Below, one piece after another: positions 1 to 64,000 of a DNA stretch of 64,000 nt. Source of the stretch: Streptomyces sp. MUM 203J (lineage in GTDB: Bacteria > Actinomycetota > Actinomycetes > Streptomycetales > Streptomycetaceae). The DNA is taken from assembly GCF_022414595.1 (NCBI RefSeq), contig NZ_JADWYO010000029.1, positions 1 to 64,000 of the forward strand, written 5' to 3'. The notes below the pieces were generated by a model, which saw nothing but the letters and a program-made list of their open reading frames with translations, had not been told where the DNA came from and searched no databases. Within the stretch, counting starts at the first letter, position 1, and each line of letters opens with the position of its first letter. The position numbers and the translations under genes are program-made.

Positions 1-164
1 CCCGCGGCCCCCCGCGCGGCGCGATCACGCCGCCGGGCGCGGCGGTGCCGCTCCCCCGCGCGTCCCCCTCCGCCATACCGCGACCGCACGCCGACGGGGC
101 GGGCGGGACGCACCCGGGATCTGCGGCCGGAATCACAGCGAGGGAGGCCGCCCCGGGCCGACGC

Positions 165-1001
165 TCACCCCAGGGGGTCCGGCGCGGCGGTGACACCCAG
201 CTCCGCGAGCCTGGCCTTGCCCCCGTCCGGCGCCGTCAGCACCAGCGGACCGTCCTCCGTGAGCGCCACGGAGTGCTCCCAGTGCGAGGACCAGGTCCCG
301 TCCGTCGTGATGACGGTCCAGTCGTCCTCCAGCACCTCCGTCTTCGCCGTCCCCAGCGACACCATCGGCTCGATCGCCAGGCAGAAGCCCGGCACCAGCC
401 GCGGCCCCTTGCCCCGCTTGCGGGCCACGTAGTTCAGCAGATGCGGGTCCATGTGCATCTCGGTCCCGATCCCGTGGCCCCCGTAGTCCTCGATGATCCC
501 GTACCGGCCGCCGCCGGCCTTCGGCTGCCGCTTGATGTACGTCTCGATGGCCCGCGAGATGTCGACCAGCCGGTTCCCGTTCTTCATGGCCGCGATACCG
601 GCCCACATGGACGCCTCGGTCACCCGGGACAGCTCCAGCAGCTCCGGTGCGTGCCCGGACCCCACGAACGCGGTGTAGGCGGCGTCCCCGTGCCACCCGT
701 CCACGATCGCGCCCGCGTCGATGGAGATCACGTCCCCGTCCTTGAGGACGACCTCCTCGCTCGGGATGCCGTGGACGACGACCTCGTTCACCGACGTGCA
801 GATGGTCGCCGGAAAGCCCCCGTACCCGAGGAAGTTCGACTTGGCACCGTGCTCGGCGAGCACCTTCCGTGCCGCCTCGTCGAGATCCTTCGTGCTGGCG
901 CCGGGAACGGCCACCTTCCGCGTCGCCTCGTGGATGGCGGCGACGACCAGCCCCGCCTCGCGCATCTTCGCGATCTGGTCCGGGGTCTTGATCTCCACCA
1001 T
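165..1001 (-). CDS. map: Methionine aminopeptidase, type I
   Basis: Removes the initiator methionine from nascent cytosolic proteins. The 278-residue product carries all five dinuclear-metal ligands of the family: D95, D106, H176, E211 and E242. It reads MVEIKTPDQIAKM from the chosen ATG. A frame extension upstream to 1088 is arginine-rich and does not look like the family, so it was left out. It follows adk on the minus strand after a 138-nt gap, the usual secY-adk-map order. The 164 bases between its stop and the left edge are GC-rich and show no gene. Confidence 0.96.
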   Translation of the reverse strand: MVEIKTPDQIAKMREAGLVVAAIHEATRKVAVPGASTKDLDEAARKVLAEHGAKSNFLGYGGFPATICTSVNEVVVHGIPSEEVVLKDGDVISIDAGAIVDGWHGDAAYTAFVGSGHAPELLELSRVTEASMWAGIAAMKNGNRLVDISRAIETYIKRQPKAGGGRYGIIEDYGGHGIGTEMHMDPHLLNYVARKRGKGPRLVPGFCLAIEPMVSLGTAKTEVLEDDWTVITTDGTWSSHWEHSVALTEDGPLVLTAPDGGKARLAELGVTAAPDPLG

Positions 1002-1139
1002 GACGGCTGACGCCTTTCTAAAGACAGTTGGGACTCCCGCTACCACCATAAAGGCGTATGCGGCCCGCCAACGCCTCGGCCGCGGCACCCCGCACGGGGC
1101 ACCGCGGCCGAAGCGACAGCGAAGAACGAAGGGTGAAGG

Positions 1140-1798
1140 TTACGCGGCCTGCTCGCCGCGCAGCGCCGACATGGCCCGGTCGGTCACCTCGGTGACCTTG
1201 CCGAGCGCCGAGATCGTCACGACGAGGCCCTGAGCCTTGTAGTGGTCGATGATCGGCTCGGTCTGCGTGTGGTAGACCTCCAGGCGCGTACGGACGGTCT
1301 CCTCCGAGTCGTCGTCGCGCTGGTAGAGCTCGCCGCCGCAGGCGTCGCAGACGCCGTCCTGCTTCGGCGGGGTGTACGTCACGTGGAAGACGTGCGCGCT
1401 GTCGTTGCGGCAGATGCGGCGGCCCGCGATCCGCTTGACGACCTCGTCCTCGGGGACCTCCAGGTCCAGGACCGCGTCCAGCTTCATGCCCTCGGCCTCC
1501 AGCATGGCGTCGAGCGCCTCGGCCTGGGCCACGTTGCGGGGGAAGCCGTCGAGCAGGAAGCCGTTCACGGCGTCGGCCTCGGACATGCGGCCCTTGGCCA
1601 TGCCGATGGTCACCTCGTCCGGAACGAGGTTGCCGGCGTCCATGTAGGCCTTGGCCTGCTTGCCCAGCTCGGTGCCCTGGCTGATGTTGGCCCGGAAGAG
1701 GTCGCCCGTGGAGATGTGAGGGATCGACAGGTTCTTGGCGAGGAACGCGGCCTGCGTTCCCTTGCCGGCACCGGGCGGCCCGACGAGGACGATTCGCA

Positions 1799-1799
<1 letters not shown>
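1140..1799 (-). CDS. adk: Adenylate kinase
   Basis: Interconverts ATP + AMP and 2 ADP in the cytosol. The 219-residue protein opens with the P-loop GPPGAGKGT (from residue 7). The LID is long, with cysteines in [10 protein letters not shown] and CDAC, as in metal-binding LIDs, followed by QRDDD. The ATG shares one base with the secY stop (TGATG), so translation is probably coupled to secY. Confidence 0.97.
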
Positions 1800-3118
<1,319 letters not shown>

Positions 3119-3757
3119 GGTGCCTCCTGCGACCCCCGAGCTAGCGCGTCAGAGGCGACGGGTAAAAGAATCAGCGGTTACCTGGCAAGGCGGCACTGTG
3201 CGCGCACAGGCCGCCCGAAGATTAATGGCGCCACCCTACCCGGCGTTGCGCGCCACGGGAAACATCTGCAGCCCGCCCCCGCCCCGGAACCGGGCCCTCC
3301 GCGCTGACCACGGGCCTCCCTCCGCCCCCGCATGTTCACCCCCAAGCGCGAACCCCGGAACGCCCCACACGTCCCGGTAGCCCCGGATTCCGCCCCGAAA
3401 CCCCCTATCGCACCTCCCGGGGCACCTCCCTGGAGCGACACGGGCCTGCGCCCCTGCCCCGGACCGTCCCCGCACCCCGGCGCCTCAAGGGCCGGTCCCC
3501 CGGCCCTCAGCCCTCGCACGGCACCCCCACAGGGAACCCGCAGCACGGCGCTCGTGCCCGGACCCCGGACGGGCCGAGGCGCGGTCCCGGACACCGACCG
3601 GGCCGAAGCCCGCCCGCGCCCGTCACACCTCGACGGCCCCTCGCACCCGCGGACGGGCCGGAACGCGGCCCCGCCCGCGGCCTCCGCGCCCGGAAGAGGC
3701 GGAGTCGGGCAAGGCCCGCCCATGCCCCTTCCCGTCGTACCCCCGCGCACGGAAAAG
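3119..3757 (-). other. Non-coding secY leader/promoter region
   Basis: No credible gene was found on either strand; open frames here lack family-like sequence. The plus strand is strongly C-rich, so any secY leader RNA would be G-rich. At 3353-3384 four runs (CCCC, CCCC, CCC, CCCC) separated by 6, 6 and 5 bases fit the G3+N1-7 G-quadruplex rule on the minus strand. Further runs lie at 3393-3396 and 3401-3405. A weak -10-like TAGGGT (3238 to 3233, minus strand) would give a leader of about 108 nt. Confidence 0.5.
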
Positions 3758-3818
3758 GGCCGCGGCCCGGCAGGCGCGCACCCCCCGGAGGGGGAACGCG
3801 GCCTGCCGGGCCGCGGCC
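3758..3818 (-). terminator. Intrinsic terminator of the S10-spc operon
   Basis: A perfect 18-bp inverted repeat (3758-3775 with 3801-3818) encloses 25 bases that contain a second CCCCC/GGGGG hairpin. On the minus strand it begins 20 nt after the rplO stop and is followed by CTTTTCC, a short U tract. This looks like true termination of the ribosomal operon before secY. Confidence 0.85.
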
Positions 3819-3838
3819 ACAGTCAATCAGCGCGAGGC

Positions 3839-4294
3839 TCAGACGAGCTCGGTGACCGTACCGCCGGCGGCGGTGATCTTCTCCTTGGCGGAGCCGGAGA
3901 CGGCGTCGACCGTCACCTGCAGCGCCACGGAGACCTCGCCCTGGCCCAGCACCTTCACGAGCTGGTTCTTGCGAACCGCACCCTTGGCGACCAGGTCGGC
4001 GACCGTCACCTCGCCACCCTCGGGGTAGAGGGAGGCGAGCTTGTCCAGGTTCACGACCTGGTACTCGGTCTTGAACGGGTTCTTGAAGCCCTTCAGCTTC
4101 GGGAGGCGCATGTGGAGCGGCATCTGGCCACCCTCGAAGCGCTCCGGAACCTGGTAACGGGCCTTCGTGCCCTTAGTACCACGACCGGCCGTCTTACCCT
4201 TCGACGCCTCACCACGACCGACACGGGTCTTGGCGGTCTTGGCGCCCGGGGCGGGACGGAGGTTGTGGATCTTCAGCGGGTTCTGCTCCGCCAT
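3839..4294 (-). CDS. rplO: 50S ribosomal protein L15
   Basis: Large-subunit protein of 151 residues that bridges 23S rRNA domains. It starts [17 protein letters not shown], followed by the glycine- and lysine-rich loop [17 protein letters not shown] that threads into the subunit core. The start lies two bases after the rpmD stop. It is the last gene of the long ribosomal cluster and is followed directly by a strong terminator. Confidence 0.97.
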
Positions 4295-4296
4295 GA

Positions 4297-4479
4297 TCAG
4301 TCGACCTCCTCGACCGTCACGAGGTGGCGGACGGTGTGCACCATGCCGCGGAACTCGGGGCGGTCCTCCTTGACGACCTGCGTGTTGATGCCCTTGAGAC
4401 CAAGGGACCGCAGGGTGTCGCGGTGGTTCTGCTTGCTGCCGATGTACGACTTCGTCTGCGTGATCTTGAGGCGAGCCAT
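4297..4479 (-). CDS. rpmD: 50S ribosomal protein L30
   Basis: A 60-residue large-subunit protein beginning [20 protein letters not shown], typical of bacterial L30. The ATG overlaps the rpsE stop by one base and the stop lies two bases before rplO, so the three genes are tightly coupled. Upstream frame extension is low-complexity arginine sequence and was rejected. Confidence 0.96.
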
Positions 4480-5084
4480 TACGCACCCGCCCCCGCACGC
4501 GCACGCAGCAGGGCCGCGGGGGCGACGTCCTCGAGCGGCAGACCGCGGCGGGCCGCGATCTCCTCGGGACGCTGCAGACCCTTCAGGGCCTCCACGGTCG
4601 CGTGCACGATGTTGATCGCGTTGTCGGAGCCGAGCGACTTCGACAGGATGTCGTGAACGCCGGCGCACTCGAGCACGGCACGCACCGGGCCACCGGCGAT
4701 CACACCGGTACCGGGGGACGCCGGGCGGAGCATGACGACACCGGCCGCCTTCTCGCCCTGGATCGGGTGCGGGATGGTGCCCTGGATGCGGGGGACCTTG
4801 AAGAAGTGCTTCTTGGCCTCCTCCACGCCCTTGGCGATCGCGGCCGGCACCTCCTTGGCCTTGCCGTAACCGACACCCACGGTGCCGTCACCGTCGCCCA
4901 CCACGACCAGCGCGGTGAAGCTGAAGCGACGACCACCCTTCACAACCTTGGCGACACGGTTGATCGCGACGACGCGCTCAACGTACGCGGTCTTCTCGGC
5001 GGCAGCAGCGCCGCCGTCACGGCCCTTCCGGTCCCGCCGCTCGCCGCCACCGGCACCGCCTCCGCGGCGCTGGGGTCCAGCCAT
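4479..5084 (-). CDS. rpsE: 30S ribosomal protein S5
   Basis: Small-subunit protein at the mRNA entry site that contributes to decoding accuracy. The 201-residue product has a glycine/arginine-rich N-terminus, then the double-stranded RNA-binding fold ([18 protein letters not shown]) and the C-terminal ribosomal S5 fold. The N-terminal basic extension and the alanine-rich tail are common in actinobacteria. Confidence 0.97.
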
Positions 5085-5124
5085 TGGAATTACCTCTCTC
5101 TTCTCCGCTAGCTACGGAAGCGGC

Positions 5125-5508
5125 TCAGAACTTCAGGCCGGCTTCGCGGGCGGCGTCCGCCAGGGCGGCGATGCGCCCGGCGTACTGGTTACCGCCACGG
5201 TCGAACACGACAGCCTCGACGCCCGCGGCCTTCGCACGCTCGGCCACGAGCTGGCCGACCTGCTTCGCCTTGGACGACTTGTCGCCCTCGCCGCCGCGGA
5301 TGGACGCGTCCAGGTGCGACGCCGACGCGAGCGTGACGCCCGCGATGTCGTCGATCACCTGGGCGGTGATCCCACGGTTGGACCGGGTGACGACCAGACG
5401 CGGACGCTCCGGGGTACCCGAGACCTTCTTGCGGATGCGGATGTGGCGACGCTTGATAGCGGCGCCCTTGTAGGCCTTGCCCTTGGCAATCTTCACGCCG
5501 TATGCCAT
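5125..5508 (-). CDS. rplR: 50S ribosomal protein L18
   Basis: Binds 5S rRNA and helps form the central protuberance. The product is 127 residues, starts [15 protein letters not shown], and holds the conserved [21 protein letters not shown] block and the VVFDRGG motif. It lies four bases after rplF and 40 bases before rpsE. Confidence 0.96.
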
Positions 5509-5512
5509 GGCT

Positions 5513-6052
5513 TTACTTACCAGCCTTTCCGACCTTGCGGCGGATGACCTCGCCCGCGTACTTCACGCCCTTGGCCTTGTACGGGTCGGGCTTGCGCAGC
5601 TTGCGGATGTTCGCGGCGACCTCGCCGACCTTCTGCTTGTCGATGCCCTCGACCGAGAACTTGGTCGGCGACTCGACCTTGAAGGAGATCCCCTCGGGGG
5701 CCTCCACCAGGATCGGGTGGCTGTAGCCGAGCTGGAACTCCAGGTTGGAGCCCTTGGCGGCGACGCGGTAACCGACACCGCTGATCTCGAGCGCCTTGGT
5801 GTACCCCTGGGTCACGCCGGTGATCATGTTGGCCACCAGCGTGCGGGACAGGCCGTGCAGGGCCTTGTTCTGACGCTCGTCGTTCGGACGGGTGACACGC
5901 AGGGTGCCCTCCTCGTCCTTCACGATCTCGATCGGCGCGGCGACGGTGTGCGACAGGGAACCCTTGGGGCCCTTCACCTGCACCGTACGGCCATCGATGG
6001 TGACGTCCACACCGGCGGGAACCGAGATGGGGAGCTTGCCGATACGCGACAT
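5513..6052 (-). CDS. rplF: 50S ribosomal protein L6
   Basis: A 179-residue protein near the GTPase-associated region, made of two tandem L6 folds. It starts [17 protein letters not shown] and ends with the [13 protein letters not shown] signature and a basic tail. It is 21 bases from the rpsH stop and four bases ahead of rplR. Confidence 0.97.
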
Positions 6053-6073
6053 TGGCTTTTCCTCCGTTCCCGA

Positions 6074-6472
6074 TTACCAGACGTAGGCGAGGACTTCCCC
6101 ACCCACGCCCTTCTTCTGCGCCTGCTGGCCGGTCAGGAGGCCGTGCGACGTGGAGATGATCGCCACGCCGAGACCGCCGAGGACCTTCGGCAGGTTGGTG
6201 GACTTCGCGTAGACCCGGAGACCGGGCTTCGAGATCCGCTTGATGCCCGCGATGGAGCGCTCGCGGTTCGGACCGTACTTCAGCTCGAGGACGAGGTTCT
6301 TACCGACCTCGGCGTCCTCGACCTTCCAGTCCGTGATGAAGCCCTCCTGCTTGAGGATCTCCGCGATGTGGGACTTGATCTTGCTGTGCGGCATCACGAC
6401 GGAGTCGTGGTACGCCGAGTTCGCGTTACGCAGACGCGTGAGCATGTCTGCGATCGGATCAGTCATGGTCAT
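6074..6472 (-). CDS. rpsH: 30S ribosomal protein S8
   Basis: Primary 16S rRNA-binding protein; in E. coli it also represses the spc operon. The product is 132 residues from [17 protein letters not shown] to the conserved GGEVLAYVW end. Two in-frame ATGs are possible; the first (6472) lies eight bases after AAGG and matches the family N-terminus. The 211 bases upstream, before rpsN, hold hairpins described separately. Confidence 0.96.
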
Positions 6473-6585
6473 GAATTGGCCTTGGGCCTCTCTCGCCGGG
6501 GTTTCCTGTATGCGCCATCCCTCTCCCCGCACAGGGGCGGGACGGGTGCGGCGCGGGGACCTACGGCGTAGTAAGTCGTAAGGGC

Positions 6586-6637
6586 GGCAGGGCGCCCAAC
6601 CCCACAAGCCTAAGGCATGCGGAGTGGGGCCCCTGCC
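6586..6637 (-). promoter_or_regulatory. Imperfect stem-loop between rpsN and rpsH
   Basis: In the rpsN-rpsH spacer, 6586-6592 (GGCAGGG) pairs with 6631-6637 and, across an asymmetric bulge, CCCCAC pairs with 6624-6629. A smaller ACCCC/GGGGT hairpin lies at 6668-6681, just after the rpsN stop. No U tract follows. It could be an attenuator or an S8-binding control site; neither is shown. Confidence 0.4.
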
Positions 6638-6683
6638 GTCCAGATGCTTACCGAGAGCCTGGCATCAACCCCAACTGGGGTGA

Positions 6684-6869
6684 TTACCAGGAGCTCTTGG
6701 TGACGCCCGGCAGCTCGCCGCGGTGAGCCATCTCACGGAGGCACACGCGGCAGAGGCCGAACTTGCGGTACACGGAGTGCGGACGACCGCAGCGCTGGCA
6801 ACGGGTGTACGCACGCACGCCGAACTTGGGCTTACGAGCAGCCTTCGCGATCAGAGCCTTCTTCGCCAT
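6684..6869 (-). CDS. rpsN: 30S ribosomal protein S14, zinc-binding (type Z)
   Basis: A 61-residue S14 of the short zinc-ribbon class, starting [19 protein letters not shown]. The four zinc cysteines are intact (CQRC and CRVC), so this is the zinc-replete form rather than a cysteine-less Zur-controlled paralogue. Five bases separate it from rplE. The MAKK start is preferred to an upstream MSE start because it matches family length. Confidence 0.96.
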
Positions 6870-6874
6870 CTCGC

Positions 6875-7432
6875 TCACGCCTCCTTGAACGGGAAGCCGA
6901 GGTGACGGAGGAGCGCGCGGCCCTCAGCGTCGTTGGTCGCCGTGGTGACCACGGTGATGTCCATACCCCGGACGCGGTCGATCTTGTCCTGGTCGATCTC
7001 GTGGAACATGACCTGCTCCGTGAGACCGAAGGTGTAGTTGCCACGGCCGTCGAACTGCTTGGGGGACAGACCACGGAAGTCGCGGATGCGCGGGAGCGCG
7101 AGCGACAGGGTGCGGTCCAGGAACTCCCACATGCGGTCGCCACGGAGCGTGACGTGGGCACCGATCGGCTGGCCCTCACGCAGCTTGAACTGCGCGATGG
7201 ACTTGCGGGCCTTGGTGACGGCCGGCTTCTGACCGGTGATCGTGGCGAGGTCCTTGATGGCACCCTCGATCAGCTTGGAGTCGCGGGCGGCGTCGCCCAC
7301 ACCCATGTTGACCACGATCTTGACGAGGCCGGGCACCTGCATGACGTTCTCGTACGAGAACTCCTCACGCAGCTTGCCCGCGATCTCCTCGCGGTACTTC
7401 GTCTTCAGGCGCGGAGTGGTGGTGGTCGTCAT
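6875..7432 (-). CDS. rplE: 50S ribosomal protein L5
   Basis: Binds 5S rRNA and contacts P-site tRNA. It has 185 residues, with the conserved [27 protein letters not shown] and [18 protein letters not shown] blocks. The ATG overlaps the rplX stop by one base. Confidence 0.97.
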
Positions 7433-7755
7433 CAGATGTCCTCACCGGTCCGCTTGGCAACGCGGATCTTGTTGCCCTCTTCATCGAAGCGGTAGCCGAC
7501 GCGGGTCACGACCTTCTGGCCGTCCTTCTCCACGACGAGCTGAACGTTGCTCACGTGGATCGGGGCCTCGACCGTGACGATGCCGCCGGCCTGGGAGGCG
7601 CGGCCCGGCTGGTTCGCCTTGACGTGCTTCTTGACCCGGTTGACACCCTCGACCAGGACGCGGTCCTCGCGGGGGTAGGCCGCGATGACCTTGCCCTGCT
7701 TGCCCTTGTCCTTGCCGGTGATGACCTGGACCAGGTCGCCCTTCTTGATCTTCAT
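7432..7755 (-). CDS. rplX: 50S ribosomal protein L24
   Basis: Assembly-initiator protein of the large subunit, 107 residues. The N-terminal KOW motif is clear ([20 protein letters not shown]). The gene starts two bases after rplN and overlaps rplE by one base. Confidence 0.96.
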
Positions 7756-7757
7756 GC

Positions 7758-8126
7758 TTACAGCACCTCCGGCGCGAGCGAGATGATCTTCATGAACTTC
7801 TTCTCGCGCAGCTCACGGCCGACCGGGCCGAAGATACGGGTGCCGCGAGGGTCGCCGTCGGCCTTGAGAATGACCGCGGCGTTCTCGTCGAAGCGGATGT
7901 ACGAGCCGTCCGGACGGCGGCGCTCCTTGACGGTGCGAACGATGACCGCCTTGACGACGTCACCCTTCTTCACGTTGCCACCGGGGATCGCGTCCTTGAC
8001 GGTGGCGACGATGACGTCACCGATGCCCGCGTAGCGGCGACCGGAGCCACCGAGCACACGGATGCAAAGGATCTCCTTCGCACCAGTGTTGTCGGCGACA
8101 CGCAGTCGCGACTCCTGCTGGATCAC
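7758..8126 (-). CDS. rplN: 50S ribosomal protein L14
   Basis: A 122-residue protein at the subunit interface that contacts 16S rRNA. It begins [18 protein letters not shown] and ends IISLAPEVL, both diagnostic. In E. coli it is the first gene of the separate spc operon. Here 99 bases with two tandem hairpins separate it from rpsQ. Confidence 0.97.
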
Positions 8127-8154
8127 GTCTATCTCCTGATTGTCTGCCGGTTCC

Positions 8155-8219
8155 CGGCGCCCGTGGGCGAACCCACGGGCGCCGAGCCTGGCGGAACGAA
8201 CTCGAAGGGTTACCCCTTC
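8155..8219 (-). promoter_or_regulatory. Tandem hairpins at the S10/spc boundary
   Basis: Between rpsQ and rplN a perfect 13-bp stem (8155-8167 with 8172-8184) has a UUCG loop in the minus-strand RNA. A 6-bp GAAGGG/CCCTTC hairpin lies just before it in transcription (8204-8219). No U tract follows. It sits where the E. coli S10 and spc operons separate, suggesting attenuation or an RNA-processing point. Confidence 0.6.
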
Positions 8220-8225
8220 AAGTGA

Positions 8226-8510
8226 TTACTTGGCCTTCTCGAGGATCTCGACGACGCGCCAGTGCTTGGAGGCGGACAGCTTCCGGGTCTCCATCAGGAG
8301 GACGCGGTCGCCGACGCCGGCGGCGTTCTGCTCGTCGTGCGCCTTGAGCTTGTTCGTACGGCGGATGACCTTGCCGTACAGCGCGTGCTTCACGCGGTCC
8401 TCGACGGCGACGACGACGGTCTTGTCCATCTTGTCGCTGACGACGTAACCCTCACGGGTCTTCCGGGCGTTGCGCTCGTTCTTCTGCTCAGTCACGTTGC
8501 TCTCGCTCAT
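8226..8510 (-). CDS. rpsQ: 30S ribosomal protein S17
   Basis: Primary 16S rRNA-binding protein of 94 residues with an OB fold. The core [20 protein letters not shown] and the [19 protein letters not shown] block are standard; the charged N-terminus ([14 protein letters not shown]) is an actinobacterial extension. The ATG overlaps the rpmC stop by one base. Confidence 0.96.
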
Positions 8511-8734
8511 CAGGCGCTCTCCACCGTCTCGATGCCCAGCTCGCGCTCGCGCATCAGGGTGTAGATCCGGGCGATGTCCTTACGGACGGACTTGAGCCGA
8601 CCGTGGTTCTCGAGCTGACCGGTCGCCGCCTGGAAGCGGAGGTTGAACAGCTCTTCCTTGGCCTCGCGGAGCTTGCCGACAAGCTCCTCGTTGCTCAGCT
8701 CGCGCAGCTCGGACGCCTTGGTACCGGCCGACAT
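8510..8734 (-). CDS. rpmC: 50S ribosomal protein L29
   Basis: A 74-residue helical hairpin protein at the polypeptide exit, from [14 protein letters not shown] to GIETVESA. An in-frame GTG sits one codon upstream, but the ATG at 8734 forms the usual one-base TGATG overlap with rplP and gives family length. Confidence 0.95.
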
Positions 8735-9153
8735 CACGCCTCACCTGCCTCGCGCTTAACGATCTTGCACTTCATCGGCAGCTTGTGAGCCGCACGGGTG
8801 AGGGCCTCACGCGCGATCTTCTCGTTCGGGAAGGACAGCTCGAACATCACCCGACCGGGCTTGACGTTCGCGACCCACCACTCGGGGGAACCCTTACCGG
8901 AACCCATGCGGGTCTCGGCGGGCTTCTTGGTCAGCGGGCGGTCCGGGTAGATGTTGATCCAGACCTTGCCGCCACGCTTGATGTGGCGGGTCATCGCGAT
9001 ACGAGCCGCCTCGATCTGGCGGTTGGTCACGTACGCCGGAGTGAGGGCCTGAATGCCGTACTCACCGAACGCGACCTGCGTACCACCCTTGGACATACCG
9101 TTCCGCTTGGGGTGGTGCTGCTTGCGGTGCTTGACCCTACGGGGGATCAGCAT
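8734..9153 (-). CDS. rplP: 50S ribosomal protein L16
   Basis: A 139-residue protein near the A site and the 5S rRNA. It starts [15 protein letters not shown] and carries the GRMxS-like [14 protein letters not shown] motif. Five bases separate it from rpsC and one base overlaps rpmC. Confidence 0.97.
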
Positions 9154-9158
9154 GTCGG

Positions 9159-9986
9159 TCAGGCCTCCGTTCCGGTGCTCTCAGCCGGAGCAGCGGCGGC
9201 GGCCTCGGCCTTGGGGGCCTCGGCGGCGGGAGCCTGCTGCTGCGGCTTGCGACCGCGACCGCCACGCTCGCCACGGCCACCGCGGGCCGGGCGGTCGGAG
9301 CCGCCACGGGCCGGACGGTTGCCGGCGCGGGCGGCGGCGTTCTCGGCGCGAACCTCAGCGATGTTCTTGACGTCGCCCTTGTAGATCCAGACCTTCACAC
9401 CGATGCGGCCGAAGGTGGTCTTGGCCTCGAAGAAGCCGTACTCGACGTTCGCGCGCAGGGTGTGCAGCGGCACACGGCCCTCGCGGTAGAACTCCGAGCG
9501 GGACATCTCGGCGCCGCCGAGACGGCCACCACACTGGATCTTGATGCCCTTGGCGCCCGCCTTCATGGCCGACTGCATGCTCTTGCGCATGGCACGGCGG
9601 AAGGAGACGCGGGAGGACAGCTGCTCGGCAACGGCCTGGGCCACGAGCTGAGCGTCGACCTCGGGGTTCTTGACCTCGAGGATGTTCAGCTGGACCTGCT
9701 TGCCGGTGAGCTTCTCGAGGTCGCCGCGGATGCGGTCGGCCTCGGCGCCACGGCGGCCGATGACGATGCCCGGGCGGGCCGTGTGGATGTCCACGCGGAC
9801 ACGGTCACGGGTGCGCTCGATCTCGACCTTGGAGATGCCGGCGCGCTCCATGCCGGACGTCATCATCCGACGGATGGCGACGTCTTCCTTGACGTAGTCC
9901 TTGTACAGCTTGTCGGCGTACCAGCGGGACTTGAAGTCCGTGGTGATGCCGAGCCGGAACCCGTGCGGGTTTACCTTCTGGCCCAT
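9159..9986 (-). CDS. rpsC: 30S ribosomal protein S3
   Basis: Lines the mRNA entry channel. The protein has an N-terminal KH domain (with [19 protein letters not shown]), the S3 C-terminal domain, and a 60-residue Arg/Gly then Ala/Pro/Glu-rich tail. At 275 residues it is longer than E. coli S3 because of that tail, which is probably disordered and is usual in Streptomyces. Its ATG touches the rplV stop by one base. Confidence 0.97.
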
Positions 9987-10333
9987 TACCGGGTTCCTTC
10001 CTTGCTGCTGACGACCACGGTGATGTGGCTGGTCCGCTTGCGGATCCGGTAGGCACGGCCCTGGGCGCGCGGACGGAACCGCTTCAGGGTCGGGCCCTCG
10101 TCCACGTACGCCTCGCTGATGAACAGCGACGAGGCGTCCGTGTGGTTGTTGTTGTGCGCGGCGTTGGCGATGGCGCTGTCGAGCACCTTCTTGACCGGCA
10201 CGCTCGCGGCCTGCGGGGCGAAACGCAGGACCGCCTGAGCCTCCGTGGCATCCATGCCACGGATGAGGTCCACCACGCGGCGGGCCTTCATGGGCGTGAC
10301 GCGGATGTACCGCGCCTGGGCCCTGGCTTCCAT
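9986..10333 (-). CDS. rplV: 50S ribosomal protein L22
   Basis: A 115-residue protein whose loop lines the exit tunnel. The start [14 protein letters not shown] is set by AAGGGA five bases upstream; an earlier in-frame ATG (10357) has no ribosome-binding site. The C-terminal [21 protein letters not shown] hairpin region is intact, with no macrolide-type loop change visible. Confidence 0.95.
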
Positions 10334-10376
10334 GGTTGTCCCTTCGGTGTAAGTCATAGTCGTTCCACTCCGCGAT

Positions 10377-10658
10377 TCAGCGGCGCTTCGACTTCCGGTC
10401 GTCCTTGACGTGGCCGCGGAAGGTGCGAGTCGGCGAGAACTCGCCGAGCTTGTGGCCGACCATCGACTCGGTGACGAACACCGGGACGTGGGTCTTGCCG
10501 TTGTGCACCGCGAGCGTGTGGCCGAGCATGGCCGGCACGATCATCGAGCGACGGGACCAGGTCTTGATGACGTTCTTGGTGCCGGCTTCGTTCTGCGTGT
10601 CCACCTTCTTCATCAGGTGGTCGTCGACGAAGGGCCCCTTCTTCAAGCTACGAGGCAT
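10377..10658 (-). CDS. rpsS: 30S ribosomal protein S19
   Basis: A 93-residue head protein starting [15 protein letters not shown]. The [22 protein letters not shown] block is standard. It lies 12 bases from rplB and 43 bases before rplV. Confidence 0.97.
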
Positions 10659-10670
10659 CTCAACCCGTCC

Positions 10671-11507
10671 TTAGCGCTTCTTGTTCGTCTTGCGGCGGCG
10701 GACGATGTACTTGTTGCTCGCCTTCTTGGGAGAACGAGTACGACCTTCCTTCTGACCCCAGGGGGAGACCGGGTGGCGACCACCGGAGGTCTTGCCCTCA
10801 CCACCACCGTGCGGGTGGTCAACCGGGTTCATCGCCACACCGCGAACGGTCGGGCGGACGCCCAGCCAGCGCTTGCGGCCGGCCTTGCCCCAGTTGATGT
10901 TCGACTGCTCGGCGTTGCCGACCTCGCCGATGGTGGCGCGGCAGCGGACGTCGACCAGGCGGATCTCACCGGACGGCATGCGGAGGTGGGCCATGGCGCC
11001 CTCCTTCGCGAGCAGCTGCACGGAGGCGCCGGCGGAGCGGGCGAACTTGGCACCGCCACCGGGACGGAGCTCGATCGCGTGGATCGTGGTACCGACCGGG
11101 ATGTTGCGGAGGGCCAGGTTGTTACCGGGCTTGATGTCGGCACCGGGGCCGTTCTCAATCCGGTCGCCCTGGTTGAGGCCCTTGGGGGCGATGATGTAGC
11201 GCTTCTCGCCGTCCGCGTAGTGCAGAAGCGCGATGCGCGCGGTGCGGTTGGGGTCGTACTCGATGTGCGCGACCTTCGCCGGCACGCCGTCCTTGTCGTG
11301 ACGACGGAAGTCGATCACTCGGTAGGCGCGCTTGTGGCCACCGCCCTGGTGGCGGACGGTCACACGACCGGTGTTGTTACGGCCGCCCTTGCTGTGCAGG
11401 GGGCGGACCAGCGACTTCTCCGGCGTGGACCGCGTGATCTCGACAAAGTCGGCGACGCTGGCGCCACGACGGCCAGGAGTCGTCGGCTTGTACTTGCGGA
11501 TACCCAT
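10671..11507 (-). CDS. rplB: 50S ribosomal protein L2
   Basis: A 278-residue protein essential for subunit joining and peptidyl transfer. It starts [15 protein letters not shown] and holds the [16 protein letters not shown] signature with the conserved histidine near the peptidyl transferase centre. A 41-base spacer precedes it after rplW. Confidence 0.97.
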
Positions 11508-11548
11508 TTCTCAGTCCTCGTCCGATATTCGGACGATCCGGACCGCCC

Positions 11549-11872
11549 TTAGGCGGTCGGACCGCCGAAGATGTCGATACGGTCGCCCTCAGCGAGGGTC
11601 ACGATGGCGCGCTTGGTGTTGGCACGCTTGCCGTAACCGGTGCGGGTGCGCTTGCGCTTGCCCTGCCGGTTGATCGTGTTGACCCCGGTGACCTTGACCG
11701 AGAAGACCGCCTCGACGGCCTGCTTGATCTGGGTCTTGTTCGCGCGCGGGTCGACGACGAACGTGTACTTGTTCTCGTCCAGCAGCGCGTAGCTCTTCTC
11801 GGAGACAACCGGCTTGACGAGGATGTCACGCGGGTCCGTGAAGGTCTTGCTGGTAACGGTCGCCTCAGACAT
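11549..11872 (-). CDS. rplW: 50S ribosomal protein L23
   Basis: A tunnel-exit protein and docking site for trigger factor and SRP. It has 107 residues, with the [19 protein letters not shown] start block. The ATG overlaps the rplD stop by one base. Confidence 0.96.
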
Positions 11873-12525
11873 CAGGCGGCGCTCCCTTCGGTCTCAACGG
11901 CCTTGGGGCCAGACACGAAGGACTCGAAGGCGGCCTTGGTGAAGACCACGTCGTCGGATCGCATCACGTCGTACGTGTTCAGCTGGCCCGGCTCCAGGAT
12001 GTGCACCTGGGGCAGGTTGCGGGCGGAGAGCCACGCGGCCTCGTCGGCCCGCTCGACGATCAGGAGCAGGTTCTTGCGCTCGCTGATCTTGCCGAACAGG
12101 GTCCTGGCGGACTTGGTCGACGGCGCCTCGCCCTCGATCACGCCGGTGACGACGTGGATGCGGGAGTTGCGCGCCCGGTCGGTGAGGGCACCGCGCAGGG
12201 CGGCGGCCTTCATCTTCTTCGGGGTGCGCTGCGAGTAGTCACGCGGCACGGGGCCGTGGACCACGCCACCGCCGGCGAACTGCGGCGCGCGGGTCGAACC
12301 CTGACGGGCGCGACCGGTGCCCTTCTGGCGGTACGGCTTCTTGCCACCGCCACGGACCTCGCCGCGGGTCTTGGTCTTGTGCGTGCCCTGGCGGGCAGCG
12401 GCCTGCTGCGCGACGACGACCTGGTGGATCAGCGGGATGCTGACCTTCGCGTCGAAGATCTCCGCGGGGAGCTCGACGGTCCCGGCCTTCTCGCCAGCCG
12501 GCGAAAGGATGTCAATGGTGCTCAT
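11872..12525 (-). CDS. rplD: 50S ribosomal protein L4
   Basis: A 217-residue protein whose long loop reaches the exit tunnel; in E. coli it also represses the S10 operon. The loop [21 protein letters not shown] is intact. It is eight bases from rplC. Whether it controls the structured leader upstream of rpsJ is unknown. Confidence 0.97.
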
Positions 12526-12533
12526 CGGTTACC

Positions 12534-13178
12534 TCAGGCCCCCTTGGCCGCGGTACGGACCAGGACGAGGCCGCCGTTCGGACCGGGAACCGCGCCCTTG
12601 ATGAGCAGCAGACCCTTCTCCGCGTCAACGGCGTGGACGGTCAGGTTCTGGGTGGTGACCCGCTCGTTGCCCATGCGGCCAGCCATGCGGAGGCCCTTGA
12701 ACACGCGGCCCGGGGTGGCGCAGCCACCGATGGAACCGGGCGAGCGGTGCTTGCGCTGGGTGCCGTGACCGGCGCCCAGACCACGGAAGTTGTGGCGCTT
12801 CATGACACCGGCGAAGCCCTTGCCCTTGCTCTTGCCGGTGACGTCGACCTTGACGCCCGCCTCGAAGACCTCGGCGGTGACTTCCTGGCCGAGCGTGTAC
12901 TCGGAGGCGTCAGCGGTGCGGATCTCCACCAGGTGGCGGCGCGGGGTGACGTCGGCCTTGGCGAAGTGGCCCTTGAGGGGCTTGTTCACCTTGCGCGGGT
13001 CGATCTCGCCGAAGGCGATCTGAACCGCCTCGTAGCCGTCGGTGTCGTTGGTGCGGACCTGGGTGACGATGCAGGGCCCGGCCTTGACGACGGTCACCGG
13101 GACGACCCGGTTGTTCTCGTCCCAGACCTGGGTCATGCCGAGCTTCTCGCCCAGGACGCCCTTAATGTTCTTAGCCAT
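12534..13178 (-). CDS. rplC: 50S ribosomal protein L3
   Basis: A 214-residue protein near the peptidyl transferase centre, starting [21 protein letters not shown], with the conserved [14 protein letters not shown] loop. The open frame continues upstream through rpsJ in another phase, which was ignored. A 13-base gap separates it from rpsJ. Confidence 0.97.
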
Positions 13179-13191
13179 CTCGCGCGTCACC

Positions 13192-13500
13192 TCAGAGCTT
13201 GATCTCGATGTCGACGCCGGCCGGCAGGTCGAGACGCATGAGCGAGTCGACGGTCTTCGGCGTGGGGTCGAGGATGTCGATGAGGCGCTTGTGCGTACGC
13301 ATCTCGAAGTGCTCGCGCGAGTCCTTGTACTTGTGCGGCGACTTGATGACGCAGTACACGTTCTTCTCAGTGGGCAGCGGCACCGGGCCCGCGACCGACG
13401 CACCGGTACGGGTCACCGTCTCGACGATCTTCTTCGCCGAGGAGTCGATGACCTCGTGGTCGTAGGCCTTGAGCCGGATGCGGATCTTCTGTCCCGCCAT
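13192..13500 (-). CDS. rpsJ: 30S ribosomal protein S10 (NusE)
   Basis: A 102-residue head protein that also pairs with NusB and NusG in antitermination. It starts [19 protein letters not shown] and is the first gene of the cluster. About 380 nt of structured leader and a good promoter lie upstream. Confidence 0.97.
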
Positions 13501-13532
13501 GGCTACTCAGTAGTCCTGTCTCTCGTAACGCT

Positions 13533-13605
13533 CTGGAACCAGGTGGGTGACCCTTAATCCTCCGACCCACGCGGTCGGGCGTGTCGCGCTCCCTCTACGC
13601 AGATC
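13533..13605 (-). promoter_or_regulatory. Conserved S10 leader element
   Basis: On the minus strand three blocks occur in order: GATCTGCGT (13605-13597), a hairpin CCGACC-GCGTG-GGTCGG (13578-13562), and GTTCCAG (13539-13533), 32 nt before the rpsJ ATG. The same blocks occur in the same order upstream of rpsL (32987-33065), with the hairpin preceded by CGACAC in both. This points to a shared leader RNA element rather than chance. Confidence 0.65.
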
Positions 13606-13685
13606 TCCCATGCGGAAGATCCCAACCAAGGGGGCACGGACCCAGGTCCGCGAAGCCGGGGGAACCGCGTACGTCTCCGTACCCA

Positions 13686-13719
13686 GCGGGGCCCACCGGG
13701 TGCCTGGTGAGGGCCCCGC
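13686..13719 (-). promoter_or_regulatory. Strong stem-loop in the S10 leader
   Basis: A perfect 9-bp stem (13686-13694 with 13711-13719, GCGGGGCCC/GGGCCCCGC) is extended by ACC/GGT. Two smaller hairpins flank it: GTACG-TCTC-CGTAC at 13669-13682 and CCTCCCG/CGGGAGG at 13793-13807. No U tract follows the main stem. They are candidates for autogenous or antitermination control. Confidence 0.5.
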
Positions 13720-13884
13720 CCACGCTTCCCGGAAGATTCCCGTACGTCCGCCCCACGCAGGGACGACGAGTACTGTGGGACTCGCTTCCGGTCCTCCCGG
13801 CGGGAGGCGCGCAGCATCGGCACTCAACCGAGCAACCCGGACAGTCTGCCATACGGGGCGGCATCGCCGCCAATCGAGCCGAAG

Positions 13885-13912
13885 AGAATACCCCGGGCCG
13901 ATGCGCGATCAA
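13885..13912 (-). promoter_or_regulatory. rpsJp: Predicted S10 operon promoter
   Basis: Minus-strand -35 TTGATC (13912-13907) and -10 TATTCT (13890-13885) are 16 bp apart, close to the housekeeping consensus TTGAC-/TANNNT. Initiation near 13878 would give a leader of roughly 378 nt before rpsJ. Confidence 0.65.
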
Positions 13913-14259
13913 ACAGGCGCGCGCACCGACGGCCTGTCCGCGCCGGGTGCCCGGCAGGGCCGGTCAGGTCCTGGCGGGGTGTCCGCGTACCCGTCTGGGG
14001 TCCCGTCCGGCCCCTCGCCCGCCTCGGCCACGACGAGACCGCGCGCCTGCTGGAGGAGAAGCTCCGGCGCCGCCACCCCGGCGACCACGAGGCCGTACGG
14101 GGGGACTGAGGTCGGCCGGAGAGGGCACGCAGCCCCACGGCCTTCGAGACCACGGCGCCGGGGTGGCCTGTGCCCCTGCGAGCACGACACCCCCGGTGAG
14201 CCCTGATTCCGGCCCACCGGGGGTGGAGGCGTGACGGGAGGGAACCCGCGGACCGTCCC
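13913..14259 (+). other. Intergenic region upstream of the S10 promoter
   Basis: No complete gene was found. On the plus strand one frame ending at 14109 gives a convincing helical peptide (GHDETARLLEEKLRRRHPGD and a short tail) with no start codon in reach. It may be a gene remnant or coincidence. Confidence 0.3.
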
Positions 14260-14751
14260 CTAGACGGTGCCCGACTTGGCGATGGTGATCTTCTTGCTGG
14301 TCGCGCCGCTGCGCGAGCCGAGTCCCTCGATCTGCTTCACCAGGTCCATGCCCTCGACGACCTCGCCGAAGACCACGTGCGCGCCGTCCAGCCAGGAGGT
14401 GACGACGGTGGTGACGAAGAACTGGGAGCCGTTGGTGTTCTTGCCCGCGTTGGCCATCGACAGAAGGCCGGGCTTGGAGTGCTTGAGGGTGAAGTTCTCG
14501 TCCTCGAAGCGGTCGCCGTAGATGCTCTTGCCGCCCCGGCCGTCGCCGCGGGTGAAGTCACCGCCCTGGAGCATGAAGTCCGGGATCACCCGGTGGAACG
14601 AAGAACCCTCGTAGCCGAAACCGTGCTCGCCGGTCGCCAGCTCGCGGAAGTTGCGGGCGGTCTTGGGCACGATGTCGTCGTACAGCTTGAAGACGATCCG
14701 GCCGGCCGGCTGGTCGTCGATGGTGATGTCGAAGAAGACGTTGTCGCTCAT
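14260..14751 (-). CDS. Cyclophilin-type peptidyl-prolyl cis-trans isomerase
   Basis: Catalyses proline isomerisation during protein folding. The 163-residue product is a single cyclophilin domain with no signal peptide, so it is cytosolic. The family blocks [31 protein letters not shown] and [14 protein letters not shown] are present, including the catalytic arginine of FHRV. The start [12 protein letters not shown] is chosen because the upstream extension has no family similarity. Confidence 0.93.
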
Positions 14752-14959
14752 GAACCGATCATGACACACGGTGACGGAGGCGGCGCGACGGGCCACCGTC
14801 GAGCGGTGGCCCCACGGGCGGACCGGACCGTCGGCGCACGCCGTGCCACCGTAACCCGAAGGACCACCGGCACGCCCCGGAACCCGCGCCCCCACGGAAG
14901 CCTTCCGGAGCGCCCTCACCGAACAGTCGCTGTCAGTGGCTGCCCCTAGGTTCGCTCGC

Positions 14960-15580
14960 ATGAGTTCTTCACTGAGCGTCTACCTGCTCGACGTCGCCGC
15001 CACGCGCGCGCTGGTCGGGTCCCGCGACGAGCAGTTGCTGGAGGTGATCCGCGACAGCTTCGGGGACGATCTGGCCCGCGACGACGACTACTTCAGCCAT
15101 GCGATCGGCCGGGGCGCCCCCACGGCATACGAGGCGCTGCGCGCGGTCGTCCACGGCGGCCCCTTCAGCGAGGACAAGGAGCACGCCTTCCAGTACGGGT
15201 ACGCGTACCGGCGGCTGTGCTCGCTCACCGGTTCGCTCCTGGACAACGACTGCTTCACACCGCACCGGGGCGACTGGCTGTCGGTGGTCGACGAGGGCCT
15301 GAGGGCCCTGGGCGTCACGGCCGTGTCCGTCGAGGACTTCAGCTTCGGCTCCCTGCCCACGCCCCTGCCGTACGCCTACACCCCCGGCTGCGGCGAGTGG
15401 ACGCCCGAGGCCGTCGCGCGGGCGCTGGAGCAGTTCGAGACCACGAAGCGGGCGGTCGACGCGTCGGGCGAGGCGCCGCCGCTGGAACCCGAGGTGGTGG
15501 AGGCCGTCATGCAGTGCCTCGGCTGGATGCGGCACGCGGCGCGGCGGCCGGGATTCGGTGTGATCGGGTTCCGTTCGTGA
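14960..15580 (+). CDS. Conserved hypothetical protein (actinobacterial family)
   Basis: A 206-residue soluble protein starting [20 protein letters not shown]. It has no signal peptide or membrane segment. The middle part ([20 protein letters not shown]) and the tail [20 protein letters not shown] look conserved. I recall similar hypothetical proteins in Streptomyces but know no function. It is divergent from the cyclophilin gene and stands alone. Confidence 0.7.
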
Positions 15581-15764
15581 GGCCCGGCAGCGGCACCCCG
15601 CCCTCGCGCGTGGTCGGTTTCGGCAGCCCACGACCAGCCGAGTGTGACGTCGGGCAGCGGCACGGCGGACGGCTCCGTGCGCCGGAGGGCCCGCCTGGAG
15701 TCGCCCGGCTCCGGACGGCGGGGCCTATACCCTGCCTCCGTCGCCCGCAAGAAAGATCCGCACC

Positions 15765-16100
15765 GTGACCGTCGCCCGCTCCGTCGCCCTGTTCCTCGTC
15801 GCCGCGCTGTTCGAGATCGGAGGCGCCTGGCTGGTCTGGCAGGGCCTCCGCGAGCACCGGGGCTGGGCCTGGATCGGCGGCGGCGTCATCGCCCTCGGCC
15901 TGTACGGCGTGGTCGCCACCTTCCAGTCCGACGAGAACTTCGGGCGTGTCCTGGCCGCGTACGGCGGGGTCTTCGTCGCCGGGTCGATCGCCTGGGGCAT
16001 GGCCGCCGACGGCTACCGCCCCGACCGCTTCGACGTCATCGGCGCGCTGGTGTGCCTCGCCGGTATGGCGGTGATCATGTACGCCCCGCGCGGCCACTGA
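15765..16100 (+). CDS. UPF0060 (YnfA-like) small membrane protein
   Basis: A 111-residue protein with four hydrophobic helices and the YnfA pattern [23 protein letters not shown] followed by YGVVATFQ. YnfA-type proteins resemble small multidrug transporters; some reports tie them to drug efflux, but the substrate here is unknown. The GTG start gives the normal length. About 180 bases upstream hold no gene. Confidence 0.85.
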
Positions 16101-16302
16101 CCTGCGCGGGTGCCGTCCCGGGACGGGTCTTGATCAGTGCGTGTACTTCTCGCTGTCCGGCGAGCGCGCCCGGACGGAAACACGTCGGCTTCTCTGGCTG
16201 CGACGGGAACGGTCCTGGACGTCGACGAGTACGACATGCGCTGAGCGCGGAGGTGCGGCCCGCGCCCGGACCGGCCGAGCGCGGGGCGCGGTGTTCGGAG
16301 GG

Positions 16303-16518
16303 TCAGCCCTGCTGGGCGGCGTAGCCGAGGAAGCCGCCCCAGGCCTGCGGGGTGACCGCGAGACGGGGGCCGTCGGGGGCGGTCTTGGAGTCGCGGATGT
16401 GGATGGCGGCGGGGGTGGTGGCGACCTCGACGCAGTCGGCCTCGTTGCCGCTGCGGCTGTAGCTGCTCTTGAACCACTCCAGTGAGGAGCCGCGTTCGAC
16501 AGGCGCCTTGCGCATCAT
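16303..16518 (-). CDS. DUF397 protein of a WhiJ-like cassette
   Basis: A 71-residue DUF397 protein with the signature EWFKSSYS..G..DCVEVA and the IRDSK motif. It overlaps the upstream XRE gene at ATGATG, so the two are co-translated. In Streptomyces such pairs are repeated many times with a linked ATPase gene. The DUF397 partner is thought to act with, or antagonise, the DNA-binding protein. Confidence 0.88.
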   Translation of the reverse strand: MMRKAPVERGSSLEWFKSSYSRSGNEADCVEVATTPAAIHIRDSKTAPDGPRLAVTPQAWGGFLGYAAQQG

Positions 16519-17432
16519 GTGTCTCCCAGCACTTGCTTGATGAAGGCCAGTGACTCCCGAGGCGTGAGAGCCTGAGCCCGGATCATGCCATAGCGGAGTT
16601 CAAGGATTCGAACATCCTTCGGGGCCGACACTGCGCGACCGTTGAACGCGCCTTCGGAGCGCCCGATCGCTGTGCCGTCTCCGAACTTCAGCACCTCGAT
16701 CCCACCGTCCAGCCCGGGATGGGCCTCGACGTCCGTCGGCATCACCTGAAGCGAGACGTTCCGCAACTGCCCGATTTCCAGAAGTCGTTCAAGCTGCCGA
16801 CGCCATTCCATTCTGCCCCCGATCGGGCGCCGCAGCGCCGACTCTTCCTGGACGAAGCTCAGCGATGGGGCCGGTGACCGCTCGAAGACGGCCCGCGCAG
16901 CCATTCGGCCCGCCACACCTCGCTCCACCTCGTCCTGTGAGTACGGTGGTTGCCGCGCCTCCAGCAACGCCCTCGCGTGACCCTCCGTTTGCAGTAGGCC
17001 ATGGATACCAAGGCCCGCGTAGACCCCGATCTCGACGGCTCGCGCTTCCAGCTTCGCCAGGTCCCGGACCTTCTTCGGGTAGCGGACCTCCTCCACATCC
17101 TTCTTCATGGCGGCGATCAGGCCGTCCGCCCGCAGGACCCTGTCGGCCTTGTCCAGGTACTCCGGCCGGGGAATCCGCTTACCCGCCTCCACTTTGTAGA
17201 CCAGGTCCTCGCCGTACCCGATGGCGTCACCGAACTCCGCGACCTTCAGCCCCAGGGCCTCCCGGCGCAGCTTGAGCTGGCGCGCAACCGTCGCGACGAC
17301 TGCCGCACCCGACTCATCCCTGGGATCCACGTCCCAACCCGGCTCGTCCGCATCGCTCTTGGGGCGCTGGGCCCTGTCCGCTTCTGCCGTCAACTGCATC
17401 ACCTCCACGTACCACCACACCCGTGCGCTCAT
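16515..17432 (-). CDS. XRE-family regulator with DUF5753 domain (WhiJ/Scr1-like)
   Basis: A 305-residue regulator. Residues of about 50-110 form an XRE helix-turn-helix (ARQLKLRREALGLKVAEFGD, then YKVEAGKRIPRPEYL). The rest is the DUF5753 ligand- or partner-binding domain (ARALLEARQPP, RMAARAVFERSP, LSFVQEESALRRPIGG). WhiJ-type proteins affect development and antibiotic production in S. coelicolor. The GTG/ATG choice is uncertain: 17432 has GGAGGGG about ten bases upstream, while an ATG at 17399 is also possible. Confidence 0.85.
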   Translation of the reverse strand: MSARVWWYVEVMQLTAEADRAQRPKSDADEPGWDVDPRDESGAAVVATVARQLKLRREALGLKVAEFGDAIGYGEDLVYKVEAGKRIPRPEYLDKADRVLRADGLIAAMKKDVEEVRYPKKVRDLAKLEARAVEIGVYAGLGIHGLLQTEGHARALLEARQPPYSQDEVERGVAGRMAARAVFERSPAPSLSFVQEESALRRPIGGRMEWRRQLERLLEIGQLRNVSLQVMPTDVEAHPGLDGGIEVLKFGDGTAIGRSEGAFNGRAVSAPKDVRILELRYGMIRAQALTPRESLAFIKQVLGDT

Positions 17433-17548
17433 TGCCCGCACACCCCTCCGGACAGGCCGGACGGCGACGGACAAGCCATGGACAGTGACTGTACGCAACC
17501 GGCAAAGCACTGGTAGCCACAGAGGCTGCCCGCCCAGGATTGTGTGAC

Positions 17549-18046
17549 ATGAGCCACAACGCCACTCAATCACTTGCTCCGACACGGGACTTCAGCATTC
17601 GGATGCACCCGTCCCGGCAGGGCGCCCGCCTCGCCCGCGAGCTGGCCGCCGTCTGGCTGCGTGACAGGCACGCGACCCGCCCCGTCGCGCAGACCGCCGT
17701 GCAGCTCGTGGCCGAGCTGGCCGCCAACGCCGCGCTGCACGGCCGGGTCCCGGGGCGGGACTTCCTCGTGGAGCTGCACGTGACGGAGGGCGACCGGGCG
17801 CTGCGCGTCCAGGTGACGGACACGCGGGCCGACCGCGTGCCTCCGGCAACGCCGCACGCACCGGGCCCCGACGCCGAGTCGGGCCGCGGGCTGCTGCTCG
17901 TGGCGCGGCTGGCCAGCCGGTGGGGCGTCACGGCCGGGCCGCCACCGCGCAAGACGGTGTGGGCCGAGCTTGACCTCGTACCGGAACGCGGGCAGCCGGG
18001 TTCCGGTACGCCCGGCGGCCTTTCCCACGGGGCAGACGGATACTGA
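17549..18046 (+). CDS. ATP-binding protein, RsbW-like HATPase (anti-sigma type)
   Basis: A 165-residue GHKL ATPase domain. The N box is TAVQLVAELAANAALHG, followed by VQVTDTRADRVPP and the glycine-rich ESGRGLLLV lid. It is transcribed away from the XRE-DUF397 pair, the usual three-gene arrangement of the WhiJ/AbaA-like loci. It may be an anti-sigma factor kinase, but no sigma factor is adjacent. Confidence 0.85.
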   Translation: MSHNATQSLAPTRDFSIRMHPSRQGARLARELAAVWLRDRHATRPVAQTAVQLVAELAANAALHGRVPGRDFLVELHVTEGDRALRVQVTDTRADRVPPATPHAPGPDAESGRGLLLVARLASRWGVTAGPPPRKTVWAELDLVPERGQPGSGTPGGLSHGADGY

Positions 18047-18150
18047 AGGCCCTGTCCACCGTGCCGCGGCACAGGCCCCGAGACACTGTCGCGGCATGCG
18101 CCGCACAAGGCCTGGGCAGGCGCCCGGCCGCGCAACTCTGGAGGAACCTG

Positions 18151-18396
18151 GTGGCCGTGGACCTTTCGTTCTACGAGTCGTACCTCGTGGAAGAGATCCG
18201 TGACGAGGCCCGCGCCGAGGCCCGCGCCGAGAGCCGCGCGCAGGACATCCTGCGGCTGCTGGAGCGGCGGGGTGTCACCGTCCCCGACAGCGTCCGCGAG
18301 CGGGTGACCGGGTGTGAGGACCCGGAGGCCATGGTCGTGTGGTTCGACCGGGCGATCACCGCGACCCACGCCGAAGAGATCTTCGGGGAGCAGTAG
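18151..18396 (+). CDS. Short protein, probable C-terminal remnant of a larger family
   Basis: An 81-residue reading frame beginning with GTG six bases after GGAGG. It contains a charged repeat (RDEARAEARAESRAQDIL) followed by RLLERRGVTVPDSVRERVTG and an ITATHAEEIFGEQ end. In Streptomyces I recall this as the C-terminal third of proteins of about 290 residues. The in-frame sequence upstream of the GTG (AQGLGRRPAAQLWRNL) also fits that family, so the gene looks 5'-truncated. Whether it is still translated is unclear. Confidence 0.55.
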   Translation: MAVDLSFYESYLVEEIRDEARAEARAESRAQDILRLLERRGVTVPDSVRERVTGCEDPEAMVVWFDRAITATHAEEIFGEQ

Positions 18397-18452
18397 TCAG
18401 GCCCGCAGGGGTCGGCCCGCCGGGAAACGGCCGACCCCCGCGAGGCGCGGGG

Positions 18453-19607
18453 TCACGTCCTCGTCGCCGGCCTGCATTCCTTCGGGAGGGCGTCCAGCGG
18501 CTTGCTGCGGTCGTACGGGTCGATGGGCTCGCCCTTCGTCGGCTGGGGGCTCGCCAGGAGGTCGGACTGGAACATCGGGTGCAGGTGACCGTCCGCGGGG
18601 CGGGCGCAGTCGTTGTTGCCGGAGGCGGAGTTCCAGGTGATCAGGAACAGCTTGCCCGGTGTCGTCCCGTACCGCGCGGGGTCGTAGAAGGCGACCGTCA
18701 TCTCCCGGCGTACCACCGCCCGGGCGACCTCCGTCGCCCCCGGCCGGGCCTGGCGGAGCGGGTACACGAACGTGTAGTCGGCGTGCACCAGCACCCCGCC
18801 GGGCCTCTTGTCCGCCTCGTACGTCAGCCGGCCCCGCGTCTTGACGACATCACCGACCGGCCGTACCTCCGACGGGTCGAAGCGGCTGAACATGGTCGTC
18901 GGGTCCAGGTCCCTCCGTGGCTTGCTCAGGGCCTCGCGCAGCGTGTCGGCGCCCTTCTCCTGGTGCGGGTCGAACAGCTCCAGCGCCTTCTCGGGGTGCT
19001 CGCCCCGCCGCACGCCCGGGTCCAGGTTCGCGGCGATCAGCAGCTCCCGGGTGGTGCCCAGGGCCGCCGCGACCTGCTCCTCGGTCAGGCCGCCGACCGC
19101 CTTCGCCGCGGGCACCTCGATCCCTTCGGCGCCGTCGGCCCAGCGCAGCGCGGGCGAGCCGCGGAACGGTTCCTCCAGGGTCGGCAGGTCCGGGAGCAGC
19201 TCCTCGGGCGGCGCGGTGCCGGGGCGGGCAGTCTCCGCGGGGAGGGGATCGGCGGCAGCGGCCTCGGCGCCCCCGCCCGGCAGGCGGTCGGTCACCAGGT
19301 CCGGCTTCACGGCCACCACCGCGAGGCCCAGCGCGACCAGCACGCCCACCGCCGCCCACGTCTTGCGCCGCCGCCCGCGGGCCGTGCCGTTCGTCACCCG
19401 CGACGCGGGCCAGGTCCGCCAGCCCTCCGGCTCCCCCGTGTTCCGCAGCCGGGCACTCACCTCCCGGGCACGCGCGGACGGCTCCTTCGGAGCGCCCGCG
19501 TCGCCCTCCTGCGCGGCCCTGCGCAGGAAGTCGTCCCATTCCTCGTCCGACGGTGTCCTGGTGCCCACTGCCCTCGCCCGTTCGTCCCGCGTTAACGACA
19601 TGAGCAT
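18453..19607 (-). CDS. CU044_5270-like membrane-anchored protein
   Basis: About 384 residues. The N-terminal 80 residues are charged and cytosolic (EEWDDFLRRAAQEGDAG), then GRRRKTWAAVGVLVALGLAVV forms one membrane helix, and the rest is extracytoplasmic. The layout, with a folded outer domain ending in a Cys-containing tail, matches the actinobacterial CU044_5270 family. Such genes often sit beside ECF sigma factor genes, but none is here. Start choice between 19607 and 19601 is open because no ribosome-binding site is visible. Confidence 0.6.
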   Translation of the reverse strand: MLMSLTRDERARAVGTRTPSDEEWDDFLRRAAQEGDAGAPKEPSARAREVSARLRNTGEPEGWRTWPASRVTNGTARGRRRKTWAAVGVLVALGLAVVAVKPDLVTDRLPGGGAEAAAADPLPAETARPGTAPPEELLPDLPTLEEPFRGSPALRWADGAEGIEVPAAKAVGGLTEEQVAAALGTTRELLIAANLDPGVRRGEHPEKALELFDPHQEKGADTLREALSKPRRDLDPTTMFSRFDPSEVRPVGDVVKTRGRLTYEADKRPGGVLVHADYTFVYPLRQARPGATEVARAVVRREMTVAFYDPARYGTTPGKLFLITWNSASGNNDCARPADGHLHPMFQSDLLASPQPTKGEPIDPYDRSKPLDALPKECRPATRT

Positions 19608-19673
19608 GTAATCAGGGGGGCCACGGCGGAAAGTCGTTGGCCCCCCTGCCGTCCGGCCGGGACACTGCTCGGC

Positions 19674-20597
19674 GTGGCACTTCATCACGATGAGATCCGC
19701 GTCGACGGAACACTCGTCAGGTCCTTGCTGGAGGCGCAGCGGCCGGAGTGGGCCGGCCTGCCGCTGACCCGGGCGGGCGAGGGCACGGACAACACCATGT
19801 TCCGGCTCGGCGCCGACCTGCTCGTACGCCTCCCCCGCACCGTCGGCAACGCGCGGGCCGTGCGGAAGGAGCAGGAGTGGCTGCCCCGCCTCGCGCCTCT
19901 CCTCACCTGCCGCGTTCCCGAGCCCGTCCACGCCGGGACGCCCACCGGCGCCTTCCCCGTCGACTGGTCGGTCTACCGCTGGATCGACGGCGCCGAGCCC
20001 GGTCCGGCCACCGTCCGGGACTGGGCCGCCTTCGGCACCGACCTCGCGGCGTTCGTACGGGAACTGCACGGCCTGGACCTCATGGGTGCGACCCGCAGGG
20101 ACGACCTCGGCTGGTACCGCGGAGGCGGCCTGCGGGCCTGCGACGAGTGGGTCGGAGAGAGCCTCCGGGACTGCAGGGCCGAGGTCGGGGCGGAACTGGA
20201 CGTCGACACCCTGGAGCGGCTGTGGCGAGCCGGGCTCGCGCTGCCCGAGTCCTCCGCGCGACACGTATGGCTGCACGGCGACCTCAAGCCCACCAACCTC
20301 CTGGTCCGGGAGGGGCGGTTGCACGCGGTCATCGACTTCGGGGGCCTCTCGGTCGGCCTCCCCGACGCCGAGCACGCCACCGTCTGGGACCTCCCGCCCG
20401 AGGCACGGCAGGCCTACTGGAACGCCCTGGGCCTCGACGAAGCGACCTGGACCCGCGCCCGCGCCTGGGCGATCGCGGTGGCCGCGAGCGGCATCTCGTA
20501 CTACCGGCACACCTGTCCGGCGTTCGTCTCGGAGTGCCGGGCACGGCTCCGGGCGGTCCTCTCGGACGCCGCGGGGCGTGCGGCCGACGCGGGTTAG
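19674..20597 (+). CDS. APH-family phosphotransferase
   Basis: A 307-residue kinase of the aminoglycoside phosphotransferase fold. The Brenner motif HGDLKPTNLL and the metal-binding IDFGG are intact, and RLPRTVGNARAVRKEQEWLPRL matches the N-lobe. Drug resistance is not implied; the family also holds small-molecule kinases. It is read in the same direction as the RNA ligase gene, which begins 13 bases after the stop, so they are probably co-transcribed. Its substrate is unknown. Confidence 0.8.
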   Translation: MALHHDEIRVDGTLVRSLLEAQRPEWAGLPLTRAGEGTDNTMFRLGADLLVRLPRTVGNARAVRKEQEWLPRLAPLLTCRVPEPVHAGTPTGAFPVDWSVYRWIDGAEPGPATVRDWAAFGTDLAAFVRELHGLDLMGATRRDDLGWYRGGGLRACDEWVGESLRDCRAEVGAELDVDTLERLWRAGLALPESSARHVWLHGDLKPTNLLVREGRLHAVIDFGGLSVGLPDAEHATVWDLPPEARQAYWNALGLDEATWTRARAWAIAVAASGISYYRHTCPAFVSECRARLRAVLSDAAGRAADAG

Positions 20598-20610
20598 GGG
20601 ACGGTCGATC

Positions 20611-22284
20611 ATGGGCGAGGGCGGGCGGACGCACTATCCGCGGACGGCACATCTGCCGTGGTCACCCGGGGCGGCCCCGGACGACGTGCGGGCCGGGGGG
20701 CTCGCGGGGTTCGCCGGGCGCGAGGTCGTCGTGACCGAGAAGCTCGACGGGGAGAACACCACCCTGTACGCGGACGGGCTGCACGCGCGGTCGCTGGACT
20801 CGGCGCACCATCCCTCGCGGGCCTGGGTGAAGGCGCTGCAGGGGCGGATCGGGGCGCGGATTCCCGCCGGGTGGCGGGTGTGCGGGGAGAACGTGTACGC
20901 GCGGCACTCCCTCCCCTATGACGAGTTGGAGAGCTACTTCTACGGGTTCTCCGTGTGGGACGGGCGCGGCGGCTGTCTGGGGTGGGACGAGACCGTGACG
21001 TTTCTGCGCGGGCTCGGGGTGCCCACCCCGCCCGTGCTGTGGCGCGGGGTGTTCGACGAGCGGGCGCTGCGGCGGCTGCGGGTGGACACCTCGCGGCAGG
21101 AGGGGTACGTCGTGCGGACCGTCGACGGGTTCCCCGGTGAGGAGTTCGGGCGGCGGGTCGCCAAGTGGGTGCGCGGCGGGCACGTACAGACCGGTACGCA
21201 CTGGATGCACGCCGCCGTGACGCCGAACGGGCTGGGGCCGGGGGCCGCGCTGTGGGACGTGCGGTCGGGCGCCGGGCCCGACGCGCACGCGCTGCTGGCG
21301 GCACTGGGCGTTGCGGAGGGTGACGCGGGGGCGGCCTCCGAGGTGGGGGCTCGGGTCGGCGGGCACGGGGACGTCCGGCTCGCCGGGGTGCTGGCGGGGC
21401 TGCTGTGGCGGGAGCCCCGGGGGACGCTCCCGGGGCGGCTCGCGCCGGCCCTGGGGCTGCCGCTCGCGCGGCGGGCTGCCGACCTGGTGGGGCTGCGGGG
21501 CGCGCTCCAGCGGCCGTACCCCGACGACGAGCGGCGCGCGGGGCTCGTGCGGATGTCGTACGCCGTGGAGCTGGACGTGCTGCACGCCGTGGCGGCGGCG
21601 ACCGCGCCGGACGAGGAGGCACGGGAGCAGGTGGAGTGGTCGGGGCTGTTCGCGGAGGAGGTGGGGGCGGGGGTGACCGACGGTGCCTTCGGGGACCTGG
21701 AGGGGGACGTGGCCGCTCGCTGCCGGGGCGAGGCCCGCATCGCGTACGCGGAGGGCCGGATCTCGGTGCCGGAGGAGGCCGTGGCGGCGACCTGGCGCTG
21801 GCGCGACGGGCGCTTTCCCCGGCTGGTGCAGCTGGTGGGCCCGTCGGGCAGCGGGAAGAGTGCGTTCGCGCGGGGGCTGCCGGGGATCTGCGCGTACGTG
21901 TCGCTGGACGGGATCCGGGAGGAACGGGGCGACCGTGCCGACCAGCGGGCGAACGGGGACGTGCTGCGGGAGGGGCTGGCCCGGCTGGACGCGGCGCTGG
22001 CCGGTGCCTCCACCGGGGGGACGGTCGTGTGGGACGCCACCTCGCTCACCCCGCACCAGCGGTCGCTCGTGCACGCGGTCGCCCGGCGGCGGGACGCGCT
22101 GATCACGCATGCCGTGGTGCTGGTGGACGAGGACGAGCTGCTGCGGCGGAACGCGGTGCGCGAGCACCGGGTGCCCGGTGACGTGCTGGCCGCGCAGCTT
22201 CGGCGGTTCGTTCCGCCGTACCCGGGTCAGGTGCACCGCACCTGGTACATCGGGGCGCGTGAGACCGTGGAAGAGGAGGCGTGA
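20611..22284 (+). CDS. RNA ligase-polynucleotide kinase fusion
   Basis: A 557-residue fusion. Residues 1 to about 210 are a nucleotidyltransferase-type RNA ligase: motif I EKLDGEN with candidate catalytic K44, the FYGFSVWD block, motif IV EGYVVRT (E164) and motif V VAKWVRG (K185). A helical middle follows. Residues from about 405 are a P-loop kinase: GPSGSGKS (K416), [10 protein letters not shown], and [10 protein letters not shown], the pattern of 5'-OH polynucleotide kinases. Predicted role: phosphorylate a 5'-OH end and ligate it. The GTGA overlap couples it to the next gene. Confidence 0.85.
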
Positions 22285-25200
22285 GCGCGGTGCGTACGAG
22301 TGACGAGGTCTACCACCGGGTGCGGTGGGACGGGCGGTTCGACCCCGCGCGGTTCGTGGTGGGCGTGATGCAGAGGGGCGCGGAGCCCGAGCGGGTGCCG
22401 CTGCCCTCGTTCGTACCGGGCGGGGACATTCCGTGGCACCGGGTGCTGTTCTTCGAGGCGGACGGGGAGCTCGTCTGGGACCGGCGGTCGGGGGTCGACC
22501 TGCTCGACGAGTCCGAGGCGGGGCGGGTGAGGGAGGTCCGGCTGCTGCGGGCGCCGTTCTTCGAGGCGCGGCGGCCGTGGGGCCCGGGCGCGGGCACGGC
22601 GGAGGGGCCGGCGCACGTGGACGGGCTGCGCGTCCTGACCTGGAACACCCTCTGGGACCGGTACGACAGCGAGCGCATCGCCACGGCCGAGCGCCGGCCG
22701 CTGTTGCTGGACGCGTTGCGCGAGGCGGACGCGGACGTGATCGCCCTCCAGGAGGTCGAGCCGGAGCTGCTGCGGATGCTGCTGGACGCCGGGTGGGTGC
22801 GGGAGTACACGACGGGCACGGACCCGGCCGGGCGGGACGTGGACGACACGGGCCTGCTGCTGCTCAGCAGGGTGCCGGTGCGGGAGGCGGGGGTGCTGGC
22901 GCTGGGGCCGCACAAGGCCGTGGCGGCGGTGGTCCTGGAGACCGCGCCGGAGCCGCTGGTGGTCGCGGTGACCCACCTGAGCAGCGACCACTCCGAGGAC
23001 GGCGCGGCGCGGCGGGAGGCCGAACTGGCGCGGATCGCCGAGGCGTTCGCGGGAGTGGAGGCGGGGGTCGTGCTGGTGGGCGACTTCAACGACGGCACCG
23101 CTCTGCCGGAGACCTCGCTCGGCCTGCGGGACGCGTGGAGCGAGGCGCACGGGCGGGGTGACACGACACCGACGTTCGATCCGGGGGTGAACCCGCTGGC
23201 GGCGCTGGCGTCCCTGTCGGGGCGGGCGGCGCGGCTGGACCGGGTGCTGCTGAGGGCGGACGGACTGCGGGTGGCGGAAGCACGGCTGGTGGGCGACGCC
23301 CCGGGGCGGAACGGCCTTTACGCCTCCGACCACTTCGGCGTCCTGGCCGAGCTGGACGTCCGGGATTCCCTGGAGGTCCTGGACGAGGACCCGACCGTGC
23401 GCACGGCGCTGGCGTGGCTGCCGCCGGGCGAGCTGTGGCCGCCGGTGCAGGCCGTCCGCCAGGACCACGACCCGCAGATCCACCGCTGGCCCCCGCATGT
23501 GAACCTGCTGTACGGGTTCGTCCCGGAGGCCCGCTTCGAGGCGGCGGCGCGGCTGGTGTCCGAGGCGGTACGGGAGCTGGCACCGTTCGACGCGCTGCTG
23601 GACGGGGTCCACAGCTTCGGCCACCGCGAGTACGCCACGGTCTGGCTCGACCCGGCGGCGGGCGGCGCCGAGCCGTGGGCGGAGCTGCGGCGGCTGCTGG
23701 AAGCCCGCTTCCCCCGCTGCCGGGGCCACCACCACGGCTTCACCCCGCACCTGAGCCTGGGCCGCACGGCCGAGCCCCTGGCGGTGGTGGCGGAGTGCGA
23801 GTCCCGGCTGGGCGGCCCGCTGGAGGCCCGGGTGGGCGAGGTGGCCCTGCTGTCCCGGCGCGGTGACGGGCCGATGCGGGTGCGGGCGACGGTGAAGCTG
23901 GGGACGGGTGAGACGCGCTGGGCGGACGAGCCCCCGCCTGGCGAGGGGCCCGGCGACACGGGACCGGCGCCGGACCTGAACCCCGGCGGCACGGGACCGG
24001 CACCGGGCGGGACGCCGCCGGGCGCATGGGCCCGGGTCACGGGACGCCCGCCCGCCGGGAAGGGCCCCGAGCCGCTGGGAGCGCCTTCGGACGGTGACCC
24101 GCGCCCCGAGGGCTCGGCGACGAGGACCCGGCCGTCCGAGGCGACGGCCTCGGACCGTGCCCCGCGCGCTGCGGCCTCGGCGTTCCGCACGACACCCGGC
24201 ACCGGCCCGCAGGACCGGCAACCGGCGCCGCGCACAGCCCCGTCGGAGGGTCCCCCGCCGCGGCCGGCGAGGGCCGGTGCGCAGCATGGAGCGGCCCCGC
24301 GCCCCGAGGGCACGGCGACGGGGGCCGGGCCGTCGGAGGCGGTGGCGACGGACGGTGGTCCGCGCCCGGGAAGCATCCGTGGCGGTGGCGTGTCCGGGCT
24401 GGTCCTTCCGGTGGGGGAGCCCGCCGGACCGGCCGGGCGGAACGAGGCCGGTGCGCGGGTCGCGCGGCTGGTCGCCCGGGCGCTTCCCGGCGCCACGGTT
24501 CATGTGGCCGGGTCGCGGCGGATGGGGTGTGCGTCGCCGGACGCCGACCTGGATCTGGTGGCGGTCGTCCCCGGGCCCGGGAGCCTGCGTGAGGTGCGGG
24601 CGCGGGTCGGGGCAGGGCTGCCGGAGGCCGGGCGGTTCCGCGAGGTCACGGGGGCCCGGGTGCCCGGGCTGAGGTTCCGCATGACCGGACCGGGGACGGC
24701 GCCTCTCGCCGTCGATCTCGTCGTCGTTCCGAGCGGGGACCTGCCGCCGCCGGAGGCCCTGGAGCGGCGCGCGGAGCTGGGCGACGCCGCGGCGGTCGCG
24801 CTCAGCGCGGTGAGCGACGCCGACGCCGTGGCCGCCCACGTGCGCGAGCGGCACGACGCCTTCGCCCGCCTCGCGCGGGACGTCAAGGGCTGGGCCCGCA
24901 GCAAGGGGCTGGACTCGGCGCCGTTCGGCGGGCTGCCCGGGCTGGCCTGGGCGGTGCTGGCCGCCCGGACCGTGCGGGACGCCGACGACCTGCGGCCCGA
25001 CGCCCTCCTGCGGGAGTTCTTCGGGAGCTGGGCCGCCTGGGACTGGGCCCGGCCCGTGGGTCTCACCGGTCAGGCGTCCCCCACCGCCCCCGCGCCGGTC
25101 ACGGTGCTGACGCCCACCGCCCCCGTCCGTTCCTGCACCCCGCACGTCACCGGCGGCTTCCGTGACCTCCTGGTCCAGGAGCTGTACCGCGCCTGGGAGC

Positions 25201-25544
25201 TGCTGGAGGACCGGGACCCCGCCGGGCTGCGGGCTGCCCCTCCGCTGCACCGGCGGCACGCTGCCTGGGCCCTGCTCACCGTGCCCGTCGGTGCGGCGGA
25301 AGGGCGCACCCGGGGGCGGGCGAACGCGCTGCTCGCCGCGCTGGAGAAGGCGGGCGTCCCGGACGCGCACGCGTGGCCGCGGCCCTTCGCGGCGGACGCC
25401 GGCGCCCTGACGTACGCGGTCGGGCTCGGCACCTCACCCCCGGACCGTGCGGCGCTCGACACGATCGCCTCCGGCTGGCTGCGGGGGCTGCGCGGGGTCA
25501 CCCTGCAGTGGGCGGAGGGCGGGGAGGTGCCGGACCCGGCCTGA
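22281..25544 (+). CDS. Multidomain RNA end-processing protein: DUF504-EEP-2H-nucleotidyltransferase
   Basis: A 1087-residue protein. Residues 1-80 fit DUF504 ([33 protein letters not shown]). About 112-360 is an endonuclease/exonuclease/phosphatase domain with N122, E158, D268 and H351. About 360-545 is a 2H phosphodiesterase with HVN (H406) and HLS (H490). About 546-705 is a Pro/Gly/Ala-rich linker with a 25-residue repeat. From about 706 comes a nucleotidyltransferase (GS at 744-745, D754, D756, D758) with a poly(A)-polymerase-like helical region and tail. It overlaps the ligase-kinase gene by four bases. Likely role: heal and re-tail RNA ends. Confidence 0.8.
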
Positions 25545-25625
25545 GCGCGCAGGGCCGTGCCGCTTTCCAGGCCGTCCGACGACCGCCGCGCCGGGGGCTC
25601 CGGCTCCCGGGCCCCGCGCTCTCGC

Positions 25626-26153
25626 TCAGGCCCCGGTCCGCACCCTCGCCACGTTCGCCTGCATCCGCCGCAGCACCTTCAGCGCTGCCACGTACTCCTC
25701 GTCCGTCACGCCCTCGTGCACCTCCGCCCGGATCTCGTCGACCCGGCGCTTGATCCGGGCGTGTGCCTCAAGGCCCGCCTCCGTCAGGTGCAGCGTCCCG
25801 TCGGGGCCGGTGGCCGTCAGCCAGCCGCGGCAGAGCAGCTGGTCGACGGCGCGCGGCACCGCGTACGCGTCGTCCGCCACGTCGGCGAGGCGCTCGGCCA
25901 CCGTCTCCCGGCCGATGCCCCGCTCCCCCGCCGCGAGCACCTGGTTCATCGTCCACCACATCGGCTGGGCGACATCGAGCCTGGCCAGGGAGTCCCGGAG
26001 GTACCCGACCACCGCCCTCTGGGCGACGCCCGTCCAGTAGCCGACGGGCTGCGACGCCAGTTCGTCGTCGGTGGCCGCCGGGTTGGCGGGGCTCTGCCGG
26101 GTGACCGGCTTCGTCTGTGTGTGCGCTGTCTGAGTGTTCACTGTCCGCGTCAT
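25626..26153 (-). CDS. MarR-family transcriptional regulator
   Basis: A 175-residue winged-helix protein: GYWTGVAQRAVVGYLRDSLA, a recognition region around VAERLADVADDAYAVPRAVDQL, then the wing RGWLTATGPDGTLHLTEAG. It converges on the RNA-repair gene across 81 bases and is divergent from the PIG-L gene. Its start lies directly behind a MerR-like promoter (26162-26192), so its mRNA may be nearly leaderless. Ligand and targets are unknown. Confidence 0.8.
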   Translation of the reverse strand: MTRTVNTQTAHTQTKPVTRQSPANPAATDDELASQPVGYWTGVAQRAVVGYLRDSLARLDVAQPMWWTMNQVLAAGERGIGRETVAERLADVADDAYAVPRAVDQLLCRGWLTATGPDGTLHLTEAGLEAHARIKRRVDEIRAEVHEGVTDEEYVAALKVLRRMQANVARVRTGA

Positions 26154-26161
26154 GGCTCAAG

Positions 26162-26192
26162 AGCCTAGAAACTCAAGTGCAGTTGAGGTCAA
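26162..26192 (-). promoter_or_regulatory. MerR/SoxR-type promoter with dyad in a 19-bp spacer
   Basis: Minus-strand -35 TTGACC (26192-26187) and -10 TAGGCT (26167-26162) are 19 bp apart. The spacer carries a dyad, CTCAA-6-TTGAG (26172-26187). A long spacer with an internal dyad is the hallmark of promoters activated by MerR-family regulators. Expected initiation near 26155 is two bases from the MarR gene ATG. No MerR gene is in the window. Confidence 0.6.
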
Positions 26193-26379
26193 ACAGCGCC
26201 TTCGCGGCTCCCCGGCACTCCCTGCCCGTTCGATTACGTTTTGAACATCACATACCCCTTTACGCAACCCCCCTTGGCACGTCGCCGTCTAGCCGATCGC
26301 GGAGCACACCCCCCTGACCAGGGCGGTTCTGTCTTCCGCCGCATTCTCGGCTTTCTCGGTTCTCGGTACGGGGGGACAA

Positions 26380-28491
26380 GTGAACGACATACGGGGTTCC
26401 ATGCTGCGCGCGCTCGGCGGCTCCTTCCGGCCCGGGCGCCGCCGGTTCCTCGCGTCCGCGACCGCCGCCGCGGCGGGCGTCACCGTCGCGGCGGCCGGGC
26501 TCTCCGGCTGCACCGTGCCCGCCCCACGCCGCACCGGTCCCACCGCCGACCCCGCCCCCGGCATGCCGATCACCAGCTCGCGCCGCGCCCAGCTCATGCA
26601 GATCATGGCCCACCCGGACGACGATCTGTACTTCATGAACCCCGACTGCCGGCAGATGGTGGACTCCGGCGTCCCGCTGGTCTGCGTCTACGTCAGCGCG
26701 GGCGAGCACATGGGCAAGAACCCCGTCCCCGGCGACAGGACCCCGCCGAAGGCCGACAAGGCCGCCTACTCCTCCGCACGCCACCAGGGGCTCCGCCAGG
26801 CGTACGCCGCGATGCTCGGGCTCGACAAGTTCACGCCCTGGCGGAAGGGTGTGATGACCCTGCGCGGCGACCGCCAGGCCGAGATCAACACGCTCACCAA
26901 CGGCAACCGCCGCGTCGAGCTGGTCTTCCTGAACCTCGCCATGCACATCCCTCGCCGCTACTACGCGATACCCGACCTGTGGAACGAGCGCGCGCTCACC
27001 GTCCCCTCCGTGGTGGCAGCCGACTCCCCGGTGCACCGCTCCTCCTCGTACGACTACGACGGGCTGGTCGACACCCTGGTCGGGCTCATGGAGCGCTACC
27101 AGCCGACCGTCGTCCACACGCTGGACCCGGACCCGGACATCCAGCACAGCACCGAGGTGAAGCGGAAGAAGGACTCCGAGCAGAAGGGCTACTCGGACCA
27201 CGCCGACCACACCGCCGTCGCCTGCTTCAGCTGGGCCGCCATGGTCCGCTGGGTCGCGGAGGCCACCGAGGGCGGCGGCGCGATACCCGGTTTCGTCGCC
27301 ACCGCCTTCCGCGCGTACTACAACCGCCACTGGCCCAAGAACCTCCCGGAGGCGGTGCTCCAGCGGAAGGCGGCGAACCTCGTCCCGTACGGCGGCGACC
27401 CCGACTGGGAGTGCGGCAACCCCAGTGGCTGCGGAGACTACGGGGTGGGCGGGATCCGGCCACTCACCAACAAGAAGGGCTGGGTGCGCTCCACCCACTA
27501 CCGCTACCCGGGCGCCGGACCGGTCGTCACCACCGGCCAGGACGGGCGGACCACCGTGTACGGGGTGCTCGGGCTGCGTGCCGTGCGCTGGCGGGAGACC
27601 GAGCCGGGCAGCGGCCAGTGGGGCTCGCCGGACGACCTCGGCGGCGGCCCCCTCGCCCCGGGCCTGGCGGCCACGACCCTCCTGGACGGCCGTCAGCTGC
27701 TGTTCGCACTGCGATTCTCGGCGCTCGCCGGGCACCACGCCGCTAACGAGCGGGAGATCGTCGTGCTGGAGCAGCGCACCGCGGGCGGCCCGTTCCTCGC
27801 GTGGCGGGGTCTCGGCAACCCGGAGCGCGTCGACGACCGGGGGCGCCGGCTGGGCGTTCCGGTCGCGGTGACCGCGCCGGACGGACGGGTGCATCTGTTC
27901 GTACGGAACGCGGACAAGGGCGTCAGCTCCCGGGTACGGGAGACCGACGGAACCTGGGGGCCGTGGCTGGATCTGGGCGGTGCCGAGGTGCAGGACGGAC
28001 TGGCCACGGCGGTGGACGGGCGCGGGCGGGTCCATCTGTGCGCGCCGGGGCGCGGAAGTGTGCACCACTGGACGCAGGACGCGCCGGGGCACCCCGTCAC
28101 CTGGCGGCCGGAATCGGGGCTGCCCGAGCCGGGCGGGCCGGTCGCGCTCGCCGCGGCGCCCGACGGCTCACTGGAGCTGTACTACCGGCGGCCGACCCGC
28201 AAGGAACTGACGGCGATAAGACTGGACGGCGCACCCGCCCACGCGCGCCCGCGGTTCGACGGGTACGGGCGCGTCGGCGCGGCCGGAACGCCGCACGGGC
28301 CGGTGCTGCTGGGGCGCGACCTGCGCGGGCGTGTCCAGCTGCATGTCGCCGGGCGGTCGGTGACACGGGCGCACGGGGTGGTCCCGCTGGAGGCGGCCAC
28401 CTTGCACCTCGGGCCGCAGGGGGCGCTGGCGGTGGGGCTCGGTGCGGACGCGTACCCGTGGTCGTGGGCCTCCCACAGCGACGCGATCTGA
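26380..28491 (+). CDS. Secreted PIG-L family deacetylase lipoprotein
   Basis: A 703-residue protein. [25 protein letters not shown]... is a twin-arginine signal with a lipobox, placing C44 at the lipidated N-terminus. Residues of about 70-330 form a PIG-L (LmbE-like) zinc hydrolase with AHPDDD (H78) and the HADH block near residue 272. From about 370 on, repeated W- and G-rich units look like a beta-propeller that may bind sugar. The start is GTG. It probably deacetylates an N-acetylated sugar or glycan on the cell surface. Confidence 0.8.
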
Positions 28492-28510
28492 CGACACGGC
28501 GAGAACGCGA

Positions 28511-28544
28511 GAAGGGCCCCGCACCTCTCGGTGCGGGGCCCTTC
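28511..28544. terminator. Bidirectional terminator between PIG-L gene and tuf
   Basis: A perfect 15-bp stem (28511-28525 with 28530-28544) has a TCTC loop. It lies 20 bases after the plus-strand stop and 40 bases after the tuf stop, so it can serve both converging genes. No clear U tract lies on either side. Confidence 0.8.
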
Positions 28545-28583
28545 CGGTGCTCGCAGAGCTACCAGGTCAGACAGTCAGGAGAT

Positions 28584-29777
<1,194 letters not shown>

Positions 29778-29850
29778 TGGGGTCCTCCTGTGGAGTGGTT
29801 CTGTACGCCTTACTCATCGGCGCCAGGTGATCTTTGCTGGGATGCCGGTC

Positions 29851-29897
29851 CCGGGGCACGCGACACGGATCTGGTGGATCGTACCGACGTGCCCCGG
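29851..29897 (-). promoter_or_regulatory. Inverted repeat in the fusA-tuf spacer
   Basis: A 10-bp perfect inverted repeat (CCGGGGCACG at 29851-29860; CGTGCCCCGG at 29888-29897) encloses 27 bases. It lies between fusA and tuf with no U tract. It may be a partial terminator, processing site or control site for tuf. No convincing promoter was seen. Confidence 0.4.
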
Positions 29898-29936
29898 AGT
29901 ATCCGGTGACAAGCCTAAAGCGTGAACTCGCGGGAG

Positions 29937-32063
<2,127 letters not shown>

Positions 32064-32102
32064 AAGGCTTCAGTCTTCTCTCGGTCTCGATGGGGGTTGC
32101 GA

Positions 32103-32573
32103 CTACCAGCGGTAGTGCGCGAAGGCCTTGTTGGACTCGGCCATCTTGTGCGTGTCCTCGCGCTTCTTGACCGAGGCGCCGAGGCCGTTCGAGGCGTCCA
32201 GCAGCTCGTTCATCAGGCGCTCGGTCATGGTCTTCTCGCGGCGGGCGCGGGAGTAGCCGACCAGCCAGCGCAGGGCGAGGGTGGAGGCGCGGCCCGGCTT
32301 GACCTCGATCGGCACCTGGTAGGTGGCACCACCGACGCGGCGGGACTTGACCTCGAGAGCGGGCTTCACGTTCTCGAGGGCGCGCTTCAGCGTGATGACC
32401 GGGTCCTGCCCGGTCTTCTCGCGGAGACCCTCCATGGCGCCGTAGACAATGCGCTCGGCGGTGGAGCGCTTGCCGTTGAGGAGGATCTTGTTGATCAGCG
32501 AGGTCACCAGAGGAGAACCGTAAACCGGGTCGATGATGACCGGGCGCTTCGGGGCGGGGCCCTTACGAGGCAT
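32103..32573 (-). CDS. rpsG: 30S ribosomal protein S7
   Basis: A 156-residue 16S rRNA-binding head protein; in E. coli it represses the str operon. It starts [20 protein letters not shown] and ends AFAHYRW. It is two bases from the rpsL stop. Confidence 0.97.
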
Positions 32574-32575
32574 TC

Positions 32576-32947
32576 TTACTTCTCCTTCTTGGCGCCGTAG
32601 CGGCTGCGGGCCTGCTTGCGGTTCTTGACAGCCTGCGTGTCAAGCGAACCGCGGATGATCTTGTAGCGAACACCCGGCAGGTCCTTCACACGGCCACCAC
32701 GCACGAGCACGATGGAGTGCTCCTGCAGGTTGTGTCCCTCACCCGGAATGTAAGCAGTGACCTCGATACCGCTGGTCAGACGCACACGCGCGACCTTACG
32801 CAGGGCCGAGTTCGGCTTCTTCGGGGTGGTCGTGAACACACGCGTGCAGACGCCGCGGCGCTGAGGGGAACCCTCGAGGGCGGGCGTCTTGTTCTTCTCG
32901 ACCTTGTCCTGCCGGCCCTTGCGGACCAGCTGCTGGATCGTAGGCAC
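32576..32947 (-). CDS. rpsL: 30S ribosomal protein S12
   Basis: A 123-residue decoding-centre protein. K43 in TTTPKKPNS and K88 in RVKDLPG are the wild-type lysines, so no ribosomal streptomycin-resistance substitution is present at these two sites. It is the first gene of the str operon, with its own leader and promoter. Confidence 0.98.
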
Positions 32948-32986
32948 TACTTCTCCGGTTTCTGTGTGCCGTGTAGTGAAGCTAAC

Positions 32987-33065
32987 CTGGAACTTTGCCG
33001 ACCCACGCGGTCGGGTGTGTCGAATCTTGCGGACTCCCGCCGGACGGCGGAGAGGAACGCAGATC
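32987..33065 (-). promoter_or_regulatory. Conserved str leader element
   Basis: Minus-strand order: GATCTGCGT (33065-33057), a hairpin CCGACC-GCGTG-GGTCGG (33014-32998) preceded by CGACAC, and GTTCCAG (32993-32987), 39 nt before the rpsL ATG. The hairpin and its 5' flank match the S10 leader element at all but one base. Confidence 0.65.
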
Positions 33066-33144
33066 GCGGTGGCCCGTCATCGACTCCGTTCGTGCGGCTG
33101 AAGACACGCACAGGAGCCCAGGCACACCCCAGGCACAAGGTCTG

Positions 33145-33173
33145 AGCGTACCTATCGCACGGACTCCGGTCAA
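33145..33173 (-). promoter_or_regulatory. rpsLp: str operon promoter
   Basis: Minus-strand -35 TTGACC (33173-33168) and -10 TACGCT (33150-33145) with a 17-bp spacer, a near-consensus housekeeping promoter. Initiation near 33138 gives a leader of about 190 nt. Confidence 0.75.
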
Positions 33174-33395
33174 AACAAATGCCACGCCACGAACCGGCCG
33201 GGGAACAGCACCCCAGCCGACGGCCGCACGAGGGGAAGGCGCCCCGAGAAGCCGGGGAACCGGCCGCCCCGTCACGGCGCGATATGCCGGGACCCGGCAA
33301 CGAACCTCCGCCGAAACGGCGTTCCCGCCCCCTGCCGCCCTCATCACGCCGCCCGGACAATGAAATCACCGCTTTTCGACTTACGGGGGTACGTC

Positions 33396-33668
33396 ATGGC
33401 GCAGGAGCAGCGGCACACCTTCCGGCACCTCGCAACCGACGCCGTCGAGACCGACGTCCGGCTGGCCGTCATCGAGTACGGCGACATCCTGGCCGAATAC
33501 GCCACTGCGGCGACCGCGCCGAACGCGTCCGCGTCGGTCGTCGACGACTACGCGACGGCCGTGGACGTGCTGGCCCTGGCCCGCCGTGTTCCCGCCGAGG
33601 ACGTCCCGCCCCTCCTGGCCGTGGGCGCCCGCGCCCTGCGCAGGGTCCACCTCGGACTCTCCCGCTGA
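33396..33668 (+). CDS. Small hypothetical protein
   Basis: A 90-residue soluble protein from MAQEQRHTFRHLATDAVETD to HLGLSR. Its helical sequence (EYGDILAEYATAATAP; ATAVDVLALARRVPAED) resembles no family I can name. An upstream ATG at 33360 would add 12 residues. Neither start has a strong ribosome-binding site. It is divergent from the str operon and close to the next gene. Confidence 0.5.
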   Translation: MAQEQRHTFRHLATDAVETDVRLAVIEYGDILAEYATAATAPNASASVVDDYATAVDVLALARRVPAEDVPPLLAVGARALRRVHLGLSR

Positions 33669-33740
33669 CCGGCCTGCTCCGGGGCACGCCCGCTGGGCGC
33701 AGGCCCGCACCGCCGGGGCGAACGCCCTCCGACGAACAGG

Positions 33741-35219
33741 ATGCGGATGTCCAGGACACGGCTTGTCACCGCCGCGCTCGCCCTGCCGGTCGGGGCGGGA
33801 GCCGCCGCCCTTCCGCTCGGGGCGGTGCTGGCCTTCACCGGACAGGGCGGGCGGGGGCTCGCCACGCTGGTGGTGGGGGGTCTCGTCTGCCTCCTCGGCG
33901 GGTTCGTCCTCACGGCGCTGGTCTCCCCGGGCGGGGGCAGGCCCGCGGCTGTGGCCGGCGCCTGCCTGGGCGCGGCCTCGGCGGTCGCCTGGGGACTGCT
34001 CTGTGTGGGTGACACCGTCACCCAGGAATGGGCCGTGCCCCAGGACCGCGTCGCCGGGAGCTCCGCCCTCGGCAGCTGGCAGGACGGCGAGGTCGTCGTG
34101 CGCGTCCGCCCCGAGGAGGTCACCGCGTACCGGCTGGCCGACGGGACTCCTGCCTGGACCTGGCAGCCGCCGCGCCAGGACGTCGTCTGTGCCATGAGCC
34201 GCCGCACCGGCGCCCGCACCGGACTGCTGGGCCACGCCCCGGAGGGCGGGACCTGCGGGAGCGTCGCCGCCCTGGACCTGGCGACCGGCCACACCCGGTG
34301 GACCCAGCCGGTCACCGCCCCGGAGGGCCAGGTCCTTGAGGGCGTCCTGGAGCACCGCCTCCCCCGCCCCGGCCTCGTCACCGTCGCCGGTGACCTCGCC
34401 GTCCTGCCGCACGGCACCGGCTGGCGTGCCCACGGTCTGGCCGACGGCCGGGAACGCTGGACGGCCCCCGGTCACCCCGGCTGCCGCCCGGGCCTGGCCG
34501 ACGGCTCCGCCACCACGGTCGTCACCGTCTCCGACTGCGGCCGGGACACCGCCCCGGTCCTGCGCGCCCTCGCCGCGGCGACCGGCGCGGAACGTCTCCG
34601 GGCCCGGCTGCCCGCCACCGGCTACCCGCGGCACGCCGCCGTCCTGGCCACCGCCCCGCTCACCGTCTGGATCCACGAACAGGAGCGGCGGGGCACCCAC
34701 GCCGTCCTCGTGTACGACGCGGAGGGCGAGGTCACCACCACGATCCCGACCCTGGGCCAGGACCACGAGGTGGCGATCCTCCCCGGCGGGACGAGCCACG
34801 GGTTCCCGGCCTTCGCAGCCCGCCCGGTGCGTTCGGCGGCCGTCGTCGGTGACGTACTCGTCGCCTCGGGCGTGCGTGACGGCGACCGGCGCTGGACCTC
34901 CGGCAACAACGGGCGCCCGTACATCGACACCAGGGGCCGGCTCGTCGGGTACTCGCTCACCGACGGCCGCCACCTGTGGACCACCGAGCTGGACGACGAG
35001 GTGGAGGTGGTCACCGAGCACGACGGCCGGGTGTGGACGGCCGCGATGGACCGCCTGGCCCGGACAGCACCGCAAACGGGCGCTCTGGAGGAGGAGCTGA
35101 CGACACCCGGCGTACAGACGTACGCACCGGCCGACCTGTGGATCGCGGGCGGCGGCCGGTACGTCGTCGTGCACGAGCAGACCGGCGACAGGCGGCCCGC
35201 CGTCCAGCTGCTCCGCTAG
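33741..35219 (+). CDS. Membrane-anchored PQQ-like beta-propeller protein
   Basis: A 492-residue protein. The first 95 residues hold three or so hydrophobic segments (LVTAALALPVGAGAAALPLG, LATLVVGGLVCLLGGFVLTAL, AVAGACLGAASAVAWGLLCVG). The remainder shows repeated units with W and G (WTWQPP, WTQPV, GRERWTAPG, DRRWTSGN, HLWTTEL) like PQQ-type propellers. It is probably an outward-facing scaffold with no enzymatic motif. The ATG is weakly supported. Confidence 0.65.
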   Translation: MRMSRTRLVTAALALPVGAGAAALPLGAVLAFTGQGGRGLATLVVGGLVCLLGGFVLTALVSPGGGRPAAVAGACLGAASAVAWGLLCVGDTVTQEWAVPQDRVAGSSALGSWQDGEVVVRVRPEEVTAYRLADGTPAWTWQPPRQDVVCAMSRRTGARTGLLGHAPEGGTCGSVAALDLATGHTRWTQPVTAPEGQVLEGVLEHRLPRPGLVTVAGDLAVLPHGTGWRAHGLADGRERWTAPGHPGCRPGLADGSATTVVTVSDCGRDTAPVLRALAAATGAERLRARLPATGYPRHAAVLATAPLTVWIHEQERRGTHAVLVYDAEGEVTTTIPTLGQDHEVAILPGGTSHGFPAFAARPVRSAAVVGDVLVASGVRDGDRRWTSGNNGRPYIDTRGRLVGYSLTDGRHLWTTELDDEVEVVTEHDGRVWTAAMDRLARTAPQTGALEEELTTPGVQTYAPADLWIAGGGRYVVVHEQTGDRRPAVQLLR

Positions 35220-35233
35220 CGGATGCGGGAACG

Positions 35234-35272
35234 CCGAAGGGCGGCCACCCCCACGGGGTGGCCGCCCTTCGG
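35234..35272. terminator. Bidirectional terminator between propeller gene and rpoC
   Basis: A perfect 18-bp inverted repeat (35234-35251 with 35255-35272) with a 3-base loop, 14 bases after each of the two converging stop codons. No U tract. Confidence 0.85.
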
Positions 35273-35285
35273 TCGAACCTGCGCC

Positions 35286-39185
<3,900 letters not shown>

Positions 39186-39228
39186 TATGCGTCAATCCCT
39201 CTCAGGGTTGTGTCAATCAATGGTCTGT

Positions 39229-39283
39229 ACGGGTCGCTGGGCGGGGCCGGCCGGATGGGGGCCATCCGGCCGGCCGGACCCGT
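39229..39283 (-). promoter_or_regulatory. Two-part hairpin in the rpoB-rpoC spacer
   Basis: Outer arms ACGGGTC/GACCCGT (39229-39235 with 39277-39283) enclose a perfect 14-bp stem (39245-39258 with 39262-39275). It starts at the rpoB stop and fills the spacer to rpoC. No U tract follows. It could balance beta and beta' by attenuation or processing. Confidence 0.5.
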
Positions 39284-42200
39284 CAGACCTCTTCGACGCT
39301 GCTCGGCTCGCGCCGGGACAGGTCGATGCCGAGCTCCTCCGCGGCGCGGAAGACGTCCTCGTCGGTGTCGCGCATCTCGATGGACATGCCGTCCGAGGAC
39401 AGCACCTCCACGTTGAGGCACAGGGACTGCATCTCCTTGATGAGCACCTTGAAGGACTCCGGGATGCCGGGCTCGGGGATGTTCTCGCCCTTGACGATGG
39501 CCTCGTAGACCTTCACACGGCCGGTGACATCGTCGGACTTGATGGTCAGCAGCTCCTGGAGGGCGTAGGCGGCGCCGTACGCCTCCAGCGCCCACACCTC
39601 CATCTCACCGAAGCGCTGCCCACCGAACTGAGCCTTACCACCCAGCGGCTGCTGGGTGATCATCGAGTACGGGCCGGTCGACCGGGCGTGCAGCTTGTCG
39701 TCGACCAGGTGGTGCAGCTTGAGGATGTACATGTACCCGACGGAGATCGGGTCCGGGAACGGCTCGCCGGAGCGGCCGTCGAACAGACGCGCCTTGCCGG
39801 ACGGCAGCATCATGCGGTCGCCGTCGCGGTTCGGGATGGTGTGCTCCAGCAGACCGGCCAGCTCGTCCTCGCGGGCGCCGTCGAAGACGGGGGTCGCGAC
39901 GTTGGTGCCCGGCTCGACGCGGTCGGCGCCGATGCTCTGGAGCCGCTCGGCCCACTGCTCGGCGAGGCCGGAGACGTCCCAGCCCTGGCTGGCGAGCCAG
40001 CCGAGGTGGATCTCCAGGACCTGTCCCGGGTTCATTCGGGACGGCACACCGAGCGGGTTGAGGATGATGTCGACCGGGGTGCCGTCCTCCAGGAACGGCA
40101 TGTCCTCGATCGGCAGGATCTTGGAGATGACACCCTTGTTGCCGTGACGGCCGGCGAGCTTGTCACCGTCGGTGATCTTGCGCTTCTGCGCCACGTAGAC
40201 GCGGACCAGCTGGTTCACGCCCGGGGGAAGCTCGTCGCCCTCCTCGCGGTCGAAGACGCGCACACCGATGACCTTGCCGGTCTCGCCGTGCGGCACCTTC
40301 AGCGAGGTGTCGCGGACCTCACGGGCCTTCTCACCGAAGATCGCGCGGAGCAGGCGCTCCTCGGGGGTCAGCTCGGTCTCACCCTTCGGGGTGACCTTGC
40401 CGACGAGGATGTCACCGGCGACGACCTCGGCACCGATACGGATGATGCCGCGCTCGTCGAGGTCGGCCAGGACCTCTTCGGAGACGTTCGGGATGTCCCG
40501 GGTGATCTCCTCGGGGCCCAGCTTGGTGTCACGGGCGTCGACCTCGTGCTCCTCGATGTGGATCGAGGAGAGGACGTCGTCCTGGACGAGGCGCTGCGAC
40601 AGGATGATCGCGTCCTCGTAGTTGTAGCCCTCCCACGGCATGAAGGCCACGAGCAGGTTCTTGCCCAGCGCCATCTCGCCGTTCTCGGTGGCCGGGCCGT
40701 CCGCGAGGACCTGGCCCTCGATGACCCGGTCGCCCTCGGCGACGACGACCTTCTGGTTGACCGAGGTGCCCTGGTTGGAGCGGGCGAACTTGGCCAGCCG
40801 GTAGGTGATGTAGGTGCCGTCGTCGTTGGTGACGGTGATGTAGTCCGCGGACAGCTCCTGGACCACACCGTCCTTCTCGGCCTTGACGACGTCGCCGGCG
40901 TCGACGGCGGAGCGGTACTCCATGCCGGTGCCGACGAGCGGGGACTCGGACTTAATCAGCGGCACGGCCTGGCGCATCATGTTCGCGCCCATGAGGGCAC
41001 GGTTGGCGTCGTCGTGCTCGAGGAACGGGATCATGGCGGTCGCGACCGACACCATCTGGCGCGGCGAGACGTCCATGTAGTCGACGTCCTCGGGGCTGAG
41101 GTAGTCGACCTCGCCGCCGCGGCGGCGGACCAGCACGCGCGGCTCGGCGAACCGCAGGTTCTCGGTCAGCGGCGCGTTGGCCTGGGCGATGACGAAGCGG
41201 TCCTCCTCGTCGGCGGTCAGGTAGTCCACCTCGTCGGTGACCTGGCCGTCGACGACCTTGCGGTACGGCGTCTCGACGAAGCCGAACGCGTTGACGCGGC
41301 CGTACGAGGCGAGCGAACCGATCAGACCGATGTTCGGGCCTTCGGGGGTCTCGATCGGGCACATGCGTCCGTAGTGGGACGGGTGCACGTCTCGGACCTC
41401 GAAGCCGGCCCGCTCACGGGACAGACCACCCGGACCGAGCGCGGACAGACGACGCTTGTGCGTCAGCCCGGACAGCGGGTTGTTCTGGTCCATGAACTGG
41501 GACAGCTGGCTGGTGCCGAAGAACTCCTTGATGGAGGCGACGACCGGCCGGATGTTGATCAGGGTCTGCGGCGTGATCGCCTCGACGTCCTGAGTGGTCA
41601 TGCGCTCGCGCACGACGCGCTCCATCCGGGCCAGACCCGTGCGGACCTGGTTCTGGATGAGCTCGCCCACGTTGCGCAGACGGCGGTTGCCGAAGTGGTC
41701 GATGTCGTCGGTCTCGACGACGATCGTGGAGCCGGCGGCTCCGACCGTCTCGGTCTCCCCGGCGTGCAGCTGCACCAGGTACTTGATCGTCGCGATGATG
41801 TCGTCGACGGTCAGCACACCGGCGTCGAGCGGCTCGTCGGCGCCGAGCTTCTTGTTCAGCTTGTAGCGGCCGACCTTGGCCAGGTCGTAGCGCTTGGGGT
41901 TGAAGTAGAGGTTCTCCAGCAGCGTCTGGGCGGCCTCACGCGTGGGGGGCTCGCCCGGACGGAGCTTGCGGTAGATGTCGAGCAGCGCGTCGTCCTGGCC
42001 CTGGGTGTGGTCCTTCTCCAGGGTGGCGCGCATGGACTCGTACTCACCGAACTCCTGCAGGATCTGCTCGGTGGTCCAGCCGAGCGCCTTGAGGAGGACG
42101 GTCACGGACTGCTTGCGCTTGCGGTCGATGCGGACACCGACCATGTCGCGCTTGTCGATCTCCATCTCCAGCCAGGCACCCCGGGACGGGATGATCTTGG

Positions 42201-42768
42201 CGGAGTAGATGTCCTTGTCGGACGTCTTGTCGATCGACGAGTCGAAGTAGACACCCGGCGAGCGGACGAGCTGCGACACCACGACACGCTCGGTGCCGTT
42301 GATGACGAACGTGCCCTTGTTCGTCATGAGCGGGAAGTCGCCCATGAAGACCGTCTGGGACTTGATCTCGCCGGTCTCGTTGTTGGTGAACTCGGCCGTG
42401 ACGAAGAGCGGCGCGGCGTACGTGAAGTCGCGCTCCTTGCACTCGTCGATCGAGTTCTTGGGGGGCTCGAAGCGGTGGTCGCGGAAAGTCAGCGACATCG
42501 ACCCGGAGAAGTCCTCGATCGGCGAGATCTCCTCGAAGATCTCTTCCAGACCGGACTTGGTGGGAACGTCCTGTCCGTTCTCCAGAGCCGCCTCGACACG
42601 AGCCTTCCACGCGGCGTTGCCGAGCAGCCAGTCAAAGCTCTCGGTCTGCAGCGCGAGCAGGTTCGGAACCTCGAGGGGCTCCTTGATCTTTGCAAAGGAG
42701 ATGCGCAGCGGAGCAGTGCTTGCGCCGGTGTTCGTATTCGCGGTCGAGGCGTTGCGCGAGGCGGCCAA
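39283..42768 (-). CDS. rpoB: RNA polymerase subunit beta
   Basis: An 1161-residue subunit. The start is TTG, placed by GGAAGGA seven bases upstream and by the family length; ORF extension to 42798 was rejected. The rifampicin pocket reads [17 protein letters not shown] and [12 protein letters not shown], wild type as I know it. No rifamycin-resistance substitution is visible. Confidence 0.97.
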
Positions 42769-42950
42769 GAGGGGGTCCTTCCGAGGGCTCGGACTCACTA
42801 CGCGCGTACCGGTTCCCAGCCGGGCCCAGCGACACGGAATGTTCCTGACGGAGCCAAAGGGCCAGGTCAGGGCACTCGGTCAACTGTGCTCTTGCGAGGG
42901 GATGCCCCTGGTGACGGGCAGGGAGCAGCTAACAGGCAGCGCAAAGGGTC

Positions 42951-42979
42951 AGTGTAGCCACTTGGCCCACTGATGTCCA
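42951..42979 (-). promoter_or_regulatory. rpoBp: Predicted rpoB promoter
   Basis: Minus-strand -35 TGGACA (42979-42974), 17-bp spacer, -10 TACACT (42956-42951). Initiation near 42944 would give a leader of about 176 nt. It lies downstream of the rplL terminator-like hairpin, so rpoBC can be expressed apart from rplJL. The rest of 42980-43216 holds no gene and no clear second promoter. Confidence 0.6.
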
Positions 42980-43216
42980 GGGCGAGTAGATCGCGACCCT
43001 CGTTGTTCTCAACTTCGCGCACCTCGCGCCGTCCAGCGCACATCGATACTGCCCGTTCGGTCAACGATCCATGCCTCGGATCCTGGATCGTGTGCCGACG
43101 CGTCCTGAGAATTGCGCGCTGCGTGCGGTTCGTCAAGGCCCCCGGCTCCCGCGGGGCGCACGGCGAAGATCACCATACTCTCCCAGAGCCCCAGTGCAAC
43201 CCGGCCGCCACACAAC

Positions 43217-43257
43217 GACGGAAGGGCGACCACCCGGATGGGTGATCGCCCTTCGTC
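43217..43257 (-). terminator. rplL terminator or attenuator
   Basis: A 15-bp stem (43221-43235 with 43240-43254) with a GGAT loop. In the minus-strand RNA the one odd pair is G-U; on the plus strand it is a C-A mismatch, so the hairpin favours the rplL transcript. It lies 46 bases after the rplL stop. Confidence 0.7.
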
Positions 43258-43303
43258 ACGCCCGCCAAGGGGCGTCAGTACGAGTCAGAGGACCCGTGAG
43301 AGG

Positions 43304-43693
43304 TCACTTGACCTCGACGGAGGCACCGGCGCCCTTGAGGGCCTCGGCGGCCTTGTCAGCGGCCTCCTTGTTGACCTTCTCCAGGACCGGCTTCGGGGTG
43401 CCGTCGACCAGGTCCTTGGCCTCCTTCAGGCCGAGGGAGGTCAGCTCGCGGACGACCTTGATGACCTGGATCTTCTTGTCGCCGGCGCCGGTGAGGACGA
43501 CGTCGAACTCGTCCTTCTCCTCGACGGCCTCGGCGGCAGCGCCACCGGCGGCACCGCCGGCGACCATGACCGGCGCGGCGGCGGCGGCGGTGACGTCGAA
43601 CTTCTCCTCGAAGGCGGAGACGAACTCGGAGAGCTCGATGAGGGTCATCTCCTCGAACTGCGCGAGCAGCTCGTCCTGGGTGAGCTTCGCCAT
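43304..43693 (-). CDS. rplL: 50S ribosomal protein L7/L12
   Basis: A 129-residue stalk protein: N-terminal dimerisation helix ([20 protein letters not shown]), alanine-rich hinge and the factor-binding domain ([20 protein letters not shown]). An upstream in-frame start (43714) was rejected on family length. Confidence 0.97.
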
Positions 43694-43808
43694 GATGGCG
43701 GTCCTTCCACTCATTCGGCTGGTGCCGGGATGTACATGTGTGGCGGGCGTACGTTTGGCCCGCTGCGACCGTCGCCTAGGTCAGGCGGCGATCAATGTGC
43801 GAGCCGAA

Positions 43809-44336
43809 TTACTCGGCACCGCCCTGCTCGGCCTGCTTGGCGCGAAGAGCGTCCACGGTGCGGACGAGCTTCGACGGGAGCGCCTGGAAGACGGAAGCAG
43901 CCTGGGACTGCTTCCCCTTGAAGGCACCCGCCAGCTTGCTGAGCAGAACCTCGCGGGACTCGAGGTCCGCAAGCTTCTTGATCTCGTCGGCGGACAGCAC
44001 CTTGCCTTCAAGGACACCGCCCTTGATGACGAGTGCGGGGTTGTCCTTGGCGAAGTCACGAAGACCCTTCGCCGCCTCGACCGGGTCACCGGTCACGAAG
44101 GCGACAGCCGTGGAGCCCGCGAGGTGCTCGTCCAGCTCGATCCCGGCCTCCTTGGCCGCGATCTTGGTCAGCGTGTTCTTCACCACGGCGTACTGAGCGT
44201 TCTCGCCGAGAGAACGGCGCAGGTTCTTGAGCTGCGCCACGCTCAGTCCGGTGTAAGAGGTCACCACAGCTGCGTTGGAGTCACGGAGCTTCTGCGTGAT
44301 CTCCTCAACAGCTGCGACCTTGTCGGACGTCGCCAT
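43809..44336 (-). CDS. rplJ: 50S ribosomal protein L10
   Basis: A 175-residue stalk base that carries L7/L12 dimers and in E. coli represses its own mRNA. It starts [20 protein letters not shown]. The upstream extension of the frame covers the leader and was rejected. It is 115 bases ahead of rplL. Confidence 0.96.
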
Positions 44337-44564
44337 GAGCCTCGGCCTCCTTCCGGGTGATTCGGACCGCGGGGGATCGCATGAAGGAGGGACTGGGCAA
44401 AACGAAACGCCCCGGCGCAGGCGCACAGGGCGTGACTCGACCAGAACGCGAAAACGTCCCAGGAGAAACTTCCATGAACACCTGCGCGGGCCGTCCGCAG
44501 CTAGCGGATCCTTCGGCGGCCACGCCCGAAACGGGCACAGCAGCGACCAGCGGTCTTTGGCTTC
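44337..44564 (-). promoter_or_regulatory. rplJ leader, candidate L10-binding RNA
   Basis: The minus-strand leader runs about 228 nt from the predicted start to the rplJ ATG, with a good ribosome-binding site, GAAGGAGG. Near its 5' end it has GCCAAAGACCGCTGGT, which resembles the L10 leader seen in other bacteria. No protein-coding gene lies here. The exact fold was not computed. Confidence 0.4.
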
Positions 44565-44570
44565 CGTGGA

Positions 44571-44600
44571 AGCGTACGGGACGGGTCGCGCATCAGGCAA
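44571..44600 (-). promoter_or_regulatory. rplJp: Predicted rplJ promoter
   Basis: Minus-strand -35 TTGCCT (44600-44595) and -10 TACGCT (44576-44571) with an 18-bp spacer, downstream of the rplKA terminator. Confidence 0.55.
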
Positions 44601-44680
44601 ATCGATCCCGGACCGGCCCAGGGGCCGCACAGCACCCGCGGCGCCCCGGTGGCACCCGGCGGCCTCACCGGACAACGAGA

Positions 44681-44718
44681 ACCGGCTCCCACGCCTCCTC
44701 AGAGGCGTGGGAGCCGGT
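44681..44718 (-). terminator. rplKA terminator
   Basis: A perfect 17-bp stem (44681-44697 with 44702-44718) with a CTCA loop, 24 bases after the rplA stop. On the minus strand TCTCGTTG follows, only weakly U-rich. Confidence 0.85.
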
Positions 44719-44742
44719 GTCCGACCAGACGGAGCCTCAGGC

Positions 44743-45465
44743 TCAGACCGCGGCCGGGTCCTCCTCGACGAGGAGGTTACGGGTGCGGTTCGAGTCCAGC
44801 GGGATGCCGGGGCCCATGGTGGTGGTCAGGGTCGCCTTCTTGATGTAGCGGCCCTTCGCGGCGGACGGCTTCAGACGGAGGATCTCCTCCAGGGCCGCGC
44901 CGTAGTTCTCCACCAGCTTGGCCTCGTCGAAGGAGACCTTGCCGATGATGAAGTGCAGGTTCGCGTGCTTGTCGACACGGAACTCGATCTTGCCGCCCTT
45001 GATGTCCGTGACGGCCTTGGCGACGTCCATGGTGACGGTGCCGGTCTTCGGGTTCGGCATCAGACCACGCGGGCCGAGGACACGGCCGAGGCGGCCGACC
45101 TTGCCCATGAGGTCCGGGGTGGCGACGACGGCGTCGAAGTCCAGACGGCCCTTCGAGACCTCGTCGATCAGCTCGTCGGAGCCGACGATGTCGGCGCCGG
45201 CGGCCTCCGCGGCCGCAGCACGGTCACCGGTCGCGAAGACCAGGACCCGGGCGGTCTTGCCGGTGCCGTGCGGAAGGTTCACGGTGCCGCGGACCATCTG
45301 GTCGGCCTTGCGCGGGTCGACACCCAGGCGGAAGGCGACCTCGACGGTGCCGTCGAACTTGCTGCTGGCGGTCTCCTTGGCGAGCCGGACGGCCTCGAGG
45401 GGAGCGTAGTTGCGCTCCCGGTCGATCTTGGCGTCCGCGGCCCGCAGAGCCTTGCTGCGCTTCAC
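44743..45465 (-). CDS. rplA: 50S ribosomal protein L1
   Basis: A 240-residue stalk protein controlling E-site tRNA release and, in E. coli, repressing rplKA. It starts with GTG as [17 protein letters not shown], four bases after AGGAGA. The [18 protein letters not shown] signature is intact. Confidence 0.96.
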
Positions 45466-45573
45466 TGCTTCTCCTGTGCTTTCAGGTATGGAGTCGTGGT
45501 CCGGACCAGCGCCTGGTCCTGCCACTGAGCTGTGCTCGATCTGCGGCTACCGCCGCGTGACTCAGGGAGCTGG

Positions 45574-46008
45574 TCAGCCCTCGACGGTGATGCCCATGGA
45601 ACGAGCGGTACCGAGGATGATCTGCTCCGCGGCCTCGACGTCGTTCGCGTTCAGGTCGGGCATCTTGGTCGTGGCGATCTCGCGGACCTGAGCCGGCGTG
45701 ATCTTGCCGACCTTGGTCTTGTGCGGCTCGCTGGAGCCCTTCTGCACACCGGCGGCCTTGAGGATCATCTTGGCGGCCGGCGGGGTCTTCGTGATGAAGG
45801 TGAAGGAACGGTCCTCGTAGACCGTGATCTCCACCGGGACGACCCAGCCACGCTGCGACTCGGTCGCGGCGTTGTAGGCCTTGCAGAACTCCATGATGTT
45901 GACGCCGTGCTGACCCAGCGCCGGGCCGACAGGCGGGGCCGGGTTGGCGGCGCCGGCCTGGATCTGGAGCTTGATCAGCCCCGTGACCTTCTTCTTCTTG
46001 GGAGGCAT
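45574..46008 (-). CDS. rplK: 50S ribosomal protein L11
   Basis: A 144-residue protein of the GTPase-associated centre, needed for stringent response by RelA and a target of thiopeptides. It starts [19 protein letters not shown]. The proline-rich [20 protein letters not shown] is normal. It is 108 bases ahead of rplA. Confidence 0.97.
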
Positions 46009-46078
46009 TGCTCTCTCCGGGTCCTAGTGAGAGTTTTCCGCTTCCACCCGCATCATCCGGATGGAGGCATACCGCACA

Positions 46079-46106
46079 ACGATAACGGGTATCGGTGTAC
46101 GTCCAA
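46079..46106 (-). promoter_or_regulatory. Possible rplK promoter
   Basis: Minus-strand -35-like TTGGAC (46106-46101), 16-bp spacer, -10 TATCGT (46084-46079), just downstream of the nusG terminator. Predicted leader about 64 nt. The -35 is poor. Confidence 0.35.
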
Positions 46107-46114
46107 AAACCGAG

Positions 46115-46150
46115 CAGGTCAGAGGCGGGATAACCCCAGCCTCTGACCTG
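46115..46150 (-). terminator. secE-nusG terminator
   Basis: A perfect 12-bp stem (46115-46126 with 46139-46150) with an inner GGG/CCC extension. In the minus-strand RNA a run of five U follows five bases after the stem, the best U tract in this window. It lies 37 bases after the nusG stop. Confidence 0.8.
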
Positions 46151-46187
46151 TCCGGAAGTACGCGGGCGAGCGCGCCGTCTACCAGCT

Positions 46188-47024
46188 TCAGTTCTTCTGA
46201 ATCTGGTCGAAGCTCAGCTCGACCGGGGTCTCGCGGCCGAAGATCTCGACAAGGCCCTTGACCTTCTTCGAGTCGGCGTTGATCTCGTTGATGGTGGCCT
46301 GCAGGGTGGCGAACGGACCGTCGGTGACGGTGACCGAGTCGCCCACCTCGAAGTCCAGGACCTGGACCTCGACCTTGCGGGCGGGCGCCGGCTTGCCCTC
46401 GGCCTCTGCGGCCTCGCGGGCGGCCTTCTCCTCCGCCTCCGGGGCGAGCATCTTGACGATCTCGTCCAGGGTCAGCGGGTAGGGGTCGTAGGCGTTGCCG
46501 ACGAAGCCGGTGACACCGGGGGTGTTGCGCACGACGCCCCAGGACTCGTTCGTCAGGTCCATGCGGACCAGCACGTAGCCGGGCAGCTTGTTCTGCTTGA
46601 CGTTCTTGCGCTCGCCGCCCTTGATCTGGACGATCTCTTCCTCGGGCACCTCGGCCTGGTAGATGAAGTCCTCGACGTTCAGCGAGACGGCACGCTGCTC
46701 CAGGTTCGCCTTCACGCGCTTCTCGTAGCCCGCGTAGGTGTGGATGACGTACCACTCGCCCGGCAGGGTGCGCAGCTCCTCGCGGAGCGCGGCGACGGGG
46801 TCGACGGGAGCCTCGGGCTCGGCCTCGGCGGCCTCCTCCTCGGCTTCCTCCTCCCCTGCACCCTCCACGACGGCCTCGACGCCCTCGGCGTCCTCGACGT
46901 GAAGCGCGGCTTCCTCGGCCGTCTCGTCGACAGCGGCGTCCGCAGCTTCCGCCTGGTCCTCGTCGGCCGCCTTGACGATGTCGAGCTCGTCCTTGGCGGA
47001 CTCGTTCAGGTTCGGGTCAGACAC
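46188..47024 (-). CDS. nusG: Transcription antitermination factor NusG
   Basis: A 278-residue elongation factor. It has an acidic Glu/Ala-rich N-terminal tail of about 90 residues, typical of actinobacteria, then the NGN domain ([20 protein letters not shown]) and a C-terminal KOW domain ([18 protein letters not shown]). GTG start chosen for VSDPNLNES, the Streptomyces pattern; an ATG 39 bases upstream is the alternative. Confidence 0.94.
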
Positions 47025-47099
47025 GGTGGCTGCTTCTTCCTGGATACAGATGGGGTGGAACATGCGAAAAGGGGCGCCGGTGGGCGCCCTCCGCGGGAA

Positions 47100-47387
47100 T
47101 CAGCCGAAGACGTACTTGACTGCTTCCGTGAAGCCGAAGTCGATCACGGTGACCATACTGATCATGATGACCACGAAGATGATCACGACAGTCGTGTACG
47201 TGGTGAGCTGATGGCGAGTCGGCCAGACGACCTTGCGCAGCTCGGCGACGATCTGGCGGTAGAAGAGCGCGAGACGGCCCAGCGGGCCCTTCTTGGCGCG
47301 CTTGCCGCCCTTGCGGGTCTTCTTCTTCGACTCGGGTGCTTCGTCCTCAGCATCAGGCATGTCGATGGAGCCTACGGCGTCCGTCAC
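47100..47387 (-). CDS. secE: Protein translocase subunit SecE
   Basis: A 95-residue subunit of the Sec translocon with one C-terminal membrane helix (VVIIFVVIMISMVTVIDFGF) after the conserved FYRQIVAELRKVVWPTRHQL. A GTG start was chosen; the longer open frame runs through the tRNA gene and is not real. It is in the normal place before nusG. Confidence 0.93.
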   Translation of the reverse strand: MTDAVGSIDMPDAEDEAPESKKKTRKGGKRAKKGPLGRLALFYRQIVAELRKVVWPTRHQLTTYTTVVIIFVVIMISMVTVIDFGFTEAVKYVFG

Positions 47388-47489
47388 GTCTCTCACCTGA
47401 TTCCGGGTCGGCCGTGCCGCGCCCGGGTGGAGCCGCACGGCGGTGCAAAGAAGTACATACCTGCGCACACATCCTGGCGGTGTGTGTAG

Positions 47490-47562
47490 CAGGGCCGGAG
47501 GGACTTGAACCCCCAACCGCTGGTTTTGGAGACCAGTGCTCTACCAATTGAGCTACGACCCT
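47490..47562 (-). tRNA. trpT: tRNA-Trp (anticodon CCA)
   Basis: A 73-nt cloverleaf with acceptor AGGGTCG/CGGCCCT, D loop, anticodon stem CTGGT/ACCAG with loop CTCCAAA, T arm GGGGGTTCAAGTCCCTC, and G at the discriminator. The terminal CCA is not encoded. It lies 102 bases before secE, the same order as in other actinobacteria. Confidence 0.96.
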
Positions 47563-47799
47563 TTGTGGTTCTCCCCCAACTTACAGCATCCGCGGGAGTG
47601 CTCCGTGAGTACTCGTGCGGCGTGGTCGGTGAAGGCCAACGAGCAGAGAGTGTACGTGGTCATGGCCCCCACGTCGAACAGAATGCCCGCGAGCCCCGCG
47701 CCGGGACCCGGTCGTGCCCATGGGCGGCGCACCGGACAGGCGGCCCGCTCGGACGGGTGGCCCCACACGGCCGGGGTCCGGTCTGCAAGCATGGCACCC

Positions 47800-49032
47800 A
47801 TGAGCGCTGCAACTCCGTCCTCACCCACCGAGCGCCGGGTCTCCACCCGAATCGGCGCCATCTCCGAGTCCGCGACTCTCGCGGTGGACGCCAAGGCCAA
47901 GGCCCTCAAGGCCGCCGGCCGCCCCGTGATCGGCTTCGGCGCGGGCGAGCCCGACTTCCCGACCCCCGACTACATCGTCGAGGCGGCCGTCGAGGCCTGC
48001 CGCAACCCGAAGTACCACCGCTACACGCCCGCCGGCGGCCTGCCGGAGCTGAAGCAGGCGATCGCCGCCAAGACGCTCCGCGACTCCGGCTACGAGGTGG
48101 ACCCGTCCCAGATCCTCGTGACCAACGGCGGCAAGCAGGCCATCTACGAGGCGTTCGCCGCGATCCTCGACCCGGGCGACGAGGTCATCGTCCCGGCCCC
48201 GTACTGGACCACGTACCCCGAGTCGATCCGCCTCGCGGGCGGTGTCCCGGTGGAGGTCGTGGCCGACGAGACGACCGGCTACCGGGTGTCCGTCGAGCAG
48301 CTGGAGGCGGCCCGCACGGAGCGTACGAAGGTCGTGCTCTTCGTCTCCCCGTCCAACCCCACCGGCGCGGTGTACTCCCGCGAGGACGCCGAGGCGATCG
48401 GCCGCTGGGCCGCGGACCACGGCCTGTGGGTGCTGACGGACGAGATCTACGAGCACCTGGTGTACGGCGACGCGGTCTTCACCTCGCTCCCGGCGCTGGT
48501 CCCCGAGCTGCGGGACAAGTGCATCGTGGTGAACGGCGTGGCGAAGACGTACGCGATGACGGGCTGGCGGGTGGGCTGGATCGTCGGCCCGAAGGACATC
48601 GTGAAGGCCGCGACGAACCTCCAGTCGCACGCCACCTCGAACGTCTCCAACGTGGCCCAGATCGCCGCTCTCGCGGCGGTCTCGGGTGACCTGGACGCGG
48701 TCGCGAAGATGCGCGAGGCGTTCGACCGCCGCCGCCAGACGATCGTGCGGATGCTGAACGAGATCGACGGCGTGGTCTGCCCGACACCGGAGGGCGCGTT
48801 CTACGCCTACCCGTCCGTGAAGGGCCTGCTCGGCAAGGAGATCCGGGGCAGGCGCCCGCAGACCAGCGTCGAGCTGGCCGCGCTGATCCTGGAGGAGGTC
48901 GAGGTCGCGGTGGTGCCCGGTGAGGCGTTCGGCACCCCGGGCTATCTGCGGCTGTCGTACGCGCTGGGCGACGAGGACCTGGTCGAGGGCGTGAGCCGGA
49001 TGCAGAAGCTGCTGGCGGAGGCGCGGGACTGA
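47800..49032 (+). CDS. aspC: Aspartate/aromatic-type PLP-dependent aminotransferase
   Basis: Class I aminotransferase, 410 residues, probably converting aspartate and 2-oxoglutarate. The motifs [31 protein letters not shown] and the PLP lysine in [16 protein letters not shown] (near K249) are intact. ATG at 47800 matches the Streptomyces family; an in-frame ATG nine bases earlier is possible. Confidence 0.93.
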
Positions 49033-49159
49033 CGCGGTTCCGGGACACCAGGGGGGCACCGGCTCACGTGAGTCGGTGCCTCTTCGCATGTTCGTTCCAG
49101 ATCTCCCCGTTCGGAGAAAGGGGCTGCCGTCGGGCGGCCTCGTGCGGCAGGATCCCCGA

Positions 49160-50194
49160 ATGGAGCACGTGCGCGATCTGAGACTTCTGCCGAAGGCCCA
49201 TCTCCACCTGCACTTCACGGGTTCGATGCGTCCGGCCACCCTCCTGGAGCTGGCCGCCAAGTACGGCGTGCATCTGCCGGAGGCCCTGACCGGCGGGGAG
49301 CCGCCGCAGCTGCGGGCGACCGACGAGCGGGGCTGGTTCCGGTTCCAGCGCCTGTACGACATCGCCCGGTCGTGCCTGCGGGCCCCGGAGGACATCCGGA
49401 GGCTGGTGCGGGAGGCCGCCGAGGAGGACGTACGGGACGGCTCCGGCTGGCTGGAGATCCAGGTCGACCCGACCTCGTACGCGCCGAGGCTCGGCGGGCT
49501 GATCCCGGCGCTGGAGATCATCCTGGACGCGGTGGACACGGCCTCGCGGGAGACGGGCCTGGGAATCAGGGTCCTGGTGGCCGCGAACCGGATGAAGCAC
49601 CCGCTGGACGCGCGGACGCTGGCACGGCTGGCGGTGCGGTACGCGGACCGGGGCGTGGTGGGCTTCGGCCTGTCGAACGACGAGCGGCGCGGGATGGCCC
49701 GCGACTTCGACCGGGCGTTCGCGATCGCGCGTGAGGGCGGGCTGCTGGCGGCGCCGCACGGCGGTGAGCTGACCGGGCCCGCGTCGGTGCGGGACTGCCT
49801 GGACGACCTGAAGGCGTCCCGCATCGGCCACGGGGTGCGGTCGGTCGAGGACCCGAGGCTGCTGCGCAGGCTGGCCGAGCGGGGCGTGACCTGCGAGGTG
49901 TGCCCGGCGTCGAACGTGGCGCTCGGGGTGTACGAGCAGCACGGTCACGTACCGCTGCGGACGCTGTTCGAGGCGGGCGTGCCGATGGCGCTCGGCGCGG
50001 ACGACCCGCTGCTGTTCGGAGCGCGGCTCGCGGACCAGTACGAGATCGCCCGCACGCACCACGGCTTCACGGACGGGGAGCTGGCGGAGCTGGCCCGGCA
50101 GTCGGTCCGGGGCTCGGTGGCCCCGGAGGACGTGAAGCGGAAACTGCTGGACGGGATCGACGACTGGCTGGCGATGCCCCCGGCGGGCGGTTAG
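49160..50194 (+). CDS. Adenosine deaminase family protein
   Basis: A 344-residue metallo-deaminase with the zinc pair HLHLHFTGSM, PHGGEL, IGHGVRS, CPASNV and a GADDP block at the usual place of the second aspartate pair. AGGA lies seven bases before the ATG at 49160. It likely deaminates adenosine or a related purine for salvage. It converges on murB with a four-base overlap. Confidence 0.85.
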   Translation: MEHVRDLRLLPKAHLHLHFTGSMRPATLLELAAKYGVHLPEALTGGEPPQLRATDERGWFRFQRLYDIARSCLRAPEDIRRLVREAAEEDVRDGSGWLEIQVDPTSYAPRLGGLIPALEIILDAVDTASRETGLGIRVLVAANRMKHPLDARTLARLAVRYADRGVVGFGLSNDERRGMARDFDRAFAIAREGGLLAAPHGGELTGPASVRDCLDDLKASRIGHGVRSVEDPRLLRRLAERGVTCEVCPASNVALGVYEQHGHVPLRTLFEAGVPMALGADDPLLFGARLADQYEIARTHHGFTDGELAELARQSVRGSVAPEDVKRKLLDGIDDWLAMPPAGG

Positions 50195-51246
50195 AGGCTG
50201 ACGCCCACGGTCACCGGCTCGTTGACGAGCGTGACGCCGAAGGCGTCCCGTACGCCTGCGACGACCTCGCGGGCGAGGGCCAGCAGGTCCTCGGCGGTGG
50301 CGTCGCCGCGGTTGGTGAGAGCGAGCGTGTGCTTGGTGGAGATGCGCGCGGGTCCGGAGCCGTATCCCTTGGCGAATCCGGCCCTGTCGATGAGCCAGGC
50401 GGCGGAGGTCTTGGTCATGCCGTCCCCGGCGGGGTAGGCGGGCGGGGTGACGTCGGGCCCGAGCCGGTCCCGCACACGCCCCAGGAACTCCTCGTACGCG
50501 CTGTCGGTGAGGATCGGGTTGGTGAAGAAGGACCCGGCGGACCAGGTGTCGTGGTCGTCGGGGTCGAGGACCATGCCCTTGCCCGCGCGCAGGCCGAGGA
50601 CGGTCTCACGGGCGGTGGCGAGCGGGACGCGGTCACCGGCCTCGACGCCGAGCACGCGGGCGGTCTCCGGGTACCGGACGGGCGCGCTCATGCCCTGGGC
50701 GTCCTCCAGCTCGAAGCGGACGCGCAGCACGACGTACCGCTCGGGCTCGGCCTTGAACCGGCTGTGCCGGTAGCCGAATCCGCAGTCTGCGTTGGCGAGG
50801 GTGACGACGCTCTCGGCGCGGCGGTCGTAGGCGACGACCTCGGTGATGGTGGAGGAGACCTCCTGGCCGTACGCCCCCACGTTCTGGATCGGGGTCGCCC
50901 CGGCCGAGCCGGGGATGCCGGCCAGGCACTCGATTCCGGCGAGCCCGGCCTCGACGGTACGGGCGACCGCGTCGGTCCAGACCTCGCCCGCGGCCAGCTC
51001 CAGGCGGGTGCCGTCGAGGGTGAGACCGCGGGTGGCGATGCGCAGGGCCGTGCCGTCGAAGCCCTTGTCCCCGATGACCAGGTTGGACCCGCCGCCGATG
51101 ACCAGAAGCGGTGCCCCCGCCGCGTCGGCCTCGCGGACGGCGGCGACGACCTCGTCGTCCGTGGCGGCGGTGAGCAGCCGGTTGGCGGGCCCCCCGAGCC
51201 GGAAGGTGGTCAGCGGGGCGAGGGGAGCATCGTGAAGTTCCTGCAC
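50191..51246 (-). CDS. murB: UDP-N-acetylenolpyruvoylglucosamine reductase
   Basis: FAD enzyme that makes UDP-N-acetylmuramate for peptidoglycan. The 351-residue product has the FAD motif IGGGSNLVIGDKG, the GIPGSAGATPIQNVGAYGQE block and SAGSFFTNP with the catalytic serine. Start GTG as VQELHDAPLAPL. Confidence 0.95.
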   Translation of the reverse strand: MQELHDAPLAPLTTFRLGGPANRLLTAATDDEVVAAVREADAAGAPLLVIGGGSNLVIGDKGFDGTALRIATRGLTLDGTRLELAAGEVWTDAVARTVEAGLAGIECLAGIPGSAGATPIQNVGAYGQEVSSTITEVVAYDRRAESVVTLANADCGFGYRHSRFKAEPERYVVLRVRFELEDAQGMSAPVRYPETARVLGVEAGDRVPLATARETVLGLRAGKGMVLDPDDHDTWSAGSFFTNPILTDSAYEEFLGRVRDRLGPDVTPPAYPAGDGMTKTSAAWLIDRAGFAKGYGSGPARISTKHTLALTNRGDATAEDLLALAREVVAGVRDAFGVTLVNEPVTVGVSL

Positions 51247-51304
51247 GCGTGCAAGCCTAAGGGGCGCGGGCCCGCACGCGTGCACGCCCTCGGGGCGGCC
51301 GCGG

Positions 51305-51733
51305 TCAGGCGAGCTGGACCACCGCGCGGGACATGCCCAGCACCTTCTGGCCGCCGCTCATGGCCGTCAGGTCGACGCGTACCCGCTTGTCGTCGAGCTT
51401 CGCCGCGACCTTGCCGCTGACCTCGATCACCGCTCCCTCGTCGTCGTTCGGCACGACGACCGGCTTGGTGAACCGCACGCCGTACTCGACGACCGCGCCG
51501 GGGTCGCCCACCCAGTCCGTGACGACCCGGATCGCCTCGGCCATGGTGAACATGCCGTGCGCGATGACGTCCGGCAGCCCGACCTCCCGCGCGAACTTCT
51601 CGTTCCAGTGGATCGGGTTGAAGTCGCCGGAGGCGCCCGCGTACTGCACGAGCGTGGCGCGCGTCACGGGGAAGCTCCGCGCCGGGAGTTCCGTACCGAC
51701 CTCGACCTCGTCGAATGCGATCTTCGCGGTCAT
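51305..51733 (-). CDS. MaoC-like (R)-specific hydratase, HadB type
   Basis: A 142-residue hot-dog protein with the hydratase motif ASGDFNPIHWNEKFA, holding the catalytic Asp and His pair. It begins eight bases after its partner. In mycobacteria rpmG-hadA-hadB is a mycolate operon; Streptomyces lack mycolates, so the substrate here is different or unknown. Confidence 0.85.
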   Translation of the reverse strand: MTAKIAFDEVEVGTELPARSFPVTRATLVQYAGASGDFNPIHWNEKFAREVGLPDVIAHGMFTMAEAIRVVTDWVGDPGAVVEYGVRFTKPVVVPNDDEGAVIEVSGKVAAKLDDKRVRVDLTAMSGGQKVLGMSRAVVQLA

Positions 51734-51741
51734 GATCTGTC

Positions 51742-52194
51742 TCACGCCTCCTCTGCCGCGCGCGCGACGAGCTTGGTCCACGCGGTCACGACATGCTCGC
51801 CCGCCTCGTCGTGCACCTCACCGCGGATGTCGAGGATGTCGTTCCCGGCGAGGGACTTGATCGCCTCGATCGTCGAGGTGACGGCGAGCCGGTCCCCGGC
51901 CCGTACGGGACGGCTGTACGCGAACTTCTGGTCGCCGTGCACGACGCGGCTGTAGTCCAGCCCGAGCTGCGGGTCCTGGACGACCTGGCCGGCGGCCTTG
52001 AAGGTGATGGCGAACACGAAGGTGGGCGGGGCGATCACATCGGCATGGCCGAGGGCCTGTGCGGCCTCCCTGTCGACGAAGGCGGGATTCGAGTCCCCGA
52101 CGGCCTCCGCGAACTCGCGGATCTTCTCCCGCCCCACCTCGTACGGGGCGGTGGGCGGGTAGGTCCGCCCCACGAAGGACTGGTCGAGCGCCAT
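51742..52194 (-). CDS. MaoC-like hydratase N-terminal subunit, HadA type (UPF0336)
   Basis: A 150-residue hot-dog protein starting MALDQSFVGRTYPPT. It lacks a strong catalytic pair and probably forms a heterodimer with the next gene. It lies between rpmG and the HadB-like gene, like hadA in mycobacteria. Confidence 0.85.
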   Translation of the reverse strand: MALDQSFVGRTYPPTAPYEVGREKIREFAEAVGDSNPAFVDREAAQALGHADVIAPPTFVFAITFKAAGQVVQDPQLGLDYSRVVHGDQKFAYSRPVRAGDRLAVTSTIEAIKSLAGNDILDIRGEVHDEAGEHVVTAWTKLVARAAEEA

Positions 52195-52254
52195 GGACGC
52201 GTACCTCCTGCGGTCTTGCTCGGTGAGCCGTACTCGGTGATCTGCGGGGAAACG

Positions 52255-52289
52255 ACACGAGGCCGCCCCCGGTGGGGACGGCCTCGTGT
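52255..52289 (-). terminator. rpmG terminator
   Basis: An 11-bp stem (52255-52265 with 52279-52289) continues with CCCC/GGGG across one bulged base. It lies 12 bases after the rpmG stop; three U follow a few bases later. Confidence 0.7.
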
Positions 52290-52300
52290 GCGAGCCTGAT

Positions 52301-52465
52301 TCAGCGCGTTTCGCGGTGCGCGGTGTGCGCGTTGCAGCGCGGGCAGTGCTTCTTCATCTCAAGACGGTCCGGGTTGTTGCGCCGGTTCTTCTTGGTGATG
52401 TAGTTCCGCTCCTTGCACTCCACGCAGGCCAGCGTGATCTTCGGGCGGACGTCGGTGGCAGCCAC
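52301..52465 (-). CDS. rpmG: 50S ribosomal protein L33, zinc-binding
   Basis: A 54-residue protein with the four zinc cysteines CVEC and CPRC. It is the C-plus form, not the cysteine-free Zur-dependent paralogue. Start GTG seven bases after AAGGAG. It follows two tRNA genes on the same strand. Confidence 0.95.
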
Positions 52466-52554
52466 GTGAGTGCTCCTTGACGGACGGATGGACGGATGGA
52501 ACGCAGAAAAGAGTAGCCGATCGAAGGACCGACCCCACAATCGGCTACTGAAAG

Positions 52555-52627
52555 TAGCGGTGACCGGACTTGAACCGGTGACACAGCGATTATGAGCCGC
52601 TTGCTCTACCGACTGAGCTACACCGCT
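52555..52627 (-). tRNA. tRNA-Met (anticodon CAT), elongator type
   Basis: A 73-nt cloverleaf: acceptor AGCGGTG/CACCGCT, anticodon loop CTCATAA, T arm ACCGGTTCAAGTCCGGT, discriminator A. A paired first base and the absence of three G-C pairs in the anticodon stem rule against an initiator. No encoded CCA. Confidence 0.93.
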
Positions 52628-52676
52628 TTGATGCCACGGATCACCTCACCGGAAGGTGAGGATCACCCAACACCAG

Positions 52677-52749
52677 AGCCCCAAAACGGAATCGAACCGT
52701 TGACCTTCTCCTTACCATGGAGACGCTCTGCCGACTGAGCTATTGGGGC
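52677..52749 (-). tRNA. tRNA-Thr (anticodon GGT)
   Basis: A 73-nt cloverleaf: acceptor GCCCCAA/TTGGGGC, anticodon stem TCTCC/GGAGA with loop ATGGTAA, T arm AACGGTTCGATTCCGTT, discriminator U. No encoded CCA. A CCTCACC/GGTGAGG hairpin (52644-52661) lies between this tRNA and tRNA-Met. Confidence 0.93.
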
Positions 52750-52964
52750 GAGCGATGAAGACATTACACGGTCGGCGCCGGTTCACCCAAATCCGATTCC
52801 CGCCCGGCCCCGGCCCGATCCAGGTCCCGGCCCCGGCCCGGATCCCGGCCTCCCCCGGACGCCCGAGCCGGTACGACTATTGCGTTCCTCCTCGAAGCCC
52901 GGCCTGGCGGCGCCTAGGCTCGCCTCACGCTCCGCGATCTTCCCCCCTTCCCGCGAGGAGCCCC

Positions 52965-54197
52965 ATGTCCTCCGACAGCCAGCAGCCTCGGCGGCCCGAG
53001 GGCGCCACCACCGACACGACCGCGCTGCTGCTGTGCGGCGCCCGGCTCGTGGACGGCCGCACCGTCGACGTGAGACTCAAGGGCGCCCGTATCGAGGCGG
53101 TCGGAACGCCCGGCAGCCTCGACGCGCGGGGCACGCGGGTGGACCTGGCCGGCTACCTGCTGCTCCCCGCCCCCGCCGAGCCGCACGCCCACCCGGACAC
53201 GGCACTCAGCGCCGAGCCGCCGGGACCCGTGTCCTACGCGCCGGAGGACGTCCAGCGCCGCGCGACCGAGGCGGCGCTGCTCCAGCTCGGGCACGGGGCG
53301 ACGGCGCTGCGCGCCCATGTGCGGATCGGGGACGTGCAGGGGCTGGCGTCGCTGGAGGCGGTGCTCCAGGCGCGGCGGGCGCTGCGCGGGCTGACGGAGC
53401 TGACGGCGGTGGCGGTGCCGAGGCTGCTGACGGGGGTGGCGGGGGCGGACGGACTGGCGATGCTGCGGGACGCGGTGAAGATGGGCGCCGCGGTGGTGGG
53501 GGGCTGTCCGGACCTCGACCCGGATCCGGCGGGGTACGTGGAGGCGGTGCTGGAGGTGGCGGCCGAGCACGGGTGCCCGGTGGACCTGCACACGGACGGG
53601 GACGATCCGGCCCGGCTGGCGCGGCTGGCGGCGGTGGCGGGCGGGCAGCGGCAGGGGGTGGCGATCGGGCCGTGCGGGGCGCTGGGGCGGCTGCCCGGGG
53701 ACGCCCGGAGCCGGGTGGCGGACCAGTTGGCGGCGGCGGACGTGACGGTGGTGTGCCTGCCGCAGGGCGGGTGCGGGGGGACGGAGGTGCGGGCGGTGGC
53801 GCCGGCGCGCCTGCTGCGGGCGGCCGGGGTGCGGCTGGCGGCGGGGAGCGGGGCGCTGCGGGACGTGGCGAACCCGGTGGGGCGGGGCGACCCGCTGGAG
53901 TCGGCGTACCTGCTGGCCTCGCAGGCCGGGCTGGCACCGGAGGAGGCGTACGGGGCGGTGGGCTCGGCGGCGCGGGAGGCGATGGGGCTGCCGGCGGTGC
54001 GGGTGGAGGCGGGGTTCCCGGCGGAGCTGCTGGCGGTGCGGGGGGAGGGGCTGCCGGGCGTGCTGTCCCTCGCGTACAGCAGGATCGTGATCCACCGGGG
54101 ACGGGTGGTGGCGCGGACCAGCGCGGTGCGCGAGTACTGCGACTCGGCGGCGGCGCTCGAACTCCCCCGCCAGGCACGCCCGGACACGCGCCCGTGA
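52965..54197 (+). CDS. Amidohydrolase-like protein with a degenerate active site
   Basis: A 410-residue protein of the cytosine deaminase/amidohydrolase family, GAGGAG four bases before ATG. The first metal motif EPHAHPDT (H74, H76) and the third histidine (H209) are present. In the usual CodA-type order the catalytic HCDE becomes HTDG, the later SHTT becomes GPCG, and the metal Asp block becomes GSGA. Three of the functional positions are thus changed. It may bind rather than hydrolyse its ligand. Alignment by eye only. Confidence 0.7.
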   Translation: MSSDSQQPRRPEGATTDTTALLLCGARLVDGRTVDVRLKGARIEAVGTPGSLDARGTRVDLAGYLLLPAPAEPHAHPDTALSAEPPGPVSYAPEDVQRRATEAALLQLGHGATALRAHVRIGDVQGLASLEAVLQARRALRGLTELTAVAVPRLLTGVAGADGLAMLRDAVKMGAAVVGGCPDLDPDPAGYVEAVLEVAAEHGCPVDLHTDGDDPARLARLAAVAGGQRQGVAIGPCGALGRLPGDARSRVADQLAAADVTVVCLPQGGCGGTEVRAVAPARLLRAAGVRLAAGSGALRDVANPVGRGDPLESAYLLASQAGLAPEEAYGAVGSAAREAMGLPAVRVEAGFPAELLAVRGEGLPGVLSLAYSRIVIHRGRVVARTSAVREYCDSAAALELPRQARPDTRP

Positions 54198-54231
54198 GCG
54201 TTCTCGCGTGGCAGGCCGTACGGTCGTGAGC

Positions 54232-54888
54232 ATGCGCATTGTCATCGCTGGAGGACACGGTCGGATCGCCCTGCGCCTGGAACGGCTGCTGGCGGCGGCC
54301 GGGCACGAGGTCGCGGGCGTCATCCGCAAGCCGGAGCAGGCGGACGACCTGCGGGAGGCGGGCGCGGAGCCGGTCGTGATGGACCTGGAGTCGGCGTCGG
54401 TGGAGATGGTGGCGGCGGTGCTCCAGGGCGCCGACGCCGCGGTGTTCGCGGCGGGCGCGGGCCCGGGCAGCGGTGCGGCCCGCAAGGTGACGGTGGACCG
54501 GGACGCGGCGGTCCTGCTCGCGGACGCGGCGGAGCGCGCGGGGGTGCGGCGCGTACTCGTCGTCTCCGCCATGCGCGCCGACCCGGCGCACCCGGGCGAC
54601 GAGGTGTTCGACGCTTACCTGCGCGCGAAGGGCGAGGCGGACGTGAACATCCGGGCCCGCCCGGGTCTCGACTGGACGGTCCTGCGCCCCGGTCTGCTCA
54701 CCGACGAACCGGGCACGGGCCTGGTCTGCCTCGAAGCCTCAACAGGCCGCGGCCCCGTCTCCCGTGACGACGTGGCAGCCACCCTGGCCGAGCTCGTCGA
54801 CACTCCGGCCACCGCCGGCCTGACCCTGGAGCTGATCGCCGGCTCGGTCCCGGTCCCGGTCGCGGTGAAGGCCGTAGCGGGCAACTGA
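54232..54888 (+). CDS. NAD(P)-binding oxidoreductase, NmrA-like
   Basis: A 218-residue protein with a Rossmann-type start (IVIAGGHGRIALRL), a dinucleotide-binding motif, then VLVVSAMRADP, and PGLDWTVLRPGLLTDEP as in atypical short-chain dehydrogenases. It lies 34 bases after the amidohydrolase gene and may be in one operon with it. Substrate unknown. Confidence 0.8.
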   Translation: MRIVIAGGHGRIALRLERLLAAAGHEVAGVIRKPEQADDLREAGAEPVVMDLESASVEMVAAVLQGADAAVFAAGAGPGSGAARKVTVDRDAAVLLADAAERAGVRRVLVVSAMRADPAHPGDEVFDAYLRAKGEADVNIRARPGLDWTVLRPGLLTDEPGTGLVCLEASTGRGPVSRDDVAATLAELVDTPATAGLTLELIAGSVPVPVAVKAVAGN

Positions 54889-54937
54889 GCCGGCCCCGGC
54901 CCTCCGGGGCCGCCCCGCCCCTCTGAGCCCGAACGCC

Positions 54938-54977
54938 AAGCGGCCCCGGCCAGCATCTCTGCTGGCCGGGGCCGCTT
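54938..54977. terminator. Terminator between NmrA-like gene and tRNA-Tyr
   Basis: A perfect 18-bp stem (54938-54955 with 54960-54977) with a TCTC loop, followed on the plus strand by CTTTGG. It can serve both the plus-strand gene and the minus-strand tRNA. Confidence 0.85.
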
Positions 54978-54985
54978 CTTTGGCG

Positions 54986-55067
54986 TGGCGGCGCCAGGAT
55001 TCGAACCTGGGTAGGCTAAGCCGACGGATTTACAGTCCGCTCCCATTGGCCACTCGGGCACACCGCC
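54986..55067 (-). tRNA. tRNA-Tyr (anticodon GTA)
   Basis: An 82-nt class II tRNA with a long variable arm; acceptor GGCGGTG/CGCCGCC, anticodon loop CTGTAAA, T arm CCAGGTTCGAATCCTGG, discriminator A. No encoded CCA. Confidence 0.95.
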
Positions 55068-55259
55068 TGGGATATCGCCCTGGAGACCGGCCTCTCGGCG
55101 GCGCTCCCCGGCAACGACGTAAACAATACCTGATCCCGTGGGGTGCTCCGCCACCGGATTCGATCAGCGACCGGGGTGGGTGGGGGTGGCTAGGCTTTGG
55201 GATCGCGGTCGGCGCGTTCCGGCCGATCCCCACGCCCCCGACGCAAGGAGCCACAGGAC

Positions 55260-55748
55260 ATGGCCGACTCCAGTTTCGACATCGTCTCGAAGGTCGAGCG
55301 GCAGGAGGTCGACAACGCCCTCAACCAGTCGGCGAAGGAGATCGCGCAGCGCTACGACTTCAAGAACGTCGGCGCGTCGATCTCGTGGTCCGGCGACAAG
55401 ATCCTGATGCAGGCCAACTCCGAGGAGCGGGTCAAGGCCATCCTCGACGTCTTCCAGTCGAAGCTGATCAAGCGGGGCATCTCGCTGAAGTCGCTGGACG
55501 CCGGTGAGCCGCAGATCTCCGGCAAGGAGTACAAGATCTTCGCCACCATCGAGGAGGGCATCTCCCAGGAGAACGCCAAGAAGGTCGCGAAGATCATCCG
55601 CGACGAGGGCCCCAAGGGCGTCAAGGCGCAGGTGCAGGGCGACGAGCTGCGGGTCAGCTCGAAGAGCCGCGACGACCTCCAGGCCGTCATCGCCCTGCTG
55701 AAGGGTCAGGACTTCGACTTCGCCCTCCAGTTCGTGAACTACCGCTGA
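55260..55748 (+). CDS. yajQ: YajQ-family nucleotide-binding protein
   Basis: A 162-residue protein starting [20 protein letters not shown], with AAGGAG nine bases before ATG. Two alternating ferredoxin-like domains ([38 protein letters not shown]) fit the family, some members of which bind cyclic di-GMP. No neighbour suggests a specific role. Confidence 0.93.
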
Positions 55749-55783
55749 TCTCTCGCGGCTCATGTGACGTGCGCGGTCGGGAC

Positions 55784-55817
55784 GGGGGCGGACACGGCGA
55801 GCAGCCGGTCCGCCCCC
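55784..55817 (+). terminator. yajQ terminator
   Basis: A perfect 10-bp stem (55784-55793 with 55808-55817, GGGGGCGGAC/GTCCGCCCCC) with a 14-base loop, 36 bases after the stop. No U tract. Confidence 0.6.
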
Positions 55818-55935
55818 GCCTCGCGCCGGGCCGCGCTCGCCGGGCCGCGCGTGCGGTGACCCTCGTGTCGGAAAACCGCCAGCCACCCGGCGGACCCGCG
55901 CGTCACACTGGCGGCAGAGGAAGGGACGGCGAGGC

Positions 55936-56436
55936 ATGACTGTGTACACGCGGGTCGGGAGCCCGCTGGGCGAGATCCTTCTGGTGGGCGAGGAGCGGCC
56001 GGACGGAAGTGCCGCGCTGGCCTCCCTGTCGCTGCCGGAGCAGAAGGGCGGCGCGACGGTGCAGGACGGATGGCGGCAGACGCCCGGCGCCTTCGCCCTG
56101 ATCGCCCGGCAACTGGACGCGTACTTCGCCGGATGCCTCACCCGGTTCGACGTGCCGTACGCCGCCGCTGCCGGCACCGAGTTCCAGCGGCGCGTCTGGC
56201 GGGCGCTGGACGGCATCCCGTACGGCACCACCGTCACGTACGGGGAGATCGCGGCGAGGGTGGGCTCGCGCGGCGCCGGGGTACGGGCAGTGGGCACCGC
56301 CATCGGACGCAACCCGCTGCTCGTGGTGCGGCCCTGTCACCGCGTGATCGGCGCGGACGGCTCGCTGCGCGGCTATGCGGCCGGGTCCGAACGCAAGGAA
56401 CTGCTGCTCGGCCTGGAGGGGGCACTCGTCCGGTGA
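55936..56436 (+). CDS. ogt: Methylated-DNA-protein-cysteine methyltransferase
   Basis: A 166-residue suicide DNA-repair protein that takes alkyl groups off O6-alkylguanine. The active site is PCHRVIG (C134), and the helix-turn-helix has the IPYGTTVTYGEIAARVG pattern. There is no Ada regulatory domain. It overlaps alkB by four bases. Confidence 0.94.
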   Translation: MTVYTRVGSPLGEILLVGEERPDGSAALASLSLPEQKGGATVQDGWRQTPGAFALIARQLDAYFAGCLTRFDVPYAAAAGTEFQRRVWRALDGIPYGTTVTYGEIAARVGSRGAGVRAVGTAIGRNPLLVVRPCHRVIGADGSLRGYAAGSERKELLLGLEGALVR

Positions 56437-57152
56437 CGGGCGGCGGGCTGTTCGTCCTGCCCCGGCGGCGGACCGAGATCGCACCCGGCGCCGTGCACGT
56501 ACCGGACTGGCTGTCCGTCACCCGGCAACGGGAACTGGTCGCAGCCTGCCGGGCCTGGGCCCGCGGCCCGGTTCCGCTGCGGCACACCGTGCTGCCGGGA
56601 GGCGGCGTCATGTCGGTCCGCACGGTGTGCCTGGGCTGGCACTGGCTGCCGTACCGCTACTCCCGGACCGCCGACGATGTGAACGGGGCCCGGGTCGTGC
56701 CCTTCCCGGACTGGCTGGGCGACCTGGGGCGGGCAGCGGTGGCCGCCGCTTACGGGGACGGCGCTGACGGGGGCGGCCTCGCAGGGGACCGCGCGGAGGC
56801 ACGTCGTTACGCCCCGGATGCCGCACTGGTCAACTTCTATGAGGCCGAGGCCCGCATGGGCATGCACCAGGACAGGGAGGAGCGCTCCGACGCGCCGGTC
56901 GTGTCGCTGAGCATCGGTGACCGTTGTGTGTTCCGGTTCGGGAACCCGGAGAGCCGGGGGCGGCCGTACACCGACGTGGAGCTGGCCTCCGGCGACCTGT
57001 TCGTCTTCGGCGGGGCGTCCCGGTTCGCGTATCACGCTGTTCCGAGGGTGTATCCGGGCACGGGCGACCCGGCCCTGGGGATGCGCGCCGGGCGGCTCAA
57101 CATCACCCTGCGCGAGACCGGCCTGCGGTACGGGACCGACGCCGCACGCTAG
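56433..57152 (+). CDS. alkB: AlkB-type 2-oxoglutarate-dependent DNA/RNA dealkylase
   Basis: A 239-residue dioxygenase: NFYEAEARMGMHQDREE (iron ligands H and D), YHAVPRV (second H) and RLNITLRETG (2-oxoglutarate arginines). It repairs 1-methyladenine and 3-methylcytosine. The GTG start overlaps the ogt stop as GTGA, so both alkylation-repair enzymes are made together. Confidence 0.92.
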   Translation: MTGGGLFVLPRRRTEIAPGAVHVPDWLSVTRQRELVAACRAWARGPVPLRHTVLPGGGVMSVRTVCLGWHWLPYRYSRTADDVNGARVVPFPDWLGDLGRAAVAAAYGDGADGGGLAGDRAEARRYAPDAALVNFYEAEARMGMHQDREERSDAPVVSLSIGDRCVFRFGNPESRGRPYTDVELASGDLFVFGGASRFAYHAVPRVYPGTGDPALGMRAGRLNITLRETGLRYGTDAAR

Positions 57153-57418
57153 CGGGACCGGGAGTGGCCGAACAGGATCCGGTACCCGATCAGCAGCACC
57201 AGTGAGCCGCCGATCGCCGCGAGCCAGGTCGCTCCGTCGAAGATCTCGTTGCTGATCGGCCGGTCCAGGAAGCGGGCGGAGATCCAGCCGCCGAGGAGTG
57301 CTCCGGCGATGCCGATGACGGTGGTGCCGATCAGCCCGCCCGGGTCGCGCCCCGGGAGCAGGACCTTGGCGATGACTCCGGCCAGCAGGCCCAGCACGAT
57401 CCAGCTGATGATGGTCAT
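57149..57418 (-). CDS. GlsB/YeaQ/YmgE-type small membrane protein
   Basis: An 89-residue protein with three hydrophobic helices (MTIISWIVLGLLAGVIAKVL; GTTVIGIAGALLGGWISARF; WLAAIGGSLVLLIGYRI). These transglycosylase-associated proteins are linked to stress in other bacteria. It converges on alkB with a four-base overlap. Confidence 0.88.
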   Translation of the reverse strand: MTIISWIVLGLLAGVIAKVLLPGRDPGGLIGTTVIGIAGALLGGWISARFLDRPISNEIFDGATWLAAIGGSLVLLIGYRILFGHSRSR

Positions 57419-57514
57419 GGATGTGGTCCCCTTCTCTCGTACGTTCCACGGGTGTCGTCCGGGAGGACGCCAGGGGTACCTGCGGAGGTTGCGCTGGTCA
57501 GTAGGGTGCGGTCC

Positions 57515-58768
57515 ATGACAGGGGAACTGCGGAGGTCTCTGGGTGTCTTCGACGCGGTCGTGATCGGACTGGGGTCGATGGTGGGCGCCGGCGTGTTCTC
57601 CGCGCTCGGCCCGGCCGCCGGGGCTGCGGGCAGCGGGCTGCTGGTGGGCCTGGCGCTGGCCGCGGTGGTGGCGTACTGCAACGCGATGGCGTCGGCGCGT
57701 CTGGCCGCGCGCTACCCGGCGTCAGGGGGCACGTATGTGTACGGCCGCGAACGGCTGGGGCCTTTCTGGGGGTACCTCGCGGGCTGGTCGTTCGTCGTCG
57801 GCAAGACCGCGTCGTGCGCGGCGATGGCGCTGACGGTCGGCGCCTACGCGTGGCCGGAGCAGGCACACGCGGTGGCGGTCGGCGCGGTGGTGGCACTGAC
57901 CGCGGTGAACTACGGAGGGGTGCAGAAGTCGGCGCTGGTGACGCGCGCCGTCGTGGCGGTGGTGCTGGCGGTGCTCGCGGCCGTGGTGGTCTCCTCCCTC
58001 GGTGCGGACGCAGCGGACTTCGGGCGGCTGGAACTGGGCGGGGACGCCTCGGCCGGTGGTGTGCTGCAGGCTGCCGGACTGCTGTTCTTCGCGTTCGCCG
58101 GCTATGCGCGGATCGCGACCCTGGGCGAGGAGGTCAGGGAGCCGGAGCGGACGATCCCCCGGGCGATCCCGCTGGCGCTGGGTATCGCGCTGGTGGCGTA
58201 TGTGTGCGTGGCGGTCTCCGTTCTGTCGGTGCTGGGCTCGGGGGAGCTGGGCCGGTCGGCGGCTCCGCTGGCGGACGCGGTGCGGGCGGCCGGAGCCGAA
58301 TGGCTGGGCCCGGTGGTACGGGTGGGCGCGGTGGTGGCGGCGCTCGGTTCGCTGCTGGCGCTGATCCTGGGTGTGTCCCGTACGACCCTGGCGATGGCCC
58401 GGGACGGCCATCTGCCCCGTACGCTCGCCGCCGTGCATCCGCGGTTCCGGGTGCCGCATCACGCGGAGCTGGCGGTGGGGGCGCTGGTCGCGGCCGTGGC
58501 GGCCACGGCTGATCTGCGGGACGCGATCGGGTTCTCGTCGTTCGGTGTGCTGCTGTACTACGCGGTCGCGAACGCGTCGGCGTGGACGCTGACGGCGCGG
58601 CTGTCCTGGACGCGCGTCCTGGCGGCGGGCGGGCTGGCGGGGTGTCTGGCCCTGGCGTTCTCCCTTCCGTTGTCGTCGGTCATGGCCGGTGCGGGGGTCG
58701 TCGCGGCGGGGGCGGTGCTGTACGCGGTGCGGGGCGGGGGCATGCCGGAGAGTGGGCGGCGGGACTGA
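57515..58768 (+). CDS. APC-family amino acid permease
   Basis: A 417-residue carrier with about 12 membrane helices. It begins GVFDAVVIGLGSMVGAGVFS, the APC sodium-independent pattern, with REPERTIPRAIPLALG later. Substrate is unknown. The ATG at 57515 is favoured; an in-frame GTG nine bases earlier is possible. The 228 bases after its stop hold no gene. Confidence 0.87.
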   Translation: MTGELRRSLGVFDAVVIGLGSMVGAGVFSALGPAAGAAGSGLLVGLALAAVVAYCNAMASARLAARYPASGGTYVYGRERLGPFWGYLAGWSFVVGKTASCAAMALTVGAYAWPEQAHAVAVGAVVALTAVNYGGVQKSALVTRAVVAVVLAVLAAVVVSSLGADAADFGRLELGGDASAGGVLQAAGLLFFAFAGYARIATLGEEVREPERTIPRAIPLALGIALVAYVCVAVSVLSVLGSGELGRSAAPLADAVRAAGAEWLGPVVRVGAVVAALGSLLALILGVSRTTLAMARDGHLPRTLAAVHPRFRVPHHAELAVGALVAAVAATADLRDAIGFSSFGVLLYYAVANASAWTLTARLSWTRVLAAGGLAGCLALAFSLPLSSVMAGAGVVAAGAVLYAVRGGGMPESGRRD

Positions 58769-58996
58769 GGCCGGGGCCTGACCGGCGGCTCCTTCCTCTG
58801 CCCCGCTCCTTCCGGTCGTATCGGTACGCGGCGCCGCCGCGTGGGAGGGCTTCGCCCCCAGGCCTCCGCTCACGACGAAACGGCACTCGTCCCCGAAGGC
58901 CGGACGGGCTTGGATCTCCCATGGTGAAGGGCCCCGCGGCCGCTCGCCATGCCTGTGGACAACCCCGCCTGTGGAAGACTCCTCCAGCCGGCCGGC

Positions 58997-59392
58997 CTAC
59001 CAGCTGCCCGCCATGGCCTGGTCCGTCGGGACGATCTCCTTGCCCAGCGGCAGCAGGGACACCGGGACCATCTTGAAGTTCGCGATGCCCAGCGGGATGC
59101 CGATGATCGTCACGCACAGAGCGATACCCGTGACGATGTGGCTGAGCGCGAGCCACCAGCCCGCGAGGAGCAGCCACAGCACGTTGCCCACACAGGACGG
59201 GGCGCCCGCGTCGCGGCGGTCGACGACCGTGTAGCCGAAGGGCCAGAGGGCGTACAGGCCGATCCGGAAGGCGGCGAGGCCGAAGGGGATGCCGATGATC
59301 GTGACGCACAGGATCAGGCCGGCCACCAGGTAGCCGAGGAACAGCCAGAAGCCGCTGAGGACGAGCCAGATGATGTTGAGAATGGTCTTCAC
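58997..59392 (-). CDS. YccF domain membrane protein
   Basis: A 131-residue protein with two copies of the YccF motif ([39 protein letters not shown]; and [32 protein letters not shown]). Its ATG overlaps the htpX stop by four bases, so it is a companion of HtpX. Confidence 0.9.
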
Positions 59393-60252
59393 GGGCGGTG
59401 TCCTGCCATCTGTTCGAGCCGGGCGATGCGTTCCGCCATCGGCGGGTGGGTGGAGAACAGGCGGGACATGCCCTGTCCCGGCCGGAACGGATTAGCGATC
59501 ATCATATGACTGGCGGTCTCGATCCTGGGTTCCGGCGGCAGCGGCAGCCGCTGCGTCCCGGTCTCCAGCTTTCTGAGGGCGCTGGCCAGGGCCAGCGGGT
59601 CGCCGGTCAGCCGGGCCCCCGAGGCGTCCGCCTCGTACTCCCGCGAGCGGCTGATCGCGAGCTGGACGACCGACGCCGCCAGCGGGCCGAGGATCATGAT
59701 CAGCAACATCCCCAGCAGCCCCGGGCCCTCGTCGTCCTCGGACCGGCCGATCGGGATCAGCCAGGCGAAGTTGACGAGGAACACGATCACGGAGGCGAGG
59801 GCGCCGGCGACCGACGAGATCAGGATGTCGCGGTTGTAGACATGGCTCAGCTCATGACCGATGACGCCGCGCAGCTCGCGCTCGTCGAGGAGGCGCAGGA
59901 TGCCCTCCGTGCAGCAGACCGCCGCGTTGCGCGGGTTGCGGCCCGTCGCGAACGCGTTGGGGGCCTGGGTCGGGGAGATGTACAGCCGGGGCATCGGCTG
60001 CCTGGCCTGCGTGGACAGCTCCCGCACCATCCGGTAGAGCTGCGGCGCCTCGAACTCGCTGACCGGGCGGGCGCGCATGGCCCGCAGCGCCAGCTTGTCG
60101 CTGTTCCAGTACGCGAACCCGTTGGTGCCGAGGGCGATGACGACGGCGACGACCAGGCCCGTACGCCCGAAGAAGCTGCCGATCAGGATGATCAGCGCGG
60201 ACAGTCCTCCGAGGAGTACGGCGGTCCTGAACCCATTGTGCCGGCGGTGCAC
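59389..60252 (-). CDS. htpX: Protease HtpX homologue
   Basis: A 287-residue membrane zinc protease of quality control. Active site [10 protein letters not shown], third ligand in [10 protein letters not shown]; four or so membrane segments. The start is GTG, set by GGAGGG six bases upstream, not the ATG at 60285. Its partner YccF follows in the same operon. Confidence 0.94.
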
Positions 60253-60297
60253 GGTACGCCCTCCATGTGGTGCCAGGGGAACCACTCGCTGGTCTTC

Positions 60298-60313
60298 TCC
60301 ACTGTCCAGTGGA
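60298..60313 (-). promoter_or_regulatory. Perfect dyad upstream of htpX
   Basis: TCCACTG-TC-CAGTGGA is a perfect 7-bp inverted repeat, 45 bases before the htpX start. A minus-strand TTGACC (60331-60326) lies 12 bases upstream of it, so the dyad could overlap a promoter -10. No clear -10 was found. Confidence 0.35.
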
Positions 60314-60424
60314 CCCTCCCGTACTGGTCAACGCCAGGCGGAAGTGGCTGGTTCCCCAGGGCTCACGGGGTACGACGGGGCGGCGGGCTCGGCCGTCCGG
60401 GTGATTCGGAAGGAGCTGCCGGGA

Positions 60425-60880
60425 TCAGCGCGGGGCGGGCAGCCCGGCCTTCTCCAGGGCCTCGGGCAGAGGCTTGATCTCGCTCGTGCAGTGCGCGCAA
60501 CGGCTGGCTACGGCCGGGACGGCCGTGTAGCAGCGGGGGCAGTCCCGCGTCTGGGCCTTGATGTCGAACGGCTCCTCCTTCTTGAGCCGCTCCTGGATCC
60601 TGTTCATCGGGACGACGACGAAGAAGTACAGGACCGCCGCGGTGATCAGGAAGGCCAGGGCCGCGTTGACGAACAGGCCGTACGGGAACTCCGTGCCGCC
60701 GAGCTCGAAGGTGGCCTCGCTGAAGTCGCCCGCGGCACCGGTCGCGCGGCCGATCAGCGGCGTGATGAAGGCCTGGGTGAAGGCCGTCACCACGGCGGTG
60801 AAAGCGGCACCCACGGCCAGACCGATGGCCATGGATATGACGTTTCCGCGGAGGATGAAGTCCTTGAAGCCGTTCAGCAC
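60425..60880 (-). CDS. mscL: Large-conductance mechanosensitive channel with a zinc-ribbon tail
   Basis: A 151-residue protein: MscL core (GFKDFILRGNVISMAIGLAVG, AFTQAFITPLIG, LFVNAALAFLITAAVLYFFVV), then DCPRCYTAVPAVASRCAHC, a four-cysteine ribbon. It releases solutes under hypoosmotic shock. The GTG start lies after AGGA. The open frame upstream is nuoN in another frame. Confidence 0.93.
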   Translation of the reverse strand: MLNGFKDFILRGNVISMAIGLAVGAAFTAVVTAFTQAFITPLIGRATGAAGDFSEATFELGGTEFPYGLFVNAALAFLITAAVLYFFVVVPMNRIQERLKKEEPFDIKAQTRDCPRCYTAVPAVASRCAHCTSEIKPLPEALEKAGLPAPR

Positions 60881-60909
60881 GGGTCCTGCTCCTAGGGCGG
60901 GTCGGAAGG

Positions 60910-62502
60910 TCAGAAGAGGGAGGTCGCGGCGAAACGCAGCACCAGCTGAGGGTAGCCGGACAGCAGGACACCGCCGACTCCGGTCAGCGCGACGGCCGCG
61001 GTGAGCGGGGCGGGAACCCGAAGCCGTACGGCAACCGCCGTGGGGACGGCCGCCGGTGCCGCCGCCAGGGCCTCCTCGGGGGCTGCTTCCGGGGCTGCTT
61101 CCGGCGCGCGGAACAGGACCGCCGTCCAGCGCAGGTAGTAGTACAGGGCGATGACCACGTTCACGCCCATGACGACCGCCAGCCAGCCGAGGCCAGCGTC
61201 GACGGCGGCGGAGAAGACCACCACCTTGGCGAACAGGCCGATGATGCCCGGCGGCAGCCCGGCGAGGCACAGCAGGAAGAATCCCATGGTGAGCGCGGTC
61301 ACGGGCCGGGTCGCGTACAGGCCCCGGTAGTCGCTGATGCGGTTGGCCGGGTGCGTACGGGCGACGACGGCGGCGACCGCGAAGGCACCGAGGTTCACGA
61401 CGGCGTACATCAGGGCGTACGCGACGGTGGCGCCGATCTGGTCGTCGCTGGAGTACGCGGCGGCTGCGATCGGCACCAGGAGGTAGCCGGCCTGTCCGAC
61501 GGACGACCAGGCCAGGAGGCGAATCGCGCTCCACGCACGCGTGGAGACCTGCCGCAGGGCGGCGACGTTGCCGACGGTCATCGTCAGCGCCGCCAGCACG
61601 GCCAGGGCGGGGCCCCACACATCGGCGTACGACGGGAAGGCGACGACGGTCACCAGGATCAGCCCGGTGAAGCCGACGGCCTTGCCGACCACGGACAGAT
61701 ACGCGGCCACGGGCAGGGGCGCGCCCACGTAGGTGTCGGGAACCCAGAAGTGGAAGGGCGCGGCGGCCGTCTTGAAGGCGAAGCCGACCAGGGTGAGGGC
61801 GACTCCGGTCTTGGTGAGGGTGCCGAGCTGAGCGGGGACGTCGTCGAGTTGCCGGGCGATCTCCGTCAGGTGGAGGGTGCCGGTCGCCGCGTACACGAAG
61901 CTGACGCCGAGCAGGGTGACGGCGGTCGCGGTCACGGAGGACAGGAAGAACTTCAGGGCCGCCTCGCCGGACATCCGGTCGCCGCGCTTGAGGCCGACGA
62001 GCGCGAACGCGGGCAGGGAGGCGACCTCCAGGGCGACGACGAGGGTCGCCAGGTCCCGGGATGCGGGCAGCAGCGCGGCTCCGGCCGCCGAGGCCAGCAG
62101 GAGGAACCAGAACTCCCCGGCGGGGAGTTTGTCCCGGGTGTCCGTGAGGGACAGCAGGGCCGTCAGCAGGGCGCCGCCGAGCACCAGGAACTGGATGACC
62201 ACGGTGAAGTGGTCCGCGACGTAACTGCAGGCGTCGGTGCCGGTGGTGAGGCAGAAGGTGGAGCGTTCGCCGGAGCGGAGCGGCGCCAGGCTGAGGAGCG
62301 CGGCGGCCAGTCCGGCGACGGCCGCCCAGCCGAGGAGGGTACGGCGGTCCCGTGACACGAAAAGGTCGGCCACGAGGACGGCGAGGGCGACGACGGCCGC
62401 GATGACCGGCGGGGCGATCACGGCCCAGTCGACGGTCTGGACGACGTCGCCGGCGGTGGACGCGGTCGGGAGAAGGGCGGCGCTCGTGGCGGCGGGGGTC
62501 AC
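60910..62502 (-). CDS. nuoN: NADH-quinone oxidoreductase subunit N
   Basis: A 530-residue proton-pumping membrane subunit with about 14 helices and the family blocks FWFLLLASAAGAALL, ALKFFLSSVTATAVTLLG, FAFKTAAAPFHFWVPDTY and GLPPGIIGLFAK. The GTG start lies six bases after AGGAGG and overlaps the nuoM stop as GTGA. An Ala/Glu/Pro-rich insert (APEAAPEAAPEEALAAAPAA) is near the C-terminus. htpX and mscL follow, as beside the second nuo cluster of S. coelicolor. Confidence 0.94.
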   Translation of the reverse strand: MTPAATSAALLPTASTAGDVVQTVDWAVIAPPVIAAVVALAVLVADLFVSRDRRTLLGWAAVAGLAAALLSLAPLRSGERSTFCLTTGTDACSYVADHFTVVIQFLVLGGALLTALLSLTDTRDKLPAGEFWFLLLASAAGAALLPASRDLATLVVALEVASLPAFALVGLKRGDRMSGEAALKFFLSSVTATAVTLLGVSFVYAATGTLHLTEIARQLDDVPAQLGTLTKTGVALTLVGFAFKTAAAPFHFWVPDTYVGAPLPVAAYLSVVGKAVGFTGLILVTVVAFPSYADVWGPALAVLAALTMTVGNVAALRQVSTRAWSAIRLLAWSSVGQAGYLLVPIAAAAYSSDDQIGATVAYALMYAVVNLGAFAVAAVVARTHPANRISDYRGLYATRPVTALTMGFFLLCLAGLPPGIIGLFAKVVVFSAAVDAGLGWLAVVMGVNVVIALYYYLRWTAVLFRAPEAAPEAAPEEALAAAPAAVPTAVAVRLRVPAPLTAAVALTGVGGVLLSGYPQLVLRFAATSLF

Positions 62503-64000
62503 GACTTGCCTCCTGCGAGGAGCTGCTGCACGGCCGGGTCGGTGAGGCCGAGGAGGACCGCGGGCCAGAGTCCGGCGAGGACGGTGAGGACGACCAGGGG
62601 CGTCCAGGCGGCGAACTCGTACGCCTGGACGTCGGCCAGGCGCGGCTGGTCGCCGGCGGGTGCGGCGCCCATGCAGACGCGGCGCACGACGACGAGGAGG
62701 TATGCGGCGGTGAGCAGCGTGCCGAAGCCCGCGACGGCCATGTAGGTGAGGAAGGCGGGGCGGCTGAGACCGGGGGCGGGCTGGAAGGCGCCGAACATGG
62801 CGAGCATCTCGCCCCAGAACCCGGCGAGCCCCGGCAGGCCGAGGGAGGCGACGGCGCCGAAGGCGAGCAGGCCGCCGAGGCGGGGCGCCCGGCCGTAGAG
62901 GGCGGCGCCGGTGGCTCCGGCGAGGGTGTCGAGGTCGGCGGTGCCGCAGCGGTCCTTGAGTGCGCCGACCAGGAAGAAGAGAAGGCCGGTGATCAGTCCG
63001 TGGGCGATGTTCGCGAACAGCGCGCCGTTGACACCGGTGGGCGTCATGGTCGCGATGCCGAGCAGCACGAAGCCCATGTGGCCGACGGAGGAGTAGGCGA
63101 TGAGCCGCTTCAGGTCGCCGTTGGCGCCCGTCGGATACGGCGGCGCGGAGCCCCCCGACGAGGTGCGGCGGCCGGTCGACGGGAGAGCCAGGGCGAGGCA
63201 GGCGAGGGATCCGTAGATGATCCCGGCGACGGCGAAGGCGGCGAGGTAGGGGGCGAAGACCCGCATGCCGTCGGGGGCGACCGGCAGAGCGATGCGTACG
63301 AATCCGTACGTGCCCATCTTCAGCAGCACACCGGCGAGGAGGACGGAGCCGACGGTCGGGGCCGCCGTGTGGGCGTCGGGCAGCCAGCTGTGCAGCGGCC
63401 ACATCGGGGTCTTGACCGCGAGCCCGACACCGATCGCCAGAACGGCGATGACCTGCAGTGACGTGCTCAGTCCACGGCCGTTGTCAGTGGCCAGTGCCAC
63501 CATGTCGAAGGTGCCGGCCTTCAGTCCGATGAGCAGGAAGCCGAGCAGCATGACGACGGAGCCGAGGAGGGTGAAGAGGATGAACTTCCAGGCGGCGGCC
63601 TGCCGTCCCTCGCCGCCCCAGCGGGCGATGAGGAAGTACATCGGGATGAGCACCATCTCGAACGCGAGGAAGAACAGCAGCAGGTCGAGGACGGCGAAGG
63701 TGGCGAGCGTGCCGGACTCGAGGACGAGGAGCAGCGCCACGAAGGCCTTCGGGGACGGGCCCGCGGGTGGCTTGAAGTAGCTGTAGAGCGCGCAGAGAAA
63801 GCTCAGGAGCGCGGTCAGGACCAGGAGAGGGAGGGAGATGCCGTCGACACCGAGGTGGATCCGCACGTCGAGTGCCTTGATCCAGCTGATGTCCGTCGTG
63901 GCCTGCATCCTCGACGGCTGGTCGTGGTCGAAGCCGAACGCGAGGACGACGGCGGCGAGGAGGACGGCGCCGGTGACGGTGACGCCGTGGCGCAGGACGG
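62499..64000 (-). CDS. nuoM: NADH-quinone oxidoreductase subunit M (partial, 5' end outside window)
   Basis: The 3' part of nuoM, about 500 residues; the frame is open through the right edge (LRHGVTVTGAVLLAAVVLAF upstream of MQATTDISW), so the ATG at 63908 is internal. Motifs VDGISLPLLVLTALLSFLC, FFLAFEMVLIPMYFLIARWG, AVKTPMWPLHSWLPDAHTAAPT and SVGHMGFVLLGI identify it. It is one of the three antiporter-like complex I subunits. Confidence 0.94.
   Translation of the reverse strand, partial: VLRHGVTVTGAVLLAAVVLAFGFDHDQPSRMQATTDISWIKALDVRIHLGVDGISLPLLVLTALLSFLCALYSYFKPPAGPSPKAFVALLLVLESGTLATFAVLDLLLFFLAFEMVLIPMYFLIARWGGEGRQAAAWKFILFTLLGSVVMLLGFLLIGLKAGTFDMVALATDNGRGLSTSLQVIAVLAIGVGLAVKTPMWPLHSWLPDAHTAAPTVGSVLLAGVLLKMGTYGFVRIALPVAPDGMRVFAPYLAAFAVAGIIYGSLACLALALPSTGRRTSSGGSAPPYPTGANGDLKRLIAYSSVGHMGFVLLGIATMTPTGVNGALFANIAHGLITGLLFFLVGALKDRCGTADLDTLAGATGAALYGRAPRLGGLLAFGAVASLGLPGLAGFWGEMLAMFGAFQPAPGLSRPAFLTYMAVAGFGTLLTAAYLLVVVRRVCMGAAPAGDQPRLADVQAYEFAAWTPLVVLTVLAGLWPAVLLGLTDPAVQQLLAGGKS

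Follow-up and report, generated by a model that had tools for sequence, protein, structure and literature searches.

A Streptomyces amidohydrolase homologue with fixed losses of catalytic residues is a probable pseudoenzyme under purifying selection

We propose that the gene at 52965..54197 (+) of the window, the 64,000-nucleotide stretch of Streptomyces DNA analysed here, encodes a pseudoenzyme of the CodA/AtzC branch of the amidohydrolase superfamily, which probably retains a residual three-histidine pocket, has a new C-terminal interaction surface and acts as a scaffold or ligand-responsive regulator. The sequence-only reading of this locus had described a deaminase-like protein without key catalytic residues, and a profile alignment and 176 orthologues agree with that description. 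Because the catalytic residues are lost yet selection on the gene is strong, an enzyme has probably been turned into a binding or regulatory protein, and we infer that hydrolase or deaminase activity is absent. The sequences show that the base and acid residues, the aspartate ligand and the substrate-recognition residues were lost together, with the three histidine ligands staying in place. A metal or small ligand may still occupy what remains of the pocket, and the conserved face at the C-terminus would bind a partner, through which the scaffolding or ligand-responsive role would be exercised, possibly with the adjacent SDR-type protein. If this is true, a gene that automatic annotation would call an amidohydrolase or hydrolase would have a conserved role in Streptomyces biology other than catalysis, and the family would offer a clean case of constraint moving within a fold once catalysis is abandoned, for which the intact sister genes serve as a reference.

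The product is 410 residues long, starts at an ATG, and is identified by its open reading frame, a match to Pfam Amidohydro_3 and its orthologues. The motif GAGGAG can be read at 52955..52960 (+), 4 bases before the ATG, and GGAG, GAGG or AGGA lies within 20 nt upstream in all 28 of the 80 named loci whose start is at the expected base, so that both the intact frame of 410 codons and the strong ribosome-binding site remarked on earlier hold up. The Amidohydro_3 match, at 46.3 bits against a cut-off of 29.7, gives clear overall homology to amidohydrolases and places the protein in the superfamily. None of the NCBIfam amidohydrolase and cytosine deaminase models reaches its cut-off with this protein: PRK05985 (NF004636), the best, scores 169.8 of 408 bits, and cytosine deaminase models score 91.3 of 438, 81.4 of 403 and 50.4 of 483 bits. 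Among solved structures its relatives are AtzC-type enzymes and CodA, and by the sequence features tested the protein is neither a CodA, nor an AtzC, nor a member of PRK05985. An AlphaFold2 model computed from the window protein and 56 orthologues was of low confidence (mean pLDDT 44.5, pTM 0.30), and two scans of viral contigs found no relatives of the protein.

The motif changes that had been listed by eye, HCDE to HTDG, SHTT to GPCG and the late Asp block to GSGA, read as claimed in the protein, whose motifs are PHAH (kept), LHTDG, IGPCG and AAGSGALRD. According to the AtzC report (PMC4577212), the zinc ligands of that enzyme are His60, His62, His217 and Asp303, its His249 (equivalent to CodA His246) is essential, the H249A variant being folded with undetectable activity, and its His219 pairs in space with CodA Glu217. 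Profile alignment to the AtzC chains places His74, His76 and His209 of our protein under the three metal-binding histidines, Pro236 under His249, the catalytic β6 histidine, and Gly296 under Asp303, the β8 aspartate and fourth metal ligand; the sequence-only reading had suggested a structure-based alignment as a check, and its outcome supports the losses at β6 and β8. The statement that the first HxH is kept (PHAH) is correct and can be refined, as the protein retains three of its four metal-binding residues and not this pair alone. The column of CodA Glu217 holds Gly212, where the CodA-type sister profile has Glu in 16/16 rows.

These features extend to the orthologues, for which we used 176 distinct sequences from a set of 192 ORFs that score above 300 bits, the window protein being one of them, taking the best-scoring loci first and dropping fragments below 300 bits. 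The HxH pair H74-A-H76 (53184..53192, +) is kept, with H74 in 172/176 orthologues (the others being Arg in two frameshifted rows, L079 and L088, and gaps in two) and H76 in 171/176. Within H209-T-D-G212 (53589..53600, +) the ligand histidine is found in 176/176 and the catalytic glutamate in none, residue 212 being Gly in 109, Ala in 65, Ser in 1 and Leu in 1; the HTDG motif, proposed for a conservation check, is thus invariant at its histidine and mostly Gly or Ala at its last position. Six orthologues (L010, L018, L020, L021, L024 and L067) read LHTHG here, an AtzC-like HxH on strand 5, with the other two catalytic residues still lost. Proline stands for the catalytic β6 histidine at P236-C237 (53670..53675, +) in 176/176, and Gly296 (53850..53852, +) stands for the β8 aspartate, a metal ligand and catalytic residue, in all 172 orthologues that have the column, the remaining four having a gap. 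At position 153, that of CodA Gln156, 167/176 have Arg. The base/acid set and one of the ligands are thus absent throughout, and three ligands stay. The ligand set of catalytic subtype III (HxH, β5 His and β8 Asp) is therefore incomplete, with three histidines and Gly296 for the Asp; its β6 His is Pro236 throughout; and the CodA motifs HCDE, SHTT and HDD are represented by HTDG, GPCG and GSGA. Loss of catalytic residues fixed across orthologues is a hallmark by which we recognize a pseudoenzyme, and the loss, as read from the alignments of the 176 distinct orthologues, is a fixed trait of the group rather than a local accident.

It is very unlikely, in view of these losses, that the protein is still an ordinary amidohydrolase in which Asp211 or nearby groups replace what is missing. 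Its homology to the superfamily is clear, and since Asp211 shares the column of AtzC His219 and residue 211 is His in 9/176 and Glu in 8/176 orthologues, an acid/base group may survive at this position. However, the β6 His and β8 Asp are missing in every orthologue with those columns, residues of the substrate site are lost too, and in AtzC the H249A change alone was enough to make activity undetectable (PMC4577212).

Comparison with characterized enzymes places the closest relatives of the protein outside CodA. E. coli CodA belongs to the same fold family by sequence (E 3.1e-25 with the A1 profile) and shares the HxH and the β5 His, but its Glu217, His246 and Asp ligand are replaced here, its Gln156 position is Arg153, and its substrate loops are shortened. 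The best solved relatives are chains of AtzC/N-isopropylammelide isopropylaminohydrolase (6nbo, 4cqb and 2qt3; E 3.6e-30 for 6nbo and 2.2e-28 for AtzC), although the His249 and Asp303 of AtzC correspond to Pro and Gly here, and the equivalents of its Lys65 and Asn304 are also lost. The sister family is a group of actinobacterial amidohydrolases (A2; of the named models, NCBIfam PRK05985 comes closest to the window protein); it is 41% identical to the orthologues across 375 columns (HHalign E 4.4e-71), but its catalytic motifs are intact in 18/18 members and it is devoid of the RTSAVREY...LPRQ tail. The alignments compared, A1 (25 orthologue rows) and A2 (16 sister rows), were hand-picked from the matches. 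A broken CodA was considered and rejected, given that some Streptomyces have an intact CodA as a different gene and that the nearest kin form another amidohydrolase family; on this point the sequence-only reading needs correction.

Intact relatives provide controls for the losses. Glu, His and Asp are all kept in 18/18 of the homologues closest to the group (126-180 bits; 37-48% identity), among which L111, L124 and L125 come from Streptomyces itself, and 18/18 sister-family members keep the HLDK, HxDE, GHC/SHC and DN motifs; A2 spans 126-180 bits, and L108 and L119, left out from that range, are both also intact. Within Streptomyces, 13/101 genomes have second matches at E 1e-60 or better, and the extra copies examined, which exclude those of G004 and G010 and the third copy of G094, keep all three residues in 11/11 cases, ten being CodA-like with HCDE, SHTT and HDD. 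Between the 25 orthologues and the 16 sister proteins, 48 conserved residues are common to both, 45 are newly conserved in the orthologues, and 16 sister-conserved residues are lost in them, including those at positions K79, H183, E212, H236, N269, D296 and N297. Residue change within the superfamily is not unique to this group, because L122, L256 and L258 are also non-canonical, with HADF for HxDE, Asn (SSNN/ATNN) at the metal-binding Asp and the β6 His kept; this branch is possibly a second group of amidohydrolases with an altered metal site.

The gene has remained under purifying selection after the loss. Its dN/dS, a Nei-Gojobori value without correction for the high GC content, as are all those given here, is 0.168 for the 38 disjoint pairs drawn from named loci, below four of the five neighbours tested (SDR 0.249 over 37 pairs, MaoC1 0.201 over 35, MaoC2 0.146 over 35, MurB 0.219 over 13 and YajQ 0.278 over 16); other samplings gave a median of 0.155 (86 disjoint pairs) and a value of 0.229 (all 10,231 pairs, dS 0.1-0.7). 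It is therefore as constrained as its housekeeping neighbours. The absence of catalytic residues, the few genomes that lack the gene and the few orthologues that look frameshifted or split (e.g. L079 and L088, whether real or through assembly error) might have suggested a decaying pseudogene, but this selection test with neighbour controls refutes decay, as does the presence of the gene in every Streptomycetaceae genome of our order-wide draw, and we give that explanation practically no weight.

Constraint has shifted away from the pocket, towards the C-terminal sandwich and tail. Mean pairwise identity over the whole protein is 0.69 among the 25 orthologues versus 0.50 among the 16 sister proteins, yet the corresponding figures are 0.68 and 0.67 for strand 5, 0.65 and 0.71 for strand 6, and 0.54 and 0.72 for the strand 7 loop, as against 0.81 and 0.48 for the C-terminal sandwich and 0.96 and 0.31 for tail residues 385-391. 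Relative to the rest of the protein, the pocket columns, a set of 52 chosen by us after the alignments had been seen, lose conservation to a degree matched by 1/365 circular shifts, and residues 346-391 gain it to a degree matched by 4/365. These residues, which comprise the sandwich and the RTSAVREY tail (54000..54137, +), are the most constrained segment, with a dN/dS of 0.097 there and of 0.166-0.273 in the other six segments with a value. The LPRQ motif (residues 400-403; 54162..54173, +) is also well kept, with P401 in 173, R402 in 171 and Q403 in 171 of the 176 orthologues. The orthologues have a shorter TNLYLQG loop and a shorter stretch after HLDK. Gly/Ser/Ala-rich inserts of variable length follow the HxH in L089, L084, L093 and L145, at the site of a lost sister loop of about 20 residues.

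The main rival to a non-enzymatic role is new chemistry at the three-histidine site, in which the histidines would bind a metal and new residues such as Asp183/Asp185, Asp211 and Cys237 would support another reaction. This accords with the retention of the three histidines (H209 in 176/176, H74 in 172/176 and H76 in 171/176 orthologues), and with the newly conserved aspartates beside the barrel (D183 in 24/25 and D185 in 25/25 orthologues; the sister family has H183 in 15/16 and nothing fixed at 185). An enzyme, however, should keep its pocket most, and here the ends of strands 5-8 are no better kept than those of the sister family, unlike the rest of the protein, and the strongest new constraint lies in the tail; we therefore regard a neofunctionalised enzyme as rather unlikely. 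The pseudoenzyme part of the sequence-only reading stands, on the strength of the lineage-wide losses, the losses in the substrate site, the intact controls and the purifying selection, and the binding or regulatory role that it suggested may have been gained, which fits the shift of constraint to the C-terminal region.

CRMP proteins are amidohydrolase-superfamily pseudoenzymes of another branch that are kept for assembly or regulation and have a known partner. Inactive dihydroorotase subunits and cryptic dihydroorotase-like domains are likewise superfamily pseudoenzymes kept for assembly or regulation, and inactive dihydroorotases are needed to assemble some aspartate transcarbamylases, according to PMC4581275; unlike our protein, they belong to a different superfamily branch and their partner is known. 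In a literature search, no amidohydrolase pseudoenzyme of the CodA/AtzC branch and none from Streptomyces came to light. The dihydroorotase precedent (PMC4581275) makes it conceivable that our protein is the partner subunit of an active paralogue, and the C-terminal constraint would fit an interface, but we consider this improbable: no full-length paralogue of the branch was found in the host genome, where two partial matches have E values of 5e-7 and 2e-6, which makes such a partnership unlikely in the host, and only the 13/101 genus genomes mentioned above have a second match. A partner might, however, come from a different family.

A scaffold or ligand-responsive regulator, the reading we favor, might take the more specific form of a core Streptomyces ligand or metal sensor, a tentative possibility in which the histidine cluster, rid of the catalytic Asp, His and Glu, would bind a metal or metabolite without turnover and the sandwich with the RTSAVREY...LPRQ tail would signal to a partner, with the SDR as the first candidate. 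This SDR-type NAD(P)-binding protein of 218 aa (54232..54888, +; Pfam NAD_binding_10, 144 bits) begins 34 bp past the stop codon, and may be an active enzyme because it carries a YxxxK motif (YLRAK, identified by eye). It lies downstream on the same strand in 79/80 named loci, the contig of the remaining one (L226) ending 26 bases past the match, and in 12 of 13 wider loci, the exception being G418, from the one other genus of the family sampled, whose SDR is on another contig; L235 and L236 have a gap of up to about 2 kb between the two genes. The gene keeps one place in the chromosome across Streptomyces species, and in so stable a region the proximity of two genes says little about function. 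MaoC genes lie divergently on the other side in 13/13 wide loci, and the divergent tRNA-Thr (ggt) upstream of the gene (52676..52749, -) is also found upstream in 12/12 wide loci scanned. By names assigned from reading the translations (secE, nusG, rplK, murB, MaoC, YajQ), the upstream part of the window carries secE/nusG/rplK, adenosine deaminase, murB and MaoC-like genes; tRNA-Met and tRNA-Thr immediately precede the gene, which is followed by the SDR, YajQ-like and alkyltransferase-like genes. Further along is a tRNA-Tyr (54985-55067, -), in S. coelicolor the integration site of the SLP1 element, next to which lies SCO4631 (ScoMcrA), a subject of published work; the window has no insert at this tRNA. 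By gene order, our guess at the S. coelicolor gene numbers is SCO4632-4634, for which the literature search returned no paper.

In the order-wide draw, 182/182 Streptomycetaceae genomes have an orthologue, including G418, which belongs to another genus. Two other families in that draw (15 genomes) gave only four matches, all weak (E about 1e-20 to 1e-24), and 11 genomes were without a match. The nearest profile copies in three of the four genomes (L259-L261) and the second copy in the fourth, G309 (L267), are AtzC-like with His and Asp intact; G309 also carries the HADF/N-type copy L258. The orthologues (20 rows, window included) form one clade with an SH-aLRT of 100 and a stem of 1.21 changes per column in a 50-row tree, obtained by a quick search with SH-aLRT only, including several rows of odd composition and omitting G418. 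We infer a single origin of the pseudoenzyme, no later than the base of Streptomycetaceae. A homologue in G299/G301, from another family of the order, lies about 5-6 kb from an SDR relative and looked like an ancestral linkage, but this AtzC-type protein retains its His and Asp, and we treat it as unrelated for that reason.

More broadly, 79/394 genomes of a class-wide draw have a match at E 1e-20, with identities of at most 45% outside the genus. Within the genus draw, 289/295 genomes have some match at E 1e-10, a few being paralogues or fragments only; true orthologues are somewhat fewer, because in at least G261 and G276 the match is to other members of the family alone. Five of the six genomes without a match are also without the SDR at E 1e-20, and the sixth, G139, has it. 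One of the five, G180, is nearly closed (2 contigs), so that this genome without either the pseudoenzyme or the SDR is a natural test case for dispensability. Among the named relatives, 79/80 are Streptomyces records and one is titled Microtetraspora glauca. The latter (L155, JOFO01000009.1) has the gene at 81% identity in a Streptomyces-like gene order, and the record is probably misnamed.
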